This document shows, piece by piece, positions 1-64,000 of a DNA stretch of 64,000 nt (its first letter is position 1; every line of letters begins with the position of its first letter). The notes beneath the pieces are model-generated. The model was given only the letters and a program-made list of their open reading frames with translations, was not told where the DNA came from and ran no database searches. The translations under genes and the position numbers were made by a program. Source of the stretch: an uncultured Bdellovibrionales bacterium (lineage in GTDB: Bacteria > Bdellovibrionota > Bdellovibrionia > Bdellovibrionales > UBA1609); contig CAILEP010000016.1 in assembly GCA_903833275.1 (NCBI GenBank), positions 175,865 through 239,864 of the forward strand. Reading direction: 5' to 3'.

Positions 1-1
1 T

Positions 2-139
2 CACATTTATCAAGTTTATGCTGACCCAGAAGATCGCGCAAAAATAGAGAAAAAAATTGGCTCAGCGATGACACTTATTGATCAAGAAAGTAAAAGCGCC
101 GCCAATGGTGGCAGTGGTGGTCAGGCTGCGACCAAGTAG
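2..139 (+). CDS. 3' end of an unidentified protein
   Basis: The window opens inside a plus-strand reading frame that ends at TAG 137-139. The visible 45 residues are polar and mixed (HIYQVYADPEDRAKIEKK...), followed by a Gly/Ser/Ala/Gln-rich tail ending GGQAATK. That looks like a flexible, low-complexity C-terminus. The start lies outside the window and I do not recognise the family. It is absent from the ORF track because no start codon is present. The frame is open from base 2, and the codon choice resembles that of the neighbouring genes. Confidence 0.55.
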   Translation, partial: HIYQVYADPEDRAKIEKKIGSAMTLIDQESKSAANGGSGGQAATK

Positions 140-276
140 GCTTTGCCAATGCTGAATGACACCCCGGCAAATGATTCACCGGCATCGGGGTCTGTAAATT
201 TAACGACTGGCTCGACGATGATGGTAATCTAAATTTTTGAGTAGCGACCTTTGCTTGCCGTTGCTTTCACCACTAC

Positions 277-1248
277 CTACCAACCCAAAACATAGCCAAA
301 GATCAAAGGCGCAACGATCGTTGCATCGGATTCAATGACAAATTTCGGGGTCTCTTTCGCCAGCTTGCCCCAAGTGATTTTCTCATTCGGTACGGCACCT
401 GAGTACGAACCATAACTGGTCGTCGAATCGCTGATTTGGCAAAAATAGGACCAGCGCTTTACACCTTGTTCGAGATCTTGCTCGATCAAAGGCACGACAC
501 AAATCGGAAAGTCTCCGGCAATGCCGCCGCCGATTTGAAAAAAACCAATTTCTTTTTTCTTCGAGGTTTCGCGATACCACTTCACCAATTCAATCATGTA
601 GTCGATACCCATTTTCATGGCCCCGCGCCCCGCTTTGCCTTCCATCACGCGTGCGGCAAAAATATTTCCGAGGGTCGAGTCTTCCCAGCCTGGCACAAAC
701 ATCGGCAGATTTTTTTCAGCCGCCGCCATTAACCAAGAATTTTTAGGGTCGATTTGATAATATTCTTTGAGTGAGCCTTCTCGCAAAATTTCATAGAAAA
801 ATTCGTGCGGTAAAAGCCCACGATTTTGCTCTGTGCACTCGGCCCATTTTTTTAAAATAGTTTTCTCGACTCGGCGAAAAGCCTCTTCTTCGGGGATGCA
901 AGTATCGGTCACGCGGTTCATCCCGCGCGCGAGAAGGTCTTCTTCATCTTGCGGAGTCAGATCACGATAATTCGGGATGCGCACATAGTGATCATGAGCC
1001 ACAAGATTGAAAACGTCCTCTTCGAGATTGGCGCCGGTGCAAGAAATCGCGTGAACTTTGTTTTGGCGAATCATTTCGGCAAGTGACAAGCCGAGCTCGG
1101 CCGTGCTCATAGCGCCGCCAATGGTTAAAAACATAATTCCGTTGTCGCTCTCGACATGTTTTTTGAAAGCCACGGCCGCATCTTTGAGGGCCGCTGCATT
1201 AAAATGTCGATAATGATGATTAATGAATTCGGTAATGGGGCTTTTCAT
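277..1248 (-). CDS. Deoxyhypusine synthase family protein
   Basis: About 323 residues, similar in fold signature to deoxyhypusine synthase, an NAD-dependent enzyme that transfers the aminobutyl group of spermidine. Near the C-terminus the segment SGAVPNEKITWGKL matches the family's SGARPDEAVSWGK active-site motif, including the catalytic Lys of WGK. The NAD-binding stretch IGGGIAGDFP is also present. Bacteria lack eIF5A, the classical substrate, so the acceptor here is probably a polyamine or an unknown amine; that is inference. The ATG at 1248 is preferred over the longer TTG frame (1296) because GAAGG precedes it with good spacing. It stands alone, on the same strand as the beta-barrel-like gene upstream. 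Confidence 0.82.
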   Translation of the reverse strand: MKSPITEFINHHYRHFNAAALKDAAVAFKKHVESDNGIMFLTIGGAMSTAELGLSLAEMIRQNKVHAISCTGANLEEDVFNLVAHDHYVRIPNYRDLTPQDEEDLLARGMNRVTDTCIPEEEAFRRVEKTILKKWAECTEQNRGLLPHEFFYEILREGSLKEYYQIDPKNSWLMAAAEKNLPMFVPGWEDSTLGNIFAARVMEGKAGRGAMKMGIDYMIELVKWYRETSKKKEIGFFQIGGGIAGDFPICVVPLIEQDLEQGVKRWSYFCQISDSTTSYGSYSGAVPNEKITWGKLAKETPKFVIESDATIVAPLIFGYVLGW

Positions 1249-1334
1249 TTTGGCCTTCACTTTTTTAACTTTATTTGATGGCGCCGACCATACCAAGTTT
1301 GGCCTAAAAATAAAAGTGATTGCTTGGGGGCCGC

Positions 1335-2264
1335 CTAAAAGAAGAAGGCGAGTTCAAGCTCTGAGCCGGAACGTGTATCAGATGAGGCCGCCGTCGCCGT
1401 CGGAGTCTTATGCGTGATTTCGGTAAAGGCCGTACCCCCAAGACGCAAAAATCCGATTTCGACAAAGGCACCGTAGACGAGCTTCGAGCCATCGTAGCTG
1501 GCTCCCGATCCGTCGCTGGCCTTAAAATATTGACTGTAGTCGCCGGTCAGACCGAAAAAATGGACTAGGTAGATGTTTAGCTTAGCGTGGGCAAAGGCGT
1601 TAGTGACGGTGCTCGTTGGGCTTGAAAACGCCCAAGTGCGTTCGCCCACCCCCATGTTGAGAAAACTCGAGCGGGCGTGGGTGCCGAAAAGGCGTAACTT
1701 CACTTCGCCCGATTGCCGCACCCAATTTTCACTGCTCGATTCGTGCTCGTAGCTGACTCCAAAAATACTATAGAAAAAAGAGGCCAAAAATCGAGACCCT
1801 GTCTCGCTGGTTGTCGTGTTAGAGGTAGCGGCACCAGTCGAGCTCACGTTCGTTGTGTATTTGTAGCTTTGCGAACCGCCCGCCAAATCGAGCTCATAAT
1901 GGCCTTCCGTACGATGCATGGCGAGCCACTGATCTTGCATTTTAAACTGCTGCTTTTCTTGCATCCACCCAAGTAGGGTCCAGCGCACGTTCGCACCCTC
2001 GCCGCCGCCACTCGGTGCGGCCTCACCCTCACCGCCTCCGCCGCCCTCGCTGCCATGCCCCGCTGCCAATGCGACTGTCGCCGATGCAAGTATCGCAACT
2101 GCAACGGCCGAAACGGCAACAGTCGCAGCTGGGGTGGTCGCCGCAGCCGAAACTGTAAACGCCAGCGCGAACGCAAAAACCTTAACTTTCGCAACTGTCG
2201 TTTTCTCGACTGTTGTCTTCACTATTGAAGCCTTCGCCATTAATGTTTTCACAATTTCTGTCAT
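1335..2264 (-). CDS. Orphan secreted protein, probable outer-membrane beta-barrel
   Basis: 309 residues with no recognised family. The first 65 residues are an unusually long Ala/Val/Thr-rich segment with repeated VKTT/VEKTT/VAKV units running into a hydrophobic stretch ending VALAAGHG, probably a signal peptide. A Gly/Glu-rich linker follows. From about residue 90 the sequence alternates polar and hydrophobic residues in short strands (for example GGSQSYKYTTNV, KLRLFGTHA, VYGAFVEIGFLRLGG). It ends in ELELAFFF, an aromatic C-terminus typical of BamA-inserted barrels. An alternative ATG lies eight codons downstream (2240). The function is unknown and outer-membrane location is inference. Confidence 0.6.
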   Translation of the reverse strand: MTEIVKTLMAKASIVKTTVEKTTVAKVKVFAFALAFTVSAAATTPAATVAVSAVAVAILASATVALAAGHGSEGGGGGEGEAAPSGGGEGANVRWTLLGWMQEKQQFKMQDQWLAMHRTEGHYELDLAGGSQSYKYTTNVSSTGAATSNTTTSETGSRFLASFFYSIFGVSYEHESSSENWVRQSGEVKLRLFGTHARSSFLNMGVGERTWAFSSPTSTVTNAFAHAKLNIYLVHFFGLTGDYSQYFKASDGSGASYDGSKLVYGAFVEIGFLRLGGTAFTEITHKTPTATAASSDTRSGSELELAFFF

Positions 2265-2334
2265 ATTTTTTACTCGAATTATCCGTTCGGCGACTAGCTT
2301 CTAACGCGCTGTCCACCAGAAAACAGGCCGGGTA

Positions 2335-3303
2335 CTAAAAAGCGAGGAGTAAGATCAGCGCGAGGTTGCCGATCCACGCGAGCGAGGTCACCAGCGGCTG
2401 CTTTTCTTTTTGCTTCTCAGTGATTTCATCTTCTGTGGTTCGATACATTTCAATGCCGACGTTTTTCATGGGGTCTTCGGTCATGCCGTAGGCCTCGCGC
2501 ATGCGGCGCAATTCATCGGGCACGCGCACCAACGCATCGGTTTTTATTTCAGAGTTATTTTGATGCCGTGTTACTTGCACCGTGATGATCTGTCGATCGA
2601 CGCGAACGACAACTCCTTCAGAAGAAACCTCGGCATTCATCCCGGCTTGAAATATAGGGTTCAGGGTTGTGGCCTTCACTCGCACCACCTGCACGTTATC
2701 GCCAACTGTCACCTGGGTATTAAGACCGATATCGGCCTTAAAGAACATTTTCTCGCCCTCGGTAAAGGTTGGCTTGCCGATCAAAGGGTCGACCACGACA
2801 TGGCCCTGATAGGGTATCGATGCGATAAAATCCGTCAGCAATCTTAGGCTACCTTCTTTAATTTGCTTTGAAACTGGCACTGTCGGGTGAAGTTCAAGAT
2901 CAACCTGCCAAAGCGTCAGCCCATTCTTAGTTTCATAAACCCTCATGCTGAGAGTGTGGTCGTTCAAAAAGGTCGTCATAAGTGCGTTTGCATCGAGAAT
3001 GCGGCCCAGAATAATCGCATCGGCCGGCTTCAGCTCGCCGCGCGGCTGAAAAACTTCTTTGGCCTGCATAAAGTTTCGACTCGCAACCATAAAGCGTTTT
3101 GATTCGGTCAGGCGCTCACGTAGCTCCCACCATGCTTCTTCGCTCTCTTTGCTAAAGTTGGCTTCAGCTTGAAGCGGAAACACCACAATGCGACGAATGC
3201 GTTCGTGCTCATATTCGGCATGAGCGATTGAGTTAAAAAGCATAATTGATGACAAAGATAGGGCGACGAAAAGAGCTAAATAGATTTTAGATAAAATGCT
3301 CAT
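2335..3303 (-). CDS. Secreted protein of unknown function with C-terminal membrane helix
   Basis: 322 residues. A signal peptide (hydrophobic residues 7-28, cleavage near AHAEYEHE) is followed by a domain beginning RRIVVFPLQAE that resembles the start of CsgG/TolB-N-type alpha/beta modules. Predicted strand-rich sequence (GDNVQVVRVKA, SSEGVVVRVDRQIITVQVTRH) follows. A charged helix precedes a final hydrophobic segment (LAWIGNLALILLLAF) that could anchor the protein. It starts 10 bases after the DUF429 gene stops and is probably last in that operon. No family is assigned with confidence. Confidence 0.6.
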   Translation of the reverse strand: MSILSKIYLALFVALSLSSIMLFNSIAHAEYEHERIRRIVVFPLQAEANFSKESEEAWWELRERLTESKRFMVASRNFMQAKEVFQPRGELKPADAIILGRILDANALMTTFLNDHTLSMRVYETKNGLTLWQVDLELHPTVPVSKQIKEGSLRLLTDFIASIPYQGHVVVDPLIGKPTFTEGEKMFFKADIGLNTQVTVGDNVQVVRVKATTLNPIFQAGMNAEVSSEGVVVRVDRQIITVQVTRHQNNSEIKTDALVRVPDELRRMREAYGMTEDPMKNVGIEMYRTTEDEITEKQKEKQPLVTSLAWIGNLALILLLAF

Positions 3304-3312
3304 GTACTGAGG

Positions 3313-4188
3313 CTACCAAACGATCGATTCTTTTGGAATCTCTATCCACCCCTCACGGGTCGGGAAGCCTTTCGGGGGACGCTCACACTGGCCTTTAAAC
3401 TTCAATACGGCGGTCAGGGCACAGATGAAGGCATCAAAAGCATTACCGCTTTCAACCATCAGACGAACGTCCTGCTCATAAAGAAAAGCAATCTCGCGGC
3501 GCACCAGTTCTTTAAGAATGGCCGTACGAGACTCCGCCCCACCGAAGTGGTGCTTATGATGCTTTAGATGTGACTTTTGTATATGCAATGCCCCACCGAT
3601 TCGCCATAAGCTCAATTTCGGAAACACTTCAATCGCCTTCACCTTAAGTCGACGATTAATAAAATGGGCGCGCGCCGTCAAGGGGGCCATGTTCGCACCG
3701 AGCGCATGTTGCACATGAAAAGGTTCGTCAAATTCGGTCGAAAGATACTGCTCAACACATCGTTCGGTGTACGGAGTAAATAATTTTCGCGGCTTGCCGC
3801 GCGTTGCCTGCAGATTGTAGTGATCCCACATCCAGCGAATTTCGGTTTCTTTGCAAGCCTCATAGCCCGGGCAACGCAAACGACACTCTACACATTTGGG
3901 GAAGGTCAGGGCCACATTATAAGCAACATATTCGGTTTTCAATCGGCTGTGCAAAATCTGCTCATGCAAAACGAGATCGCCCGAAACATTCTCATCGGTC
4001 TTAATTTTATCGACGATCTCGCTTAAAAATATTTTTTTGTGTTCAGGGTAATATTCGACAAACGCCAAGCACGTCTTGTCGTTTTTGCCACCCGAGAGCG
4101 CCACGCCAATAAAGCCGTGACGCTTGAGCGATTTACTTAGCCAGTCACCGGACGAATCTTGATCGGCTGAAATCCGTTTTTTTGACAT
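3313..4188 (-). CDS. DUF429 family protein with a cysteine cluster
   Basis: 291 residues resembling DUF429, predicted RNase H-fold proteins of unknown substrate. The start FIGVALSGGKNDKTCLAF matches the family's first acidic/glycine strand, although the usual Asp is not evident. The C-terminal ESGNAFDAFICALTAVL matches the conserved helix D-AfiCAltA. Residues around 95-110 contain CVECRLRCPGYEAC, a C-x2-C-x3-C-x5-C set that could bind a metal or Fe-S cluster. The 5' end overlaps the GHMP kinase gene by 52 bases in another frame, so it is translationally coupled or starts a little later. Confidence 0.65.
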   Translation of the reverse strand: MSKKRISADQDSSGDWLSKSLKRHGFIGVALSGGKNDKTCLAFVEYYPEHKKIFLSEIVDKIKTDENVSGDLVLHEQILHSRLKTEYVAYNVALTFPKCVECRLRCPGYEACKETEIRWMWDHYNLQATRGKPRKLFTPYTERCVEQYLSTEFDEPFHVQHALGANMAPLTARAHFINRRLKVKAIEVFPKLSLWRIGGALHIQKSHLKHHKHHFGGAESRTAILKELVRREIAFLYEQDVRLMVESGNAFDAFICALTAVLKFKGQCERPPKGFPTREGWIEIPKESIVW

Positions 4189-5117
4189 GCAGTCGCGATC
4201 CTTTCGTGAAGTTCGGGTTTAGCCCATACTAGCACAGATCCACCACCGCCGGCGCCACAGATTTTGACCGCTTCGGCACCCTGTTCCGTCACTAGAACTT
4301 TCAATCGTTCAATCTCAGGGCTGGTAAATGAACTTGTCAATCGCACGCGTGCATCAAATTCGCATCTAAATAGCTGAGGGATTTTGGCCCACTCTTGCCG
4401 CCTACAAACTTCGGCGGTCTCATCGGCGATCTGGGCAATCTCTTTAAGTGCGGCAATTGGCGAATCCACTTTTTCAATCACCGACTTAATCACTTGCCAA
4501 TTGTTGATGCCCGAATGGTGTGAACGCCCGGTGTAAATGAGCATTACATTTTCGGCCAACCCCGCCAGAGATACCGCCAGGGGCTCAAGCTTAAGACCGG
4601 CCGCGCGATAGTGAATGATATTAAGCCCGGGCTGAATCGCCGGAAAATAATCTTGGGTCCCCGTCGGGGCGTGAATGACGCGAGCCTCGAGATTGCTCGC
4701 GAGAGTCACCATTTCATAGAGCGTCTGGGTAAAACCCAGCCAAGCATTGAACGCTTTGATCAGCGTCACACAAAGACTCGAACTGCCGCCAAGACCGCCA
4801 CCAACTGGGCTCTGAGAAAATGTCGAAAGCCGAAAGCCTTGCTTGGGTCGGTAGTGTTCAATAACTTTTTGCACCAACAACAGTTCTGGGTCTTGGGCTT
4901 CAAGAAAGTGACTAAGATTTTTAAAGGTCTTTTTAAATTTCAAATCTTTAACTTCAATTTCAACCGAAGAATCGGTACCGGCCACAAGCTCGCAGCCAGT
5001 CATAATATCAATTGATAAATTTACGGTTACGCAGTCGCCAACCATTAAGTAAAGCGGCCAGCAATCGAGAGTACCACCAGCGAGATCAACACGTGTCGGA
5101 GACTGAATTTTAATCAT
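4137..5117 (-). CDS. GHMP family sugar kinase (HddA-like)
   Basis: 326 residues of the GHMP small-molecule kinase superfamily. The N-terminal PTRVDLAGGTLDCWP matches the sugar-kinase start seen in D-glycero-D-manno-heptose 7-phosphate kinases and fucokinases. The ATP-binding motif 2 is SPVGGGLGGSSSL, and the third motif is KICGAGGGGSVLVW. The likely reaction is ATP-dependent phosphorylation of a sugar or sugar phosphate at the anomeric carbon; the substrate cannot be read from sequence. The ATG overlaps the stop of the DUF4340 gene (ATGA), so it is translationally coupled to the ABC exporter genes upstream, an unusual partnership. Confidence 0.82.
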   Translation of the reverse strand: MIKIQSPTRVDLAGGTLDCWPLYLMVGDCVTVNLSIDIMTGCELVAGTDSSVEIEVKDLKFKKTFKNLSHFLEAQDPELLLVQKVIEHYRPKQGFRLSTFSQSPVGGGLGGSSSLCVTLIKAFNAWLGFTQTLYEMVTLASNLEARVIHAPTGTQDYFPAIQPGLNIIHYRAAGLKLEPLAVSLAGLAENVMLIYTGRSHHSGINNWQVIKSVIEKVDSPIAALKEIAQIADETAEVCRRQEWAKIPQLFRCEFDARVRLTSSFTSPEIERLKVLVTEQGAEAVKICGAGGGGSVLVWAKPELHERIATACQKNGFQPIKIRPVTG

Positions 5118-6607
5118 TGACCCTCATGTTGGGGGGCCGAGCCCCGCCCCGGCGAACTCGCCGGTAACGTCGAGCGTGGTGCTTGCTCAACCTTTTTAAC
5201 TTCGGTCACTTGAGCCGGTTTAGTTGGGTTCTGCACAATATTAGGCGTAACCAACCTATCAATCGCAGCTTTACGAACGGCTATAAGTTTATCGACCTTT
5301 GATGATTTCACCACATAATATTCTTGGTTGTTTTTGACCTCTTTGTAAAGCCCGCCAAACTCTATTTTAAGAATTAAGTCACCTTTTGCATCATGAAGTT
5401 GGGCCAAATACTGATGCGAAGCCGTTTTAGCGCCTGATTTCAAAAATTCAGCGGCTTCGAGCGACTGGATATTGTTAATAAAATCATCCACGACGGGCTC
5501 ATTGATCTTTTGATTTGGGTCTTTCGTGGCCAGCTGCCACTTGCCCTCGGTTTTTTCAAGAACAAGGCCCTCTTTAAAATCGGGGCTTACAAATTTGACT
5601 CTAGCCACTTTCGAGGTTTCGAAAAGAAACGGCTGTTTCACATCGCGAAGGGCCTCGATCGGGCGTGCGATGGTCTCAAGATGCCCGCGACCAATTCGAT
5701 AGATCGCCGGGTTACCGGTTGAAATAAAATAGACCTTATGACCATCCATCGCGCTAAATTTAATTTCAGCCGCAATTGCTGGCTTGTCGGCACCCTCGGG
5801 GTTCGGAAATTCAATTTGAAAAACTGCCGACGGAAGCTGAAATCGATTTTTCTTGAGGTCTTCTGCCGACTTGGTATTCGAGACGATCTCTTCGGCCTTC
5901 AAATTTCGCAACTCTTCAACCATTTGATTGACCACACGTGAGGCAATCTTCATTTCTTTATCTTGCGATGCCGACCACTCGCCACCCTTTGAAGAAAGAA
6001 CGTAACTAAAAACTTTACCGGTAAAATTTGAAGTGACAGCAATTTTAACCGGAAGGCCGTCGGGCAAAACAAGCTTTTTGCTTCGCAGAGTATTTAAAGT
6101 CAAATTGTGCAATTGCTCAAACGCGGCGGTCATGTTTAACAGTTTGTTCTCTTCGTTTTTACGCAAATAGAAACCTTTGTCGTAAGTTCGCACTTTACCA
6201 ACGCGCACCTGCACCAGTGGACCCGAAACGAGCTTTATCTGAATCAACGGGTCAGGCTCGTTGAGCCCGAACTTTGCCCAGTCAATGGGCCCCTCGCCAG
6301 TGTCAATCGTGGCGGCGTGGGTGTCGAGAATCTCACCTAGAGTTTTTTCAACGTCAGCATCATCAGCTCGATCTTGAACAGGCTCAAGCACCTGCCAATG
6401 AGCATTTTGCTTTTTTAATTTAAATTGCCCTGCGACACCGGCAAAAGAAAACTCGGTAACGTCATTAGTTCGAACGCCCGAAAAAATTAAATCTGAGTTC
6501 GGCTTCTCACTCTCTTCTTTCTGGCCCTTTTGCATTTGCCAGAGCGCAACCCCGGCCACCCCTATTACGAGAATGGCAAAGACAAACGTCCCGCGAAAAT
6601 GCTTCAT
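5114..6607 (-). CDS. DUF4340 domain protein of a gliding-type ABC system
   Basis: 497 residues. One N-terminal membrane helix (FVFAILVIGVAGVALW) anchors a large periplasmic region of repeated strand-rich units of DUF4340 type (for example VTEFSFAGVAGQFKLKK, VARVKFVSP, GKWQLATKDP). It ends in a Pro/Ser-rich tail. DUF4340 proteins are commonly encoded after GldG-like auxiliary components and are presumed to be extracytoplasmic partners of the exporter. The start codon overlaps the stop of the GldG-like gene (ATGA), and its own stop overlaps the GHMP kinase start, which gives tight coupling on both sides. Confidence 0.8.
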   Translation of the reverse strand: MKHFRGTFVFAILVIGVAGVALWQMQKGQKEESEKPNSDLIFSGVRTNDVTEFSFAGVAGQFKLKKQNAHWQVLEPVQDRADDADVEKTLGEILDTHAATIDTGEGPIDWAKFGLNEPDPLIQIKLVSGPLVQVRVGKVRTYDKGFYLRKNEENKLLNMTAAFEQLHNLTLNTLRSKKLVLPDGLPVKIAVTSNFTGKVFSYVLSSKGGEWSASQDKEMKIASRVVNQMVEELRNLKAEEIVSNTKSAEDLKKNRFQLPSAVFQIEFPNPEGADKPAIAAEIKFSAMDGHKVYFISTGNPAIYRIGRGHLETIARPIEALRDVKQPFLFETSKVARVKFVSPDFKEGLVLEKTEGKWQLATKDPNQKINEPVVDDFINNIQSLEAAEFLKSGAKTASHQYLAQLHDAKGDLILKIEFGGLYKEVKNNQEYYVVKSSKVDKLIAVRKAAIDRLVTPNIVQNPTKPAQVTEVKKVEQAPRSTLPASSPGRGSAPQHEGQ

Positions 6608-8172
6608 AAATTACGTCTCCGGTACCAGAAGAAACCGCTCAATATAATCAAACAAAGCGGCAAACTTAAGCCGGCCAAGATCACAACAATTTCTTTTGTG
6701 GTGGTTAGCTCAAGCGGAGTCGCCTCGGGCGTCTTCGGCCGTACCGAAATATGGTTAGCATCGTTGGCCAGGTAGGCCACCGTATTCATCGCCAGATCAC
6801 GGTTCGCGCCCAAACGAATGTATTGGTTTGACATAAAATCGCTGTCGCCAAAAACCACAGCCGAAAAATCTGCTTTTTTGTCGCCGTCTTTTTTAGCGGC
6901 CTCGTCACCAACCTTCTTGGCCAACGCCGTCACCGGGCCACTGACCGATACGCCGATTGTCACCGAGCGTGGCTCGGGGTTCTTAACTGGCTTTGGCTGA
7001 TTCGACACATAGGCTTTCGGGGTCGTCTTAACAATATCCTTAAAAGTAAGTTCGGTTGAAGCATCGCCGGCTCTCGCGACTTCGCTCGCCAACATAAAAA
7101 TCGAGCCCATCACTCGCCCGCCGAGAAAAAACTTCTTCGTTATGTCGCTATTGCGATCGTAATCGGCACCCAAAGCCGCCTGGGGGCCCAGCTGTTCAAG
7201 ATTGTCGAATTCGTTCAAAATATAGTTGTTTCGAAATTCAACACCGACGGATTTGGTCAATAGCGCCAAATTGTGCTTCTCGCCGGGGTCGGCCAGAATA
7301 AGCAAATGGCCACCGGCGCGTGCGAACTCTCGTAAACCGTCGAGCTCACCATCAAGCAATGGCGAGCGTGGGCCCGCAATGACGACAACCGCGGGCGGCG
7401 GCGGCAGCTTCTCGCCGGCCATTGTATTTAATTTGGCGACTTTGTATCCATCAGAACGCAAATTCTCGGCAAACATTTTAATATTTTCGCCGCCATCACC
7501 ATCAATATCGCGTTCACCGTGACCGGTTAAAAAATAAATCGTTTTATCTTCTTTTGCGGTCACCTTAAAAATAGCCGAAGTCGTTTTCTCTTCGTCATAA
7601 GGCTCGTCGATTTGAGCCCGTTTGCCTTTGTAGTCAAGAACCACCGCAAATCTCTGCGACTCGAGATATTTCTTGGCGGCTTCGACCTCGAGCAGAGCAT
7701 CCATAAATTGAATCTTCACTCTCGGGTTGGCGTCGACATAGGTTTGAAAATTCTGTTTTAATTGGCCCCGCAATTCTTTGTCATCGGTGCCACGATAGAA
7801 AACCAAAAGCTTAAGATCGTCATCAAGGCCCCCAAGGGCCTGCAAAGTCGGCTCAGACAGAGTGTTGAGCTTCTCTTTTGTCATATCGAAAGTTTTATCA
7901 AAACGGGTGCCAAGAAAATTGATCGCGACAAGCAAAATAACACTCAAGAGAATGAGCACGCCCATATTCATACCGTGCTTAGTGGTTCGCATGCTTAAAA
8001 AATCAAAATAGAATTTGTAGTCCACGGCAACTGCCATCACGAAAGCGCCACAAAACAAACCAAATGGCACCCAGAGTAGATCCATCCAGCCGCCCAGAAT
8101 TAAGCGCGTTACAAAAAGCACCAGCAGCGATAAACCGCTCACTAGAAAACCAATTTTGCCCCATTTACTCAT
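6604..8172 (-). CDS. GldG-like auxiliary ABC transporter component
   Basis: About 522 residues. Two N-terminal membrane helices and a third near residue 90 (GVLILLSVILLVAINFLG) precede a large extracytoplasmic region. A C-terminal helix (EIVVILAGLSLPLCLIIL) is followed by YRRRNL. The middle contains ETSAIFKVT-type and YFLTGHGERDIDGDGG motifs, VVVIAGPRSPL and GGHLLILADPG, typical of COG3225 (ABC-type transport system involved in gliding motility, auxiliary component). The start is placed at ATG 8172 (MSKWGKIGF) because GGGAG lies just upstream. The track's 8214 start would overlap the permease gene and lacks such a site. Confidence 0.85.
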   Translation of the reverse strand: MSKWGKIGFLVSGLSLLVLFVTRLILGGWMDLLWVPFGLFCGAFVMAVAVDYKFYFDFLSMRTTKHGMNMGVLILLSVILLVAINFLGTRFDKTFDMTKEKLNTLSEPTLQALGGLDDDLKLLVFYRGTDDKELRGQLKQNFQTYVDANPRVKIQFMDALLEVEAAKKYLESQRFAVVLDYKGKRAQIDEPYDEEKTTSAIFKVTAKEDKTIYFLTGHGERDIDGDGGENIKMFAENLRSDGYKVAKLNTMAGEKLPPPPAVVVIAGPRSPLLDGELDGLREFARAGGHLLILADPGEKHNLALLTKSVGVEFRNNYILNEFDNLEQLGPQAALGADYDRNSDITKKFFLGGRVMGSIFMLASEVARAGDASTELTFKDIVKTTPKAYVSNQPKPVKNPEPRSVTIGVSVSGPVTALAKKVGDEAAKKDGDKKADFSAVVFGDSDFMSNQYIRLGANRDLAMNTVAYLANDANHISVRPKTPEATPLELTTTKEIVVILAGLSLPLCLIILSGFFWYRRRNL

Positions 8173-8191
8173 AACAATCTCCCTCTCAAAT

Positions 8192-8962
8192 CTAACGCCA
8201 GCGCGCCGATTCAATCACTCGCTGACACAAAAATACGAAAAACCCAACGGCCGAGGTAAAGAACACAATCGAGCTAACCCGAAGCGTGCCTTTTAAAAAA
8301 TTCGACAAATGGTTGCCGACTGAAATGTACTCCGAAAGAGTGGCCCACCACTTTACATCAGAACCCGCCCCGCTTTGCCCAACGAACCAAATCATCAGGT
8401 TAAAAACCACGGCCATAAAAACGGCAAGCATGGCCGAATCGGTGAGCGAAGACGCAAACAGACCGGCCGCCGCATAAAGGGCGGTGATCAAAAAGATCCC
8501 GAAATAAAGAATAATCAATGTCGGCCAATGAAACTTGGCGATAAGTGACGTGCCCGCTGGGTAGATAAACGAGATCAACAGCAATGCGGTTGCAGCCCCT
8601 AGCCCGGCCAAAAATTTACCGACCGCGATATCCGTAGACGAAATTGGCGAGGTGAGCAGCAAATCGTAAGATCGCATTTTCTTTTCTTCAGCTATCAGCC
8701 GCATGGTGATCGCGGGTAAGGTGAAAATCAAAACCAAATTCACCACAGAAATGTGCTGCACAAAAACCGAGTTCATCAAACTCTGTGCGGCCGCCCCGCC
8801 CCCTTGCATGTTGGCCATTAAGCCCTGCGCCGCAAACTGCCTAAGAAAACTTAAATACATCAGCGACCACACCACCGTGCAGAGGGCTGCAACGAAACAA
8901 AAAAGTGGGCTCGTCACGATTAGTTTAAAATCCTTGCGAGCGATTAATAATATGGCACGCAT
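8192..8962 (-). CDS. ABC-2 type permease (GldF-like)
   Basis: 256 residues with six predicted membrane helices and the ABC-2 permease layout: an N-terminal ARKDFKLIVTSPLF, a long extracytoplasmic loop, then VNLVLIFTLPAITMRLIAEEKKMRSYDLLLTSP, the conserved coupling region of this family. It would form the membrane channel for the ATPase encoded immediately upstream. The gap to the ATPase gene is 13 bases and to the GldG-like gene 19 bases, consistent with one transcript. The exported substrate is unknown. Confidence 0.88.
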   Translation of the reverse strand: MRAILLIARKDFKLIVTSPLFCFVAALCTVVWSLMYLSFLRQFAAQGLMANMQGGGAAAQSLMNSVFVQHISVVNLVLIFTLPAITMRLIAEEKKMRSYDLLLTSPISSTDIAVGKFLAGLGAATALLLISFIYPAGTSLIAKFHWPTLIILYFGIFLITALYAAAGLFASSLTDSAMLAVFMAVVFNLMIWFVGQSGAGSDVKWWATLSEYISVGNHLSNFLKGTLRVSSIVFFTSAVGFFVFLCQRVIESARWR

Positions 8963-8975
8963 TTTTTACCTCGTG

Positions 8976-9893
8976 TTAATGTTGAGTTGTAAGTTCAATG
9001 AAAATATCTTCAAGCCCAGCCTCTGGGTGCGACAATTCGACCAAGCCCGCGCGTTTGGCCACGGCTAGCTCAGAAACTGCCTCTATTAACTCTTCGGTCC
9101 CGGTGCCGTGCACTTTCAAATTGTTGCCGTTAATCTCTACGCTCGTGACCCCGCCGACCGCTTTCAAGGCTTGGGCGAGTTCGCTCGAATTGCGTCTCAC
9201 ACGCAACTGCACATAGCTGCCCCCACGCAAACGGTTCGATAAACCAGAAAGGGTGTCCTCAGCGACGATACGACCGCGATTTATAATTATCACGCGCTCG
9301 CAGGTCGCTTGAACTTCAGGCAAAATATGGGTCGATAAAATAATGGTATGGCTGCCGCGCAGCTCTTGCAGCAATGTGCGAATTTCGGCGACTTGTCTCG
9401 GGTCAAGACCCACCGTTGGCTCATCGAGAATCAAAATTTCTGGGTCGCTGACAATGGCCTGCGCCAGACCCACACGCTGCCGGTAACCTTTAGAAAGATT
9501 CTGAATTAAACGGTGGCGCACATCGCCTAGCTGAGTTTTCTCAACCGCCCGCGCAACGAGCTGATTGACACGAGAGTCTTCGACCCCTTTTAATTTGGCC
9601 ACAAACTCAAGAAAATCAGTGACCACCATATCGCCGTAGAGCGGCGGCGTTTCGGGCAGGTAACCAATTCGCCTTTTCACTTCGTAAGGATTTTCAAAAA
9701 CGTCAAAACCGGCGACTTTCACTTGGCCCGATGTGGGCGCCATAAAGCCGGTGATAATCTTCATGGTGGTCGTTTTACCGGCCCCGTTTGGGCCGAGAAA
9801 ACCCACAACTTCGCCTTTTTTTACGGTGAAGTTCAGGCTATCAATCGCCTTTCGATCGCCATAATTTTTGGTTAAATTGCTGATTTCGATCAT
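8976..9893 (-). CDS. ABC transporter ATP-binding protein (GldA-like)
   Basis: About 305 residues. Walker A is GPNGAGKTTT, the signature is LSKGYRQRVGLAQAI, Walker B is ILILDEPTVGLDP and the switch His is in LSTHILPEV. A C-terminal regulatory domain of about 80 residues (QLRVRRNSSELAQALKAVGG) follows, as in gliding/NatA-type ATPases. The start is set at ATG 9893 (MIEISNL) because GAAGAGGTG precedes it at good distance; the track start at 9911 lacks this. It powers the permease and GldG-like components encoded downstream and is the first gene of a seven-gene minus-strand run. Confidence 0.9.
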   Translation of the reverse strand: MIEISNLTKNYGDRKAIDSLNFTVKKGEVVGFLGPNGAGKTTTMKIITGFMAPTSGQVKVAGFDVFENPYEVKRRIGYLPETPPLYGDMVVTDFLEFVAKLKGVEDSRVNQLVARAVEKTQLGDVRHRLIQNLSKGYRQRVGLAQAIVSDPEILILDEPTVGLDPRQVAEIRTLLQELRGSHTIILSTHILPEVQATCERVIIINRGRIVAEDTLSGLSNRLRGGSYVQLRVRRNSSELAQALKAVGGVTSVEINGNNLKVHGTGTEELIEAVSELAVAKRAGLVELSHPEAGLEDIFIELTTQH

Positions 9894-9938
9894 GGTGACA
9901 CCTCTTCGCAAATAAGTTGTTACCGATATCGAAATTCG

Positions 9939-11309
9939 TCAAGATTTTAATTGATGCACCAGAGTGCGCGCGTCTGAATAGTTCACCCTGCCGAGCCGAT
10001 CACCGCGTATGGGCCGCACGAACCGACACTCGGTCACAACCACGCCAAACTTTTCGCCGGAATGGCGTTGGGCCTTACTGCCAAACTGCGCCATCAGCAG
10101 GTGATGCGCCGCCTTTTGAAGCACGTTGTCGTCCACAGCTTGATTCTTATTTCGCGCCACAATGCCATGGCTGCCCGGGTGATCACGCAAATGCAGCCAA
10201 TAATGCCAAGGCTTCGCCTTGCGTAAAATTCGTAAATTGTCGGCCGCCGATTTGCCAACGAATAAATATAAATTGTCGCCCAAATCAAAGGTTCGCCCGC
10301 GTGCTTCGGCGTCATTTAAAAGCGCCGGGGCCTTTTTGTCGGTGCCTCTCTCTGCGTTTCTATCAGCGTTTTTCTGGTGCAGGCGAGCGTCAGGGCCCTC
10401 CGTGACTAACCGACCTATGGCTTCGGCAATTTCTGCAGCCAGTTCGCGCCGCCGAGTCTCTGTGCCAACGATTTTCTTTTGCACGGCTTTGGCTTTTTGA
10501 AAGCAGGTTTGAATATTCCAGGTCAGGCTTTTCTTCGCATCAATAAATTTAGATAGCTCGATCGGCACATCGAGGGTCTGAAGCAATTTAATTTGTTCGC
10601 CGGCCGCTTGCCATAGTTCGCTTTTTTTAACGGCGAGCTCGGCCTCAACTTTGAGCAATGCTTTTTTTAATTTTTCAATTCGCTTTTGCCGCGGGTCTTC
10701 GGCTGCCGCTTTGGTGGGTGGAGCCGCCGACCGCGCCATCAAAATACCATCACCCGCGCCGCCATCGGCCGGCCCGCGCGCACCAGCCTCGTCGCGAGAA
10801 TCATCGCCAATCTCGTCGCCAAAATGTTCAATGACTTTTAATTCAGATGGCTTACGTAACGCCACAGACTTATCGCCCGCCCGCGCAATGGCATTCGCAC
10901 CCCGAGCGAAAAGCCGCACCTCGATTTCGAGAGCGCCCTCGGCGGCTTCGCCCGCCGAATCAAAATAAAGCCAAATCACTCGGCCAAATTCAGGCCGAGT
11001 TTCGGCCCTTACAAATTTAGCTCCGCGAAAGTGCGCTTGCATAAAAAGCGAGAGAGGTTTCTTGGTTTCGCGCCGCTTAAGTTCGCTCAAATCATCAACC
11101 GTATAGACATCGGGGTTCGCGTTATTGAGGTCAAAAATAAGCCAAACTAGACCTCGTTGATAGAGACCGATGGCCAGAACCTCATCAGCAAAAAGCCGCA
11201 CCTCTTGAACCCGGGCTGGCCAATCGTCTTTACCATCACCCTTACTAAGGTCATTGAGGGCATCCGCCCAATGGCGAATTTTATTTGAGTCGTTATTTTT
11301 ATGCTCCAT
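9939..11309 (-). CDS. Short NFACT/RqcH-family protein
   Basis: 456 residues. The C-terminal third is an NFACT-R (DUF814) RNA-binding domain: LYLFVGKSAADNLRIL, WHYWLHLRDHPGSHGIVARN and a final Y-S-DART-like stretch. A central coiled coil (about residues 205-310: KRIEKLKKALLKVEAELAVKK) corresponds to the CC arms of Rqc2/RqcH, which bind stalled large ribosomal subunits and recruit tRNA-Ala. The N-terminal part is a divergent NFACT-N domain. Family members are usually 550-600 residues. Here a charged Asp/Gly/Ala-rich segment (about 165-205) and a second one near 320-345 replace conserved regions, and I see no clear helix-hairpin-helix. A role in ribosome quality control is plausible but unproven. 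Confidence 0.72.
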   Translation of the reverse strand: MEHKNNDSNKIRHWADALNDLSKGDGKDDWPARVQEVRLFADEVLAIGLYQRGLVWLIFDLNNANPDVYTVDDLSELKRRETKKPLSLFMQAHFRGAKFVRAETRPEFGRVIWLYFDSAGEAAEGALEIEVRLFARGANAIARAGDKSVALRKPSELKVIEHFGDEIGDDSRDEAGARGPADGGAGDGILMARSAAPPTKAAAEDPRQKRIEKLKKALLKVEAELAVKKSELWQAAGEQIKLLQTLDVPIELSKFIDAKKSLTWNIQTCFQKAKAVQKKIVGTETRRRELAAEIAEAIGRLVTEGPDARLHQKNADRNAERGTDKKAPALLNDAEARGRTFDLGDNLYLFVGKSAADNLRILRKAKPWHYWLHLRDHPGSHGIVARNKNQAVDDNVLQKAAHHLLMAQFGSKAQRHSGEKFGVVVTECRFVRPIRGDRLGRVNYSDARTLVHQLKS

Positions 11310-11350
11310 CTGACTGAAATTCTATAGAACTTTCGCCGATATGAAAAGGT

Positions 11351-11620
11351 ATGAAAATTGCGAACCTATATGATTGTTTCGAGCGGCATTTGATGAATTT
11401 GGCCATTGAGGACGAGACCGAAGAGGTCTTTGTTACCGTCGTGGTCGAAAATTTCTTAGTGAATTTGGGTGGGATGGGCTTTCACTTCACTTCACACGCC
11501 GAACACACTTACCGCGAAATCGCCGACGAAGTTTACGAAATGTTACGTAAAAAAATTTACGGCCACGTCAACGTAAACCATTTTCGCGAAGTTATTCGCA
11601 CCTCAGGCAAAACCGCCTAA
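11351..11620 (+). CDS. Small hypothetical protein
   Basis: 89 residues, soluble and acidic, starting MKIANLYDCFERHLMNL and containing EEVFVTVVVENFLVNLGGMGFHF and a charged helix EIADEVYEMLRKKIYG. No known family is recognised. It is divergent from the NFACT-like gene, whose start lies 41 bases away on the other strand, so a short shared promoter region is likely. Codon use is like its neighbours and there is no overlapping better ORF, which supports it as a real gene. Confidence 0.55.
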   Translation: MKIANLYDCFERHLMNLAIEDETEEVFVTVVVENFLVNLGGMGFHFTSHAEHTYREIADEVYEMLRKKIYGHVNVNHFREVIRTSGKTA

Positions 11621-11670
11621 ACGCAAAAAGCGCCAAGCACTTTTGGGTAGAAAAAATTACAGCGCTATGC

Positions 11671-11874
11671 TTAATTGCCCATTTCAGGCGATTGGGCGAT
11701 GTCATTTGCGTTAACCGCGCGTGGCGCTGCAATCGATTCGCGCGCGAAATCCGCACGACGATCAAACGCGGTTTTTGTCATATCATCAGCGATTGCAAGT
11801 ATCAGAAAAAGCACCAAACTCCACAGTAGAAGCTCGAAATTCTGATTGTTTAGAAGGGATTTACGCTCACGCAT
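11671..11874 (-). CDS. Small single-pass membrane protein, hypothetical
   Basis: 67 residues: a short basic N-terminus (MRERKSLLNNQN), one hydrophobic helix (FELLLWSLVLFLILAIA), and a polar tail with DDMTKTAFDRRADFARE. The topology suggests an inner-membrane microprotein with a C-terminal extracytoplasmic tail. No family is recognised. It is convergent with the 89-residue gene. It sits in an otherwise empty stretch, and the ORF overlapping its 5' end (11850-12050) looks non-coding. Confidence 0.4.
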   Translation of the reverse strand: MRERKSLLNNQNFELLLWSLVLFLILAIADDMTKTAFDRRADFARESIAAPRAVNANDIAQSPEMGN

Positions 11875-12075
11875 AATAGGCTCCAGCAGGGCGACCTTCC
11901 AAAACGGCGGTCGCTAGGCATTACACCATCAAATTTCGTGCCGACAAAAGGGGCCAACATGCCCCCGCGCAGAGAACTAAGAGCGCGGCGCAGAGACCGC
12001 TTCAAGCGCGCAATTGTTATATTTACGAAAACGGCGCCAAAAACCGGCACCTCGAATTTGGCTACTTGGCTTTAA

Positions 12076-13506
12076 TTACTTGGCTACACACCCTTTGCCG
12101 GCGCCCATATATTCAGCGGTTTCGGCAAAGATAAAAAACAAACTCGATTTGGTTTGCTTGCGTTCGTAATCGACACTCAGACGCGGGCTCACCTGCTCAA
12201 GCGAAGCATAATCACGGCAAGTCGCCTCGTTATTTTTGGCGACAAACAAACAGGAGCAATAGGCCCGCGCGGTAAAGCGAAGGCCGAGCGATATAATCCC
12301 ATCTTTATACAAGTGCTCGTCCGCCGTCGTAGCCAGAGCTTTGGCTTTGGTCTCTGCAGATTTTGGCGACGGTAATGGCGCCGCGCCAGTCGCTGCCTCA
12401 ATCACACGCGCAACGAACTCATCGACTAAAAACGAATGATCGCGATTGTCGCCGAGACGAACCGCCTCGACTTTTAACGATGGGATCACCACCAAAAACT
12501 GCCCCCAATGCCCCATGGTCACCACGGTGTCATCCGGCGCCGACGGCCAGGGTTTTGCAAAACCTGGCACATCTGATTTGTTAAGCCAAAGGTGAGCCCC
12601 CGAAACGTGTCGACTCAAACCGTGGTCGCGCCGATCTTTAATAAATGACTCGGGCACGGTTCGCATAAAATCAATAAAATCGCGATCGACAATTTTTTTG
12701 CCATCGACCACGCCGTCGTTCATAAAAATTCGACCGAGACGCGCAAGATCTTGGGCCGAGACGAAAAAATAATAACTGCCCGAAATAGTACCGGCGGCGT
12801 CAGCCTCCCAAAGCCAATTGTTCATACCCAGCGGGCCATAAAGCTTTTCGCGAAAAACCTCGCGCAAATCTTGGCCATGATAGATTTGGCCCAACACAGC
12901 CGCGAGCAAAATTGAATCGCCGCTCGAATAGCGCCAAGTTTGACCAGGGCTCGCGCCTTGATCAAACTCATGGCCCAATACAAATTGCGCCATGTCGCCG
13001 CGGCCCTCGCCGTAAAGCATTGCGAGCACTGACGACACGCGTGGAGTAGAGGCATTCTCGTACTCTTCGCGCCACCTTAGCCCCGACGACCATTGCAACA
13101 AATCTTGAATTCGAATGCGACAAAGCTCTTTACGAACGTTTTTCAAAAAATCGCAGATTGATTGATCGCGACGCGCGAGATGGTCTTTCTCAGCGACCCC
13201 CAGCAAAAGTGCCATCGCCGTTTTCGAAGTCGACCACATAATATGTTTTTTACTCGGGTCATACCCGCGCGCATATTTTTCGTAAAGCACTTGGCCATCA
13301 CGCATGAGCAACGCCGCATCGGTGCGCTTGCCTTTACGCTTACCGGTTTCATTTTGGTCAAAAAGATAACCGTCGAATGATTTTAGCCCTGCCTCATTGG
13401 CCGCCGGCATGGTTTTTGGGGGATTGGCTCTTGGCGCTGGTCGCGCCGCCAGTATCAACATTGGCCCAAACAAAATAACCGTCGCCACGAGAAATTTTTT
13501 TCTCAT
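12076..13506 (-). CDS. Secreted serine hydrolase, beta-lactamase class C family
   Basis: About 476 residues. A signal peptide (FLVATVILFGPMLILAARPA) precedes a class C beta-lactamase/PBP4/6-aminohexanoate-dimer-hydrolase domain. The nucleophile motif is STSK (S-x-x-K) in MWSTSKTAMALLLG. The tyrosine motif is YSSGDS, in the Y-S/A-N position. The third motif is probably MGHWGQFLVV. The C-terminal extension has several cysteines (YCSCLF, TCRDY) and may be disulfide-bonded. ATG 13506 is chosen because AAAGGT precedes it; the longer track start at 13557 overlaps greB. The likely substrate is an amide or ester in the periplasm, but specificity cannot be read. Confidence 0.8.
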   Translation of the reverse strand: MRKKFLVATVILFGPMLILAARPAPRANPPKTMPAANEAGLKSFDGYLFDQNETGKRKGKRTDAALLMRDGQVLYEKYARGYDPSKKHIMWSTSKTAMALLLGVAEKDHLARRDQSICDFLKNVRKELCRIRIQDLLQWSSGLRWREEYENASTPRVSSVLAMLYGEGRGDMAQFVLGHEFDQGASPGQTWRYSSGDSILLAAVLGQIYHGQDLREVFREKLYGPLGMNNWLWEADAAGTISGSYYFFVSAQDLARLGRIFMNDGVVDGKKIVDRDFIDFMRTVPESFIKDRRDHGLSRHVSGAHLWLNKSDVPGFAKPWPSAPDDTVVTMGHWGQFLVVIPSLKVEAVRLGDNRDHSFLVDEFVARVIEAATGAAPLPSPKSAETKAKALATTADEHLYKDGIISLGLRFTARAYCSCLFVAKNNEATCRDYASLEQVSPRLSVDYERKQTKSSLFFIFAETAEYMGAGKGCVAK

Positions 13507-13525
13507 AGATGTACCTTTGCAATAT

Positions 13526-13999
13526 CTAAACAAACTCGACGTTCGTAATTTCGACAATCCACTCCCCGGCGGGGCGCTTAATTAAAACCTCATCGCCGAC
13601 CTTGCGCCCAATCAGGGCTTTTGCCACTGGCGATTGCCACGAAATTTTACCGGCTTCGGTTTCAATTTCGTCTTCGCCGACGATCTGAAAAACCTTTTCT
13701 TTACCGTCTTCATCGACCAAGGTAACGGTTGCGCCGAAAACAATTTTCTCAGAGCGCAAAGTTTTAGGGTCAATCACCTGAGCCGCTTCAATTTTCTTAG
13801 TTAAAATACCCGCGCGCTTATCAATTTCGCGCAGGCGACGCTTGCCGTAGATATAATCGGCATTCTCGCTGCGATCACCATTACTGGCGGCCCAGGCCAC
13901 GGTCTTGACCAATTTAGGCCGCTCGTCATGTATAAGCGCCCGCAGTTCATCTTTTAACTTTTCGAGACCTTTAGGGGTCAAATAATTTGGAGTTGCCAC
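13526..13999 (-). CDS. greB: Transcription elongation factor GreB
   Basis: 157 residues, the usual length. The N-terminal coiled-coil finger carries SNGDRSENADYIYGKRRLREID, the GreB/GreA motif with the acidic tip residues that coordinate Mg in the RNA polymerase active site and stimulate transcript cleavage. The YIYGKRRLREIDKR form is the GreB type rather than GreA. The C-terminal FKBP-like domain reads TVTLVDEDGKEKVFQIVGEDE and SPVAKALIGRKVGDEV. The serine hydrolase gene starts 20 bases after its stop, so the two may be cotranscribed. Confidence 0.93.
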   Translation of the reverse strand: MATPNYLTPKGLEKLKDELRALIHDERPKLVKTVAWAASNGDRSENADYIYGKRRLREIDKRAGILTKKIEAAQVIDPKTLRSEKIVFGATVTLVDEDGKEKVFQIVGEDEIETEAGKISWQSPVAKALIGRKVGDEVLIKRPAGEWIVEITNVEFV

Positions 14000-14150
14000 G
14001 CTTTATACAATTATAAACAACAGCCCCGATGGCAACTCAATTCGACGACCATCAAAACCCACTCACCCCGTACCCTTGTCGCTTTTTGAGGTTTACATAC
14101 AACCCAAAAGGCGTACCATTTAGGCAATACTTTCGAGGGTCTAAAGAGCA

Positions 14151-15236
14151 ATGAAACGCAAAACCCTGGTTATTTTAGCGACGGCGCCCAATGAGGTCGA
14201 CCCTTTGGCCAAATTTCTTCGCGCTGAAGGGTGGGATGTTTTAATAAGTTGCGACTTATTTGAAATCAAAACTCTGCTTTTAATTAAAAAGCCCAATTTT
14301 TTTATGCTCAGCGAGGCTTATAAAAACTTAAATTCAAAGGCTGAGCTTGAAAAGCAAGGTGAGAGCGACGGGTTTTCGGTCATTATGTTTGATGAGCACG
14401 TCACTGATTTTCTGGGTAAAAACCCAAAGGGCAACACCAAATACAATCTCACTCAACCGATTTCGGGGCCCGATTTTTTAAGCCTGGTAGAACAGATCAG
14501 TCGCGATTCGTCTTCTACTCAGCTAAACAACCCGACTGCGATCAAAAAAGTTCTGCGGCCCATCGCTGAAAAAACAATTAGCGAAGTCTCTAGCGGCGGA
14601 AAGCTCGCGCAAAAAGAGTTTTTAACGACCGGAGCCAATGCCCTTTGTCTTTACATCGACTCTTCACGATTTTCAGGTTGCTTCGTGACCGCACTTGGCA
14701 ACAATCGCCCAATGTCAGCGCCAATGGTTTCAAAAATTCAAACGAAACTCTCAGAATTTATCAAAAGCTCGAATGAGACTCTCAACACCATTGAGAAAGT
14801 TGACGTCACGCTAGGTTCGACCCACCTTGAAGACTGGGCCGTCAATAACTGCTCATTCACCCAAACGGGTATTCATAATGGCTCAGAGCTTTCGATTTCT
14901 TTTATGCCGGCCCTGCCGAAAGATTTAAGTTTTGAAGAGGGGCCGACCAAGGATATGTTTCAAATTTCAGTCGATGACATTTCGCCTGATCAAGTTATCG
15001 ACTTTGAATTGTATCATTTTTTGCAATTGAATAATAAATACGTGAGACTTTTTACTACCCTCGACAGCAAATCGCTTGATAGCTCGTCCGAAGACAAAAG
15101 CATAATTGAAGCTAGATTTAAGAAAATTAAATCTAGCACAAGCCACCTCTTTTTTAAAAAAGGTGAATTGCCATCCGCACAAGTTTACAAAGTAAAAAAT
15201 CGACTGGCCCAAAGCATTCAGCAAATGATCGTTTAG
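14151..15236 (+). CDS. Orphan 361-residue protein
   Basis: No family is recognised. The first 120 residues (KTLVILATAPNEVDPLAKFLRAEGWDV, KPNFFMLSEA, GFSVIMFDEH) follow the strand/helix rhythm of a response-regulator receiver but lack a phosphorylatable Asp, so this could be a degenerate receiver. The middle (NALCLYIDSSRFSGCFVTALG) and the C-terminal half look like a soluble alpha/beta protein with no membrane segment. It is convergent with tRNA-Arg and the pil operon and ends just before a large palindromic element containing a terminator. AGAG precedes the ATG. Confidence 0.55.
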   Translation: MKRKTLVILATAPNEVDPLAKFLRAEGWDVLISCDLFEIKTLLLIKKPNFFMLSEAYKNLNSKAELEKQGESDGFSVIMFDEHVTDFLGKNPKGNTKYNLTQPISGPDFLSLVEQISRDSSSTQLNNPTAIKKVLRPIAEKTISEVSSGGKLAQKEFLTTGANALCLYIDSSRFSGCFVTALGNNRPMSAPMVSKIQTKLSEFIKSSNETLNTIEKVDVTLGSTHLEDWAVNNCSFTQTGIHNGSELSISFMPALPKDLSFEEGPTKDMFQISVDDISPDQVIDFELYHFLQLNNKYVRLFTTLDSKSLDSSSEDKSIIEARFKKIKSSTSHLFFKKGELPSAQVYKVKNRLAQSIQQMIV

Positions 15237-15260
15237 AGCCGACGCGATTTTGTTAGGTAG

Positions 15261-15426
15261 CCCCGACATGAATGCTTCGGCGCATCCTGCGCCTTCTGCC
15301 GAACATGTGACCGCGCGAGCGCAGCGAAACGCCCCAGTGGGGCGTTTTGATGTGACGCGGCCGCGAGAGGCTACGCCTCGGAGCGGTGGCGCTGAAAAGC
15401 GCCGGTCACATAAAGTAGGATTCATG
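15261..15426. repeat. Long palindromic multi-hairpin element carrying a tRNA-Arg T-arm copy
   Basis: Bases 15261-15273 and 15300-15312 repeat exactly the two halves of the 3' part of the neighbouring tRNA-Arg (15463-15475 and 15476-15488). They are separated by a 26-base insert that contains a GGCGCA/TGCGCC hairpin and falls within the T-loop. The element is bounded by CATGAAT (15267-15273) and ATTCATG (15420-15426). An inner 9-bp inverted pair is ATGTGACCG/CGGTCACAT. Between them lie three more hairpins: the AAACGCCCC/GGGGCGTTT stem, GAGGC-TAC-GCCTC, and GGCGCT-GAAA-AGCGCC with a GNRA loop. It looks like a mobile or dispersed palindromic repeat. The 78-residue ORF across it is a by-product. 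Confidence 0.7.
15327..15348. terminator. Bidirectional intrinsic terminator
   Basis: AAACGCCCC-AGT-GGGGCGTTTT forms a 9-bp perfect stem with a short loop. It is flanked by A residues on one side and T residues on the other. It lies between the stop of the 361-residue gene (plus strand) and the 3' end of tRNA-Arg (minus strand), so it could end transcripts from both directions. It is embedded in the larger palindromic element. Confidence 0.6.
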
Positions 15427-15456
15427 CCCGAAGAAGAGAATAGGCGAGCCACAAAA

Positions 15457-15533
15457 TGGTGTCCCCGACATGAATCGAACATGTGACCTATCGTTTAGGA
15501 AACGATCGCTCTATCCAGCTGAGCTACGGGGAC
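15457..15533 (-). tRNA. tRNA-Arg (anticodon CCT), CCA encoded
   Basis: The minus strand reads GTCCCCG (acceptor), GCTC/GAGC (D stem), ATCGT-TTCCTAA-ACGAT (anticodon arm, anticodon CCT), variable AGGTC, ACATG-TTCGATT-CATGT (T arm), CGGGGAC, discriminator A and an encoded CCA. That gives 77 nt including CCA. It reads the AGG codon. It begins 11 bases after the pilR stop codon on the same strand, so it is either cotranscribed with the pil operon or has a promoter inside pilR. Confidence 0.95.
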
Positions 15534-15544
15534 TCTGGCCCGAA

Positions 15545-16954
15545 CTATTCATCGTCAGGCAGCTCTTCGTCATCAACCGTACCAAGTCGATGCTTCTCGA
15601 TTCGGTACCGCATTGAACGAAAAGTTATACCCAACAATTTAGCGGCGCGCTTCTTCACGCCTTTGGCGGCATGAATGGCCTTAACAAGAAGCTCTTTTTC
15701 GATCTGCCCGATGATTTTGTCAAGATCGACGCCATCTTCGGTGATCTCAATTTCATGGCTTGAAGCCATTTTTCGCCCACTCGGAGTGTTCACAAAAGGC
15801 GGCAAACTCTCTGGCAGTATGGTTGAGCCCGCCTCAAGCGCCACAGTGCGCTCGATGATATTCTCAAGCTCACGCACGTTACCAGGGTAGTCATATTTTT
15901 TGAGCATCGTGAGCGCATCGGCGCTAATGCCCGTAATGTTCTTGTTTAGGCGCTCATTGTACTTCTTCAAAAAATGCTGCGCCAGCATCGGGATGTCTTC
16001 CATACGCTCGCGAAGCGATGGCGCATGAATGTTAATAACGTTCAGGCGATAGAACAAATCTTCGCGAAAAGTTTTTTCTTTTACCATCACACCTAAGTCG
16101 CGGTTTGTGGCCGCGATAATTCGCACATGCACTTCGGTGTCATCGACCGCGCCCACCCGACGCATCACTCGCTCTTGAATCACTCGCAATAATTTAACCT
16201 GAATACTAAGGGGCAACTCACCCACTTCATCCAAAAAGATCGTGCCGCCGTTAGCCGCCTCGAACAAACCCTGCTTATCGGCTACAGCACCAGTAAAAGA
16301 ACCCTTTTTGTGACCAAACATTTCAGATTCCATCAAACTTTCAGGTATCGCACCGCAGTTAACGGGTACGAAGGGGCGCTCGTTCATCGGGCCATTGAAA
16401 TGGATCGCCTTGGCAATCATCTCTTTACCCGTTCCGCTCTCCCCCGTTATTAGAACCGTTGTTGGGGCATCTGACACTCTTCGAATGAGATCGAAAACTC
16501 GGTGCATCGGGTCTGAATTCCCTACGAGATTGCCGATTGAATACTCTTTATTAAGCTCCTTCTTTAAGAGCCGATTCTCGCCTTCGAGATTTTTACTTCT
16601 TAATGCATTGGCAAGAACGATACGCACTTCGTCGATTTTAAAGGGCTTAGTGATGTAATCGTAAGCGCCCATCTTCATGGCTTCAACAGCCGTTTCAGTT
16701 GTACCAAACGCGGTGATCATCATAAACGTTGTATCCGGGCTCGAATCCTTCACAAATTTCAGAAGCTCGATGCCGGTCACTTTCGGCATCTGCAGATCTG
16801 AAATAATTAAGTCAAAGGTCTTCTTCTTTACGAGCTCTTGCGCCTTCTCGCCATCTTCGGCGCAGGTGACCTCGTAGCCTTCTTTTTTTAACATGATTTC
16901 TAGAAATTCTCGAATTGACGATTCGTCATCGACGACGAGTATTCGCGCCTTCAT
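15545..16954 (-). CDS. pilR: Sigma54-dependent response regulator PilR
   Basis: 469 residues. An N-terminal receiver domain (ILVVDDESSIREFLE, phospho-Asp in IISDLQMPKVTG, Lys in YITKPFK) is followed by an AAA+ sigma54-interaction domain: Walker A GESGTGKE, the GSFTGA loop that contacts sigma54, Walker B FLDEVGEL and the R-finger region. A Fis-type helix-turn-helix (AAKLLGITFRSMRYRIEKH) follows. It ends in an acidic tail. The start overlaps the pilS stop (ATGA), giving a paired sensor/regulator at the end of the pilus operon. PilR classically activates the major pilin gene, which is not in this window. The GSFTGA variant of GAFTGA is common. Confidence 0.92.
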   Translation of the reverse strand: MKARILVVDDESSIREFLEIMLKKEGYEVTCAEDGEKAQELVKKKTFDLIISDLQMPKVTGIELLKFVKDSSPDTTFMMITAFGTTETAVEAMKMGAYDYITKPFKIDEVRIVLANALRSKNLEGENRLLKKELNKEYSIGNLVGNSDPMHRVFDLIRRVSDAPTTVLITGESGTGKEMIAKAIHFNGPMNERPFVPVNCGAIPESLMESEMFGHKKGSFTGAVADKQGLFEAANGGTIFLDEVGELPLSIQVKLLRVIQERVMRRVGAVDDTEVHVRIIAATNRDLGVMVKEKTFREDLFYRLNVINIHAPSLRERMEDIPMLAQHFLKKYNERLNKNITGISADALTMLKKYDYPGNVRELENIIERTVALEAGSTILPESLPPFVNTPSGRKMASSHEIEITEDGVDLDKIIGQIEKELLVKAIHAAKGVKKRAAKLLGITFRSMRYRIEKHRLGTVDDEELPDDE

Positions 16955-18648
16955 TTAGATGCTCCTCTTGATTGATGCTCACGACTTGAACTATTGAAAA
17001 CAATAATAAATTTTGCGCCCTTACCCATTTCGCTCTCGACGCGAATTTGAGCGCCGTGGCTTTCGATAATTTTATGGGTGATTGCCAAACCGAGCCCTGT
17101 GCCGCCGGCCTTTGTGGTATGAAAGGGCTCAAATACTCGCCGCAAATTATCGCGCGAGATGCCAACCCCATTATCCTGAATTTCTAAAACGACGGCATCG
17201 TCTTGATCGTATGTTCTTACGAAAACTTCAGGGCGAAGCGTGTCGCCGGTCGCCTGATAGGCATTAATAATAATATTGAGCAATGCTTGCTTGAGCTTAT
17301 CATAATGCCCATAAAGGCCCTTGGTCGCGCGCAGCTCAGTCCGCTGCTCAACCTTCTGATTGAGCTTGGTGTTCACGCGCGCCATGGCCAAGACTTCTTT
17401 GGCCATGTCGTTTATCTGAATGGGGTCCTCGATGCGCACCCCAGGTCGCACGAAATCGAGAAATTCTGAAATGAGATTATTGAGTCGATCTATTTCTTTA
17501 ATCACGATCTTAAACAATTTGGTGTCATCTGAGGTTTGGGTTGTAAGATTGGCCTGCAGGAGCTGAATGCTACCACTGATGCTCGCCAAGGGGTTGCGTA
17601 TTTCGTGGGCAATACCGGCCGCCAACTGCCCCACTGCAGCTAATTTTTCTTTTTGCGACAGGGCAAACTGTAAATTCTTAATCTCTGTCACGTTTTGGAT
17701 TAGCAAAACAAATTGCCGATGCAACTTCGCCGTCGGCCCACTGGCAAAGTTCTGCCGAACCACCGAAATGATTACTTCAAAAATCGACTGTTCTTTTTTA
17801 TAATTGTAATAGTTAAGCTCGACCCTCTCGTACGGCTCGTCGTGTGCCTTGAGCGCGTAAATCGCCACGAATTGCTTTAGGTCAGCAAAAACCTCTTCAA
17901 GTGCCCGGCCCTCTAAGCCCAGGTCGCCAAACAGTCTTGCGGCGCCCCTATTAGCTCGAACAATTTTAAATTCAGAATCGACAAAGAGCAAACCCGACGA
18001 AATGTTCTCGACAATTAAATCGTTGATGTCGGTGAGCGCCTCGATTTCTTCGCGCTTTTGCGCGATATCTTTGGTTACAAATTGAATTTGGTCGCCCAGT
18101 ACGCCCGAAACTCCGGTCACAACAAAAACCGAAAGATTATCGACAAACCATGAGGCCTGCATATTCTCGGGGTTAAACCACGAATTCAGACCCAAATGAA
18201 GATTGAGGCAGCTCACAGACCACAACGCACACTTTAACCCAAAAGGTAGACCCAAGCTTAAAGCCGCAAGCGCACAGTTGGTCAGAATCAGAAAAAGAAA
18301 CAGCGAATGATGGCTGCCGAGCATCCACATGATTAAAGGGATCATCGCCCCATCAAGCAAAAACATAGTTCCAAGTACCGTGCGCATACGCTCTTCAGAT
18401 CGAGCCGATTCAACAAGGCCAACATGCGCGGCAAAGGTAACGATCATTAAGATATAAAATGGCTGCCAAATTTGAACATTGAGAAAATCACCCTGGTGAA
18501 GCTGAATGAGAATGACACCGAAAAACGCCGCGACGTAGAGGATGAGTCGCAGCCACATTATCGCCATCGCAATAAAGTTGAAACTCAATATTGTCGTTAC
18601 ATCTTGTGACGACGAGGGGCCCCGACTGGCATCAGCCGACAAAACCAT
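16951..18648 (-). CDS. pilS: Membrane sensor histidine kinase PilS
   Basis: 565 residues. About six N-terminal membrane helices (residues 25-190) match the PilS topology that senses pilin in the membrane. A PAS domain follows (LTDINDLIVENISSGLLFVDSEFKIVRANRGAARLFG). The HisKA box is GIAHEIRNPLASISGSIQLL and the HATPase has N box NIIINAYQAT, DNGVGI and GTGLGLAI. It autophosphorylates on His and passes phosphate to PilR. It lies 5 bases downstream of pilC and overlaps pilR by four bases, so control genes and assembly genes share one transcript. Confidence 0.9.
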   Translation of the reverse strand: MVLSADASRGPSSSQDVTTILSFNFIAMAIMWLRLILYVAAFFGVILIQLHQGDFLNVQIWQPFYILMIVTFAAHVGLVESARSEERMRTVLGTMFLLDGAMIPLIMWMLGSHHSLFLFLILTNCALAALSLGLPFGLKCALWSVSCLNLHLGLNSWFNPENMQASWFVDNLSVFVVTGVSGVLGDQIQFVTKDIAQKREEIEALTDINDLIVENISSGLLFVDSEFKIVRANRGAARLFGDLGLEGRALEEVFADLKQFVAIYALKAHDEPYERVELNYYNYKKEQSIFEVIISVVRQNFASGPTAKLHRQFVLLIQNVTEIKNLQFALSQKEKLAAVGQLAAGIAHEIRNPLASISGSIQLLQANLTTQTSDDTKLFKIVIKEIDRLNNLISEFLDFVRPGVRIEDPIQINDMAKEVLAMARVNTKLNQKVEQRTELRATKGLYGHYDKLKQALLNIIINAYQATGDTLRPEVFVRTYDQDDAVVLEIQDNGVGISRDNLRRVFEPFHTTKAGGTGLGLAITHKIIESHGAQIRVESEMGKGAKFIIVFNSSSREHQSRGASK

Positions 18649-18653
18649 TTCGC

Positions 18654-19895
18654 TTAGCCTCCGCCCGTTGATCCGGCCATCTCGAAGATTGGCAAGTACA
18701 TCGCCACCACGAGAACTGCAATAATGCCGCCCAGAAAAATCATCATAATTGGCTCGATCATACTCGTAAGCGCTCCGGCCGCGGTCTCGACCTCGTCCTC
18801 ATAAAAGTTCGCCACTTTGTCGAGCATGGTATCGAGGTTACCAGTCTGCTCGCCGACGGAAATCATCTGCGACACCATCGGCGGTATCTGCGGTGAAGCG
18901 CGAAGCGGTTCGGAAAGTGTTTTACCCTTTGTGATTGATTCTTTCGCCGCCAATAGGACTTGTTCTATCACCCAATTTTTGGTCGTTGCCCCAGCGATAT
19001 CAAGCGCTTCAACAATTCGCACACCCGCGCCAAGCATTGTCGAAAGAGTTCTTGAAAATCGGGCCACCGAGCCCTTTCGAATTAGATCCCCAAACAACGG
19101 CAGCTTGAGCATAAACGAGTCGATCGTTTTGCGACCGTCTTCAGTCGCATAATAATTTTTAACCAAAATCGGTGTCGCGATCGCAATACCCACAATCACA
19201 TACCACCGGTGCACAAAAAGATCGCTAGCCGCCATGACCTGGGTTGTGAGCCAAGGCAATTTCTGCCCGCCCTCTTTAAACATTTTCACAAACGTTGGGA
19301 TTACGAAAACCAAGATCCCTGTGATAATAATAAACGAAACAACCAACACGGCCGCTGGGTAGAATAGGGCTCCAACAATTTTGCCTTTCAACTTTACCGA
19401 TTTCTCGATGTAGACGGCCAATCGATTTAGTACGGTATCAAGCACACCACCCTCTTCGCCGGCGTGAACAAGGTTGACGTACATATTATCGAAAATAATC
19501 GAATGCTCTTTCATACACTCGGCCAAACGACGGCCCTTGCCCACTTCTTCGAGAATCGCTTTTAGCGCCTTATTTAACGGCGGGCTACGACCCGGGCCAA
19601 TCATGGCTTCAAGACTTTGCACAATCGGCACACCTGAACCAATGAGCGTCGCGAACTGACGGGTGAATACCTGAAGCTCTTTGCCGGCGATCCCGCCGCC
19701 GATAGTAAAGCCTTTTTTCTTGCTAGTCATTTTGGTGATGGACGTGGCACCACCCATAGTCTTAGGCGCGATCTTTATTAGCACGAGCTTTTGCGAACGT
19801 ATTTTTACCCGAGCATCGTTTTCAGATGAGGCCTCAACCTCACCCTTAACAATTTTGCCTTCGACGGTTTTAGCTTGAAACAGAAATGCGGCCAC
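18654..19895 (-). CDS. pilC: Type IV pilus inner-membrane platform protein PilC
   Basis: 413 residues, standard length. Two T2SS-F/GspF domains (FTRQFATLIGSGVPIVQSLEAM near residue 80 and FSRTLSTMLGAGVRIVEALDIA near residue 280) are separated by membrane helices (AAVLVVSFIIITGILVFVIPTF), with a final helix near the C-terminus (IMMIFLGGIIAVLVVAMYLPIF). It couples PilB and PilT motors to pilin insertion and removal. The GTG start overlaps the pilT stop by one base (TAGTG), which indicates translational coupling. Confidence 0.95.
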   Translation of the reverse strand: MAAFLFQAKTVEGKIVKGEVEASSENDARVKIRSQKLVLIKIAPKTMGGATSITKMTSKKKGFTIGGGIAGKELQVFTRQFATLIGSGVPIVQSLEAMIGPGRSPPLNKALKAILEEVGKGRRLAECMKEHSIIFDNMYVNLVHAGEEGGVLDTVLNRLAVYIEKSVKLKGKIVGALFYPAAVLVVSFIIITGILVFVIPTFVKMFKEGGQKLPWLTTQVMAASDLFVHRWYVIVGIAIATPILVKNYYATEDGRKTIDSFMLKLPLFGDLIRKGSVARFSRTLSTMLGAGVRIVEALDIAGATTKNWVIEQVLLAAKESITKGKTLSEPLRASPQIPPMVSQMISVGEQTGNLDTMLDKVANFYEDEVETAAGALTSMIEPIMMIFLGGIIAVLVVAMYLPIFEMAGSTGGG

Positions 19896-20962
19896 TAGAC
19901 GCCCGCCTTTCTCATCATCTGATCGAGCTCATCGACATCGGGGCTTTCTTCAAAGGCCACTTTCACATCGACCTTACGCTTCACAATCAAATTCATCAGT
20001 GATTGGTTAAGTGTCACCATCCCCGATTTATTTTGCCCGACCTGCATCATGCCGTAAATTTGATGAAGCTTATTTTCGCGAATTAAATTGCGTATGCTTG
20101 AACTCAAGACCAAAACTTCTGCGGCGGCAACGATCCCCCCGCCTATTTGCGGAAGTAGCCGCTGAGAAACCACAGCGTTTAAGGTCAAACTCAATTGAAC
20201 TCTGACTCTATCTTGCTCGTCTGAAGGGAAGACATTTACCAAGCGATTGATCGTTGAAATAGCATTATTGGTGTGAAGCGTGGCAAAAACCAAGTGGCCC
20301 GTTTCAGCGATAGTCAATGCTGCTTCGATCGTTTCATGATCTCTCATCTCACCAATCAAACAAACATCAGGGTCTTGGCGTAAAATGTGCTTCAAGCCTT
20401 CTTTGTAAGAGTTTGTATCAACAGTAACTTCTCGTTGGTTAACGATGCAGCCGATGTGGTCATGGATATATTCAATTGGATCTTCAAGTGTCACAATGTG
20501 CCCGCGTCGCTCTCGATTAATCTTAGAGATAATTGAAGCGATCGTTGTCGATTTGCCGGAGCCCGTCGGGCCCGTAACTAACACCAGCCCGTTCGGGAAG
20601 TTGGCAATCTCTGAAACAATCGGAGGCATATTTAAAGTCGAAAGCTCTGGGATGTTGAGCGGGATTTTTCGAAATACGCCCGAAACAACGCCACGCTGGT
20701 GCATCAAGTTACCACGAAACCGAGCGGTGTTTTTAATACCGAAACTAAAATCCAATTCTTTGGTTGTTTCAAATCTCGATTTTTGCTCGTCAGTCAGCAC
20801 CGAATAGCAAAGCTCTTTGACTTCATCGGCTGATAGGTCTCGCGCTTTAACTCGAACCATTCGCCCATCGATACGCAAGGCGGGTGGCGCCCCCGCAACC
20901 AAATGCATATCGGTCGCGCCTTGTTTCACAACTGTTTTGAGTAACTGTTGAAGGCCAATCAC
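19895..20962 (-). CDS. pilT: Type IV pilus retraction ATPase PilT
   Basis: 355 residues. The N-terminal domain has GATDMHLVAGAPPALRIDG. Walker A is GPTGSGKSTT, the Asp box includes HIVTLEDPIEYIH, Walker B is LIGEMRDHETIEAAL, and the His box is GHLVFATLHTNNA. The C-terminus retains a retraction-type region (AAAEVLVLSSSIRNLIRENKLHQIYGMMQ). It depolymerises the pilus to power retraction. The ATG overlaps the pilB stop (ATGA). Confidence 0.95.
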   Translation of the reverse strand: MIGLQQLLKTVVKQGATDMHLVAGAPPALRIDGRMVRVKARDLSADEVKELCYSVLTDEQKSRFETTKELDFSFGIKNTARFRGNLMHQRGVVSGVFRKIPLNIPELSTLNMPPIVSEIANFPNGLVLVTGPTGSGKSTTIASIISKINRERRGHIVTLEDPIEYIHDHIGCIVNQREVTVDTNSYKEGLKHILRQDPDVCLIGEMRDHETIEAALTIAETGHLVFATLHTNNAISTINRLVNVFPSDEQDRVRVQLSLTLNAVVSQRLLPQIGGGIVAAAEVLVLSSSIRNLIRENKLHQIYGMMQVGQNKSGMVTLNQSLMNLIVKRKVDVKVAFEESPDVDELDQMMRKAGV

Positions 20963-22680
20963 AAGTCGTCCTCGACAGTACCCGCCAGCACTTCTTCAAT
21001 CGAGGTGAGGCCATCCTTCAAGGCTAATATTGCAGACCGGCGCAATGAAATCATTTTGCCCTCTACGATCGCTTGTTTTTTAATTTCAAGCGTCGACTTC
21101 TTCTGAAAAATGGCTTCCTTCACCCCTGAGGTGAACTCAAGAACTTCAAAAATCGCCATTCGCCCTTTGAGGCCCGAGCCTCCGCACTTGTCGCACCCCT
21201 CGCCCTTTTTCAAAGACGCGTACTCGGGCAATTCGCTTTCGAGAACTCCGATTTCTAGCAAAGCTTCGTTCGGTATTCTTACATCGGTCACGCAATTGCG
21301 ACAGATTCTTCTCACCAACCGTTGAGCCACAATTAGCGATGTGCTCTCCGCCACAAGATAATCCGCGACGCCCATAGAAATCAGACGATTCACTGTCGAT
21401 GCAGTATCGTTCGTATGGAGAGTTGAAACAACCAAGTGCCCAGTCGCCGCGGCCTTATAGGCGATGCCCGCAGTGTCCAAATCGCGAATTTCACCCACCA
21501 TAATAATTTCAGGATCTTGGCGAAGAAATGCGCGCAACGCTTCCGGAAATCCAAAACCAATTTCAGGGTGCACATGCACTTGATTAATACCATCAAAGTT
21601 GAATTCGACTGGGTCTTCGGCTGTTGAAATATTAACGTCCACTGTATTTAGAGCGGCAATGGCCGAATAAACCGTCGTCGTTTTACCCGAACCTGTGGGG
21701 CCCGTAATTAAGATCATGCCTTGGGGCAGAGCTAGAGCGCTCTTGAAGATCTCGAGCTGACGCGCCTCCATACCCAGCTTTTGGATATCGACCTGCAAAT
21801 TACTCTTGTCGAGAATTCGAAGCACGATTTTTTCACCAAACAATGTTGGCAAACAGTTAACCCGAAAATCAATTTCTTGACCGCTTTTCAATTTTACTTT
21901 TATCCGACCATCTTGAGGTTTTCTACGCTCAGCAATGTCCATCTTACTTATAATCTTCAGACGACTGATAATGGCGCCCGCCGAGCCTTGCGGGGGCTGG
22001 TGCACTTCGGCCAACGAACCATCAATTCGAAAACGAACGCGAAAACGCTTCTCATAAGACTCGAGGTGAATATCTGAGGCCTTCAACTTAATGGCCTCAG
22101 CCAGCAATGCATTTACAAAGCTGATGATAGGGCCCTCTTCAGCGGTGCCGTCTTGATCGACAAATGTCGCCGCCGGTTTTGCGTTCGCATCGATTGACTC
22201 TTCTGACTCTTCAATCTGCGATACAATATTGTCGAGCCTCGCTTGGCCGCTCATGCCAAAGTACTTTTCGATGGCCGCGAGAATTGCGCCCTCAGAGGCA
22301 ACAACAACTTCAATCTTACAGCGGGTGAGCAAACTTAAATCATCTTTTATAAAGGCGTTCGATGGGTCAGCAAAAGCGACCACCAAGCTGCGGCCCGATT
22401 TCTGAACTGGCATAACGCAATGTCTTTTGCAAACCTGCGCACTAACAAGTTTTACGGCCTCAGGGTCTATTTCGAAATTATTTAAATCAACTGTCGGCAG
22501 GTTGTATTGCTTGCCGAGAAAGTCGGCAAGCTCCCGATCCTTTACAAAACCGAGTTGAACCAGTGCCGAGGTTAGCCGCCCACCGGTTTGCTTTTGCTCT
22601 TGGCGCGCGCGCTCGAGCTGTTCGATATCAATAAGATTTTCGCGAACTAAGAGTTCGCCTATGCCTTTTCGTGCACCCAT
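20959..22680 (-). CDS. pilB: Type IV pilus assembly ATPase PilB
   Basis: 573 residues. The N-terminal MshEN/GspE_N domain (IGELLVRENLIDIEQLERA, LADFLGKQYNLPTVDLN) often binds c-di-GMP in this family. The ATPase core has Walker A GPTGSGKTTTVYSA, Asp box STAEDPVEFNFDGI, Walker B IIMVGEIRDLDTAGIA and His box TGHLVVSTLHTND. A tetracysteine zinc site (CRNC...CDKC) lies near the C-terminus. It drives pilus extension and is first gene of the five-gene pil operon. A possible promoter (TTACAA, then TATAAC) lies about 15-45 bases upstream of the start on the minus strand. Confidence 0.95.
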   Translation of the reverse strand: MGARKGIGELLVRENLIDIEQLERARQEQKQTGGRLTSALVQLGFVKDRELADFLGKQYNLPTVDLNNFEIDPEAVKLVSAQVCKRHCVMPVQKSGRSLVVAFADPSNAFIKDDLSLLTRCKIEVVVASEGAILAAIEKYFGMSGQARLDNIVSQIEESEESIDANAKPAATFVDQDGTAEEGPIISFVNALLAEAIKLKASDIHLESYEKRFRVRFRIDGSLAEVHQPPQGSAGAIISRLKIISKMDIAERRKPQDGRIKVKLKSGQEIDFRVNCLPTLFGEKIVLRILDKSNLQVDIQKLGMEARQLEIFKSALALPQGMILITGPTGSGKTTTVYSAIAALNTVDVNISTAEDPVEFNFDGINQVHVHPEIGFGFPEALRAFLRQDPEIIMVGEIRDLDTAGIAYKAAATGHLVVSTLHTNDTASTVNRLISMGVADYLVAESTSLIVAQRLVRRICRNCVTDVRIPNEALLEIGVLESELPEYASLKKGEGCDKCGGSGLKGRMAIFEVLEFTSGVKEAIFQKKSTLEIKKQAIVEGKMISLRRSAILALKDGLTSIEEVLAGTVEDDL

Positions 22681-22726
22681 AATGTCTAAGGTTATATGCA
22701 GGTGACGTTTTTTGTAACTAGACCAA

Positions 22727-22763
22727 GGACCTGACTTTGGACCTGACTTTGCGACCTGACCTT
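22727..22763. repeat. Three tandem copies of a 12-base repeat upstream of pilB
   Basis: GGACCTGACTTT occurs twice exactly (22727-22738, 22739-22750), then as the diverged GCGACCTGACCTT (22751-22763), ending over the stop codon of the aroE-like gene. On the minus strand the units read AAAGTCAGGTCC. They lie about 50-80 bases upstream of the pilB start, where an activator could bind, or they may simply be slippage at a gene end. The function is not known. Confidence 0.5.
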
Positions 22764-23619
22764 AGGTTTTGATTTTTAAGTCTTCAGCGCGAAGAATTTC
22801 GCCAAGCTTCTTCTCATAATGTTCAGCATTTTTAAAGGACCTTCCGGTAATCTGCTCAGCCCAGATAAGATCCGTATGCGCCGATATTTGGTAACCAAAG
22901 ACACAATGCGCACCAATATCCCTCGCCCCTACCAGAAGTGGCGTCTCAACGGGTGAAATCGAAAAATCGATCGCGACTCCATTTTTTTTGAAAAAATTAA
23001 AATAGTAGAGCTCTTCAAGCATCGGGTTGTCGGCGCCCAGCGGCGTCGTATTGACCATCACTCCATGTGCTCCCTGCAAAAGAATCAGCCCGTCTTTCGA
23101 AACGAGCTCGAATTTGGCCCCCAGCATATTGCGCTTCATTTCGCCGACAAAAAATTGAGCGCGACTATCGTCGAGATTCGAAATGACAAAGTGACGAAAG
23201 CCAACCCGAAACAGAGCGGTAACTGCCACTCGAGCGGCGGCGCCGGCGCCGATGACCAAAACACGACTCTCAAGATCAAACCACTCGCCAACTTTGGCTA
23301 GCACCCGCGAAAACCCCTCGACCGCATTGGCTCTCGGCCACCATTTTTTATCAATCCTAACAAGGGCATCGGCCGCTTTAATTTTATCGACCATAACGGG
23401 GTGGTTGATGAATTGGGCGACGACGATTTCACCCAAACCCCGGCCAATGCGAATGCCGTCATACTCAGCCAGCCACGTCGGCAATTTCTCTTGAAATTCT
23501 TCATCGGTCGTCTGGATAAAATCAACTTTGTTTTCAAATTGATTTTCGGTCAAAAATTGACTGAGCGTTTCGAATCGCCACTTATTATTTTGCAATCCGA
23601 TCTCAACCCATTTGAACAT
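22762..23619 (-). CDS. Shikimate dehydrogenase-like protein lacking catalytic residues
   Basis: 285 residues. The nucleotide-binding domain is AroE-like (LVIGAGAAARVAVTALFRVG, VNTTPLGADN), and the C-terminal end (GARDIGAHCVFGYQ...WAEQITG) follows the family pattern. The expected N-terminal shikimate-binding SxS motif and the catalytic Lys of NVTxPxK are not visible, NTDxxG is reduced to NAVEG, and the C-terminal Gln of MLVxQ is replaced (ISAHT). It is therefore probably not a true shikimate dehydrogenase. It lies 3 bases after ribF, on the same strand, and ends just before pilB. A NADP-linked reductase of unknown substrate or a pseudoenzyme is possible. Confidence 0.65.
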   Translation of the reverse strand: MFKWVEIGLQNNKWRFETLSQFLTENQFENKVDFIQTTDEEFQEKLPTWLAEYDGIRIGRGLGEIVVAQFINHPVMVDKIKAADALVRIDKKWWPRANAVEGFSRVLAKVGEWFDLESRVLVIGAGAAARVAVTALFRVGFRHFVISNLDDSRAQFFVGEMKRNMLGAKFELVSKDGLILLQGAHGVMVNTTPLGADNPMLEELYYFNFFKKNGVAIDFSISPVETPLLVGARDIGAHCVFGYQISAHTDLIWAEQITGRSFKNAEHYEKKLGEILRAEDLKIKT

Positions 23620-23622
23620 AAT

Positions 23623-24582
23623 TTATTGCCTAAAAAACTTTCGCGTCTGCCGCACGTCTGATTCGATTTGCTTAATTAACTCATGTGCCGACTCAAACTT
23701 CAATTCATCTCGCAAACGCTGTAAAAGCTCGACTCGCACTTTCTTGCCGACAAAATTTTGCTCAGCATCTAAAACATGAGTTTCAATTGTTAACTCGTGG
23801 TTTTCATAAAACGTTGGCTTGAAGCCGATATTGGTCACCGAGACTTGCATGGGCGAGTCTAAACCTAAATTGGCATTCTCAACCCGGCCGCCCATCAGCT
23901 GAAATTTCGTGATGTAAACGCCCGGCAGTGGCTTAAGCACCGTTTGGCATTTGAGATTGGCTGTTGCAAAACCCAACGCGCGCCCGCGGCCATCACCCGA
24001 CACAACCTGGCCCTCAAGATAATAGGCTCGGCCCAAAAGTTTCTGGGCAGAGGTTACATCACCCACTTCGATCAACTTGCGAATGCGCGAACTCGAAATA
24101 ACTTGGCCGTCAAATTTCGCCGGCTCAACCTGCTGCACATCAAAACCAAATTCGACGCCCATTTTTTTCAGCTCGGCATAACCACCTTGTCGATCTTTGC
24201 CGAAGGCGAAATCGTAGCCGACAAACAAAACCTTGAGGTCGATGCTCGCTAATATTTTTTGCACGAACTCTCGCGCCGACAATTGCGCCAGCGCCAGGGT
24301 AAAAGGCTCAAGAATCAAATCGTCGACGCCAATTGCACCCAGCTGAGCGGCCATATCCTCAACACTGAATAGGCGGGCGAGCTTTATTTCGGGCCGCAAT
24401 ACTTCTGCCGGGTGTGGGTCAAAACTCAAGACCGCCGATCTTGCGCCGACTTTTTGGGCCGCCGCCACGACTTGGCCTATAAGCGATCTGTGCCCCAAAT
24501 GAACGCCATCGAAGCTGCCAATGGTTAGAACCCGAGGTTGCCGGCCGGCTGGAATTGCATTTAAACCCTTTACGATCTGCAT
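23623..24582 (-). CDS. ribF: Bifunctional riboflavin kinase/FAD synthetase
   Basis: About 319 residues. The N-terminal FAD-synthetase (nucleotidyltransferase) domain has LTIGSFDGVHLGHRSLIGQV, SFDPHPAEVLRP and VGYDFAFGKDRQGG, then ISSSRIRKLI. The C-terminal riboflavin kinase domain has GDGRGRALGFATANL (G-R-x-LG-PTAN region), PGVYITKFQ and the ETHVLDAE...GKKVRVELLQRLRDE end. It converts riboflavin to FMN and FAD. The start is placed at ATG 24582 (MQIVKGL). The longer track start (24633) is a TTG adding 17 residues that do not fit the family. Confidence 0.93.
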   Translation of the reverse strand: MQIVKGLNAIPAGRQPRVLTIGSFDGVHLGHRSLIGQVVAAAQKVGARSAVLSFDPHPAEVLRPEIKLARLFSVEDMAAQLGAIGVDDLILEPFTLALAQLSAREFVQKILASIDLKVLFVGYDFAFGKDRQGGYAELKKMGVEFGFDVQQVEPAKFDGQVISSSRIRKLIEVGDVTSAQKLLGRAYYLEGQVVSGDGRGRALGFATANLKCQTVLKPLPGVYITKFQLMGGRVENANLGLDSPMQVSVTNIGFKPTFYENHELTIETHVLDAEQNFVGKKVRVELLQRLRDELKFESAHELIKQIESDVRQTRKFFRQ

Positions 24583-24625
24583 GTGGCTAAAATAACAACT
24601 TTTTTCACGGAACCAATTGAATTCT

Positions 24626-24688
24626 ATGAACAAATTTGATACGTTGCGTTACTTTGATCATAAGGGCCATTTGCCCATGGGTGCCTAA
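24626..24688 (+). CDS. Possible 20-residue leader peptide
   Basis: An ATG at 24626 opens a 20-codon frame (MNKFDTLRYFDHKGHLPMGA) that ends at TAA 24686-24688, three bases before the ATG of the CHASE2 kinase. It fills most of the ribF-kinase intergenic region on the kinase strand. The Shine-Dalgarno sequence is weak for both ORFs, so translation of this leader could feed the kinase start by coupling. It could be chance; there is no conservation evidence from one sequence. Confidence 0.25.
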   Translation: MNKFDTLRYFDHKGHLPMGA

Positions 24689-24691
24689 ATA

Positions 24692-26677
24692 ATGAAAATG
24701 CCATTTGCCGCTATTCTTAACTCTGATTGGTTTAGAAAAACCAAGGCGAGGTATTGGTTGGCAGCCAGAATGGTTTGGCGGCGCAAGGGCCTCTGGCTTC
24801 GAGCTATCCTCTGTTGGCTGCTCGGAATGGGCTTTTTATTGGCCGAACACGACGCCGATTATGACGTTCGCCTTAAAGTTCGCGGCCCCCAGAAAACTGA
24901 TGCCGAAATTGTACTCCTGTTAATCGATCGAGAAGATTGGAACAACTGGCTGCACTCAAAGCCCGAGAACTTTAATGCCGTCCACGACTATTCTTATTTT
25001 TCATTTAACGACAGTTATTATTGGAATTTACCAGCCTGGGCCGCGCTTCTTGATCAACTTCTAGCGAGCCACCCGCGCACGGTTGGAGTTACAACGTTCT
25101 TCGGCGAGAACATCCCCCAACCCGAATTTGATAACTATCATGATTCAATTTTTGCCGATAAGAGAATTGTTTGGTCAGCACAAATAAACTCGGAAGGTCA
25201 TATTCTGCCCTCGCGTTTCGCCCGACCAAAAACTAAAAATAGCGGAGTCAATGAGTTCACCCCAGATCGAGACGGTATCATACGTCGTTTTACCAATAGC
25301 CAAGACAACGCACCCCACTTCGCGATGCAATTGGCGCGGCGGATGAATGCCAATCCGGGCGATTTCGAAATGGCCTTCCCCACTCGCCAACTTTCGCCGT
25401 TAATTAATTTTCGAGGAGAAGCCGGCACCTTTAAAACCCTCGGCTTTAAAGATTTTCTCTCACATAACTATCCAAATAATTTTTTTCAAAATAAAACTGT
25501 CATCATCGGCACCACCGAACCTGAAGGGGGCGACGTCCGCACACCCGTTGGTCAAATGTCGCGCGCCGAAATCGTCGCAAATCTCGTCGACAATATCCAC
25601 AATGATCGCTGGGTCAATCGCCCACCGTTTTGGGTCATGGGCCTTCTGCTTCTTGGCCTTGTGATTGCGATCGCATTTTGCACGGCCAGCTACCCGCAAT
25701 TTTTGGCTCTCTTTATTATTCTATGGGCCAACTTTGTTTACACGACAGGCTCGCTCTGGGCCTTCGATGCTTTCTACTTTTGGCTACCCGTGCTCGCGGT
25801 GGGTATCGTATCATTCGTAACTTACGTCATCTTTTTGAGTTTTCAGCTGACACTCAAAGAGTACGTCACCCTTCAACTTGAGAAAGAGCGTGAGTTTCTA
25901 ATTGAAGTCGAACAACTCAAAAATAACTTTCTAAGCCTCATATCGCACGATCTCAAAACACCGATCGCAAAGATTCAGGCTATTTGTGATCGTCTCTTGA
26001 CCCAATACCCGCTTCACGAGTTCAGCGGCGACATCCACCGCATGAAGGACGTTATTTCAGAACTTCACCGCTACATCGGCACGATATTGCAAATCACCCG
26101 CGTTGAATCGCGAGACTTTCGCATTAGCCGAGATTCAGCCGACATAAATGAAATTATCGAATCGGTGGTCGAACAGCTCGACACACTTTCTCAATCAAAA
26201 CATATTCTAATTGATATCAAACTTGAACCCATCTTTCTTGTCGAAATGGACCAAGTGCTCATTCACGAAGTCGTGCTCAATTTGATTGAAAATGCGATCA
26301 AGTACACCCCTGAAAACGGGCGGGTTGTGGTATCGTCTCGCGAAGTGGATGACCAAGTTTTTGTTGTGGTTGAGGACAACGGGCTGGGCATCCCAGCCGA
26401 AGAACAAGCACAGATATTCGAAAAGTTCTACCGCGGCCAGCTGGGCCGTTCGCAGCCAAGAGGCTCGGGCCTAGGCCTCTATCTCGTAAAATATTTCGTC
26501 GAATTACACGGTGGCCGAGTATTTCTCGAAAGCAATGTCGGCTCGGGCACGCGGGTCGGTTTTAACTTGCCAATTGAACAAGCCAATGCGACGAACCATG
26601 TGCACGCGGCCGAGGGCGATACGAATACAGTGACCCCTTCTCAAATGCAAAGAGGCAGCTATGAAACTGAAGCTTAA
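24692..26677 (+). CDS. CHASE2 domain sensor histidine kinase
   Basis: 661 residues. One N-terminal helix (LRAILCWLLGMGFLLAEHDADYDVRLK) leads into a CHASE2 extracytoplasmic sensor domain (about residues 65-300, with IVLLLIDREDW, NKTVIIGTTEPEGGDVRTPVG and MSRAEIVANLVDNI). Three more helices (310-390) follow, the usual CHASE2 arrangement. A coiled linker leads to the HisKA box SLISHDLKTPIAKIQAICDRL. The HATPase has NLIENAIKYT, DNGLGIPAEE and GSGLGLYLVK. It overlaps the NtrC-type regulator gene by 17 bases, so the two form a two-component system. The ligand is unknown. Confidence 0.9.
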   Translation: MKMPFAAILNSDWFRKTKARYWLAARMVWRRKGLWLRAILCWLLGMGFLLAEHDADYDVRLKVRGPQKTDAEIVLLLIDREDWNNWLHSKPENFNAVHDYSYFSFNDSYYWNLPAWAALLDQLLASHPRTVGVTTFFGENIPQPEFDNYHDSIFADKRIVWSAQINSEGHILPSRFARPKTKNSGVNEFTPDRDGIIRRFTNSQDNAPHFAMQLARRMNANPGDFEMAFPTRQLSPLINFRGEAGTFKTLGFKDFLSHNYPNNFFQNKTVIIGTTEPEGGDVRTPVGQMSRAEIVANLVDNIHNDRWVNRPPFWVMGLLLLGLVIAIAFCTASYPQFLALFIILWANFVYTTGSLWAFDAFYFWLPVLAVGIVSFVTYVIFLSFQLTLKEYVTLQLEKEREFLIEVEQLKNNFLSLISHDLKTPIAKIQAICDRLLTQYPLHEFSGDIHRMKDVISELHRYIGTILQITRVESRDFRISRDSADINEIIESVVEQLDTLSQSKHILIDIKLEPIFLVEMDQVLIHEVVLNLIENAIKYTPENGRVVVSSREVDDQVFVVVEDNGLGIPAEEQAQIFEKFYRGQLGRSQPRGSGLGLYLVKYFVELHGGRVFLESNVGSGTRVGFNLPIEQANATNHVHAAEGDTNTVTPSQMQRGSYETEA

Positions 26678-28070
26678 AGCACTTATCGTCGATGATGAAA
26701 TCGAACTGAGAAAATCAGTCGGGTCAATCCTACTGCACTCGATGCCAGGTGTTGAGTGGAGCATCAGCGAAGCCGACACCGGCCGGGCCGCTCTCGAAGC
26801 AATAAAAAACGATGCCTACGATATTGTTCTAATGGATGTTCGCATGCCCGAAATGGATGGGCTCTCCGCCTTAAAGGCCATGAAAGAACTCGACCCCAGA
26901 ATATTTATCGTTATCATGACCGCCCATAGCAATCTACCCGATGCCGTGCTGGCCATTAAATACGGTGCTTTCGATTACACAGAAAAACCAATCGACCCAA
27001 CGCGACTCGCGCAATTAATAAATAAGGCCATCGAAACCAAAGAAATGGTTTCACACATCGCGCTTTCAAACCCCATTTTAGACGATGACGTTGATTCGAA
27101 ATTTGTCGGCGCCTCTGGCAAGATGAGCGAAGTGTTTAACTTGATTCAACGCTTGGCCAATGTCGACACCACTGTTCTTATTCGCGGCGAAAATGGCACA
27201 GGCAAAGAGTTGGTGGCACGAGCTATCCATCAGAACTCTCCGCAAAAACATGGGCCGTTTGTAGCGATCAATTGCGGAGCGATCCCAGACGCACTTATGG
27301 AGAGCGAACTTTTCGGTCACGAGCGCGGGTCATTTACCGGCGCTGTCGAGAGAAAAATTGGTAAATTTCAGCTCGCCAACAAAGGGACACTTTTTCTCGA
27401 TGAGGTCGGCGAATTAAAACCTGATCTCCAGGTGAAATTGTTGCGAGTTTTGCAAGAACGAAAATTCATGCCGGTCGGGTCTAATCGTGAAGTGAAATCC
27501 AACGCGCGAATCATTGCGGCCACCAATCGAAACCTCGAGAAGATGATCGAAGAGCAAGGCTTTCGCGAAGATTTTTTCTATCGCTTGAACGTAATGCCCA
27601 TTTTTATGCCCCCCTTACGGGATCGCCTCGACGATCTCGAAGGCTTGGTGAAGTATTTTGTCACCAAGTTCGCCAAAAAAATGAATCGCCAGATTCAGGG
27701 CATGAACCCCGATGCACTCGACATCCTCAAAAAATACAAATGGCCGGGCAATATTCGAGAGCTTGAAAACGTAATCGAGCGGGCTTTTATTGTCGAAAAT
27801 TCAAATCAGATCACCACCAAGAGTTTGCCCGAGAATATAATTATTGAAGCGCAGAACCGAACGAACATCCCGATGTCGGGCAAATACACCGGCCCACTCG
27901 ATTTTGATTCTTTCAAAGAAGCAGCAGAGAAAGAATTTATTGAGAGCGCACTGAAGGCTAACGCCGGCAAGATTAACAAAACGGTGGCACAGGCCAACAT
28001 CCCGAAGAACACACTTTTGAGAAAAATTAAAAAATACAATATCGACGTAAGTAAATTTACTCGAGTCTAA
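26661..28070 (+). CDS. NtrC-type sigma54-dependent response regulator
   Basis: 469 residues. The receiver (LIVDDEIELRKSVGS, phospho-Asp in VLMDVRMPEMDG, YTEKPID with conserved Lys) is followed by an AAA+ sigma54-activation domain: Walker A GENGTGKE, GSFTGA loop, Walker B FLDEVGEL, and KKYKWPGNIRELENVIERA. The C-terminal Fis-like helix-turn-helix is NKTVAQANIPKNTLLRKIKKY. It is coupled to the CHASE2 kinase by a 17-base overlap. Its stop overlaps the stop of the convergent glycosyltransferase gene by three bases. Confidence 0.92.
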   Translation: MKLKLKALIVDDEIELRKSVGSILLHSMPGVEWSISEADTGRAALEAIKNDAYDIVLMDVRMPEMDGLSALKAMKELDPRIFIVIMTAHSNLPDAVLAIKYGAFDYTEKPIDPTRLAQLINKAIETKEMVSHIALSNPILDDDVDSKFVGASGKMSEVFNLIQRLANVDTTVLIRGENGTGKELVARAIHQNSPQKHGPFVAINCGAIPDALMESELFGHERGSFTGAVERKIGKFQLANKGTLFLDEVGELKPDLQVKLLRVLQERKFMPVGSNREVKSNARIIAATNRNLEKMIEEQGFREDFFYRLNVMPIFMPPLRDRLDDLEGLVKYFVTKFAKKMNRQIQGMNPDALDILKKYKWPGNIRELENVIERAFIVENSNQITTKSLPENIIIEAQNRTNIPMSGKYTGPLDFDSFKEAAEKEFIESALKANAGKINKTVAQANIPKNTLLRKIKKYNIDVSKFTRV

Positions 28071-29161
28071 TGCCGAACGGCTTCTATTGCCGAAAGTACT
28101 TTTTCGGCCGTAAGTTTCTTCATGCAATCGTGTGTGCCAATGGGGCACTGCTGATGTCCGTGTCGGCCGCAAGGGCGACACGGTAATGCAATTTGGGCCA
28201 CGGCCGCGCGATCACTCCATGGTCGATATCCTTGGGCCAAGACTGTGGGGCCAAAAACACCGACAACGGGCCGGCCTGAAGCCACCGCCATGTGCATCGA
28301 GCCGCTGTCATTCGCCACCACATATTCACTCGCGCTCATAAGGGCATGCAGCTCGAAAAGGTCGGTTTGGCCTGCTAACGAGCGAATCTCGTTCGTAACT
28401 CTATCTTTAGACTGAATCAGTCCAATCACATCTGCGCAAGCGACGCTTTCTTTCTGAGAACCCACGAGATAAACATTCAACCCACGGCCCAACGTCGCCT
28501 GTGAGACCGCCGCAAAGCCCTCAGCGGTCCAGCGCTTTGTTGCCCATTGACTGCCTGGCGCGATAACTACGAATGGTCGCCGAATACTCAGTCGCGCTAA
28601 AAGACCCTCGACCGCTTTCGCCTGGGCCGCAACCACCAATGAGTACCTTGGCTCGATCGCCACTGGCCAGCTCGTTACGTTTTCAAGCGTGCTCAGATTC
28701 TTGTCGCTCGGCCCGCCGTTTGTAATTTCACGTACCTCGTCAGGCGCCTCATCCTGGGCCCCAAATAAGGCCCAGAGGCGCAAAACCTCCGGCTGCTCTA
28801 TCGGGCGAAGAACACGTCTATTGAAAAAAAAGCGATTCCACCAAACCTTATAGGCTATTTTATTTTGAGCCTTTAAGCGCCGAAGCAACCATGCCGACCG
28901 AAACGATTGATGAGGGCAAAATAGATTTCGAATATCCATTTTCTGCACCGCCTGCAGAAAATCGGCTTCCGATTGAGCATCACCTTTTTCAAGTTCGATG
29001 ACTTGATCGACAATTTTATTTTCTAGAAAGAATTTTTTGAGGCCCGGCCGACAAACTAAAGTGACTCGATCATCTCGCCAGCGGCGTCGAACTTCGCCAA
29101 TGAAGGGGATGGTGAGTAAGAGGTCGCCGACGAAGGCTGTGTGAAAGATGAGGTTGTCCAA
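28067..29161 (-). CDS. Glycosyltransferase family 9 (heptosyltransferase-like) A
   Basis: 364 residues of GT9. The N-terminus is NLIFHTAFVGDLLLTIPFIGEV, the family's start with the catalytic-region GD. The C-terminal donor-binding part has PFVVIAPGSQWATKRWT, SEYVVANDSGSMHMAVASGRPVVGVFGPT and a Cys-rich end CRPCGRHGHQQCPIGTHDC. It would transfer heptose or a related sugar from a nucleotide sugar to lipopolysaccharide core on the cytoplasmic face. The start is TTG with AAAGG 6 bases upstream. Its first 106 bases overlap the 3' end of the upstream GT9 gene in another frame. Confidence 0.87.
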   Translation of the reverse strand: MDNLIFHTAFVGDLLLTIPFIGEVRRRWRDDRVTLVCRPGLKKFFLENKIVDQVIELEKGDAQSEADFLQAVQKMDIRNLFCPHQSFRSAWLLRRLKAQNKIAYKVWWNRFFFNRRVLRPIEQPEVLRLWALFGAQDEAPDEVREITNGGPSDKNLSTLENVTSWPVAIEPRYSLVVAAQAKAVEGLLARLSIRRPFVVIAPGSQWATKRWTAEGFAAVSQATLGRGLNVYLVGSQKESVACADVIGLIQSKDRVTNEIRSLAGQTDLFELHALMSASEYVVANDSGSMHMAVASGRPVVGVFGPTVLAQGYRPWSDRAAVAQIALPCRPCGRHGHQQCPIGTHDCMKKLTAEKVLSAIEAVRH

Positions 29162-30252
29162 TCAATACCTTTGCTGACGGCGTTCGTAATCTCATTTAAA
29201 TCAACGAGATCATAGCACATTGTCTCTTTCTGACAAGATCGTCGCCAGCACGGGCCACAGGTCGCTTGACTCAAAACCTTGGCGCCTCGCCCAAAAAGGT
29301 CAATTTCGTGTGCGCAAGTAGGGCCAAACCATGCCACGACCCACTTTTTCATTGCGATCGCCAGATGCATACCCAAGCTGTCACCCGTAACAACAATGTC
29401 ACAAGCCGCCACGCTCAATAGCCCGTCGCGAAGCCCACCCTCAGTTGAGGACGAAATCACCTTCTGACCATGAGCAATTTGTTGATTTCGAATTTTGTCT
29501 TCGGGGCCGCCCAAAAGCACAACCTGAGCCCCTAACGCATGTATCAGCGGGATTAACTGCCGCTGGGCCTCAACCGTAAGTTTTTTATATTTGATGACGT
29601 CACTACAACCGGTATTAAAGCCAACAATGGCGCGGCTGGCCCCTTGCCAGCTAGAGCGGCGATGGAGAACCTCGGCGCGCTCATCAGCCGTCAATCGCAA
29701 GTCATAATCGTCGCCTTGATAATCAAGCTCGAGGGCCCGGCAAACAAGTTCGGCCTCGGTCTTTCTATTTTCGAAAAATTTCTTTCGGTCTGAAAGACCG
29801 ATTTCCCAAAGCTCACTGGCCGCTTCTGTTGCGGGCAAAATGGCCCCAGTCACAGTTTCAACTCGAAAACCAAAAACTTTTTTAACTCGAGTTGCACGCA
29901 ATACACCCGCCGCCACCAACGACTTGTCGATACAAAAACCAACATCGAACTCAAGCGCCGACAAAGCCAATAGATCTTCGCGCGAAGTCGTCAATACCCG
30001 ATCAACCAAGGGGTGCCCGACCAAAAGCTCATGCACCGGCTGAGACGTGACCCAAGTTAAATGAGACTCTGGATATTTTCGACGAATCGCCTTAAGAAGT
30101 GTCGTCGATCTGACAACCGCGCCCATCGCGCCTAGGTGAACCACGAGCACTCTTGATTTCACAATCGAACGCTTGTGGCAGCTCGCATCACAACGCTCAC
30201 TTAGCGAACACGGCTTGTAACCCGTAAAATAACGACAGAGGATCTCAGACAT
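29056..30252 (-). CDS. Glycosyltransferase family 9 (heptosyltransferase-like) B
   Basis: 398 residues. A cysteine-containing N-terminal extension of about 30 residues (LCRYFTGYKPCSLSERCDASCHKR) precedes the GT9 start RVLVVHLGAMGAVVRSTTLLKAIRRKYP. The donor-binding region has CDIVVTGDSLGMHLAIAMKKWVVAWFGPT and an end with CGPCWRRSCQKETMC. The cysteine-rich N-terminus could bind a metal. The normal GT9 domain ends near KGIDW; the last 35 residues overlap the next gene out of frame and are Ser/Pro-rich, probably a drifted tail. It likely acts on LPS core together with GT9 A. Confidence 0.85.
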   Translation of the reverse strand: MSEILCRYFTGYKPCSLSERCDASCHKRSIVKSRVLVVHLGAMGAVVRSTTLLKAIRRKYPESHLTWVTSQPVHELLVGHPLVDRVLTTSREDLLALSALEFDVGFCIDKSLVAAGVLRATRVKKVFGFRVETVTGAILPATEAASELWEIGLSDRKKFFENRKTEAELVCRALELDYQGDDYDLRLTADERAEVLHRRSSWQGASRAIVGFNTGCSDVIKYKKLTVEAQRQLIPLIHALGAQVVLLGGPEDKIRNQQIAHGQKVISSSTEGGLRDGLLSVAACDIVVTGDSLGMHLAIAMKKWVVAWFGPTCAHEIDLFGRGAKVLSQATCGPCWRRSCQKETMCYDLVDLNEITNAVSKGIDWTTSSFTQPSSATSYSPSPSLAKFDAAGEMIESL

Positions 30253-30315
30253 AACCTAATTATGCTACGAGCCGATCGAGATTACATCTTACCAAAGACC
30301 AGTTCTTGTCAAAAT

Positions 30316-31395
30316 CTAAGGCCGCTCAATGGCTTTAAGCTTGGCCACCAGCGCGCCAATTTTTATCTTCGATTCAATTCGTATTGGCAATTTACGATCA
30401 TCGTCGGTTAACCAAATTAGAATTTCACCCGTCTGCTTGAACTCACCATCCAACTGAAATGTGGGTCGTACAACAACCGAATCAAAGTCTCCAATATCGG
30501 TGTGTAATTTCTCTCTTCTCAAAACTTCACCGTTAAAAACATAATTTTTGCCGTCATCAGAAACCCGAAAAGCCAGTTTTTTACCGGGGGTCAGAGTAAA
30601 AGTTCGCAAGTAAAACAATGCGCTTATGACGTTTTGGGTAAAGGGCTCAATAGCCCAAACGACCTTACGTTTCTTTTCGCCCTCATCGTCATTGGCCGAA
30701 ATGGTTTTCTCCCAAAAAGTGGCTTCTGATTTCTGCCAATCGAAAAATGTACGAACCTCTTTGCGCCGAGCAGTCTCTTTGCCCTCGAGCGTATAAGTCA
30801 TTGGCACGAGTGTATCAAAGTCGACAAAAGTCTCAGCGGTATCATCGACCGCATAGAAAAGCGAAAACATCTTTGTCGACTTCACGTTCATTGAAAAGTG
30901 GTAAGATTTTTTGTCATTTACGCTTTTAAAAGGCAAAACCGAAAGGGTCAGATCGCCGGCGACCACGTTAAAATAATTAACCGCCAAAACGACTTTCTCA
31001 TTTTCTCTAAACGGGTCTACGGCCGGTCGCCGACCGGTAAAACCTTCTTTATCTTCAAGGTCGGGCTCATGTTCTTGAGGGCCGTTTACATTTTGCATAG
31101 AGGGTGTCCCTGCTTCAAATTTAGAGGATTCTTTCACCTTTTTTTTACTTCTCTTCTCGGGCTTCTCAATTTTAGAAACCGCCACAAGAGGCGCCCCTTT
31201 TACGACCGCCGACTCGCCGGCTTTGCCAGGGATCGCATTGACCCTCACGACTTTCTCAAACTCTTCATTAATATCTTTAAACCGTGGCGCATTGTCTTCC
31301 ATGACCTTTTTTGTCGAACAACCAAAAAGGGCCGCAACGACCGTGGCCACCCAAAACATTCTCACCATACTTTGAAAGCACTCTCGAACTATCAT
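30316..31395 (-). CDS. DUF3108 lipoprotein
   Basis: About 359 residues. The signal sequence ends in the lipobox-like LFGC, giving a predicted lipid-modified Cys. A Lys-rich linker follows (KKVKESSKFEAG), then a DUF3108 domain (EKVVLAVNYFNVVAGDLTLSVLPF, FVDFDTLVPMTYTLEGKE, RTFFDWQKSEATF) of strand-rich character. DUF3108 proteins are envelope proteins often found in lpx clusters; their function is unknown. ATG 31395 overlaps the lpxL-like stop (ATGA) and is preceded by GGAAGGAG, so the longer track start (31458) is rejected. Confidence 0.85.
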   Translation of the reverse strand: MIVRECFQSMVRMFWVATVVAALFGCSTKKVMEDNAPRFKDINEEFEKVVRVNAIPGKAGESAVVKGAPLVAVSKIEKPEKRSKKKVKESSKFEAGTPSMQNVNGPQEHEPDLEDKEGFTGRRPAVDPFRENEKVVLAVNYFNVVAGDLTLSVLPFKSVNDKKSYHFSMNVKSTKMFSLFYAVDDTAETFVDFDTLVPMTYTLEGKETARRKEVRTFFDWQKSEATFWEKTISANDDEGEKKRKVVWAIEPFTQNVISALFYLRTFTLTPGKKLAFRVSDDGKNYVFNGEVLRREKLHTDIGDFDSVVVRPTFQLDGEFKQTGEILIWLTDDDRKLPIRIESKIKIGALVAKLKAIERP

Positions 31396-32270
31396 TCGCG
31401 AAACTCCTTCCACCGCCGATGCACCCACATCCATTGTGCGGGGTGACGACGTACCCACTCTTCAATCTTATCAGTGTAGCGCTGGGTATTGACTTTAATA
31501 TTCTGATCTTTATCTCCGGTATCGACAAACGGAATTTCAGGCTCTATCTCAACTACGGTTCGACCCTCTTTATCACGGTAGGTAAGGGCTGGGACGACTG
31601 CGGCCCCCGAACGTTCAGCCAATAGGGCTAAACCCATCGGCGCCCCGGTCTCAACCCCGAAAAATTGAGTACGCACTCCGATGGGCGGCCCCAAAAATTG
31701 ATCGATAACAAAACACACCAGGCCATTTTTCTTAAGAATCTTAAGAATCATCAAGCTGCTGCGGCGATCGGGTATCAACCCCATGCCAAATTTTTGCCGA
31801 GTTTCAAACCAAAAATTATTAAGCGCCTGCCATTTGAACTCTTTGGTAATTGTATTTAGAAAAACGCCATTGAGCGCCAACCCCATAGACGCCCAATCAC
31901 CATTGCCGATGTGAGAGGCCAAAACAAACACGCCTTTGCCTCGAGCTTGGGCGATTTTTATATTCTCAACGCCACTGACAATAAATTGAGATGAATATTG
32001 TTCGGCCGTTGCCATCGGCAACCGCCAAAATTCAATAAAAGAACGCCCCAGATGGCAAACGGAGGCTCGCCCCACCCTCACTCGCTCGGCCTCCGTCCAA
32101 TCCGGAAAAGCCAACCGCAAATTTGACAATACAATATTGCGGCGAACACGAATGACATCAAACCACAAAATACCAATGATATCGCCAATAGCAAATTGCA
32201 CCGCCTGCGGCATGTGCACGATGAGATACGAAAAAGAGAGACTAATGCGTGAGAGCCAGGATTTTTTCAT
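31392..32270 (-). CDS. lpxL: Lipid A late acyltransferase (LpxL/HtrB family)
   Basis: 292 residues. An N-terminal membrane-associated segment leads to VRVRRNIVLSNLRLAFPDWTEAE. The catalytic H-x4-D motif is in LASHIGNGDWASMGLAL. The downstream FVIDQFLGPPIGVRTQFFG, with TGAPMGLALLAERSGAAVVPA, matches the acyl-donor region. The end, HPAQWMWVHRRWK, is typical. It adds a secondary acyl chain to lipid A at the inner membrane. Whether it is LpxL or LpxM in specificity cannot be told. It overlaps lpxK by 29 bases. Confidence 0.88.
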   Translation of the reverse strand: MKKSWLSRISLSFSYLIVHMPQAVQFAIGDIIGILWFDVIRVRRNIVLSNLRLAFPDWTEAERVRVGRASVCHLGRSFIEFWRLPMATAEQYSSQFIVSGVENIKIAQARGKGVFVLASHIGNGDWASMGLALNGVFLNTITKEFKWQALNNFWFETRQKFGMGLIPDRRSSLMILKILKKNGLVCFVIDQFLGPPIGVRTQFFGVETGAPMGLALLAERSGAAVVPALTYRDKEGRTVVEIEPEIPFVDTGDKDQNIKVNTQRYTDKIEEWVRRHPAQWMWVHRRWKEFRE

Positions 32271-33276
32271 GCAACTTCTTAACTTTTAAACTGAGTTTGA
32301 GAGACAGTTCGGTGCGCCAAAAGATATTCAATTCTTCGCGCTGGTCATTACGAATCTTTTCAACAATTTTTACCGCGTCTTTTTCAGTAACAAGAATCTT
32401 CTTCACACCGAGCCGACGGGCCTCTGACAACGCCCTATTGATGTCACCGATCGAAAAATCATGGTGGTCTCGAAACGTGAGATGCGCTTTGATATCAAAA
32501 TTTTTAACCAAAAGCTTTTCAACGCCCTTCGGATTGCCAACGCCCGACACGATGAGGGCCGACTCAAACCCGCTGGGCTCAATCCGCTTAGCGCTTTTCA
32601 AATTTACCAAATTTCTAACATAATACTCGGCCTCTATTATGGGCGTACCCTTTACCGTCGAGTGCTCTTCGAGAAATTCTAAAACTATTTTTTTTTGCTC
32701 TGGGGTCGCCAAGTTCACTTTATTTAAAATAATGAAATCAGCGCGATCGAGGCCCCGTACATTTTCACGCGCCCGCCCAACTGGCACCACCCGGTAATTT
32801 GAAATAGCCTCCGTGCAATCGACCACGACGATATCGGCCTTGCGCCCCAAACGGCGATGTTGAAAGGCGTCGTCAGCAAAAATAATATCGACTTTTTGGT
32901 GCTCAATCATTTTCTTTACTGCCGCTACGCGATCAGCCCCGACATAAACCGGCACGTTAGCAAAACGGCTTGCGATCATTACAGGCTCGTCGCCGAAGTA
33001 ACTTGGGTCGCCATTCGGAGTCACCAGCTCGACCCCCCGCACCTGCCCCCGATAGCCACGCGACACCACTCCCGGGTGAAGCTTATTTTCAAGAGCCCAT
33101 GCGACCAATTCACATATCAATGGAGTTTTACCAGTGCCACCCAACGTAAGATTGCCCACACTCACGATCGGTATGCCGACTTCAAAAGTCGGCAAGACAT
33201 CGCGATCATAGAGCAAATTTCGCAAGGCCATGACCTGAGAGTACAAAAAACTAAATGGGGCCAAAATTAGATTCAT
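32242..33276 (-). CDS. lpxK: Tetraacyldisaccharide 4'-kinase
   Basis: 344 residues. An N-terminal membrane helix region (LILAPFSFLYSQVMALRNLLYD) leads to the P-loop SVGNLTLGGTGKTPLICELV, then VSRGYRG, GDEPVMIA, IFADDAFQHRRLGRKADIVVVD and the C-terminal FRDHHDF motif. It phosphorylates the 4' position of the lipid A disaccharide. Its presence implies a phosphorylated intermediate even if the mature lipid A is modified later. It lies between lpxB and lpxL. Confidence 0.95.
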   Translation of the reverse strand: MNLILAPFSFLYSQVMALRNLLYDRDVLPTFEVGIPIVSVGNLTLGGTGKTPLICELVAWALENKLHPGVVSRGYRGQVRGVELVTPNGDPSYFGDEPVMIASRFANVPVYVGADRVAAVKKMIEHQKVDIIFADDAFQHRRLGRKADIVVVDCTEAISNYRVVPVGRARENVRGLDRADFIILNKVNLATPEQKKIVLEFLEEHSTVKGTPIIEAEYYVRNLVNLKSAKRIEPSGFESALIVSGVGNPKGVEKLLVKNFDIKAHLTFRDHHDFSIGDINRALSEARRLGVKKILVTEKDAVKIVEKIRNDQREELNIFWRTELSLKLSLKVKKLHEKILALTH

Positions 33277-33292
33277 AATTTCAATCTTCGCC

Positions 33293-34459
33293 TTAAAATA
33301 AATAGTCTTTGAGCGCTGCGGCCACTCTCATAGTGGCCCCTTTTCGCCCCAATCGCTCGTGGGCCTGGCCCAACTCTTGCTCAACTTCTGAGTAGTGCTT
33401 TTTATCGCCGATAAGTTTGTTCAATTCGGCCGCCAATAACTCAGGAGTCGCCTGATCTTGAAACATTTCACTCACCACACGCCGCCCTAATACTAAATTA
33501 ATTAAACCAAAATGGGCTGTGCCTTTAACAAAAATTCGCGCAAGCCACGCCGTCAGCGCGTTCATTTTGTACATAATCACCATCGGCTTTTTCATAAGCC
33601 CGACTACCAAAGTGGCCGTACCCGACGCACAAAGCACGACGTCCACCATGCTCACCATTTTCATTGGCTCCTCTTTTATAAATATGAGTGGCACCGTGTA
33701 ATTTGGCAAACGGGCTCGCACTTGCTCGAGAGAAAAGGTCGGCGCGATTAAAAGTGCAAACTTTAATTTGGGGTCGGCCGTGTGCATTTGCTCGGCGGTT
33801 TCAATTTGAATGGCGAGATGGTGATCGAGCTCCGAGTTCCGACTGCCCGGCATCAAACCAATACATATTTCGCCAGGGCGCAGGCCAAATTTAGCGCGTT
33901 CCCACTCGCGGTGTTGAGTTTCAAAAAGCTCTGGGTTTATTTCATCTAAAAGCGGATGGCCCACGAACTCAACATTCACTCCACTGTCGCGATAAAACGC
34001 CTCTTCAAAGGGCAATACCACCAACATTTTATCAACGAGCTCTTTGATCTGATGAATTCGCGATTTGCGCCACGCCCAGACTTGCGGGGATATATAATAA
34101 ACAATTGGCAACCCCAACTTCTTGAGATCTCGAGCGAGGCGTAAATTAAAATCGGGATAATCAAGTAAGAGTATAGCTCGCGGCTTGCGCTCTTGGGCGA
34201 GTTCGATAAGGCGCTTGTAGACGGCGCGAATCTGACCATAGTGCTTGAGCACTTCGACCAGACCGACGACCGCCAAGTCTTCAGAGCGGCCTACGATTTC
34301 AAAGCCAAGGGCCTCCATCTCGCGACTGCCTATACCGAACGCTTTTATTTGAGAGCCTGAATTCTTCCAATATTCGAGTAGACGTCGAGCATAGAGCGCG
34401 CTCGAGGCTTCGCCCGCGACAATCAGTATTTCAGCGGTTTCGGTTTTCGATTGCGCCAA
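33293..34459 (-). CDS. lpxB: Lipid-A-disaccharide synthase
   Basis: 388 residues (GT19). N-terminal ILIVAGEASSALYARRLLEYW, middle LLDYPDFNLRLARDLKKLGLPIVYYISPQVWAWRKSRI and C-terminal GSRNSELDHHLAI, VVLCASGTATLVVGLMKKPMVIMYKMN. It condenses a UDP-diacyl amino sugar with its monophosphate to form the beta-1,6 disaccharide. It overlaps the upstream oxidoreductase gene by 29 bases. Confidence 0.95.
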   Translation of the reverse strand: MAQSKTETAEILIVAGEASSALYARRLLEYWKNSGSQIKAFGIGSREMEALGFEIVGRSEDLAVVGLVEVLKHYGQIRAVYKRLIELAQERKPRAILLLDYPDFNLRLARDLKKLGLPIVYYISPQVWAWRKSRIHQIKELVDKMLVVLPFEEAFYRDSGVNVEFVGHPLLDEINPELFETQHREWERAKFGLRPGEICIGLMPGSRNSELDHHLAIQIETAEQMHTADPKLKFALLIAPTFSLEQVRARLPNYTVPLIFIKEEPMKMVSMVDVVLCASGTATLVVGLMKKPMVIMYKMNALTAWLARIFVKGTAHFGLINLVLGRRVVSEMFQDQATPELLAAELNKLIGDKKHYSEVEQELGQAHERLGRKGATMRVAAALKDYLF

Positions 34460-35402
34460 GAATCTGCTCCGCCAGCCGTAGAGCTCTCATGCCATCTTCG
34501 CCACTGACAACACAAGGCTTGTTATTTAGACATGCATCAACAAACGACTCGGTTTCAGCTAAAAGCGCGTCACTCTTCTCGAGATTCCAACTTTGCATAT
34601 CAATGGGTGGTTGGCCTTCGCCCGACCACTCGCCGGTTTTTGTCATAAGACGAACGTCACCGGTGCCAAAATCCATCGAAAGATACTGCGAATCCTGAAA
34701 GACCCTAAATTTTCTCTGAGCTTGTAAGCTCACGCGTGAGGCCGTCACATTGGCTACGGCACCTGATGCAAATTCGATTCGGGCGTTCGCGATATCATAA
34801 GTCTTGGTAATGACAGGAGTGCCCACGGCCGAAACCGAGGTGGGCTCACTCTGCACAAGATGCAGAATCATGTCGAGATCATGAATCATAAGATCGAGAA
34901 CAACATTTACATCCACGCCACGGGGTTTAAACGACGCCAATCGGTGGCACTCAATAAACAATGGCTTCTTTAACTTTTCTTTTACCGCAATAAGGGCAGG
35001 GTTAAATCTCTCAACGTGCCCCACTTGCAGCTTCAAATTTTTCTTCTTCGCTAACTCGCAAAGAGTCTGCCCCTCACGACTGGTTGAGGTGATCGGCTTT
35101 TCAATGTGTAAATGGATTCCGTTATCGAGAAGATATTTAGAGGCCTCAAAGTGCGCCGAAGTAGTGGCCGCCACCGTCGCCGCCTCGACCTGACCAACCA
35201 GCTCATTGAGTGACAAAAAGGCCTTTACGCCCAACTCAGCCGCCACTTCTTTACAGCGTTCAAAGTTTGAATCGTAGACGCCCACCAGTTCAGCATTCTT
35301 AATCGCTTTGTATTTCTGCGCATGAAACCGACCCAAATAGCCGACCCCAACAACCGCAGCCTTCAAACGTCTCTGCTTTGATTCTGAATTCATTAAACTC
35401 AT
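34431..35402 (-). CDS. Gfo/Idh/MocA oxidoreductase, GnnA-like
   Basis: 323 residues. The Rossmann start AAVVGVGYLGRFHAQKYKAI binds NAD(P). The catalytic-region motif HIEKPITS carries the EKP Lys, and the substrate region is VVLDLMIHDLDMILHL with the conserved His/Asp. It lies between lpxA and lpxB in overlapping frames, so it almost certainly acts in lipid A precursor synthesis. GnnA, known from Acidithiobacillus and Leptospira, oxidises UDP-GlcNAc at C3 on the way to the 3-amino sugar used in lipid A with amide-linked chains. The partner aminotransferase GnnB is not in this window. Substrate identity is inferred from context. Confidence 0.75.
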   Translation of the reverse strand: MSLMNSESKQRRLKAAVVGVGYLGRFHAQKYKAIKNAELVGVYDSNFERCKEVAAELGVKAFLSLNELVGQVEAATVAATTSAHFEASKYLLDNGIHLHIEKPITSTSREGQTLCELAKKKNLKLQVGHVERFNPALIAVKEKLKKPLFIECHRLASFKPRGVDVNVVLDLMIHDLDMILHLVQSEPTSVSAVGTPVITKTYDIANARIEFASGAVANVTASRVSLQAQRKFRVFQDSQYLSMDFGTGDVRLMTKTGEWSGEGQPPIDMQSWNLEKSDALLAETESFVDACLNNKPCVVSGEDGMRALRLAEQILGAIENRNR

Positions 35403-36193
35403 CTAGCGACTCCACCCTCTGATGATTTAATAAAATTGACGAAATGCTGAATATGTTCGGATTGAGTACAGTCGCTTGCAATCTTTTGCAGAGACTCTTC
35501 AATCGTACGATCACCGGCGACTAAGAACCGAACCGCACGCGCGATATTATCAACTTCTTCTTTTGCAAAGCCCGCACGCTGCAAACCGACTTTATTGGTC
35601 GCGCGCACTCGAGCCATCGCATTGCCTTCGGCGATTGTATAAGGAGGCACATCTTTGCGCACGTTGCTCGCCCCGCCAATATAGGCGTACCGCCCAATGC
35701 GAGTAAACTGCACAAGCCCAACGATGCCGCCAATCCGCACATGATCTTCGACTTGCACATGGCCGGCAAACTGCACAAGATTGGCGATAATAACACCATT
35801 ACCGATATTGCAGTCGTGAGCCACGTGTACGTAGGCCATCAACATACAATTATTGCCGATGGTTGTAACACCGCCGCCCTTCATCGTGCCGCAGTTTACG
35901 GTCACAAATTCTCGAAATAAATTTTTATTGCCAATGACCAAACGGGTTGGCTCGTTCTTATAGGACAAATCTTGTGGTGGCCCACCGATAACAGCGCCGT
36001 TTTGGATTACATTCTCTTCGCCAATCTCAACAACAGTCGAATCAGAACCTAAGCACGCGTGGCCCTCAATTTTTGTTCCGCGGCCAACGCGCAAACGACC
36101 TTTTAGAATTGAAAACGGCCCAACTGTGACATCCGGGGCCAGCTCTACACTTTTTTCGACTATTGCGGTTGGGTGTATAGCTGGGCTGCTCAT
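35399..36193 (-). CDS. lpxA: UDP-sugar O/N-acyltransferase LpxA
   Basis: 264 residues of left-handed beta-helix hexapeptide repeats. N-terminal IHPTAIVEKSVELAPDVTVGPFSIL, middle HVAHDCNIGNGVIIANLVQFAGHVQVED (family catalytic His in AHDC) and IGGASNVRKDVPPYTIAEG. By eye alignment to E. coli LpxA, the His of VHQF (His160) is Val here, while Gly173 of the acyl-length ruler appears conserved. It performs the first acylation of lipid A synthesis, possibly on the 3-amino sugar nucleotide. ATGA overlaps link it to fabZ and the GnnA-like gene. Confidence 0.94.
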   Translation of the reverse strand: MSSPAIHPTAIVEKSVELAPDVTVGPFSILKGRLRVGRGTKIEGHACLGSDSTVVEIGEENVIQNGAVIGGPPQDLSYKNEPTRLVIGNKNLFREFVTVNCGTMKGGGVTTIGNNCMLMAYVHVAHDCNIGNGVIIANLVQFAGHVQVEDHVRIGGIVGLVQFTRIGRYAYIGGASNVRKDVPPYTIAEGNAMARVRATNKVGLQRAGFAKEEVDNIARAVRFLVAGDRTIEESLQKIASDCTQSEHIQHFVNFIKSSEGGVAR

Positions 36194-36672
36194 GCTGATG
36201 TCCCCTGATCTTTTGCAAAACTCACTGACGCCAGAATATCAAATTCCGTTACCAACTCTCCGTCGACGGTCGATCTTACTCGATTAAAAAAGAATTTTTC
36301 TCGTTCTTTTAGAACTTCAGCCTCGGTGATCAACTGATCACCCGGGACGACGGGACGGTGAAACCGAACTTCGCTAATTCTCGCAACGACAATATCCATC
36401 TTGGGGTCGCCCTCGCGAGCGCACGCCATTGCGGCCGCCTGTGCCATCGCCTCTATAATCAGAACACCCGGCATAATGGGTCGATTTGGAAAGTGGCCAG
36501 CGAAAAAAGGTTCATTGTAGGTAACGTTTTTCAAGGCTTTCACCTTGCGACCGGCTTTTGATTTGCCGCCCGGGTCATACACTTCAAGAACTCGGTCGAT
36601 CAAAGCGAAGGGCTGCCGGTGCGGCAGCATTCGCAATATATCTTCTATTTCGTAGGGGTTATTTTTTTTCAA
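36190..36672 (-). CDS. fabZ: 3-hydroxyacyl-ACP dehydratase FabZ
   Basis: 160 residues. Hot-dog fold with LPHRQPFALIDRV, the catalytic His in FFAGHFPNRPIMPGVLIIEAMAQAAA (GHFP and the downstream Glu). It dehydrates 3-hydroxyacyl-ACP and competes with LpxA for the same pool, which explains its common position beside lpxA. It overlaps ompH by 14 bases and lpxA by 4 bases. Confidence 0.95.
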   Translation of the reverse strand: MKKNNPYEIEDILRMLPHRQPFALIDRVLEVYDPGGKSKAGRKVKALKNVTYNEPFFAGHFPNRPIMPGVLIIEAMAQAAAMACAREGDPKMDIVVARISEVRFHRPVVPGDQLITEAEVLKEREKFFFNRVRSTVDGELVTEFDILASVSFAKDQGTSA

Positions 36673-37186
36673 GAGCCTGAATTACCTTGTCAGTAATATC
36701 GATTTCTGAAGAAGCCCAAACGAGATTCTGATCATTTTTGTGAAATATCGCCGTGAAACTTTCTTTCTTGGCAATCTCATTAATCACTTCATTTAGTTTC
36801 TTGATCATAGGCTGCGAAAGCTCGCGGTCTTTTTTAACAAGATCTTGACGATTTTTTTCTTGAAGCTCCATGAACTTTGATTTTTCCTCTTCAATAGACT
36901 GGCCTTTTTTGGCGCGGGCTTCATCCGAAAGAACAAGGCTCTTCTTTTCAAAGTCTGAAATCATTTGCTGAATATCTTTCGCTCTTTTCTCAAGGTCGGC
37001 CTTACGTTTATTGTAGTCGGCCTCGAGATCCTTTTTGATTTTCTGGCCTTCTTTGGTTGCCTGAATAGCCTTGGGCACATCCACAACACCGATTTTAACT
37101 TCGCCAACCGCGGCGCTTGCACCGAAAACCCAAAGCAATATAACCGTTAAAACTGCAGCCAAATTCGAATATTTACGACCTAACAT
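36659..37186 (-). CDS. Periplasmic chaperone OmpH/Skp
   Basis: 175 residues. The signal peptide (LAAVLTVILLWVFGASAAVG) is followed by KIGVVDVPKAIQATKEGQKIKKDLE and a long charged coiled coil (residues 55-140) that forms the tentacles of Skp, ending in a TAIFHKNDQNLVWASSEIDITDKVIQAL beta-body strand. It holds unfolded outer-membrane proteins for BamA, which is encoded upstream. AAAGGAG precedes the ATG, and TATATAA/TATAAA in the 98-base gap suggests an internal promoter for ompH and the lpx genes. Confidence 0.9.
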   Translation of the reverse strand: MLGRKYSNLAAVLTVILLWVFGASAAVGEVKIGVVDVPKAIQATKEGQKIKKDLEADYNKRKADLEKRAKDIQQMISDFEKKSLVLSDEARAKKGQSIEEEKSKFMELQEKNRQDLVKKDRELSQPMIKKLNEVINEIAKKESFTAIFHKNDQNLVWASSEIDITDKVIQALEKK

Positions 37187-37284
37187 GATAAATTCTCCTT
37201 TATCAATTTTGCTTTATACACTTTATATAACGACGAGATCTTACTGCTAATACTCAGGATTTAGCAAGTTTTGTGACGGTTGCC

Positions 37285-39591
37285 CTAGAACGGCGATCCG
37301 ATAGCAAACTGAAAGTTAACAGGTCGTTCGCCATAGACGGGTTGGCGATCGATCGGCAAACCAAATTCAAACCGCAGAGGGCCAATTGGTGAGAACCATC
37401 TAAACCCGAAACCCCAGTCACTTCGAAAGTCGTCGAGACGCAAATTGTCATCGGCGTATCCAATATCGTAAAATACCACGCCCTTTACCCCAGCTTCGCT
37501 AATAAGCGGAAACTGAAACTCGAGGTTGTAATACATCTGCTGCGTACCGCCGAAAGGTTTATAGGCCAATTGCATCAGGTTGGGGTCACTCAGCAACGAG
37601 GTAAACTCTTTCTTCGAGAACCGCTTGCGGCCGATAGAAAACCAATCAAAACCACGCAACGAATTTGCGCCGCCAAGCAAGAACAATTGGTTAAAGGGTG
37701 GCTCTACATTGGGGCGGTTTGACGCCACAAAACCGTAGCTAAAATTATTTCGCCAAACGATCTCGGATATAATTTTCTTATAGTAGCGCGCACTGGCAAC
37801 GCCCTTGGTGTACTTAAGATCGCCACCCAAACCGGCGTACTGAAGCGAAACGCTATGAAATTGCCCCTCTGACGGCGAAAATCGATCATCTCTCGTATCA
37901 TAGGCGATGCCTGCCGTCACAGAGCTGGTGAGCCCGTTAGCTGTATTTACAGGGAAGAGCTCTGGGTCGCCATTATCCGTAAGCGTCAGCAAAGTCTTAT
38001 CAATTTTATAACCAAGTGTGCCCTCGAGATAAGGCGCCAGCGGGTGGCCCACACGAATACCAACACCCTTTTTATTTTCTTCATATTCTGTCAGCAAACG
38101 ATCGCTTGCGTACAAATCGCCGCCAAGAGACCACTCGGTGTCATTGAAATAGGGCTCAGTAAAGCTCAAGTCAAAAACCTTCTGCTGCGTACTCCAGTCG
38201 ATAGAAAGACCGAGCTTCTGGCCGCGGCCAAAAAGATTGATCTGGTTGATCTGACCGTTAAGCAAGAAACCACCGAATGTGCTGTAGCCAGCACCTAGCT
38301 GAATCGTACCGGTGTTACGCTCTTTCACCACCACGTCGATATCCATAATATCGGGGTGCCCAGGCGGAGTTTTCGTATTGAGAGTCACTTCTTCGAAATA
38401 ACCGAGCCTCTTAATATTGGCGAGTGACTCGCGCTTACGTGTCTCATTGTAAAGCTCGCCCTCATATATTTTCACTTCACGACGTATAACTTTATCGCGC
38501 GTTTTGCTATCGCCCTTCATATTAATTCGGCCGATATAAACTTTGCTACCCTTGTCGATTTCAAAAGTAATATCGACCAATTTTTCTTTTTCGCGAGCTC
38601 TCGTACGTGGGATAATATTGGCGTAGGCGTAACCTAAATCGCCGTACTTGGCTTGCAAAGTGCTAAGATCGGCCTGCAGCGTTGAGTAAACAAATAGTTC
38701 GCTGGCCTTGATCTTTATCCCGCTGCTCAACTCGCTATCGGTAAAGAGCAGGTCGCCGGTAAAATTAATTTCGCCAACGTTAAATTTCTCACCCTCGTCA
38801 ACTCGTATGGTGATGTAGATCAAGCGCTTATCGGGGGTTACGTAAACCTGTGGCCGATCAATCTTGGCCTGAATAAAGCCTTCATTATAATACACAAGAT
38901 AATAGAGCAGCTGAATATCACGATCGAAGGTGTCTTGCTTGTAAGCACCAGCGCCTGACATAAAGCTGAAAAAGCCGCCCTCTTGGGTCTGCATAACAGA
39001 TTTAAGGCGAGCACTCGCCATCTGGCGATTGCCAAGAAAGCGAATCTTCGCCACTCGCACTTTTTCATTTTCAACTATGTGAAACACCAAGGTCGCTGAG
39101 TTTTCTTTGCCTTGCTTTACTTCGGGCTTAATACGAGCCAAGAAAAAACCCTTATCTTCATAAAGCTTTTCAAGCTTGGCGACCGCATCTCGAACCTTTG
39201 CCATGTCGAGAATTTCATAAGACTTGATACCAAGCGCCTCAAGCAAATCGTTTTGCTCGACCTCATCATTACCCTCGAATTTGATTTCTGAAATTGTCGG
39301 CTTTTCTTCGACCTTGTAGGTCAAAATGGCTTGGCCCTTCTCGAGCTTTTTATCAACTTCGACGTTTAAGAAGAAATTCATGGCGAATAAATCGCGAATA
39401 TCTTGACGAATTTGGACGGGGTCGAGGCGAGAACCCACCTTCGAACCGATTTTGGCCCGAATCGCCGATTCTTCGATTTTTTTATTGCCTGAGACATCGA
39501 TTTTTTGAATGAGCTCTTCGGCCCACGCAGAAGTGCTCACGAATGCGAATAAAAGAGATCCCCAAATGGCCGATGTTAGAATCTTGCTCAA
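37285..39591 (-). CDS. bamA: Outer-membrane protein assembly factor BamA
   Basis: 768 residues. The signal peptide (LLFAFVSTSAWAEELI) precedes five POTRA domains (about 25-420, for example IQKIDVSGNKKIEESAIRAKIG and KVYIGRINMKGDSKTRDKVIRREV). A 16-strand Omp85 barrel follows, with the surface-lock motif region SLRGFDWFSIGRKR (RGF of loop 6). The C-terminus is VNFQFAIGSPF, with terminal Phe. It inserts beta-barrel proteins into the outer membrane. It sits between lolD and ompH in the envelope operon. Confidence 0.96.
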   Translation of the reverse strand: MSKILTSAIWGSLLFAFVSTSAWAEELIQKIDVSGNKKIEESAIRAKIGSKVGSRLDPVQIRQDIRDLFAMNFFLNVEVDKKLEKGQAILTYKVEEKPTISEIKFEGNDEVEQNDLLEALGIKSYEILDMAKVRDAVAKLEKLYEDKGFFLARIKPEVKQGKENSATLVFHIVENEKVRVAKIRFLGNRQMASARLKSVMQTQEGGFFSFMSGAGAYKQDTFDRDIQLLYYLVYYNEGFIQAKIDRPQVYVTPDKRLIYITIRVDEGEKFNVGEINFTGDLLFTDSELSSGIKIKASELFVYSTLQADLSTLQAKYGDLGYAYANIIPRTRAREKEKLVDITFEIDKGSKVYIGRINMKGDSKTRDKVIRREVKIYEGELYNETRKRESLANIKRLGYFEEVTLNTKTPPGHPDIMDIDVVVKERNTGTIQLGAGYSTFGGFLLNGQINQINLFGRGQKLGLSIDWSTQQKVFDLSFTEPYFNDTEWSLGGDLYASDRLLTEYEENKKGVGIRVGHPLAPYLEGTLGYKIDKTLLTLTDNGDPELFPVNTANGLTSSVTAGIAYDTRDDRFSPSEGQFHSVSLQYAGLGGDLKYTKGVASARYYKKIISEIVWRNNFSYGFVASNRPNVEPPFNQLFLLGGANSLRGFDWFSIGRKRFSKKEFTSLLSDPNLMQLAYKPFGGTQQMYYNLEFQFPLISEAGVKGVVFYDIGYADDNLRLDDFRSDWGFGFRWFSPIGPLRFEFGLPIDRQPVYGERPVNFQFAIGSPF

Positions 39592-39663
39592 GTCGAAAAA
39601 TCCAAGTGTTTCTGAGTACTTATTAAAAACAACGCCGCAGACTAACGCGAATAGAGAATGATG

Positions 39664-40338
39664 TCAATTCCAATGACCGTCTTTTAACATCAATCGCCGC
39701 GGGAATCTGGTGGCAAAATTGGCGTCATGAGTCACCACCACGAGAGTCAAACCGAGTCTCGTTTTCAGCGAAAAAAACAACTCTTGAATCTGCCGACTGT
39801 TTTCGGTATCGAGGTTGCCGGTGGGCTCATCGGCCAATAAAATTTTTGGCTCTTGCACGAGTGCGCGAGCAACGGCCACTCGCTGGTGTTCGCCGCCGCT
39901 GAGTTCAGTTGGGTAGTGATCCTTTCGCGCCTCAAGCCCGAGCAGGGTCAAAAGTTTATGAGCTCGAACACGGGCCTCTTTCTCACTGACCCCGCCGATA
40001 CGCGCTGGCAACATCACGTTTTCAATTGCCGAAAATTCTGAAAGCAAATGATGAAATTGAAATACGAAACCAATTTCGCGGTTGCGAAATAACGCCAGCG
40101 CTTCATCCCCTTCGCGACTGAGATCCAGCCCGTTGTGCAAAACTCGGCCCTGCGTTGGGCGATCGAGCGTACCCAAAATATGCAAAAGCGTGCTTTTGCC
40201 AGCGCCCGAAGCCCCCAAAATGCAAACGGCCTCATTCGAGTAGATTTCAAGATCGACTGATTTCAATACTTCGATTTTGGCGCCACCACGCTCGTAAACC
40301 TTGGTCACATTTTCAACGACCATTATCGGATCACTCAT
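39664..40338 (-). CDS. lolD: Lipoprotein-releasing ABC ATPase LolD
   Basis: 224 residues. Walker [43 protein letters not shown] (Q-loop region typical of LolD/MacB), signature [19 protein letters not shown], Walker [13 protein letters not shown] and switch [10 protein letters not shown]. It energises extraction of outer-membrane lipoproteins from the inner membrane with LolC/E. It overlaps the lolC/E gene by 8 bases. Confidence 0.93.
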
Positions 40339-41608
40339 ATCTTAAACCCTCAACTGGCAATAATTTGGCGCCACGTTTGGCCGGGGCCAAAGCCGACAAA
40401 TAGCAGAAAAACAAGGCCACTCCAAGAATGAGAAACAAATCTGTCGGCCTCACCTCGAGCTGCACAAAACTCAGCTTATAAACCTCACCCGGAAACAGAC
40501 CATACTTCTTTTCGGCCCACAAAAAAACCTGACAACCGATCAGCCCGAGAACCAATCCAAAAATGGTACCCGTGGCCCCCACGATAAGGCCTTGAACGGT
40601 AAAAAGCCGCTGAATAAAGACTGCGCTGACCCCCATGGCCTTTAAAATGCCAATTTGAGAATAGCGCCTCACAACACTTAAAAATAGTGTGCTGGCCACA
40701 TTGAAGGCCGCGGCCACAATCATCAACATCACAATAACAAAAATAATGGCCTTCTCGTACTTTACGGCCTGAAACAAGTTGTGATTGGCGTCGATCCAGG
40801 TGCGGGTCCAAAAAGAAGAGCCCAATTGATCGTCGAGGCGTTTTGCCACGCCTAGCGCCTGACTGTCTTTTTCGAGCCGCAATCGCCAGCCCGAAATGCG
40901 ATCGGGCAGCTCGCCGAATTTCTGGGCGGTCGCCAGATCCGTCAATATATAGCGCTCATCATAATCTGCGCGCCCGAGATCGAGAACACCACCGACCCGA
41001 AATTTTTGAGTCTTTGGCCGAAAACCCTCTTGGCTTCGCGAACGCGTGATCGGGATCACCAACCGAAATTCATCGCCCACTTTCAAATTAAACTTTTGAC
41101 TGAGACCCCGCCCGACGAGGGCAGCTGGAGGAGTCTCACTTGCCTCCATTGCCACAGAGCCCGCCGCGCCCGAGTGCTTCTCAAGACCCAGTCGCGCGTC
41201 ACCGTCGATCAATGTTTTCTCGAGCGAAAGCACAAGCCCCACCGTGCCCGGTTCGACACCCTCAAGCGCGACGCCCGAAAGCTTCTTTTTGTGAACAATC
41301 AAACCTTCGAGAACTAAAAAGGGCGTCATGGCCTGCAGCTCAGGCACGGCGCCTTGCACCTTTTTTTCGATCTCGGCGCGTTCTGTCTCGATGCCGCCAT
41401 GCTTGAGTATGACAATATGCCCCTGCATATTGACCACGGTCATTCGTAGCGTCGACTCGTAGCCGCTGACCACAGCCATCGCGATCACAAGTGAAGCTAC
41501 TCCCAGCGCGACGCCAACCACAGCCAAAATCAAATTTAAACTTAAAAATCGTCGCCCTTCGCGTAGGTAACGAAAAACCATCCAAATATGCAGGCGAATA
41601 TGGTTCAT
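40331..41608 (-). CDS. Lipoprotein-releasing permease LolC/E
   Basis: 425 residues with four membrane helices in MacB/FtsX arrangement: helix 1 at residues 20-48 (FLSLNLILAVVGVALGVASLVIAMAVVSGYES), a periplasmic domain with LVGRGLSQKFNLKVGDEFRLV, then IFVIVMLMIVAAAFNVASTLFLSVVRRYSQIGILKAMG and the final two helices. One LolC/E-type gene is present, consistent with LolF-like homodimer systems, though a second copy could lie elsewhere. It overlaps prfB by 4 bases and lolD by 8. Confidence 0.9.
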   Translation of the reverse strand: MNHIRLHIWMVFRYLREGRRFLSLNLILAVVGVALGVASLVIAMAVVSGYESTLRMTVVNMQGHIVILKHGGIETERAEIEKKVQGAVPELQAMTPFLVLEGLIVHKKKLSGVALEGVEPGTVGLVLSLEKTLIDGDARLGLEKHSGAAGSVAMEASETPPAALVGRGLSQKFNLKVGDEFRLVIPITRSRSQEGFRPKTQKFRVGGVLDLGRADYDERYILTDLATAQKFGELPDRISGWRLRLEKDSQALGVAKRLDDQLGSSFWTRTWIDANHNLFQAVKYEKAIIFVIVMLMIVAAAFNVASTLFLSVVRRYSQIGILKAMGVSAVFIQRLFTVQGLIVGATGTIFGLVLGLIGCQVFLWAEKKYGLFPGEVYKLSFVQLEVRPTDLFLILGVALFFCYLSALAPAKRGAKLLPVEGLRYE

Positions 41609-42721
41609 AGTTTTACCTGCGCGCGCAAGTAAGCCTCAATGACCCCATCAAGATCACCGTCTAAGATCAGACTCGGCTGACCAGACTCCCAATTCAACCG
41701 ATGATCTTTGCAAAGCTGATACGGGTGCAAAACGTAAGAGCGAATTTGACTGCCCCATTCGTTCGCTTTCTTTTGCGCATCGATCTCGTCTTTTTCTTTC
41801 AATAGCTTTTTGGCTTCAATTTCGTAGAGCGCAGCCTTCAGCATTTTCATAGCGTAATCACGATTGGCGTGCTGACTTCGCTGCGTTTGACAAGCGATCA
41901 CAATGCCGGTCGGTATGTGGGTGATTCGCACTGCCGAATCCGTCTTGTTAACATGCTGACCGCCGGCCCCACTGGCGCGATAGGTATCAAGCTTCAAATC
42001 TTCTTCGCGAATGACGACCTCAATATCGTCGTCAACCTCGGGCCAACAAGTCACCGAAGCAAAGCTCGTGTGTCGCCTGGCATTCGAGTCAAACGGGCTT
42101 ATACGCACCAATCGATGCACTCCGCTTTCAGCCTTAAGGTAACCGTAGGCATACGGCCCCTGAATATTCAGCGTGACAGACTTAATACCCGCCTCTTCGC
42201 CGTAGTTAACAGACAGCACCTCAGAACGATAGCCGTGCCGTTCTGCATAGCGCGTGTACATACGCAAAAGAATCTCGGCCCAATCTTGAGCCTCGGTGCC
42301 ACCGGCACCGGCGTTTATTGAAAGATAAGCGCTCGAAGGGTCCATGCGACCGCTCAGCAAACTTTTCACCTCGAGATCGTGAATCACTGCCATCATGCTG
42401 GTTGTCTCACCCTTGAGCTCTTGAAACATACCTTCGTCTTCAGATTCGACGATGAGCTCAAGCAGCCCCATGGAGTCATCTGCTCGACGCGCCAGCAATT
42501 CAAAATCTTCAATCGACTTCGCGATCAAAACTTTTTCTTGGTTAATCTTTTGCATTTCGCGGTGGTTGTTCCACACGCCAGGGTTTTGTGATTCGTTCTC
42601 TAATTCTTCGAGCCGTTTACGCTTGCGATCGATGTCAAAGATACCTCCGAAGCTCGGCGACCTTATCTTGAATCAATCTTAGATTATTTTTTACGTCTGA
42701 CAGTTCTGTTACGAGTGCCAT
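41605..42721 (-). CDS. prfB: Peptide chain release factor 2 (programmed +1 frameshift)
   Basis: The ORF track gives only 323 residues from an internal GTG. The true gene starts at ATG 42721 and reads 28 codons (MALVTELSDVKNN...LRRYL) to TGA 42635-42637. A +1 shift at CTT-TGA then continues DIDRKRKRLEELE into the long frame, for 371 residues in total, the usual RF2 length. Conserved motifs are the stop-codon-reading SPF (RISPFDSNARRHTS) and the catalytic GGQ (SGAGGQHVNKTDSAVRI). It releases peptides at UGA and UAA. The 5' end is nested 38 bases inside ybeY. Confidence 0.95.
42634..42649 (-). promoter_or_regulatory. prfB: RF2 autoregulatory +1 frameshift site
   Basis: The minus strand reads CGG AGG TAT CTT TGA C. 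This matches the classical RF2 signal AGG GGG TAT CTT TGA C: an internal Shine-Dalgarno (GGAGG), the slippery CUU, an in-frame UGA, and C after the stop. When RF2 is scarce, UGA pauses the ribosome, which slips to UUU/GAC and makes full-length RF2. Its presence also implies that UGA is a genuine stop in this genome. Confidence 0.95.
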
Positions 42722-43157
42722 GGCCCTGCCCTGGTGTTTTTTTTACTGCTACTTCTGGTGCCAATTGATCAAATATCGAATCTTGCAAACGATACATGCG
42801 ACTCGCTTCTTTGTCACTTTTTTCGTGATCGTAGCCCAAAAGGTGAAGCAGCCCATGAATTAACAAATATTGAAACTCTTCAGCCTCAGAGATCTTATGC
42901 TCGCGCGCTTGCCGCTTTAAGACTGGCTCACAAAAAACAAGCTCCCCCAAATAATTCGCCTCTATGGGGGCAAAACTCAGCACATCGGTCGCATAATCAA
43001 GCCCGCGAAATTCACGATTAAGCCGACGCCCATAGGCTTGCCCGACAAAAACACACGTTACATGCGGGGCGTCCCTTAGCTTCTTTCGTTCCCGCAAGGG
43101 CAGCAACGAAACGATTTGGCTCAATAACTTTTGCAATTTGATGTTCGAAATATTCAT
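42684..43157 (-). CDS. ybeY: Endoribonuclease YbeY
   Basis: 157 residues. The zinc-binding motif H-x3-H-x5-H is HGLLHLLGYDH, preceded by the family segment LNREFRGLDYATDVLSFA and YLGELVFCEP. It acts in 16S rRNA 3'-end maturation and 70S quality control. The basic tail GHGTRNRTVRRKK overlaps the start of prfB by 38 bases, so the two are coupled. It heads the long envelope operon on the minus strand. Confidence 0.92.
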   Translation of the reverse strand: MNISNIKLQKLLSQIVSLLPLRERKKLRDAPHVTCVFVGQAYGRRLNREFRGLDYATDVLSFAPIEANYLGELVFCEPVLKRQAREHKISEAEEFQYLLIHGLLHLLGYDHEKSDKEASRMYRLQDSIFDQLAPEVAVKKTPGQGHGTRNRTVRRKK

Positions 43158-43240
43158 AATTCTCAGCTTTTAGCAGTTCGCTAGCCAGTAGCGCAATAAT
43201 ATTGACGACCGCAACCCCCGAAAGCTAGATTGCGCCCCTT

Positions 43241-44134
43241 ATGACCAAACCGCAAAAAGCCACCTCTAAAAATACCGATAACGTCGATTATCACCTAATT
43301 GACTCGGGTGGCTTTTTGAAGCTTGAACAGGTCGGCCCGTTTCGAATAGTGCGACCAGCGGCCTCGGCGGTTTGGGCCCCAACACTCCCCGAAAAAGAAT
43401 GGCAAAAATTCGACGCGCAGTTTATGCGTTACGAAAACGGCAACGGCGAGTGGAAGGTTGTAAACCCTGAAATCAAAAAGCCCTGGACAATTAAAATTGA
43501 TGATATCACCTTCAACGTCAAACTGACGGGCTTTGGGCATCTAGGCCTTTTCGCGGAGCAAATGAAAAATTGGCGACGACTGCGCGAAGAAATCGCAAAA
43601 CATGTGGCTAAAGGCGAGAAACCCCGGGTGCTGAATCTTTTCGCCTACACCGGCGGGTCGAGCCTCTTTGCGGCTGCTGCCGGCGCCGAAGTTGTTCACC
43701 TTGACGCCTCGAAAAGTTCAGTGGCCTGGGCGCGTGAAAACGCGGTGAGCTCGGGGCTCGCCGAGAAACCGGTGCGCTGGATTATCGACGACGTAAAAGA
43801 GTTTGTTGCAAAAGAACTTCGCCGCGGCAAACAGTACGAAGGCATCATTCTCGACCCGCCCAGCTATGGTCGCGGCACAAAAAATGAAGTCTGGAAAATA
43901 GAAGATGACCTTTTGCCGCTTTTGCGAGATTTGAAAAAACTATTCTCAGACAAACCGATGTTTTTACTTCTGTCATCACACTCGCCGGGCTACACGCCGG
44001 TGTCGCTCGAAAACCAATTGCGCCAGGTTTGCGGCGATTGGGGCGGGCAATACACGTCGTCTGAAATGGTGATTCGCGATTCGACTGATAAACTTTTGCC
44101 GAGCGGCGCCGACTGCCTTTGGTTCAAAGAGTAA
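43241..44134 (+). CDS. Class I SAM-dependent methyltransferase, RlmI/RlmK-like
   Basis: 297 residues. An N-terminal beta-rich region (YHLIDSGGFLKLEQVGPFRIVRPAASAVW) precedes the Rossmann methyltransferase fold: VLNLFAYTGGSSLFAAAAGAEVVHLDASKSSVAWARENA (motifs I and II), IIDDVKEFV and IILDPPSYGRG (catalytic DPPS motif of the RlmI/Cfr-independent m5C/m2G family). A ribosomal or other RNA methyl transfer is likely. It stands alone on the plus strand between ybeY and the pgpH unit. Confidence 0.82.
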   Translation: MTKPQKATSKNTDNVDYHLIDSGGFLKLEQVGPFRIVRPAASAVWAPTLPEKEWQKFDAQFMRYENGNGEWKVVNPEIKKPWTIKIDDITFNVKLTGFGHLGLFAEQMKNWRRLREEIAKHVAKGEKPRVLNLFAYTGGSSLFAAAAGAEVVHLDASKSSVAWARENAVSSGLAEKPVRWIIDDVKEFVAKELRRGKQYEGIILDPPSYGRGTKNEVWKIEDDLLPLLRDLKKLFSDKPMFLLLSSHSPGYTPVSLENQLRQVCGDWGGQYTSSEMVIRDSTDKLLPSGADCLWFKE

Positions 44135-44171
44135 TTTCAATGATAAATTTTAAAGTCAGAGCGGGGCGCGT

Positions 44172-44783
44172 TTAGGTTTGTCGAGCGCGCCAACGCTCGT
44201 ATAAAAACATCGGCGCCTTGGGCCACCACATCAGCCGAGCCGGAAGATAAAACAGGGCTCGCCGAAGATCATCTTGCGAAATATTGCGCCCGCCACCCCA
44301 CGCCACTAGCGCGAAATCTTCAGGCCGCACCTCGAGCAGACCAAACGGCAAATTGGTCTTAATCACATAGAGTTCTTCGAAACTAATATTTTTCACGATC
44401 ACGCCATCGACCGAAAAAATCGAACCGCGCGGTATGAATTGGGTGGCAAAAGCCTCAGAAGTCGGGCCCTTGCACTCTTTGCCGCGAAAGGGTTCGGCCA
44501 GCCTAACTTGAAAGCCAGTCGTGCCATCCTTTTCTTCGATTTTATACTTATTGAGGCAAGTGTCTTTGGTCGTAACGTAGGGCCGGCTTAGCACCGGGTG
44601 AAAAAGCTGCCCATGTTGCTTTTTAAAAAAATAAAGAGGCGTACACACCATTGCGATAATGACACCGAGGCCGAGGTAGTGACGCTCCCAACGAAACGCG
44701 GCATTCATTACAAAAAGCGCGAATGGTATCGCTGGCCAAAAACCGGTTACCGAATAATTTGCAGCGCCGCCAAAAACAAACAC
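44172..44783 (-). CDS. Membrane protein of unknown function
   Basis: At least 203 residues: two N-terminal membrane helices (VTGFWPAIPFALFVMNAAF, YLGLGVIIAMVCTPLYFF), then a soluble domain with two cysteines (DTCLNKYKIEEKDG, GKECKGP) and VDGVIVKNISFEELYVIKTN. No family is recognised. The GTG start at 44783 has no Shine-Dalgarno, yet the frame stays open upstream. AAGGAG lies 4 bases before an in-frame CTG at 44838-44840, which would add 19 residues and complete a first helix (FIRELVFWASLVFVFGG). It directly follows pgpH on the same strand. Confidence 0.6.
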   Translation of the reverse strand: MFVFGGAANYSVTGFWPAIPFALFVMNAAFRWERHYLGLGVIIAMVCTPLYFFKKQHGQLFHPVLSRPYVTTKDTCLNKYKIEEKDGTTGFQVRLAEPFRGKECKGPTSEAFATQFIPRGSIFSVDGVIVKNISFEELYVIKTNLPFGLLEVRPEDFALVAWGGGRNISQDDLRRALFYLPARLMWWPKAPMFLYERWRARQT

Positions 44784-44860
44784 AAGCGAGGCCCAAAAAA
44801 CCAGCTCTCGAATAAAAGGATGGCGCTCTAAAAAATCCAGGAGGCTCCTTCTCGTTGAGT

Positions 44861-47317
44861 TTAACTTGTTGTCGCCTTGCGCACGCTTGCGATGGGCTTT
44901 TTAGCCGGCACCGAGATCACCTTACCGTCGCGCATGTGTGGGTAGTCCATACGCTGATGGTAAATGCCACTTAGCATTCGCTTAAAAGTTTCTTTAATTC
45001 GCGCCAAATCTTGAATCGAAAGATTGCACTCGTCGAGTTGGCCGTCCATAAATTTACTTTCAATAACGTTTTCAACAATCGAATTGAGTCGACCAATTGT
45101 CGGCTCATCAAGCGAACGCGCCGTGGCCTCAATACTGTCAGCGAGCATAACAAGCGCCGCTTCTTTGAATTGCGGTTTTGGCCCCGGGTAGCGAAAGTGG
45201 CTTTCTCCAATAGCCCCAGTGGTATCATCGTCTTGCTCTTCGAGGGCCTTGTTATAGAAATATGAAATCAAAGTTGTGCCATGATGTTGCAAAATGCCGT
45301 CAACTATCGGCTTGCCCAGCTTATGTTCTATCGCCATCTCGGCACCATCTTTAACGTGCGCGATAATAATGGTTTTGCTCATATGTGGCGAAACATCGTC
45401 GTGGGGGTTGTATCCTCTTCGCTGATTCTCGATGAAGTATTGCGAGTGCTCCATCTTACCAATGTCGTGGTAATAGGCCATGACCTTACCGAGTAGCGGG
45501 TTGGCGCCTATCTCTTTTGCAGCGGCATCGACCATACTTCCGACATTCATTGCATGATGATATGTGCCTGGCGCCTTCATCATCATCTCTTGCATCAGCG
45601 GATGATTTAGATTGCTAAGCTCAAGTAATTTAATGTCAGTAGTGTAATTGAACATAGATTCGAGAATGGGAACAAAAATCATCGCGATAAACGAAGAAAG
45701 AATACCGCCGATAAAGCCGCCCATAACGCAAAATACCACGCCTCGAATCAATTGCATCCGTGGGTCGCCCATATGCTCCATCGAATAAATCAACAAGGCG
45801 GCAAGGGCACTCACAAGGCCCGTTCGAATACCCGCAATGTAAATGTCATTGCGCTTTTTGCAGGCAAAAACGCCCTGGGCCGCGGTCACCCCGCCGATAA
45901 TCGAAATAAGAAAGATCGCGAGATTAAGCTCTGTCATCACGGCGACAACCGCCGACAAAAACACCACAAATATCCAGACGATCTCGGCCGTGTTGATCAG
46001 TAGCCCGACCAGCATCGAACCCGCCGCAATTGGGGCGGCGCAAAGATAGGCCATCGCCGGGATTGCATCGCCGAAGCGATCAGCGAGGGCCACATCAGTG
46101 ACATAGAGAAAGCCACGAACAAGTATGACAACAAGTGTGGTCACGACCCCCATCACGATAATATCTTTGGTGTCGACATTGACTTTATTTCTCGAATACC
46201 GACGCTGAAATGAAAAAAAGATGACAGCTAAAACCACAAACAACAGCGCCGAAAACAAAGAAAGAAAGTCTTTGCGTTGGTCCGACCGTATGCTTCGAAT
46301 TTCAGCCAAGATCGCCAATTGGCTTGGCTGAATAGGGTTGCCGGCCGAAACAATGGTCTGATTTCGTTTTATCGAAATCTGCACAGGCGGCACAGACTCG
46401 CGCACTTTTTTCTGCCGCTCAGCCACTTCTTGTTTGTTTAGCGTGGCATTCGCCACCAACAGACTGTGCGACAATTTTAGAATATTTTCGCGATCGCGCT
46501 CTTGCAGTTGCGAAAAGCCTCGAATATTTTCGAGAGAAAACTGCGCGGTCTCTCGCATATTCTTGAGATCGCCCATTTTCATTTTTATTTCTCGACCCTT
46601 GCCAGCTGTCGAAATTTCGCGCAAGACGATCATCCGATCACTGTCTTTACTTATCGCATCTGAAATATCGACAATTTTTTCGCCCGCCCATTTCGAAACG
46701 GCGCGAATCAAAATATTTTCGATAAGCACACTAAACCGACTCTCAACGAGCCACTCAAAAGTGCGGTCCGAAACCTCAACGCCCAGGTCGGCGACAAACT
46801 GCGGTTTGTTTTTTACGAACTCTTTGATCTGCTCTTCGCGTGCCACTTCAGTTCGGGCCCAACCGTGAGGCAGTAAATTTCGCATGTCGCGAAACGATTT
46901 ATAGATTCGATTGTAGAGCGGTTCGTACGCATCAAATTCGTAATCGAGCACGATGGGCAACGACTTCTCTTCTTTTAAACGCTTATCTTCGGTCGCAACT
47001 TCATCGACCAAAGTTAAATTCATTGGCGACTTGATATCCACAGGCGAGATCTCACCCAGCGCATAGGTGCCAATCATTTCGAAATCATAGAACATCAAGA
47101 ACGACAGGCCGAGGGCAAAAAGAAAAAGCAGTAAAATTCGACGGATGCTAAACTTACGATCGAGGTAATAAGCGAATTTGCCCAAGAGGCTTCTCTCGAA
47201 ACCAAGCTGATTCACCCAATTTAAAAAATTAAGCGAATGGTCCACGTATTGTGTACGCGTATGAATTTCGTCGGGCTGCGAGCCCTTTTTCGAACCAAGC
47301 TTGCCTAAGAGCGACAT
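44861..47317 (-). CDS. 7TM-HD phosphohydrolase, PgpH family
   Basis: 818 residues. An N-terminal helix (IRRILLLFLFALGLSFLMFYDF) is followed by a 7TMR-HDED extracytoplasmic domain (about 75-340), seven membrane helices (355-560) and a cytoplasmic HD domain with HAMNVGSMVDAAAKEIG, YYHDIGKMEHSQYFIENQ and IIAHVKDGAEMA...GILQHHGTTLISYFYNKA. Characterised PgpH proteins degrade c-di-AMP; in proteobacterial relatives the nucleotide is uncertain. It lies near ybeY, a frequent neighbour of pgpH, though a plus-strand methyltransferase separates them here. Confidence 0.9.
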   Translation of the reverse strand: MSLLGKLGSKKGSQPDEIHTRTQYVDHSLNFLNWVNQLGFERSLLGKFAYYLDRKFSIRRILLLFLFALGLSFLMFYDFEMIGTYALGEISPVDIKSPMNLTLVDEVATEDKRLKEEKSLPIVLDYEFDAYEPLYNRIYKSFRDMRNLLPHGWARTEVAREEQIKEFVKNKPQFVADLGVEVSDRTFEWLVESRFSVLIENILIRAVSKWAGEKIVDISDAISKDSDRMIVLREISTAGKGREIKMKMGDLKNMRETAQFSLENIRGFSQLQERDRENILKLSHSLLVANATLNKQEVAERQKKVRESVPPVQISIKRNQTIVSAGNPIQPSQLAILAEIRSIRSDQRKDFLSLFSALLFVVLAVIFFSFQRRYSRNKVNVDTKDIIVMGVVTTLVVILVRGFLYVTDVALADRFGDAIPAMAYLCAAPIAAGSMLVGLLINTAEIVWIFVVFLSAVVAVMTELNLAIFLISIIGGVTAAQGVFACKKRNDIYIAGIRTGLVSALAALLIYSMEHMGDPRMQLIRGVVFCVMGGFIGGILSSFIAMIFVPILESMFNYTTDIKLLELSNLNHPLMQEMMMKAPGTYHHAMNVGSMVDAAAKEIGANPLLGKVMAYYHDIGKMEHSQYFIENQRRGYNPHDDVSPHMSKTIIIAHVKDGAEMAIEHKLGKPIVDGILQHHGTTLISYFYNKALEEQDDDTTGAIGESHFRYPGPKPQFKEAALVMLADSIEATARSLDEPTIGRLNSIVENVIESKFMDGQLDECNLSIQDLARIKETFKRMLSGIYHQRMDYPHMRDGKVISVPAKKPIASVRKATTS

Positions 47318-47446
47318 AGTTGCTAATCCTCATAATGACTTCGGAATTTACAAACCGAAACAGTATAAACGAAGGGCTCAAAATACCTGAAACTCGACCT
47401 TTTGCAGTAGAGTATTTTTAGAGCCCACATGCCGCGGAGTGTGAAG

Positions 47447-48238
47447 ATGCCAACGCCCCCCGAAATACGTAATAAATTCGAGTCGTTGGTCGAGGTCATA
47501 GGGCATTTGCGCGGCCCCGACGGCTGCCCTTGGGATAAAGAACAGACACACAAAACTCTCACCCAATACGCCATCGAGGAGGCCTTTGAGCTCTCCGACG
47601 CCATTGATAACAACGACGAAGCCGGCACGGTCGAAGAGCTCGGTGATCTTTTATTGCAGGTGATTCTTCATGCCGAAATCGGCCGACAAGAAGGCCGCTT
47701 TACCCTGGCAGATGTCATAGCTGGCATAACTAATAAAATGATTCACCGCCACCCTCACGTGTTTGGCGACGTTAAGGTTTCAGGCAGCGAAGAGGTTCTC
47801 GACAATTGGGCGAAGCTAAAATCGAGCGAAAAAAAGAAAGATGCTTCGCCTTTTGCCTCAATACCGAAGGCCCTCCCCGCTCTCATTCGGGCCCAAAAAA
47901 TTGGCTCGAAAACAGTTCGCTACAATTTCGATTGGTCGAAGCCTCAAGAAGTTTTGGTGAAACTCGATGAAGAAGTTGCTGAGTTAAAAGAGGCCCTCGC
48001 CGAAAAGACCATCGTTGAACAGCAAGAAGAGCTAGGCGATGTTTTGTTCACCGTTGTGCAGCTGGCGCGGCATCTCAATTTCGACGCTGAGCAGGCCTTA
48101 CGTTTAACAAACCAAAAGTTTGAAGATCGGTTCTTAAAAATGCGCCAGCTGGTTGAAGATGACAAAAAAGACTATTCGAAACTCGCCGTGTCTGACCTTG
48201 AAAAATACTGGCAAAAAGCGAAGACTCAAAGCGTATGA
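47447..48238 (+). CDS. mazG: Nucleoside triphosphate pyrophosphohydrolase MazG
   Basis: About 263 residues with two MazG domains: the first contains GCPWDKEQTHKTLTQYAIEEAFE, EELGDLLLQVILHAEI; the second has VRYNFDWSKPQEVLVKLDEEVAELKEAL and EELGDVLFTVVQLARHL. The E-E-x(12)-E-L-G-D metal sites are intact. It hydrolyses NTPs to NMP and PPi, clearing aberrant nucleotides. ATG 47447 is preferred over 47429 because GGAG lies 7 bases upstream. The stop overlaps the arsC start (ATGA). Confidence 0.92.
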   Translation: MPTPPEIRNKFESLVEVIGHLRGPDGCPWDKEQTHKTLTQYAIEEAFELSDAIDNNDEAGTVEELGDLLLQVILHAEIGRQEGRFTLADVIAGITNKMIHRHPHVFGDVKVSGSEEVLDNWAKLKSSEKKKDASPFASIPKALPALIRAQKIGSKTVRYNFDWSKPQEVLVKLDEEVAELKEALAEKTIVEQQEELGDVLFTVVQLARHLNFDAEQALRLTNQKFEDRFLKMRQLVEDDKKDYSKLAVSDLEKYWQKAKTQSV

Positions 48239-48657
48239 TGAAAAGCCTGCTCTTTATATGCGTTGAAAATCGCGCCCGTAGCCAGATTGCCGAAGGCCTC
48301 GCTCGCCATTTTATTGGCCACCAGTACAACGTTTATTCTGCTGGCTCACAGCCCACCGATAGGGTGCACCCTATGGCCGTCGCGGTTATGGCCGAAATTG
48401 GCGTTGATATCTCAAGTCAAAAGCCCAAACCTATAACGAGCCTTGATTTGACAAAAATCGACACCGCCATTTTTCTGTGCGAAGACGACGCCTGCCCTGT
48501 TCTACCGACCAATATTCAAAAGCTCAGATGGCCGACAACTGACCCCACCGAGGCTCAGGTCGAAACTCCTGAAGATTTGTTAAGAAAATTTCGCAAGGTT
48601 CGGGATGAACTTCGAAAACGAGTGTTGAGCCTTCGCGCGTCAGACCAAACCTGGTAA
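48235..48657 (+). CDS. Thioredoxin-type arsenate reductase ArsC-like
   Basis: 140 residues of the low-molecular-weight phosphatase fold. The P-loop is CVENRARS (C-x5-R). Downstream, FLCEDDACPVLPTNIQKLRWPTTDPTEA matches the redox loop of B. subtilis-type ArsC, with Cys residues and the DP motif. The Cys pair here is spaced C-x4-C rather than C-x6-C as in B. subtilis, so electron relay should be checked. It reduces arsenate to arsenite or acts as a protein tyrosine phosphatase. It is coupled to mazG by a 4-base overlap; no ars operon partners are nearby. Confidence 0.8.
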   Translation: MMKSLLFICVENRARSQIAEGLARHFIGHQYNVYSAGSQPTDRVHPMAVAVMAEIGVDISSQKPKPITSLDLTKIDTAIFLCEDDACPVLPTNIQKLRWPTTDPTEAQVETPEDLLRKFRKVRDELRKRVLSLRASDQTW

Positions 48658-48731
48658 CACCACCTGGTAAGGCGCCCCCGCGACAAAGGCCGCAGGTCAA
48701 ATTCAGCCCTTCATTATTTGCCGAATTCAGC

Positions 48732-48741
48732 GTAAGCTTAC
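48732..48741. promoter_or_regulatory. Palindrome GTAAGCTTAC upstream of response regulator
   Basis: A perfect 10-base palindrome lies 41 bases upstream of the TTG start of the receiver-protein gene, in the 124-base gap after arsC. It could be an operator half-site pair or a chance HindIII-containing palindrome. No promoter boxes are clear enough to assign. Confidence 0.2.
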
Positions 48742-48781
48742 AACGTCATTGGTAACATTCACTTTTGACGAGGTTTAGATT

Positions 48782-49150
48782 TTGCCTTCTGTTATTTTAG
48801 TTGTCGACGACGAAGAAGATCTACGCGAAACAATTGCTGAGTTTCTCACTGAGCAAGGTTACAGCGTTTTGACCGCCTGTGACGGTCTCGCTGCTAAAAA
48901 AGTGCTTATCACGCAAAAAATTGATCTCGTTTTAACTGATATTCGAATGCCCAACATGAACGGCGTTGATCTACTTAAATTTTCAAGAGCGCTACCGGAT
49001 GCGCCAAAAGTCATCGTCGCTTCAGGCTTTTCAGATTATTCACGCGATGATATTGAGCGCCTTGGTGCCTCGGCCTATTTGACCAAACCGTTTGACCTCG
49101 ACAAGCTGCTCACCACCGTCAAAGGTCTGGCTCTCGAACTAAAAGCTTAG
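48782..49150 (+). CDS. Single-domain response regulator
   Basis: 122 residues, one receiver domain only: ILVVDDEEDLRETIAEFL (acidic pocket), phospho-Asp in DLVLTDIRMPNMNGVDLL, Thr/Ser at KVIVASGFSDYS and Lys in YLTKPFDLDKLL. With no output domain it probably works by protein contact or phosphotransfer. The start is TTG after GAGG. A histidine kinase gene follows 128 bases downstream on the same strand, a likely partner. Confidence 0.88.
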   Translation: MPSVILVVDDEEDLRETIAEFLTEQGYSVLTACDGLAAKKVLITQKIDLVLTDIRMPNMNGVDLLKFSRALPDAPKVIVASGFSDYSRDDIERLGASAYLTKPFDLDKLLTTVKGLALELKA

Positions 49151-49278
49151 ACCATTTTAGACATTGGTCGATGGGCTCATCCACTGAGCCTAGACCCCAA
49201 TCAAAATATGGGCAAAAACCATCCGTGCTTTTTGTGTGCGCGCCTTCACTTTTAGCTAAAAGAACCGAATAGTTATCT

Positions 49279-50967
49279 GTGATAAAAAATCGACTGATCA
49301 AAGGTTTTGAGCACCACGAGCTCAATCGCGCACGTTTAATTTTTGGCCTCGCGGCCGTGCTGCAACCTATTTGGTATTTCGCGACGATCCACATGCTTCC
49401 GAATCAGGTCGACTCATTAAATTGGCGATATTTTATCTCTCTGGTATTCGCCACCTATTCGGTTTTCTTGCCACGATTGCCCTTAAAACAAAAAAGCCGA
49501 GAGATCTATCTTGCCCCGGCCGGAGTACTCATTACCGCACACGCTCTAACATTGTCGTGGCTCAACGACTGGCACACCCACTATGCCATATTCACAATTG
49601 CCGTTATTGCCACAACTTTTTCGCTAATTTCAACCCGATTGGGGTCATGGTTATACACATTCACGATTCTTGCGACAGTCGCGTTTTGCCAATACCACTG
49701 GGGCAGCCACTTTGGCCTTCCGCTCATAACCTTATGGGCATTGACAATTGTGGCAGTCGGCCTGCTTTCGAATTTTGACCGCTCGCGAGCCCTCGATGAA
49801 CTTATGCGCTCTGAGCTCAGCTCGCAGACCATTGTGCAAAATATGACAGAAGGGCTTATTGTGCGCGACCGCACACACGCTACGGTTTTTGCAAATGCGG
49901 CCACCGTTAATATTCTAGGTGACGCGATAGAAGAAATTTACGCACAAGAATCTTCAATTGATAAACTCGTCGGCTATGCGCCTGACGGCCATGAGATGTC
50001 TGCCGAAGAATGGCCATCGAAGATCGCGGTGACGACGAAGCGACCGGTCCAAAACTTTCCGATGGAAATTAAACGCAGCGACGGCAAGATGATCAGTTTG
50101 CTGGTCACCGCAGTGCCGGCCTTGGATGAGAACACAGGCGAGGTCGAACGTGTTGTCATTACCTTTCAAGATGTTTCGAAAATTCGCCAGGCCGAGAAAG
50201 AACTCGCCGACAATCAATCGGTACTCTTACACAGCGCAAAACTCACCGCCCTCAGCGAGATGGCCGGCGGTATAGCACATGAAATCAACACCCCGCTTAC
50301 AACAATTGCCACCAATGCCGAAATTATTGAAAATCGACTGCAGCAAACGCCACTTAATATCGCCGGCATTAAAGCGTCAACCGATCGCATTCGAAAAACC
50401 GTTGATCGAATCGCTAAAATTATTAAAAGTATGCGCGCCCTTTCAGCGGCAGAAGTCGATAGCCGCCCCGAGCTTGTGCACATTTCAGAAGTCATTGAAA
50501 CTTTTCTCGATATCGGCCAATCGCGGCCAGCTCAATCTGATGTCGACCTCAAGATTGAGCAACCAGTTGATTTTGAATTAGAGTGTCGTTCAGCCCAGAT
50601 ATCTCAAGTCATGATCAGTCTAATTAACAATGCCTATGACGCCCTTAAAGGTCTAGAGCAACCAAAAAAATGGATTCGCGTTGAGGCTCACAAATACAAA
50701 ACATTTGCTGAAATCTCGGTGCACGACAGCGGCCCCGGCATTAAACCCGAAGTCTTAGAGAAAATTTGGCAGCCCTTTTTCACCACGAAGCCCGTTGGCC
50801 AAGGTCAAGGCATCGGCCTCAGCATCTCTCGCAAGGTCGCCGAGGCTCACGGTGGCGCGCTTGTCTACGAACCGATAGCCAACAACACACGCTTCGTTTT
50901 GCGCTTACCGCTAAAACAACCCGACACCGTATCGACCGATGCAATATTCAAAAAAGACGTGGCGTAA
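49279..50967 (+). CDS. Membrane PAS-domain histidine kinase
   Basis: 562 residues. Six or so N-terminal membrane helices (residues 15-175; for example FGLAAVLQPIWYFATIHML, YAIFTIAVIATTFSLIS) lead into a PAS domain (IVQNMTEGLIVRDRTHATVFANAATVNILG) whose C-terminal part ends VVITFQDVSKIRQAEKEL. The HisKA box is GGIAHEINTPLTTIATNAEII. The HATPase has SLINNAYDALKGL, HDSGPGI and GQGIGLSISRKVAEAHGG. The start is GTG. It probably partners the single-domain regulator upstream. Confidence 0.88.
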   Translation: MIKNRLIKGFEHHELNRARLIFGLAAVLQPIWYFATIHMLPNQVDSLNWRYFISLVFATYSVFLPRLPLKQKSREIYLAPAGVLITAHALTLSWLNDWHTHYAIFTIAVIATTFSLISTRLGSWLYTFTILATVAFCQYHWGSHFGLPLITLWALTIVAVGLLSNFDRSRALDELMRSELSSQTIVQNMTEGLIVRDRTHATVFANAATVNILGDAIEEIYAQESSIDKLVGYAPDGHEMSAEEWPSKIAVTTKRPVQNFPMEIKRSDGKMISLLVTAVPALDENTGEVERVVITFQDVSKIRQAEKELADNQSVLLHSAKLTALSEMAGGIAHEINTPLTTIATNAEIIENRLQQTPLNIAGIKASTDRIRKTVDRIAKIIKSMRALSAAEVDSRPELVHISEVIETFLDIGQSRPAQSDVDLKIEQPVDFELECRSAQISQVMISLINNAYDALKGLEQPKKWIRVEAHKYKTFAEISVHDSGPGIKPEVLEKIWQPFFTTKPVGQGQGIGLSISRKVAEAHGGALVYEPIANNTRFVLRLPLKQPDTVSTDAIFKKDVA

Positions 50968-50995
50968 ATTCTTACAGCCGTGGGCTTTCATTAGG

Positions 50996-51586
50996 TTAAA
51001 TTTTAGGGTTTGCCAGTTTTTTTAGGCCTATTACAAAAATCTCTTTACTCTCTTTGCGAGTGCTTTTCGGCTTCAACATTTGCATTTTAGCGAATCGCTT
51101 GCGAATGCCCATTTCAATCTCTTTACTGCCACCGCCCTGAAAGAGCTTCATCGCCATATTGCCGTTCGGCTTTAACAACTGATCGCAAAGATCAATAACC
51201 CTTAGACACAACTCTTCAGAAAGCGTTTGATCACGAAATTGAATCCCGGTGGTATTCGGCGCCATATCACTCACCACCACATCGTAAGGGGCTTCTTTAA
51301 AATCTTCGAGCGTCAGCTTATAGATGTCTTCGGCGACAAATTCAGCGTTAGGGGCCGCCAAGGTAACGGCTTTTAGATCGACCCCGCGAAGAAAGCCCTT
51401 GGGGCCGATATTTTTTAAAATAACTTGGCTCCATGCACCAGGTGCGCACCCGAGGTCTAATATTTTATCCGTCGGTTTAATAATGCGATACTTCTGCTGA
51501 ATCTCTTCGAGCTTGTAGGCCGAACGGGCAAGGTACCCGTCTTTTTTGGCCATTCTAAAAAAATGATCTTGTGGATTATAAGCCAT
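50996..51586 (-). CDS. rlmE: 23S rRNA 2'-O-methyltransferase RlmE
   Basis: 196 residues (FtsJ family). DHFFRMAKKDGYLARSAYKLEEIQQKYRII gives the K of the K-D-K-E tetrad. ILDLGCAPGAWSQVILKNIGPKG is the SAM motif, VVVSDMAPNTTGIQFRDQ supplies the Asp, and MAMKLFQGGG the second Lys. It methylates U2552 of 23S rRNA. It is convergent with the kinase gene and divergent from the nuclease gene. Confidence 0.94.
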   Translation of the reverse strand: MAYNPQDHFFRMAKKDGYLARSAYKLEEIQQKYRIIKPTDKILDLGCAPGAWSQVILKNIGPKGFLRGVDLKAVTLAAPNAEFVAEDIYKLTLEDFKEAPYDVVVSDMAPNTTGIQFRDQTLSEELCLRVIDLCDQLLKPNGNMAMKLFQGGGSKEIEMGIRKRFAKMQMLKPKSTRKESKEIFVIGLKKLANPKI

Positions 51587-51658
51587 CGCGGGTCATTCTA
51601 CCGAAGTTTTACGCTATGACAAATGACAACGAAACAATTTCGTGGTCTACGCCCTCTT

Positions 51659-52921
51659 ATGAAATCTATACCATCTATTTTGAACGTATCTTTAGGCCTG
51701 TCCCTCATAATGTTTACAGGAGGCTGGTCATCCGACTCTTGGGCCTGGGGCGAACGCGGCCACAACACCGTCGGCTACACCGCCGCCCGCCTCATTGATA
51801 AATTATCAACCAAAGATGAGCACAAAAAACTCGGCCCTTATTTTGGCGCCAGAACATTGATGTTGGGACACCTCAGTAACATCCCCGACGTGAGCTGGAA
51901 GGACCGACGCCGACCCTCAGTCGTCGAACTCAACAACCCGACTCATTATTTCGATGCCGAATATATCGTGGGCCCACCGACCCCGAAAATGTCAGACTAC
52001 CTCGATAAAATTCGCAACATTGACCCCAACCTTGAAACCTTTCTTTCGACCTACGATCAAAAACCTAACTTACTCAATCATTCTTTCTCGATCAATATCG
52101 CGAAAGATGTGGGCTCGGCCCCGTTTCGCATCGCCCAGCTTCACAAAATGATGACTGCGGCTTTTAAGTGCGCCTCGCAAAAAGTTGAAAATAAGGGGCC
52201 GGGCACCGACCGCCCTTTTCGCGAACCTATTCGCAATGCTAAATATGAGTGCTCAAGTGAGACCACTCGGCTTGAAGATTTGGCCGCCGCCATCGAAATT
52301 GGCGGCGTCATGGGCCACTTTGTTGGCGACTTGGCGCAACCCTATCACACGACGGTCGATCACGACGGCTATGCTCGGGGTCAGGGCGGCATTCACGGCT
52401 ATTTTGAAACATTTCTACTACAATATATAGATGATCGCCTACTGGCCGATGTTCGCGCCCGCGCCAGCGACCCACAGTTCGCAAAACAAGTTTTTAACAA
52501 ACAATTGAAGGTCGACGTAAAATCGGATGCGCCGATAGCAAAAATTATGTTTCATTTGGCCGCCGATTCTTATGGCCTAATCGAACAACTCGCCACTATC
52601 GATAAAAACAAGATCGTGCTTTCGGCCGGCGATAAAATCGCCTTTGGCGAGAAATCAAACCACGGCTTCAAAGGCGCTGAAGCCAAACGCCTGCCTTTCG
52701 ACGACCCAAAAGCGGCGAAAGTGTTACGCCCTCTCATCGTCGATCGACTCGCCACCGCCGCCTTAATATTGAGCGAACTTTGGTTGCGCGCGTGGCGCGA
52801 AGGCGGCTCGCCTGATGTTCGGGACGTTAATACAATCGTTGTGCCCTACCCCGTTGACGTGCCGTTCATATTGCCGCCCAAGGCGTTGATCGGCGATGCC
52901 TACGATAAATTTAAAAATTGA
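51659..52921 (+). CDS. Secreted S1/P1 nuclease family protein
   Basis: About 420 residues. A signal peptide (SILNVSLGLSLIMFTGG, cleavage near SWAWG) exposes the zinc-binding N-terminal Trp. WGERGHNTVGYTAARLID and the central VMGHFVGDLAQPYHTTVDHDGYARGQGGIHGYFET give the His/Asp cluster of three-zinc S1/P1 nucleases, with HYFD as a further ligand region. It would degrade single-stranded nucleic acid in the periplasm or outside the cell. The length exceeds the fungal enzymes (about 270) because of insertions. The track start at 51623 adds 12 residues; neither start has a strong ribosome site. Confidence 0.8.
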   Translation: MKSIPSILNVSLGLSLIMFTGGWSSDSWAWGERGHNTVGYTAARLIDKLSTKDEHKKLGPYFGARTLMLGHLSNIPDVSWKDRRRPSVVELNNPTHYFDAEYIVGPPTPKMSDYLDKIRNIDPNLETFLSTYDQKPNLLNHSFSINIAKDVGSAPFRIAQLHKMMTAAFKCASQKVENKGPGTDRPFREPIRNAKYECSSETTRLEDLAAAIEIGGVMGHFVGDLAQPYHTTVDHDGYARGQGGIHGYFETFLLQYIDDRLLADVRARASDPQFAKQVFNKQLKVDVKSDAPIAKIMFHLAADSYGLIEQLATIDKNKIVLSAGDKIAFGEKSNHGFKGAEAKRLPFDDPKAAKVLRPLIVDRLATAALILSELWLRAWREGGSPDVRDVNTIVVPYPVDVPFILPPKALIGDAYDKFKN

Positions 52922-52953
52922 TTTAGAGATTGCGTAAGCGGTAAGACAAAAAT

Positions 52954-53677
52954 TTAGGCAGCAAGCCAGATTTCTAAATTTTTTTCATCTTCAATACTTT
53001 GCAACGGCAAAATGGCGATGCGAAACCGATCGCCTTCAGCCTGCCCTTCGATTAACCCACAATTTAGCTCGATCAGTTGCTTGCTATGTGGCTTTGAAAT
53101 TCGAACTTTAAAATAGCCTTTGACCCAATCGGGCGCGCTGTCTTCAAGGTACATCCCCCCCCACCGAAATATCGCGGGTGTGGGTTTTATAAATCTGATT
53201 ATTCATGCTACCGACAATCGTAACCGCCATTCTTTTTTTGAAGCGCTTTTGCTGACGAATGACGAACTCGCCGGGCGATATCGAATAAGAATCGCCACCT
53301 TGTTGCGGAAAGGTTTCACTAGCCGGTACGTTTGACACCGCGGTCTCGATCGGTACAAACGAAGACGTTGATACCAAAGCCGGCGGCCGAGGCTTCTTCA
53401 CCTGATCAATTTTATCAACAACGGCTTGCTCTTCAGTGCCACGCGGCGGTGGCGGAGGCGAAACATGCAAGACACGATAAATCATCTCTGTGAGGCCCTC
53501 GACTTCGATGGCAAGGCGCCAATCAGGCCACTCTTCTTTCCATACAAACCAATTTTCAACTTCGGTCGCATCTAGATTTGAAATAAACGCGCGGGCCTCA
53601 TCAAATAATAAACCCTCGATCACGCGCGATGTTCGGCGATCAAACAAGCACCAAAGATGTGGGCGCTTATCTATCAT
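52954..53677 (-). pseudogene. PilZ domain protein, frame broken at a G8 tract
   Basis: Two ORFs, 177 and 66 residues, form one gene of about 240 residues. The N-terminal 60 residues (HLWCLFDRRTSRVIEGLLFDEARAFI) are an unknown domain and a Pro-rich linker follows. The PilZ domain begins RFKKRMAVTIVGSMN with the c-di-GMP-binding R-x3-R, followed by THTRDISVGG, the D-x-S-x-x-G motif. There the frame hits eight G residues and stops after DVP. With seven Gs it reads DISVGGMYLED and continues to the PilZ C-terminus. GAGG precedes the ATG. It lies 9 bases after the coiled-coil gene. Phase variation, decay and sequencing error are all possible. Confidence 0.8.
53155..53162 (-). repeat. Homopolymeric G8 tract within PilZ motif
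   Basis: Eight consecutive C on the plus strand (G on the coding strand) lie exactly between the codons for VGG and the following Met of the PilZ motif. Tracts of this length are prone to slipped-strand change of one base, and loss of one G restores the full reading frame. Confidence 0.85.
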
Positions 53678-53686
53678 GGTAAAACC

Positions 53687-54565
53687 TCAAAAACAGGTTT
53701 TGGCGGCGAAAGCAGTATGGTCCCCATATTGCAATTCGACCCAACGCTTGTTCATGACACGGTATAAGTCGTAGCGCGCACCTTTTTTAATGGTGCCCAC
53801 TTTAGCAGCGCCATCAGAGGCCTCTGCCGTCACGTCGCAATCAAATTTGGGTGTTCGCACTAATACTTTCGACGGCACGCTGCTGACTTTTCGCTTCTGC
53901 TGATCTCGTTCGGCCTGGGCCTTTGCCTTGAGGTCGCTTTCTTTATGCGCGGCCACCCTGAGTCTTTCGAGATTTTCATTTAGCAGCACATATTTTTTCT
54001 TAAGCTCGGCAATGTCAGCAATGTTCTGGGCGCGTTCTTTTTTGTCAGCCACGATTGAGCTTTCGAGTGTCTGCTGCTCTTTCGTCGACTGAGCCAAGAT
54101 ATTAAGTTGTGCATCTTTTTCGGCTTTTGAGGCTGCCACTTCGGCATTCATTTTAGTCAATTCATCGCGCTTGGCCTTAACTCTTTTATTAGTCGCCTCT
54201 ATTTTCTGAATGGCAATGGCCTTTTCGTTCTCATACTGTGCGCGCTCTTTTTGATTAGCTCTTATATTCGCATCAAGCTTGCCAATTTCTTTTTTGGCTT
54301 CGCCCTCGCGTGCCGAGGCTTCATTTTTCTTTTGATTGGCCTCAACTTTGGCCTTTTTAAGATTCGACTTTTCTTCTTTAGCCCGCTTTTTGGCATCAAT
54401 AGCTTCCTGGTGTGCGGCGTCGGATTCTGCCATAACCGAATCTACATCGGCCTCGACGTCATCGAGGTCGCCCCCGGCAAATGATCTGACCGAAATCGCA
54501 AGGCCCGCGACGAATAGAGTCATCACGGCAACTTCAAAGAACTTATTTTTGGGCTTCTCAAACAT
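53687..54565 (-). CDS. Membrane-anchored coiled-coil protein with SH3-like tail
   Basis: About 292 residues. One hydrophobic segment (FFEVAVMTLFVAGLAISVRSFAGG, signal anchor or cleavable signal) is followed by about 180 residues of nearly continuous, Lys/Glu/Ala-rich coiled coil (SDAAHQEAIDAKKRAKEEKSNLKKA). A C-terminal domain of about 60 residues resembles a bacterial SH3 (KVGTIKKGARYDLYRVMNKRWVELQYG) and holds two Cys (FDCD, KTCF). A peptidoglycan-facing structural or scaffold role is plausible. ATG 54565 (MFEKPKNK) is chosen; the track start at 54658 would add an unsupported polar leader and run into the divergent promoter region. Confidence 0.72.
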   Translation of the reverse strand: MFEKPKNKFFEVAVMTLFVAGLAISVRSFAGGDLDDVEADVDSVMAESDAAHQEAIDAKKRAKEEKSNLKKAKVEANQKKNEASAREGEAKKEIGKLDANIRANQKERAQYENEKAIAIQKIEATNKRVKAKRDELTKMNAEVAASKAEKDAQLNILAQSTKEQQTLESSIVADKKERAQNIADIAELKKKYVLLNENLERLRVAAHKESDLKAKAQAERDQQKRKVSSVPSKVLVRTPKFDCDVTAEASDGAAKVGTIKKGARYDLYRVMNKRWVELQYGDHTAFAAKTCF

Positions 54566-54748
54566 TGGCGTACTTCGTCCTCTCTGAGAAAGAAATGTCC
54601 ATAGCTCTACTTCGGCAGAATCATTGAGATAATGTATTTTTTTCGAGCTTATACCCAAAGTAGAACCTCTTTGACTCCTCCATTTGCCATTTGCTGGCTA
54701 GACCTTGGTCTTATCTCAAATATAACCCAGGCTTATGTCCTAAGACGT

Positions 54749-54765
54749 TTGGCACGGGTCTTGCT
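54749..54765 (+). promoter_or_regulatory. Sigma54 (-24/-12) promoter
   Basis: TTGGCACG-GGTC-TTGCT matches the sigma54 consensus YTGGCACG-N4-TTGCW at every conserved position, with GG at -24 (54751-54752) and GC at -12 (54763-54764). Transcription should start near 54776. The window encodes at least two sigma54 activators (PilR and the CHASE2-linked NtrC), but which one acts here is not shown. Confidence 0.85.
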
Positions 54766-54775
54766 CTAAGAGGTT

Positions 54776-54833
54776 GTTCCCCCCCTTGGCGGCCAGGTAC
54801 CCCCCCCCTTACTTTCCTGGTCGCTTTTTTTTT
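54776..54833 (+). ncRNA. Candidate C-rich sigma54-driven small RNA
   Basis: From the predicted start the RNA would be about 57 nt: GUU-C7-UUG as a single-stranded 5' end, then a 9-bp stem GCGGCCAGG/CCUGGUCGC (one G-U pair) enclosing an 18-nt loop that contains C9, then U9. Both C-runs are predicted unpaired. The whole unit, promoter plus terminator, occupies the gap between the coiled-coil gene and the amidase gene. The C-runs could pair with G-rich ribosome-binding sites or G tracts in mRNAs. Alternatively it is an attenuated leader of the amidase gene, which starts 25 bases after the T run. Confidence 0.6.
54789..54833 (+). terminator. Intrinsic terminator of the C-rich RNA
   Basis: A 9-bp GC-rich stem (54789-54797 with 54816-54824) is followed immediately by nine T residues (54825-54833). 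This is the strongest intrinsic terminator in the window. Confidence 0.8.
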
Positions 54834-54858
54834 GCCCAAAATCGATTAAGCTTAAGGT

Positions 54859-55686
54859 ATGCCAAGAATTGACGGGCCAAAATATTATTTTATCCAATTT
54901 TTTCTAATTTGTTTTCTAATTTCAATTCAGCCGGCGGCCTTCGCCATGCGTATTGTTATTGACCCCGGCCATGGCGGCACCGATCGCGGGACTACACGCG
55001 GCGAAGTCACCGAGTCTGCGATCACCCTCAATGTCGCACGGGCCTTGCGCGATGAGATCGCAAAATCGGCCGATTTTACCGCTTTACTCACAAGAGACGA
55101 CGACTCTTACCTATCGCTTGAGCAGCGCGCCGAAATTGCCAACGAAAAAAGCGATGTCTTCATCAGCATTCACGTTAATTCTTCAGCCGACCCGAAAGCT
55201 CGCGGCAAAGAAATTTACTTCCAAAATCAGCTCGACGCAGACGAAGAATCGCTCTACTTGGCCAATTTAGAGAATGGTCACCCTCCGGGCGACACGGCGG
55301 CCACTGAAAAATCGTCGCCACACAAGATGCGCACCGCCCTCTCGGCCGATCTTAAAGGGTTGAACTCAGATCTGAAGGCTATTGTCGAAGATCTTGAGCG
55401 AAATCACCGGTTAAAAATGAGTGGGCTTCTCACCGAAGAGCTGCATCGCAACTGGGGCGGCGACCCTATTCGCCGCAAGCAGGCAATTCGGCAGGCCCCG
55501 TTTTTCGTAATAAGCAATGTCATTCGACCGGCGGCTTTGATCGAAATCGGCTTTCTAACCAACCCGGCCGAGGCACAAAAGCTGGTTAACCCCGACTACC
55601 AGAAAAAAATTGCGCGAGGTATTTACCAAGCACTCGTTAAATTCAAAGAAGTCGTAGACAATTCGACAGCGCAACACTTAAATTAG
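54859..55686 (+). CDS. N-acetylmuramoyl-L-alanine amidase (Amidase_3)
   Basis: 275 residues. The signal peptide (FFLICFLISIQPAAFA) is followed directly by the Amidase_3 domain: MRIVIDPGHGGTDRGTTRG (first zinc His), the Glu in GEVTESAITLNVA, FISIHVNSSADPKARGKEIYF (third zinc ligand) and PAALIEIGFLTNPAEAQKL (catalytic Glu). An insertion of about 50 residues (DEESLYLANLENG...KGLNSDLKAIVEDLE) lies where AmiB/C-type enzymes carry a regulatory helix. It cleaves the amide between MurNAc and the peptide stem in the periplasm. It precedes rph by 5 bases. Confidence 0.9.
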   Translation: MPRIDGPKYYFIQFFLICFLISIQPAAFAMRIVIDPGHGGTDRGTTRGEVTESAITLNVARALRDEIAKSADFTALLTRDDDSYLSLEQRAEIANEKSDVFISIHVNSSADPKARGKEIYFQNQLDADEESLYLANLENGHPPGDTAATEKSSPHKMRTALSADLKGLNSDLKAIVEDLERNHRLKMSGLLTEELHRNWGGDPIRRKQAIRQAPFFVISNVIRPAALIEIGFLTNPAEAQKLVNPDYQKKIARGIYQALVKFKEVVDNSTAQHLN

Positions 55687-55691
55687 GCCCC

Positions 55692-56444
55692 ATGCGAACA
55701 GACGGCCGAGAAGCAAACCAGTTAAGAGCGATTTCTATTCAACCCGATACCTTGCGCTATGCCGAGGGCAGCGTGCTGATAACAATGGGTCATACCAAAA
55801 TTATTTGCACGGCCACGGTTGAACCCAATGTACCTAAGTGGCTCATGGGCCAAGGCTCTGGCTGGGTGACCGCCGAATACGGTATGTTACCGCGCTCGAC
55901 GCACACTCGAATTTCACGCGAAAAATCAATGAGCGGCGGGCGCACTCAAGAAATCTCGCGACTGATTGGCCGCAGCCTTCGCGCGGCGCTCGATCTTAAA
56001 GCCCTAGGCGAAAAACAAATCACCGTTGACTGCGACGTGATTCAAGCCGATGGCGGCACACGCACGGCCTCAGTCACCGGCGGTTTTGTTGCACTCGCGC
56101 TGGCGCTTAAATTTCTAAAAGACCATGGCCAGCTTTCGACAATCCCGATCAGAAGTTATGTGGCTGCTATCAGCGCCGGGATTAGCCATTCAGGCGTTAT
56201 CTTAGATCTCAATTACGACGAAGACTCTTCGATCAACACCGATATGAATTTTGTAATGACCAATGAAAATCAATTGGTCGAAATTCAGGGCACCGCTGAA
56301 GGTGCGACCTTCGGTTTTGGCGAACTGAATCAGATGATCGAACTTGCACAAATGGGCTGCCAGCAGATTTTTAAAGAGCAAGAAAAAATTATCGGCGGTT
56401 TCTTTCCGCTCGGTACGAAAACCAACTCAAATAATAGGTCTTAA
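55692..56444 (+). CDS. rph: Ribonuclease PH
   Basis: 250 residues. MRTDGREANQLRAISIQPDTLRYAEGSVLITMGHTKIICTATVE, GQGSGWVTAEYGMLPRSTHTR, GRTQEISRLIGRSLRAALDL and DCDVIQADGGTRTASVTGGFVAL are family motifs, including the phosphate- and RNA-binding Arg residues. It trims tRNA 3' ends phosphorolytically. rdgB starts 1 base after its stop, a pairing found in many bacteria. Confidence 0.95.
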   Translation: MRTDGREANQLRAISIQPDTLRYAEGSVLITMGHTKIICTATVEPNVPKWLMGQGSGWVTAEYGMLPRSTHTRISREKSMSGGRTQEISRLIGRSLRAALDLKALGEKQITVDCDVIQADGGTRTASVTGGFVALALALKFLKDHGQLSTIPIRSYVAAISAGISHSGVILDLNYDEDSSINTDMNFVMTNENQLVEIQGTAEGATFGFGELNQMIELAQMGCQQIFKEQEKIIGGFFPLGTKTNSNNRS

Positions 56445-56445
56445 T

Positions 56446-57045
56446 ATGCAACTGTGGCTTGCCACTAGCAATCGCGGCAAACTCATCGAGTTTCAAACGT
56501 TGTTGTCGAAAATTGAAATTCACACTCAGGGCGAGCTGAAGGTGTTTTCGCCGCCTGATGAAACCGGCAAAACTTTTGAAGACAATGCGCGACTCAAAGC
56601 CCGCGCTTTGAAATCGGTGAAAACCGGCGTTTGGGTTATCGGCGAAGATTCGGGTCTAGAAGTTGACGGGCTAAATAAATTGCCCGGGATTCACTCGGCC
56701 CGCTATGCAGGCCCCAATGCACGCGATTCAGAAAATGTCGCCAAACTTTTGAAAATGATGGCGTTACGCTCGGCCACCAATCGCAAGGCGCAATTTCAAT
56801 GCTGCATGGTTGTCTATTCGCCCGAGGGCAAAGAGTTTGTTGTTAACGGCCAAATGACCGGCAATATCAGCGAAAAAGTGCGCGGCACCGACGGCTTCGG
56901 CTATGACCCGATCTTTATTCCAGACGGCGAAACCAAGACTCTCGCTGAATTGGGGCTCACCCGAAAAAATCAAATCTCTCATCGCGCCGAGGCCATTCGA
57001 AAATTGGGCGCCATCTTTGAAACGAACGCCGCGAGCCCCCTTTGA
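56446..57045 (+). CDS. rdgB: XTP/dITP pyrophosphatase RdgB (Ham1 family)
   Basis: About 199 residues from ATG 56446. Motifs are LWLATSNRGKLIEFQ (substrate Lys/Asn), FEDNARLKARA, VIGEDSGLEVDGLNKLPGIHSARYAG and GTDGFGYDPIFIPDGE. It removes inosine and xanthosine triphosphates from the nucleotide pool. The track's longer start (56344) overlaps rph by 100 bases and gives a basic, unrelated leader. Confidence 0.95.
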   Translation: MQLWLATSNRGKLIEFQTLLSKIEIHTQGELKVFSPPDETGKTFEDNARLKARALKSVKTGVWVIGEDSGLEVDGLNKLPGIHSARYAGPNARDSENVAKLLKMMALRSATNRKAQFQCCMVVYSPEGKEFVVNGQMTGNISEKVRGTDGFGYDPIFIPDGETKTLAELGLTRKNQISHRAEAIRKLGAIFETNAASPL

Positions 57046-57443
57046 TTGCAAAACTACGAGTCGCGCGAGCGACGAACAACTTGAAGAAAATTTCAGAAAT
57101 GTATCAACGGGGCCTCGGTCTCGAAGTTTTAGGTTCGTTCGAAGAGCATAGAGGCTTTAACGGAATTATTTTGGGCCACCCAAATTCTCAATATCACCTC
57201 GAGTTTACCCAGCAGAATAATTTTACCGCGCCGAACTCGACATCGACTGAGTCACTTATTGTTTTTTACATTCCTGAAGAGAGCGAGTGGCAACGCACAA
57301 AAACCCAAATGATCACCGCGGGCTTTGCGTTGACCCCATCTCACAACCCCTATTGGGATGACCATGGGTGCACATTTGAAGACCCCGAAGGCTTCAGAGT
57401 CGTTATCTGCAAGCTTGAATGGGTGCTAAGCGTTACCTTTTAG
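57042..57443 (+). CDS. VOC (glyoxalase/bleomycin-resistance) family protein
   Basis: 133 residues with two beta-alpha-beta-beta-beta half-modules: RATNNLKKISEMYQRGLGLEVLGSFEEHRGFNGIILG and the second with FALTPSHNPYWDDHGCTFEDPEGFRVVICK, where DPEGFRV is the family signature and supplies a metal Glu position. It could be a lyase, dioxygenase or binding protein. The TTG start overlaps the rdgB stop. Its 3' end overlaps the convergent STAS gene by 18 bases. Confidence 0.82.
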   Translation: MIAKLRVARATNNLKKISEMYQRGLGLEVLGSFEEHRGFNGIILGHPNSQYHLEFTQQNNFTAPNSTSTESLIVFYIPEESEWQRTKTQMITAGFALTPSHNPYWDDHGCTFEDPEGFRVVICKLEWVLSVTF

Positions 57444-57776
57444 CGAGGTGTTCGCCATTTTCTCCCACGAATCGGTCGAGAGAAACATGATCGGGTCAGT
57501 TGAGGCGAAGATTGAAATCTGGCGCTTTAACTTTTCGGTGGTGCCGACCAAGGCAAGGCGCCCGCCCTTGCGGGTGAGGTCCAAGGCCAAAGCGTGCAAA
57601 TACTTAATCATCGGTATGCTTACAAATTGAGCTCCGGCCACGTCAAAAGCAATCTGGGTGCACCGAGAGCACAGCTCATCGATCTCTTTTTTGGTAACTT
57701 CAAAATTAAAGGCATCCAGCCGACCGGGGGCCGGGATATAAAGCCAATCATTTTTTTCGAGATGCTCAAGTGCCAT
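57426..57776 (-). CDS. STAS domain protein
   Basis: 116 residues with one STAS domain: WLYIPAPGRLDAFNFEVTKKEIDELCSRCTQIAFDVAGAQFVSIPMIKYLHALALDLTRKGGRLALVGTTEKLKRQ. The usual phospho-acceptor Ser of anti-sigma antagonists (D-S/T-x-G) is here the VAGAQFVS region, with Ser in VSIPMI. Such proteins act in partner-switching or with transporters such as MlaB. There is no kinase nearby. Confidence 0.75.
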   Translation of the reverse strand: MALEHLEKNDWLYIPAPGRLDAFNFEVTKKEIDELCSRCTQIAFDVAGAQFVSIPMIKYLHALALDLTRKGGRLALVGTTEKLKRQISIFASTDPIMFLSTDSWEKMANTSLKGNA

Positions 57777-57927
57777 AATTGTTCACAGTCTAAGAAAAAG
57801 TCGCGCTTGGCACAAGTCTGAATGGACGTCTGGCCTGCTAATTATTTTGCACATTTCAACGAAGACACTTGGCACCTGAGGTTATTTTTTGTAAAAAGCC
57901 CACGATACCCACCCGATAGGTAACAAA

Positions 57928-58872
57928 ATGAGCGATTTAAAAATTTTCTCCGGAAATTCAAACCAAGACTTCGCCAAAAAGGTCGCGGAACATGCCGGAG
58001 TTGAACTCGGTCGCGCAAAATTCGGCCGCTTTTCTGACGGCGAGATCCAAATCGAAATCCACGAGAGTGTGCGCGGCTCAAATGCCTTTGTAATTCAAAG
58101 CACTTGCCCGCCGGTAAATGAAGGCTATATGGAGCTCTTCATGATTCTCGACTCTTTGCGTCGGGCCTCGGCCGTCGATATCTCGGCCGTAATGCCCTAT
58201 TATGGGTACGCCCGGCAGGACCGCAAAGTAGCTCCGCGAGCACCAATTTCAGCGCGATGCGTGGCCAACTTGCTTAAAACCGCCGGCGCCGACCGGTTGA
58301 TCTCAGTCGATCTTCACTCTTCGCAAATTCAAGGCTTCTTCGATGGCCCCGTTGACCACTTATTTGCCACTCCTACGTTTGCGCGCGCCTGGCGCGAACG
58401 GCATGGGCACGGCGACGAATACGTGGCCGTGAGCCCCGATGCTGGTGGCGTTGAGCGCACCCGCGCCTTTGCTAAACGCCTTGGCTGCTCGATCGCAATT
58501 ATCGATAAGCGCCGAGCCGGCCCAAATCAGGTTGAATCCGTGAACCTAGTCGGGGATGTACGAGGTAAAACAGCCATTATTCTCGACGATATGATCGATA
58601 CAGCAGGCACTTTGACTCAGGCTGTTGACAGTTTGCTAAAAAATGGTGCAAAAAGTGTCTTCGCAGTTGCTACCCATCCAGTTCTTTCAGGCCCCGCCGT
58701 TGAACGATTAAAGGCCAGCGGAGTTGCTAAAGTCTGGGTGACCGATACAATCCCCTTGCGTCCCGATGCTATCGCATGCGGAAAGTTTGAGGTTATATCG
58801 ATGGCCCCTGTGGTCGCTGAAGCGATCAAGCGAATTCACACGAATGACAGCGTCAGCGCTCTATTCGATTGA
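57928..58872 (+). CDS. prs: Ribose-phosphate pyrophosphokinase
   Basis: 314 residues. IFSGNSNQDFAKKVAEHAGVELGRAKFGRFSDGEIQIEI, the ATP loop MPYYGYARQDRKVAPRAPISA, catalytic flexible-loop region DKRRAGPNQVESVNLVGDVRGK and the PRPP-binding ILDDMIDTAGTL. It makes PRPP from ribose 5-phosphate and ATP. rplY follows 85 bases downstream on the same strand, a typical prs-rplY-pth-ychF order. Confidence 0.96.
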   Translation: MSDLKIFSGNSNQDFAKKVAEHAGVELGRAKFGRFSDGEIQIEIHESVRGSNAFVIQSTCPPVNEGYMELFMILDSLRRASAVDISAVMPYYGYARQDRKVAPRAPISARCVANLLKTAGADRLISVDLHSSQIQGFFDGPVDHLFATPTFARAWRERHGHGDEYVAVSPDAGGVERTRAFAKRLGCSIAIIDKRRAGPNQVESVNLVGDVRGKTAIILDDMIDTAGTLTQAVDSLLKNGAKSVFAVATHPVLSGPAVERLKASGVAKVWVTDTIPLRPDAIACGKFEVISMAPVVAEAIKRIHTNDSVSALFD

Positions 58873-58957
58873 AATCACTGACAATGATAACCGTTAACGA
58901 TTAGGCAAAAAGTTTTTTAGACGTAAATTAAAAAAGAACCAGAAGAAAGAGGATCAC

Positions 58958-59692
58958 ATGAGCGAAAAAAATCAATTTGAAATGAACGCAGAAATACGCG
59001 AAATCGGCAAACACTCTTCGCGCAGCCTTCGCCGCGGCGAACGCATACCCGCAATCATCTATGGTCCCAAAATCAAAAATGCCAACGTTTCGCTTGTTGA
59101 AAAAGAAGTCGTTAAGTTTTCAAAAATGCAATACGACAACACCATTTTTGTTTTGAAATCAAAAGACCCACAATTGAACAATTTGAAAATCTTGAAAAAA
59201 GCCACAGCTGTTCACCCGGTGACTCGTCGCCCAGTTCATCTTGATCTTTTCGCAATTGATCTTACAAAAGCCATTCGCGTGGCGGTTGAAATTCGCTACG
59301 AAGGTCGCTCGATCGGCGTGAAAGAGGGCGGTATTTTGAATGCTGTTCGTCGTGACGTTGAAGTTGAGTGTTTGCCGACAGCCATCCCACAATTTCTATC
59401 GGTTGATATTACTAACCTTGGCATCAATGATTCACTTCACGTTTCTGAACTTGTTCCGCCAGCGGGAGTTAAAATTATCACGCTTGCCACAGAAACAATT
59501 TGCACAATCGCGTTGGTTGCTGAAGAAGTTGCTGCGCCCGTTGTTGCCGCCGCTGTTGAAGGCGCCGCCGCCGTACCTGGAGCAGCCCCTGCTGCCGGTG
59601 CAGCTGCTGGAGCCCCTGCTGCTGGCGCTGCCGCCGCTGGTGCAAAGAAAGCCGATGCCCCTGCTGCTGGCAAAAAAGACGAAAAGAAATAG
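58958..59692 (+). CDS. rplY: 50S ribosomal protein bL25 (CTC type)
   Basis: 244 residues. The N-terminal 5S rRNA-binding domain (EMNAEIREIGKHSSRSLRRGERIPAIIYGP) is followed by the TL5/CTC C-terminal domain (AIRVAVEIRYEGRSIGVKEGGILNAVRRDVEVECLPTAIPQFLSVDIT). The tail from about residue 185 is a low-complexity Ala/Pro/Gly run ending KKADAPAAGKKDEKK. AGAGGAT precedes the ATG. It opens a tight rplY-pth-ychF group. Confidence 0.95.
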   Translation: MSEKNQFEMNAEIREIGKHSSRSLRRGERIPAIIYGPKIKNANVSLVEKEVVKFSKMQYDNTIFVLKSKDPQLNNLKILKKATAVHPVTRRPVHLDLFAIDLTKAIRVAVEIRYEGRSIGVKEGGILNAVRRDVEVECLPTAIPQFLSVDITNLGINDSLHVSELVPPAGVKIITLATETICTIALVAEEVAAPVVAAAVEGAAAVPGAAPAAGAAAGAPAAGAAAAGAKKADAPAAGKKDEKK

Positions 59693-59701
59693 TAATTCTC
59701 T

Positions 59702-60262
59702 ATGCACATTGTTGTTGGCCTGGGCAACCCAGGCTCTCGCTACCAACTTACTCGCCACAACATTGGCTTCTTGGTGGTCGATGCACTGGTGCAGCATCTT
59801 GAAGCGCGTGCTGTGCCTGACAAATTTAACTCTGCGATCTACGACGCCAAAACTGAAGGCATTGATCTCAAACTAGTTAAACCGCAAACCTTCATGAACT
59901 TGTCGGGTGAGGCCGTGCAGCCGTTGCTCGCTTTTTATAAAGTTCCGCTCGAAAACTTATTAGTGATACACGATGATATCGACCAAGCTTTTGGTAAAAT
60001 TAAATTTCAAAAGAAACGCGGCCATGGTGGGCACAATGGCATTAAGAATATTCACGAAAAACTCGGCACTGACGACTACGCGAGATTGAAGCTCGGGGTT
60101 GGTCGCCCCGCACACCCCCAAATGCAGGTGGTTGATTACGTTTTGCAAAACTTTGAAAAAGACAAAGACGCCGAATTAGCGGATTTCATTGGGCGCGCCG
60201 GTGAAGCTGCGCTAAGTTTCTTGATCGATGGTTTTGATCGTGCACAAACTGAATTTAATTGA
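59702..60262 (+). CDS. pth: Peptidyl-tRNA hydrolase
   Basis: 186 residues. HIVVGLGNPGSRYQLTRHNIGFLVVDAL carries the catalytic His, KPQTFMNLSGEAVQPLLAFYKV the substrate Asn, and LLVIHDDIDQAFGKIKFQKKRGHGGHNGIKNI the Asp. It recycles peptidyl-tRNA lost from ribosomes. The gene lies 9 bases after rplY and 9 before ychF. Confidence 0.96.
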   Translation: MHIVVGLGNPGSRYQLTRHNIGFLVVDALVQHLEARAVPDKFNSAIYDAKTEGIDLKLVKPQTFMNLSGEAVQPLLAFYKVPLENLLVIHDDIDQAFGKIKFQKKRGHGGHNGIKNIHEKLGTDDYARLKLGVGRPAHPQMQVVDYVLQNFEKDKDAELADFIGRAGEAALSFLIDGFDRAQTEFN

Positions 60263-60271
60263 GGTGAACAC

Positions 60272-61372
60272 ATGGGCTTAAAAGCAGGTATCGTTGGTTT
60301 ACCAAACGTCGGCAAGAGCACACTTTTTAATGCCCTGACATCGGCCAAGGCTGAAGCTGCAAACTACCCTTTTTGCACCATCGACCCAAATGTCGGTGTC
60401 GTGACCGTACCCGATGAACGCCTCGAGATGATTTCGAAATTTGTGAAACCACAAAAGCAAGTGCCGACTGTGATGGAATTCGTCGACATCGCCGGCCTTG
60501 TGGCTGGCGCAAGCAAAGGCGAAGGCCTCGGCAATCAGTTTTTGGCTAACATCCGCGAAACCGATGCCATTATTCATGTCGTGCGCTGTTTTGAAGACCC
60601 GAATGTTGTTCACGTTATGGGGTCAGTTGACCCACTTCGCGACATCGGTACGATCAACACCGAATTGATTTTGGCTGATCTCGATTCTGTCGATAAACGT
60701 TTGAAGCGAATTGAGAAAATGGCAAAGACCACCACTGATGTTAATTTGCGTGCCGAATATTCGATTACCAAAAAAGTCGCAGAAGCCTTAAACCGCGGTG
60801 AACCTGCGCGCTCTGTAGTGCCCGACGAGACCGAAGCGCCTTTTATGAAAGACCTGCATTTGCTGACGACCAAACCCGTGCTTTACGCCTGCAACGTCGC
60901 CGAGAGTGAATACACCTCTGAAAAAAGTGAACGTGTAAAATTAGTCGAAGAATTAGCAAAATCAGAAAACAACCAGTGCATTTCAATCTGCTCTTCGATT
61001 GAAGCCGAAATTTCTCAACTGCCCGAAGGCGATCGAGCCGAATTTTTAGAATCATTGGGCATGAAAGAAGCTGGCCTCAATCGCTTGATTCGTGAATCTT
61101 ATAGCCTATTAAACTTAGTGACCTACTTTACGGCCGGCGAAAAAGAAGTGCGCGCTTGGACAATTCGTCGCGGCACCAAAGGCCCGCAAGCCGCTGCCGT
61201 AATTCACACTGATTTTGAACGCGGTTACATTCGAGCCGAAACCTATCACTGCACCGATCTTTTCGAATTGAAAAGTGAATCGGCAATCAAAGAGGGCGGT
61301 CGCTATCGCTCAGAAGGCAAAGAGTACGTCGTTAAAGATGGCGACGTTTTGCTTTTCAGATTTAACGTTTAA
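60272..61372 (+). CDS. ychF: Redox-responsive ATPase YchF (OLA1/Obg family)
   Basis: 366 residues. G1 GLPNVGKSTLFNALT, G3 DIAGLVAGASKGEGLGNQFL, an NVAES-type G4 (YACNVAESEY) that gives ATP rather than GTP preference, a coiled-coil insert and a C-terminal TGS domain (AWTIRRGTKGPQAAAVIHTDFERGYIRAE). It associates with ribosomes and influences stress translation. AGGTG precedes the ATG. Confidence 0.96.
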   Translation: MGLKAGIVGLPNVGKSTLFNALTSAKAEAANYPFCTIDPNVGVVTVPDERLEMISKFVKPQKQVPTVMEFVDIAGLVAGASKGEGLGNQFLANIRETDAIIHVVRCFEDPNVVHVMGSVDPLRDIGTINTELILADLDSVDKRLKRIEKMAKTTTDVNLRAEYSITKKVAEALNRGEPARSVVPDETEAPFMKDLHLLTTKPVLYACNVAESEYTSEKSERVKLVEELAKSENNQCISICSSIEAEISQLPEGDRAEFLESLGMKEAGLNRLIRESYSLLNLVTYFTAGEKEVRAWTIRRGTKGPQAAAVIHTDFERGYIRAETYHCTDLFELKSESAIKEGGRYRSEGKEYVVKDGDVLLFRFNV

Positions 61373-61441
61373 CATTGAGGGCAGCGGCAGTCGCAATTTC
61401 AGCGATTGCGGCCATCGGCACCGCGATCACTACAACCGCAC

Positions 61442-63631
61442 TCAAAGCAATTTCAACAGCTGCGAGCAAGATCTAAACAATTGATAGTCTCTTTTGCCAT
61501 CCAGCGAATTCGTCAACAAAAAATCTCGAACCAGCAGTTTTGAGCGATGATCGGCATTAAGCGCGAGCGCTTGCGCGGCGGCTCGACGAATCTCGGGCGC
61601 TGAGTCTTTGAGCGCTTTTTCGAGCAAATCCAAAGCCCGTGTCTCGTGGCGATTGGCGAGGGCAAAAATGCCTAGAGGCCTCAAATCCAAATCAGGCCCG
61701 TCGATTATTTTTTCAATCAGGGTAAGCGACTCGACATCCGTACGACCAACTAAGGCCCGAACCGCCGTTCGATGAAGGTCAGAACTGGGTTCATTGAGCA
61801 CCTGCTCTAGGAGCTTTAGAGAATGTGAATCAGAACGATTGGCGAGTGCCAAAACGGCTGGCTTACGGGGGGCGAGGCCCGCCTCATTGATCAGCCATTC
61901 AATGAGGTCTAGAGAATCGGTTCGACCACTCAAGGCGTTTGCCAAGGCAACGCGAAGAAGGCCCTGGCTTCCGGAGCTCAAACTTCTTGCGATAATCGCG
62001 AGCGACCGAGGGTCATTGCGATCGGCCAAGGCCTTGGCGGCCTCCTGTTGAATATAATTTTGAGAATCACCAAGCGCGAACTCTAAAAGATCGAGAGCCT
62101 TGTCTTCGTTGCGACCGTGCAGTGCCCTAATTGCAATCTGTCTAACATCACGGTTTGCGTCGCCAAACGCGCGAGCGATTAAAGCCAGCGAGCTAAAGTC
62201 CTGGCGCTTCTCAAGCGCCACGGCCGCGCCCTGTCGCACCTCAACGTCCGAGTCACCTAAGGCTTGATCTATTAGTGTGAGCGATTTCTCATCGCTTCGC
62301 CCCGCCAGCTGGTGAACGGCCCGCCTTCGAATAAGTGCTCGTGAATCATTTAATAAGATGTCTATAACATCCAATGGGGCCGGGCCCGCTATATCAAACA
62401 ATCGATTCGACATTCGGGTCGCTGCCGCGAAACGTACGTCAGCGCTTTCGTCAGCCATTGCGATTTTAAACAGTTCTATTTCGTTTTTATTAATTTTTCT
62501 ACTCTCGTTTTTAAGCTTCTCAATTTGGTCAAAGCTTAGACCCTTTTTCTTGAGTTTCGCAAAGTAGCGCCGCTCAACGGCTCGACTCTCCTGTTTAATT
62601 TTGCAATTCTCTGACCTCAGACTTCTCGCCTGAAGGCTGCCCAATACATCGTCAAAATGCCTGTAGATCACAGATTTATCAGGGTTGTCTAGACGGCTGA
62701 AAGCTCGAGCCGCTTCGTGACCCCAACGCCAGGCTTTCGACATCTGTGGATTCTCGAGGGCGCTCTCTTCGCTGAGCACCCCGGCGAGTGGGTCTCTTAA
62801 GATCACTCCGCCAAAATCGACCGCGGTCTGGTGATTTGTCTTCTGTCGCCCGCCAAAGTTGTCGGTGTAAATATTGGGCGGCACATTTAAACCGGCGAAT
62901 CGGCCAACATGAGATTGTCGCAAATAGAGCGCCGCGGGGATTTGCTCATTGGCTTTCAAAATATCAAATGGCAGCTTTATAATGGCGTAAGTTTCAACCG
63001 TTTCAAATTCGGTACCGTTAATATCAAAAAGATATTGGGCTGCTTGCTGCCGACTCGCCTCAGCGATCGCCTCGCCGAAGCTCATCAACCCATCACTGTG
63101 ATCTTTGTGGCGAAGTTGATCGATCGATAAATCGCTCTTCAGTTGCAACTCAACCAAGGTATTACTTCGGGCACCGTGGCCAAAACCCTTGATGTCAATT
63201 AAACCTATGACTCTTGACGGAGCTTTCGGGTCGCCGACCTCAACTAGAGCCGATCGGATATAGCCCGAGGGGCGAAATGCCGGCTTCAATCTTTTGCCAA
63301 TAGGTATTGATGAGTTACGAATTTCATTTAATTGAGCCTGTTGATTGCCGACAAATGCGGCGTTAAAAAGAAGCCATTGGTTTAATTCGGCATCCGAAAG
63401 CTTTCGGAGCTATGGAAAGTCGCGATCGATTGCCGCGCGATTGACCCATGCGACTTCAGCGCCGATAACTTCGCGTGCTAATTCAAAGGTGGGGTCAGAA
63501 AGATCGCTGTGTGATTGCGGGCGAAAAACTTCGTCTGCAAATGCCAAGCTTGGCGCCCCCCCAACCAAAATGAAAAGGCTAAGCGCTAAAGTTACGATAG
63601 TTCTGATTGAGTCTAAATTTCTAAAATACAT
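61442..63631 (-). pseudogene. Secreted HEAT-repeat protein interrupted by an in-frame TAG
   Basis: The 615-residue ORF (61442-63289, TTG start) and the ORF ending at 63410 are in the same frame and separated only by TAG 63410-63412. Joined, they give about 730 codons: ATG 63631, a signal peptide (TIVTLALSLFILVGGAPSLAFADE), AAIDRDFP-stop-LRKLSDAELNQW, a middle domain, then at least nine HEAT-like repeats of about 31 residues from residue about 360 (pattern D-R-SLxLIEQAL-D-xxxxRxxAxxALA-R). HEAT arrays bind proteins. A GAG-to-TAG change would explain the stop. It could also be readthrough or a sequence error. It is convergent with ychF. Confidence 0.75.
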
Positions 63632-63706
63632 AAGGGTTGCCGAGAGTTTACACCGCTGGCTGTGACTTTTGAATGGGGCCTGTAAACAAGAAAGGACTGT
63701 CAATAG

Positions 63707-63898
63707 TTTGGGCGGGCTGGAGCGATCTTTCTGACAACGTAGAATGGCAGCATCCTCCCATGCGAGACCGAAGATCCTAAGGCCCGGTCTCCGCCCCAGC
63801 AACAGGTCTCAGCAACCGTCCCGCTACTGTGGGCTGCCGTCTGTGGACTGAAACTGTAATTCAACTATCTGCGCCGGCCCTTATTGCGGGCCCCTTTT
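63707..63898 (+). ncRNA. Structured intergenic RNA candidate with terminator
   Basis: The gap between two minus-strand genes holds nested complementary segments. They are an outer GGGCGGGC (63710-63717) with GCCGGCCC (63873-63880), a middle GGCAGC with GCTGCC, an inner GAGACCG with CGGTCTC around a 14-base loop, and a side hairpin GCCC...ACAG with CTGT-GGGC. The end has GGCCC-TTATTGC-GGGCC followed by CC and five T. The topology, a long rod with a one-sided bubble hairpin, resembles 6S RNA, but I cannot assign a family. The motif CCGTCCCGCTACTGT recalls a cobalamin-riboswitch segment, but the rest of that riboswitch is missing. Strand is inferred from the terminator. Confidence 0.35.
63876..63898 (+). 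terminator. Possible terminator or alternative stem
   Basis: GGCCC-TTATTGC-GGGCC then CCTTTTT. The left arm is also the partner of the outer closing stem of the RNA candidate, so the two pairings exclude each other. It overlaps the 3' end of the minus-strand partial gene. Confidence 0.4.
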
Positions 63899-64000
63899 TA
63901 TCAAGCACCAAGTTGTAGCGGCCAAGCGATCAACTTTGACAAGAATCTCATCATTTTTGATTAAATCAAGTATGGCCTGTACCTCGCGGATTGAACCAAA
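63881..64000 (-). CDS. 3' end of an unidentified protein
   Basis: The minus strand is open from the window edge for 39 codons to TAA 63881-63883. The visible C-terminus reads FGSIREVQAILDLIKNDEILVKVDR followed by LAATTWCLIKRGPQ. The E-V-Q-x-I-L-D-L-I...K-V-D pattern resembles the last helix and strand of zinc-type or MDR alcohol dehydrogenases, but the fragment is too short to name it. It is missing from the ORF track because no start lies in the window. It reads toward the HEAT gene with about 250 bases between. Confidence 0.5.
   Translation of the reverse strand, partial: FGSIREVQAILDLIKNDEILVKVDRLAATTWCLIKRGPQ

Follow-up and report, generated by a model that had tools for sequence, protein, structure and literature searches.

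A dedicated small-RNA gene, predicted to encode an RNA of about 57 nt with two unpaired runs of C, is present with its own sigma54 promoter and terminator in most genomes of Bdellovibrionales (114 of 141), and is apparently undescribed, since no account of it was found in Rfam 15 or in the open-access literature that could be searched. The element (Table 1) was found in the window, that is, the stretch of 64,000 nucleotides that was analysed, which is part of the 3.08 Mb genome of an uncultured Bdellovibrionales bacterium, where it lies between a divergent coiled-coil gene and an amidase gene. An earlier note, made from the sequence alone, had described it as a -24/-12 promoter followed by a predicted C-rich RNA with a terminator stem and a T9 tract, and this observation is confirmed. 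The same note had proposed a stand-alone regulatory RNA that acts on Shine-Dalgarno or G-tract targets under NtrC-type control, a view that our analysis supports only in part, since the stand-alone nature and the sigma54 promoter hold up while the activator and the mode of action remain inferences.

Table 1. Coordinates in the window of the small-RNA gene, its parts and its neighbours.
Position	Strand	Feature	Basis
54749-54765	+	sigma54 promoter: TTGGCACG (54749-54756), GGTC, TTGCT (54761-54765); -24 GG 54751-54752, -12 GC 54763-54764	read directly; GG-N10-GC at near-constant spacing in 97 of 100 homologous loci; rpoN present in this genome
54776-54833	+	predicted small RNA of about 57 nt (start inferred from the promoter, end from the T run)	covariance model hit at 230640-230697 of the contig, 72 bits, E 8e-14
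54776-54787	+	unpaired 5' leader with C7 (54779-54785), candidate seed 1	predicted fold; leader run of 4-9 C in all 100 loci
54788-54825	+	GC-rich terminator stem-loop GGCGGCCAGG / CCTGGTCGCT: 9 bp of GCGGCCAGG (54789-54797) with CCTGGTCGC (54816-54824), plus a G-U pair 54788-54825; 18-nt loop	predicted fold; 99.2% of cells paired, 5 of 10 pairs with changes on both sides over 95 distinct sequences
54798-54815	+	C-rich loop TACCCCCCCCCTTACTTT with C9 (54800-54808), candidate seed 2	read directly and predicted fold; loop C-run of at least 4 in 97 of 100 loci
54825-54833	+	T9 tract of the intrinsic terminator	read directly
54859-55686	+	neighbour: N-acetylmuramoyl-L-alanine amidase (Amidase_3), first gene of amidase-rph-rdgB; conserved neighbour, not part of the RNA	gene and family assignment; comparison of loci
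53687-54568	-	neighbour: coiled-coil protein of unknown family with an apparent N-terminal signal segment and no Pfam match; recurrent neighbour across the order, not part of the RNA	gene and family assignment; comparison of loci

The predicted fold of the RNA agrees with the anatomy read from the letters (-17.2 kcal/mol, z -3.8), with both C-runs unpaired, and the transcript would be 55-58 nt long if it starts about 12 nt after the GC of the promoter. The exact string TTGGCACGN4TTGCT occurs twice in the genome (the second copy appears to lie inside coding sequence) and the reversed pattern never. That this is more than chance is settled by conservation. A DNA search of 60 relatives with 301 bases recovered, in about 27 of them, only the central 60-100 bases (promoter and/or RNA), with the same promoter, leader, stem and loop, while the flanks had diverged. 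A covariance model of the RNA alone then hit 114 of 141 genomes of the order (E down to 1e-14; 111 at E<=0.01), nearly always once per genome, and only 3 of 228 other genomes of the phylum, two of which (loci L131 and L136) are of the same class and have the full architecture including the promoter. In 100 loci examined in more detail, each of which gave one hit, GG-N10-GC sits upstream at near-constant spacing in 97, with all ten consensus positions in 57. Since the model contains no promoter column, this is a largely independent test that promoter and RNA are one gene, although the model was built from 26 loci first recognised with their promoters. Absence of the -24/-12 elements or of the stem in relatives would have counted against the proposal of the earlier note, and both proved to be conserved. 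The stem covaries (0.373 against 0.231 when shuffled).

The C-runs persist although their lengths drift and the letters around them change (as judged by simple pattern counts), and 47 of 100 loops hold CCUCC while 12 hold CCUCCUU, which resembles the anti-Shine-Dalgarno of the ribosome. In two divergent members (L321 in genome G039 and L028 in genome G042) an extra hairpin has appeared whose loop is again CGCCCCACG, and the bare C-run is therefore likely the selected feature. Genome G042 seems to hold two members of the family (L028 and L174), one with the extra C-loop hairpin and one next to a run of N. Among weak model hits in genomes that seemed to lack the RNA, two (L318 and L321) proved by their letters to be real divergent members, one (L322 in G023) has a C8-loop terminator without the promoter pattern and the rest look like chance. 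L322 and L127 (in G035), both of genus g19, retain C-run terminator loops but lack the sigma54 promoter pattern and the leader C-run, which might reflect decay or a change of control. Pattern matches outside Bdellovibrio in the genome contigs (L063, L065, L066, L069, L071, L072, L074 and L078) were taken as chance. A small-protein reading was rejected, since the ATG after the leader C-run is present in only 41 of 100 loci and is otherwise TTG, TTA, TTT, TAG, TGA and others.

INDEPENDENCE. In 74 of the 90 loci with an amidase match, the RNA is followed on the same strand by an amidase gene, usually amidase-rph-rdgB, but in the other 16, all of which appear to belong to genus Bdellovibrio, it points the other way, towards the coiled-coil gene. 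Elsewhere it has other neighbours (names read from the sequence, not by a family search), with a convergent clpB downstream in L143, an oligopeptide-binding protein gene in L022 and L142, and others in L160 and L162. A leader of one operon would not behave in this way.

The RNA is also present in the model strain B. bacteriovorus HD100 (the 3,782,950-base record used is HD100 or identical to it in layout, with a c-di-GMP riboswitch at the published place of merRNA; PMC3627812), where it lies at 2,620,002-2,620,057 on the minus strand. It is not among the published small RNAs of this strain that could be consulted, that is, merRNA, APsRNA1-7 and the bd0103-bd0108 sRNA, which are likewise intergenic but are all at other coordinates and 98 nt or longer (PMC3627812, PMC3818213). 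Karunker et al. did not list it in attack-phase RNA-seq (PMC3627812), though 57 nt may fall below library size, and these authors state that growth-phase RNAs could not be mapped.

As for control, rpoN was found in 127 of 141 genomes and is so nearly universal that its co-occurrence with the RNA is uninformative. In HD100 the signature TGGCACN5TTGCT sits 24-80 nt upstream of flgF and secreted-protein genes, and promoters of the same form are found 24-100 nt before flgF, a MotA/TolQ/ExbB gene and secreted-protein genes. NtrC-type control is supported only in that sigma54 requires an enhancer-binding protein and that, in genus Bdellovibrio, a block of about 36 nt around TTGTCGTTTTCTGTCAAAAACCTCGACA is conserved some 45-80 nt upstream of the -24 element. 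This block is a candidate enhancer site but not evidently a shared one, since no other convincing copy was found in the 1.6 Mb of HD100 examined. An Hfq model (PF17209) found nothing in any of the 141 genomes while control genomes gave matches, which suggests that small-RNA biology in this order runs without Hfq and is as expected if strong G-C seeds do the work.

The search for targets yielded no conserved candidate. Predicted pairing at 1469 predicted HD100 starts only slightly exceeds controls (for the leader at <=-14 kcal/mol, 97 genes at starts, 64 upstream, 73 in coding sequence and 74 with the reversed leader). The strongest predicted leader target (-23.5 kcal/mol) is a gene for a 94-aa secreted protein at 1049012-1049055 (-) in HD100, which has its own sigma54-like promoter and a CCCC/GGGGGG 5' UTR. 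Two other top sites, a flagellin (562130) with CCCAAGGGGGGTTCTATG, which was the best-looking target and has a G6 site, and FlaG (570068; Pfam FlaG), drew attention to the flagellum, but the ribosome-binding site of the flagellin reads AAGGGGGG only in HD100 and two close sisters (most other Bdellovibrio have AGGAGG or similar, possibly a variable G-tract), while the FlaG site was not found in genome G071. A comparison of targets with G071 gave no convincing list, and the HD100 sigma54 regulon is not enriched for sites (p 0.23).

Comparison with known systems is instructive. The mycobacterial 6C RNA (RF01066; 6C/B11) also has two bare C-runs, no Hfq and broad conservation within a lineage, and B11 represses eccB4, whose 5' UTR has a G6 tract, with either of two C-rich loops (PMC10470900). 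However, 6C is actinobacterial and has two C-loop hairpins, while in the window and in most members folded there is one hairpin and the other C-run is a free 5' leader, and the 6C model gives HD100 only 20.6 bits (E 0.65) against a gathering score of 47 and no match up to E 10 in the window. RepG of Helicobacter pylori, a bacterium that is not known to have Hfq, shares a C/U-rich terminator loop, which in RepG binds a G-repeat (PMC8295292), but no sequence relation was seen and RepG is not known to be an order-wide sigma54 gene. Qrr (Vibrio) and GlmY/GlmZ (Enterobacteria) are small-RNA genes switched on by sigma54 and an enhancer-binding protein, to which a conserved -24/-12 promoter at proper distance corresponds here, but they involve Hfq, differ in structure and gave no Rfam match. 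The anti-SD-like CcsR/alpha-r15 and the S. aureus UCCC-motif RNAs share C-rich, CCUCC-type seeds, but lineage, structure and promoter differ and there is no Rfam match above threshold. The only gathering match to Rfam in the window is a tRNA gene at 15460-15533 (-).

The explanation we favour, with moderate confidence, is that sigma54 polymerase, switched on by an enhancer-binding protein yet to be identified, makes a 55-60 nt RNA whose hairpin both terminates and stabilises it, and whose two C-runs pair, without Hfq, with G-rich ribosome-binding sites or G-tracts of several mRNAs and block their translation. What comparison demonstrates is the conserved promoter, the short unit with its C-run leader, covarying stem, large C-rich loop and T tract, the single copy in nearly every genome that has it and the independence from neighbouring genes, while transcription by sigma54 and its activator, chaperone-free pairing and translational repression are inferred from anatomy and by analogy with 6C/B11 and RepG. 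A tie to the flagellum or the attack-phase programme is plausible but only correlative.

Other readings are less likely. The C-runs might bind a protein rather than mRNA, the RNA being a sponge or scaffold that titrates a single-stranded C-binding protein (KH or cold-shock type) when sigma54 is active, which would suit the conservation of C-run identity despite drifting lengths and flanking letters, the extra C-loops of variants and the lack of a conserved mRNA target, but no poly-C binding protein is known in this lineage and the known C-run bacterial sRNAs (6C/B11, RepG) act by base pairing (PMC10470900, PMC8295292), and this reading is unlikely. More doubtful still is a cis element, in which promoter and terminator would form an attenuated leader of amidase-rph-rdgB with the C-rich loop controlling termination, since its usual position just upstream of the amidase is offset by the inverted loci and differing downstream genes, and no alternative antiterminator pairing is predicted, the terminator fold being dominant. 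A strong terminator next to a chance promoter match can be all but dismissed, for although T9 terminators alone are common, promoter, leader C-run, loop C-run and spacing are co-conserved over the order.

A narrower version of the favoured reading, in which the RNA belongs to the sigma54 flagellar cascade and mainly targets flagellin, FlaG or other late flagellar mRNAs, is possible but improbable on present evidence. The RNA is missing in 11 of 15 genomes without flagellin against 16 of the 126 others (among good genomes, 6 of 9 against 7 of 94, Fisher p 8e-5, or 5 of 94 after two divergent members were recognised, p 2e-5). However, these statistics ignore phylogeny, and the flagellin-less genomes are all in one family (f1) and among the smallest, so that kinship and genome reduction are not excluded and this is a lead and no more. 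Of the four flagellin-less genomes that keep the RNA, G026 (L120) lacks a recognisable sigma54 promoter and G024 (L166) has lost the loop C-run, but in G019 (L024) the RNA is intact. The promoter of the same form before flgF and the strong predicted sites at flagellin and FlaG in HD100 are in favour, while the lack of conservation of these two sites is not.

If a bolder view, which is speculative and rather unlikely, were true, this would be an order-wide core riboregulator of Bdellovibrio-type bacteria, a sigma54-switched and Hfq-free RNA whose two C-run seeds resemble the anti-Shine-Dalgarno of the ribosome and act as a broad translational brake in one phase of the predatory life cycle, lost when the flagellum is lost. 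The finding matters, since no order-wide small RNA of Bdellovibrio-type bacteria is known to have been described and no sRNA target is known to be established there, while this one is conserved, present in HD100 and comes with a promoter hypothesis (sigma54) and a seed hypothesis (C-runs) that make its mechanism testable. It also adds a further lineage without a detectable Hfq gene in which C-run RNAs occur, suggesting that strong G-C seeds may be a general substitute for an RNA chaperone.
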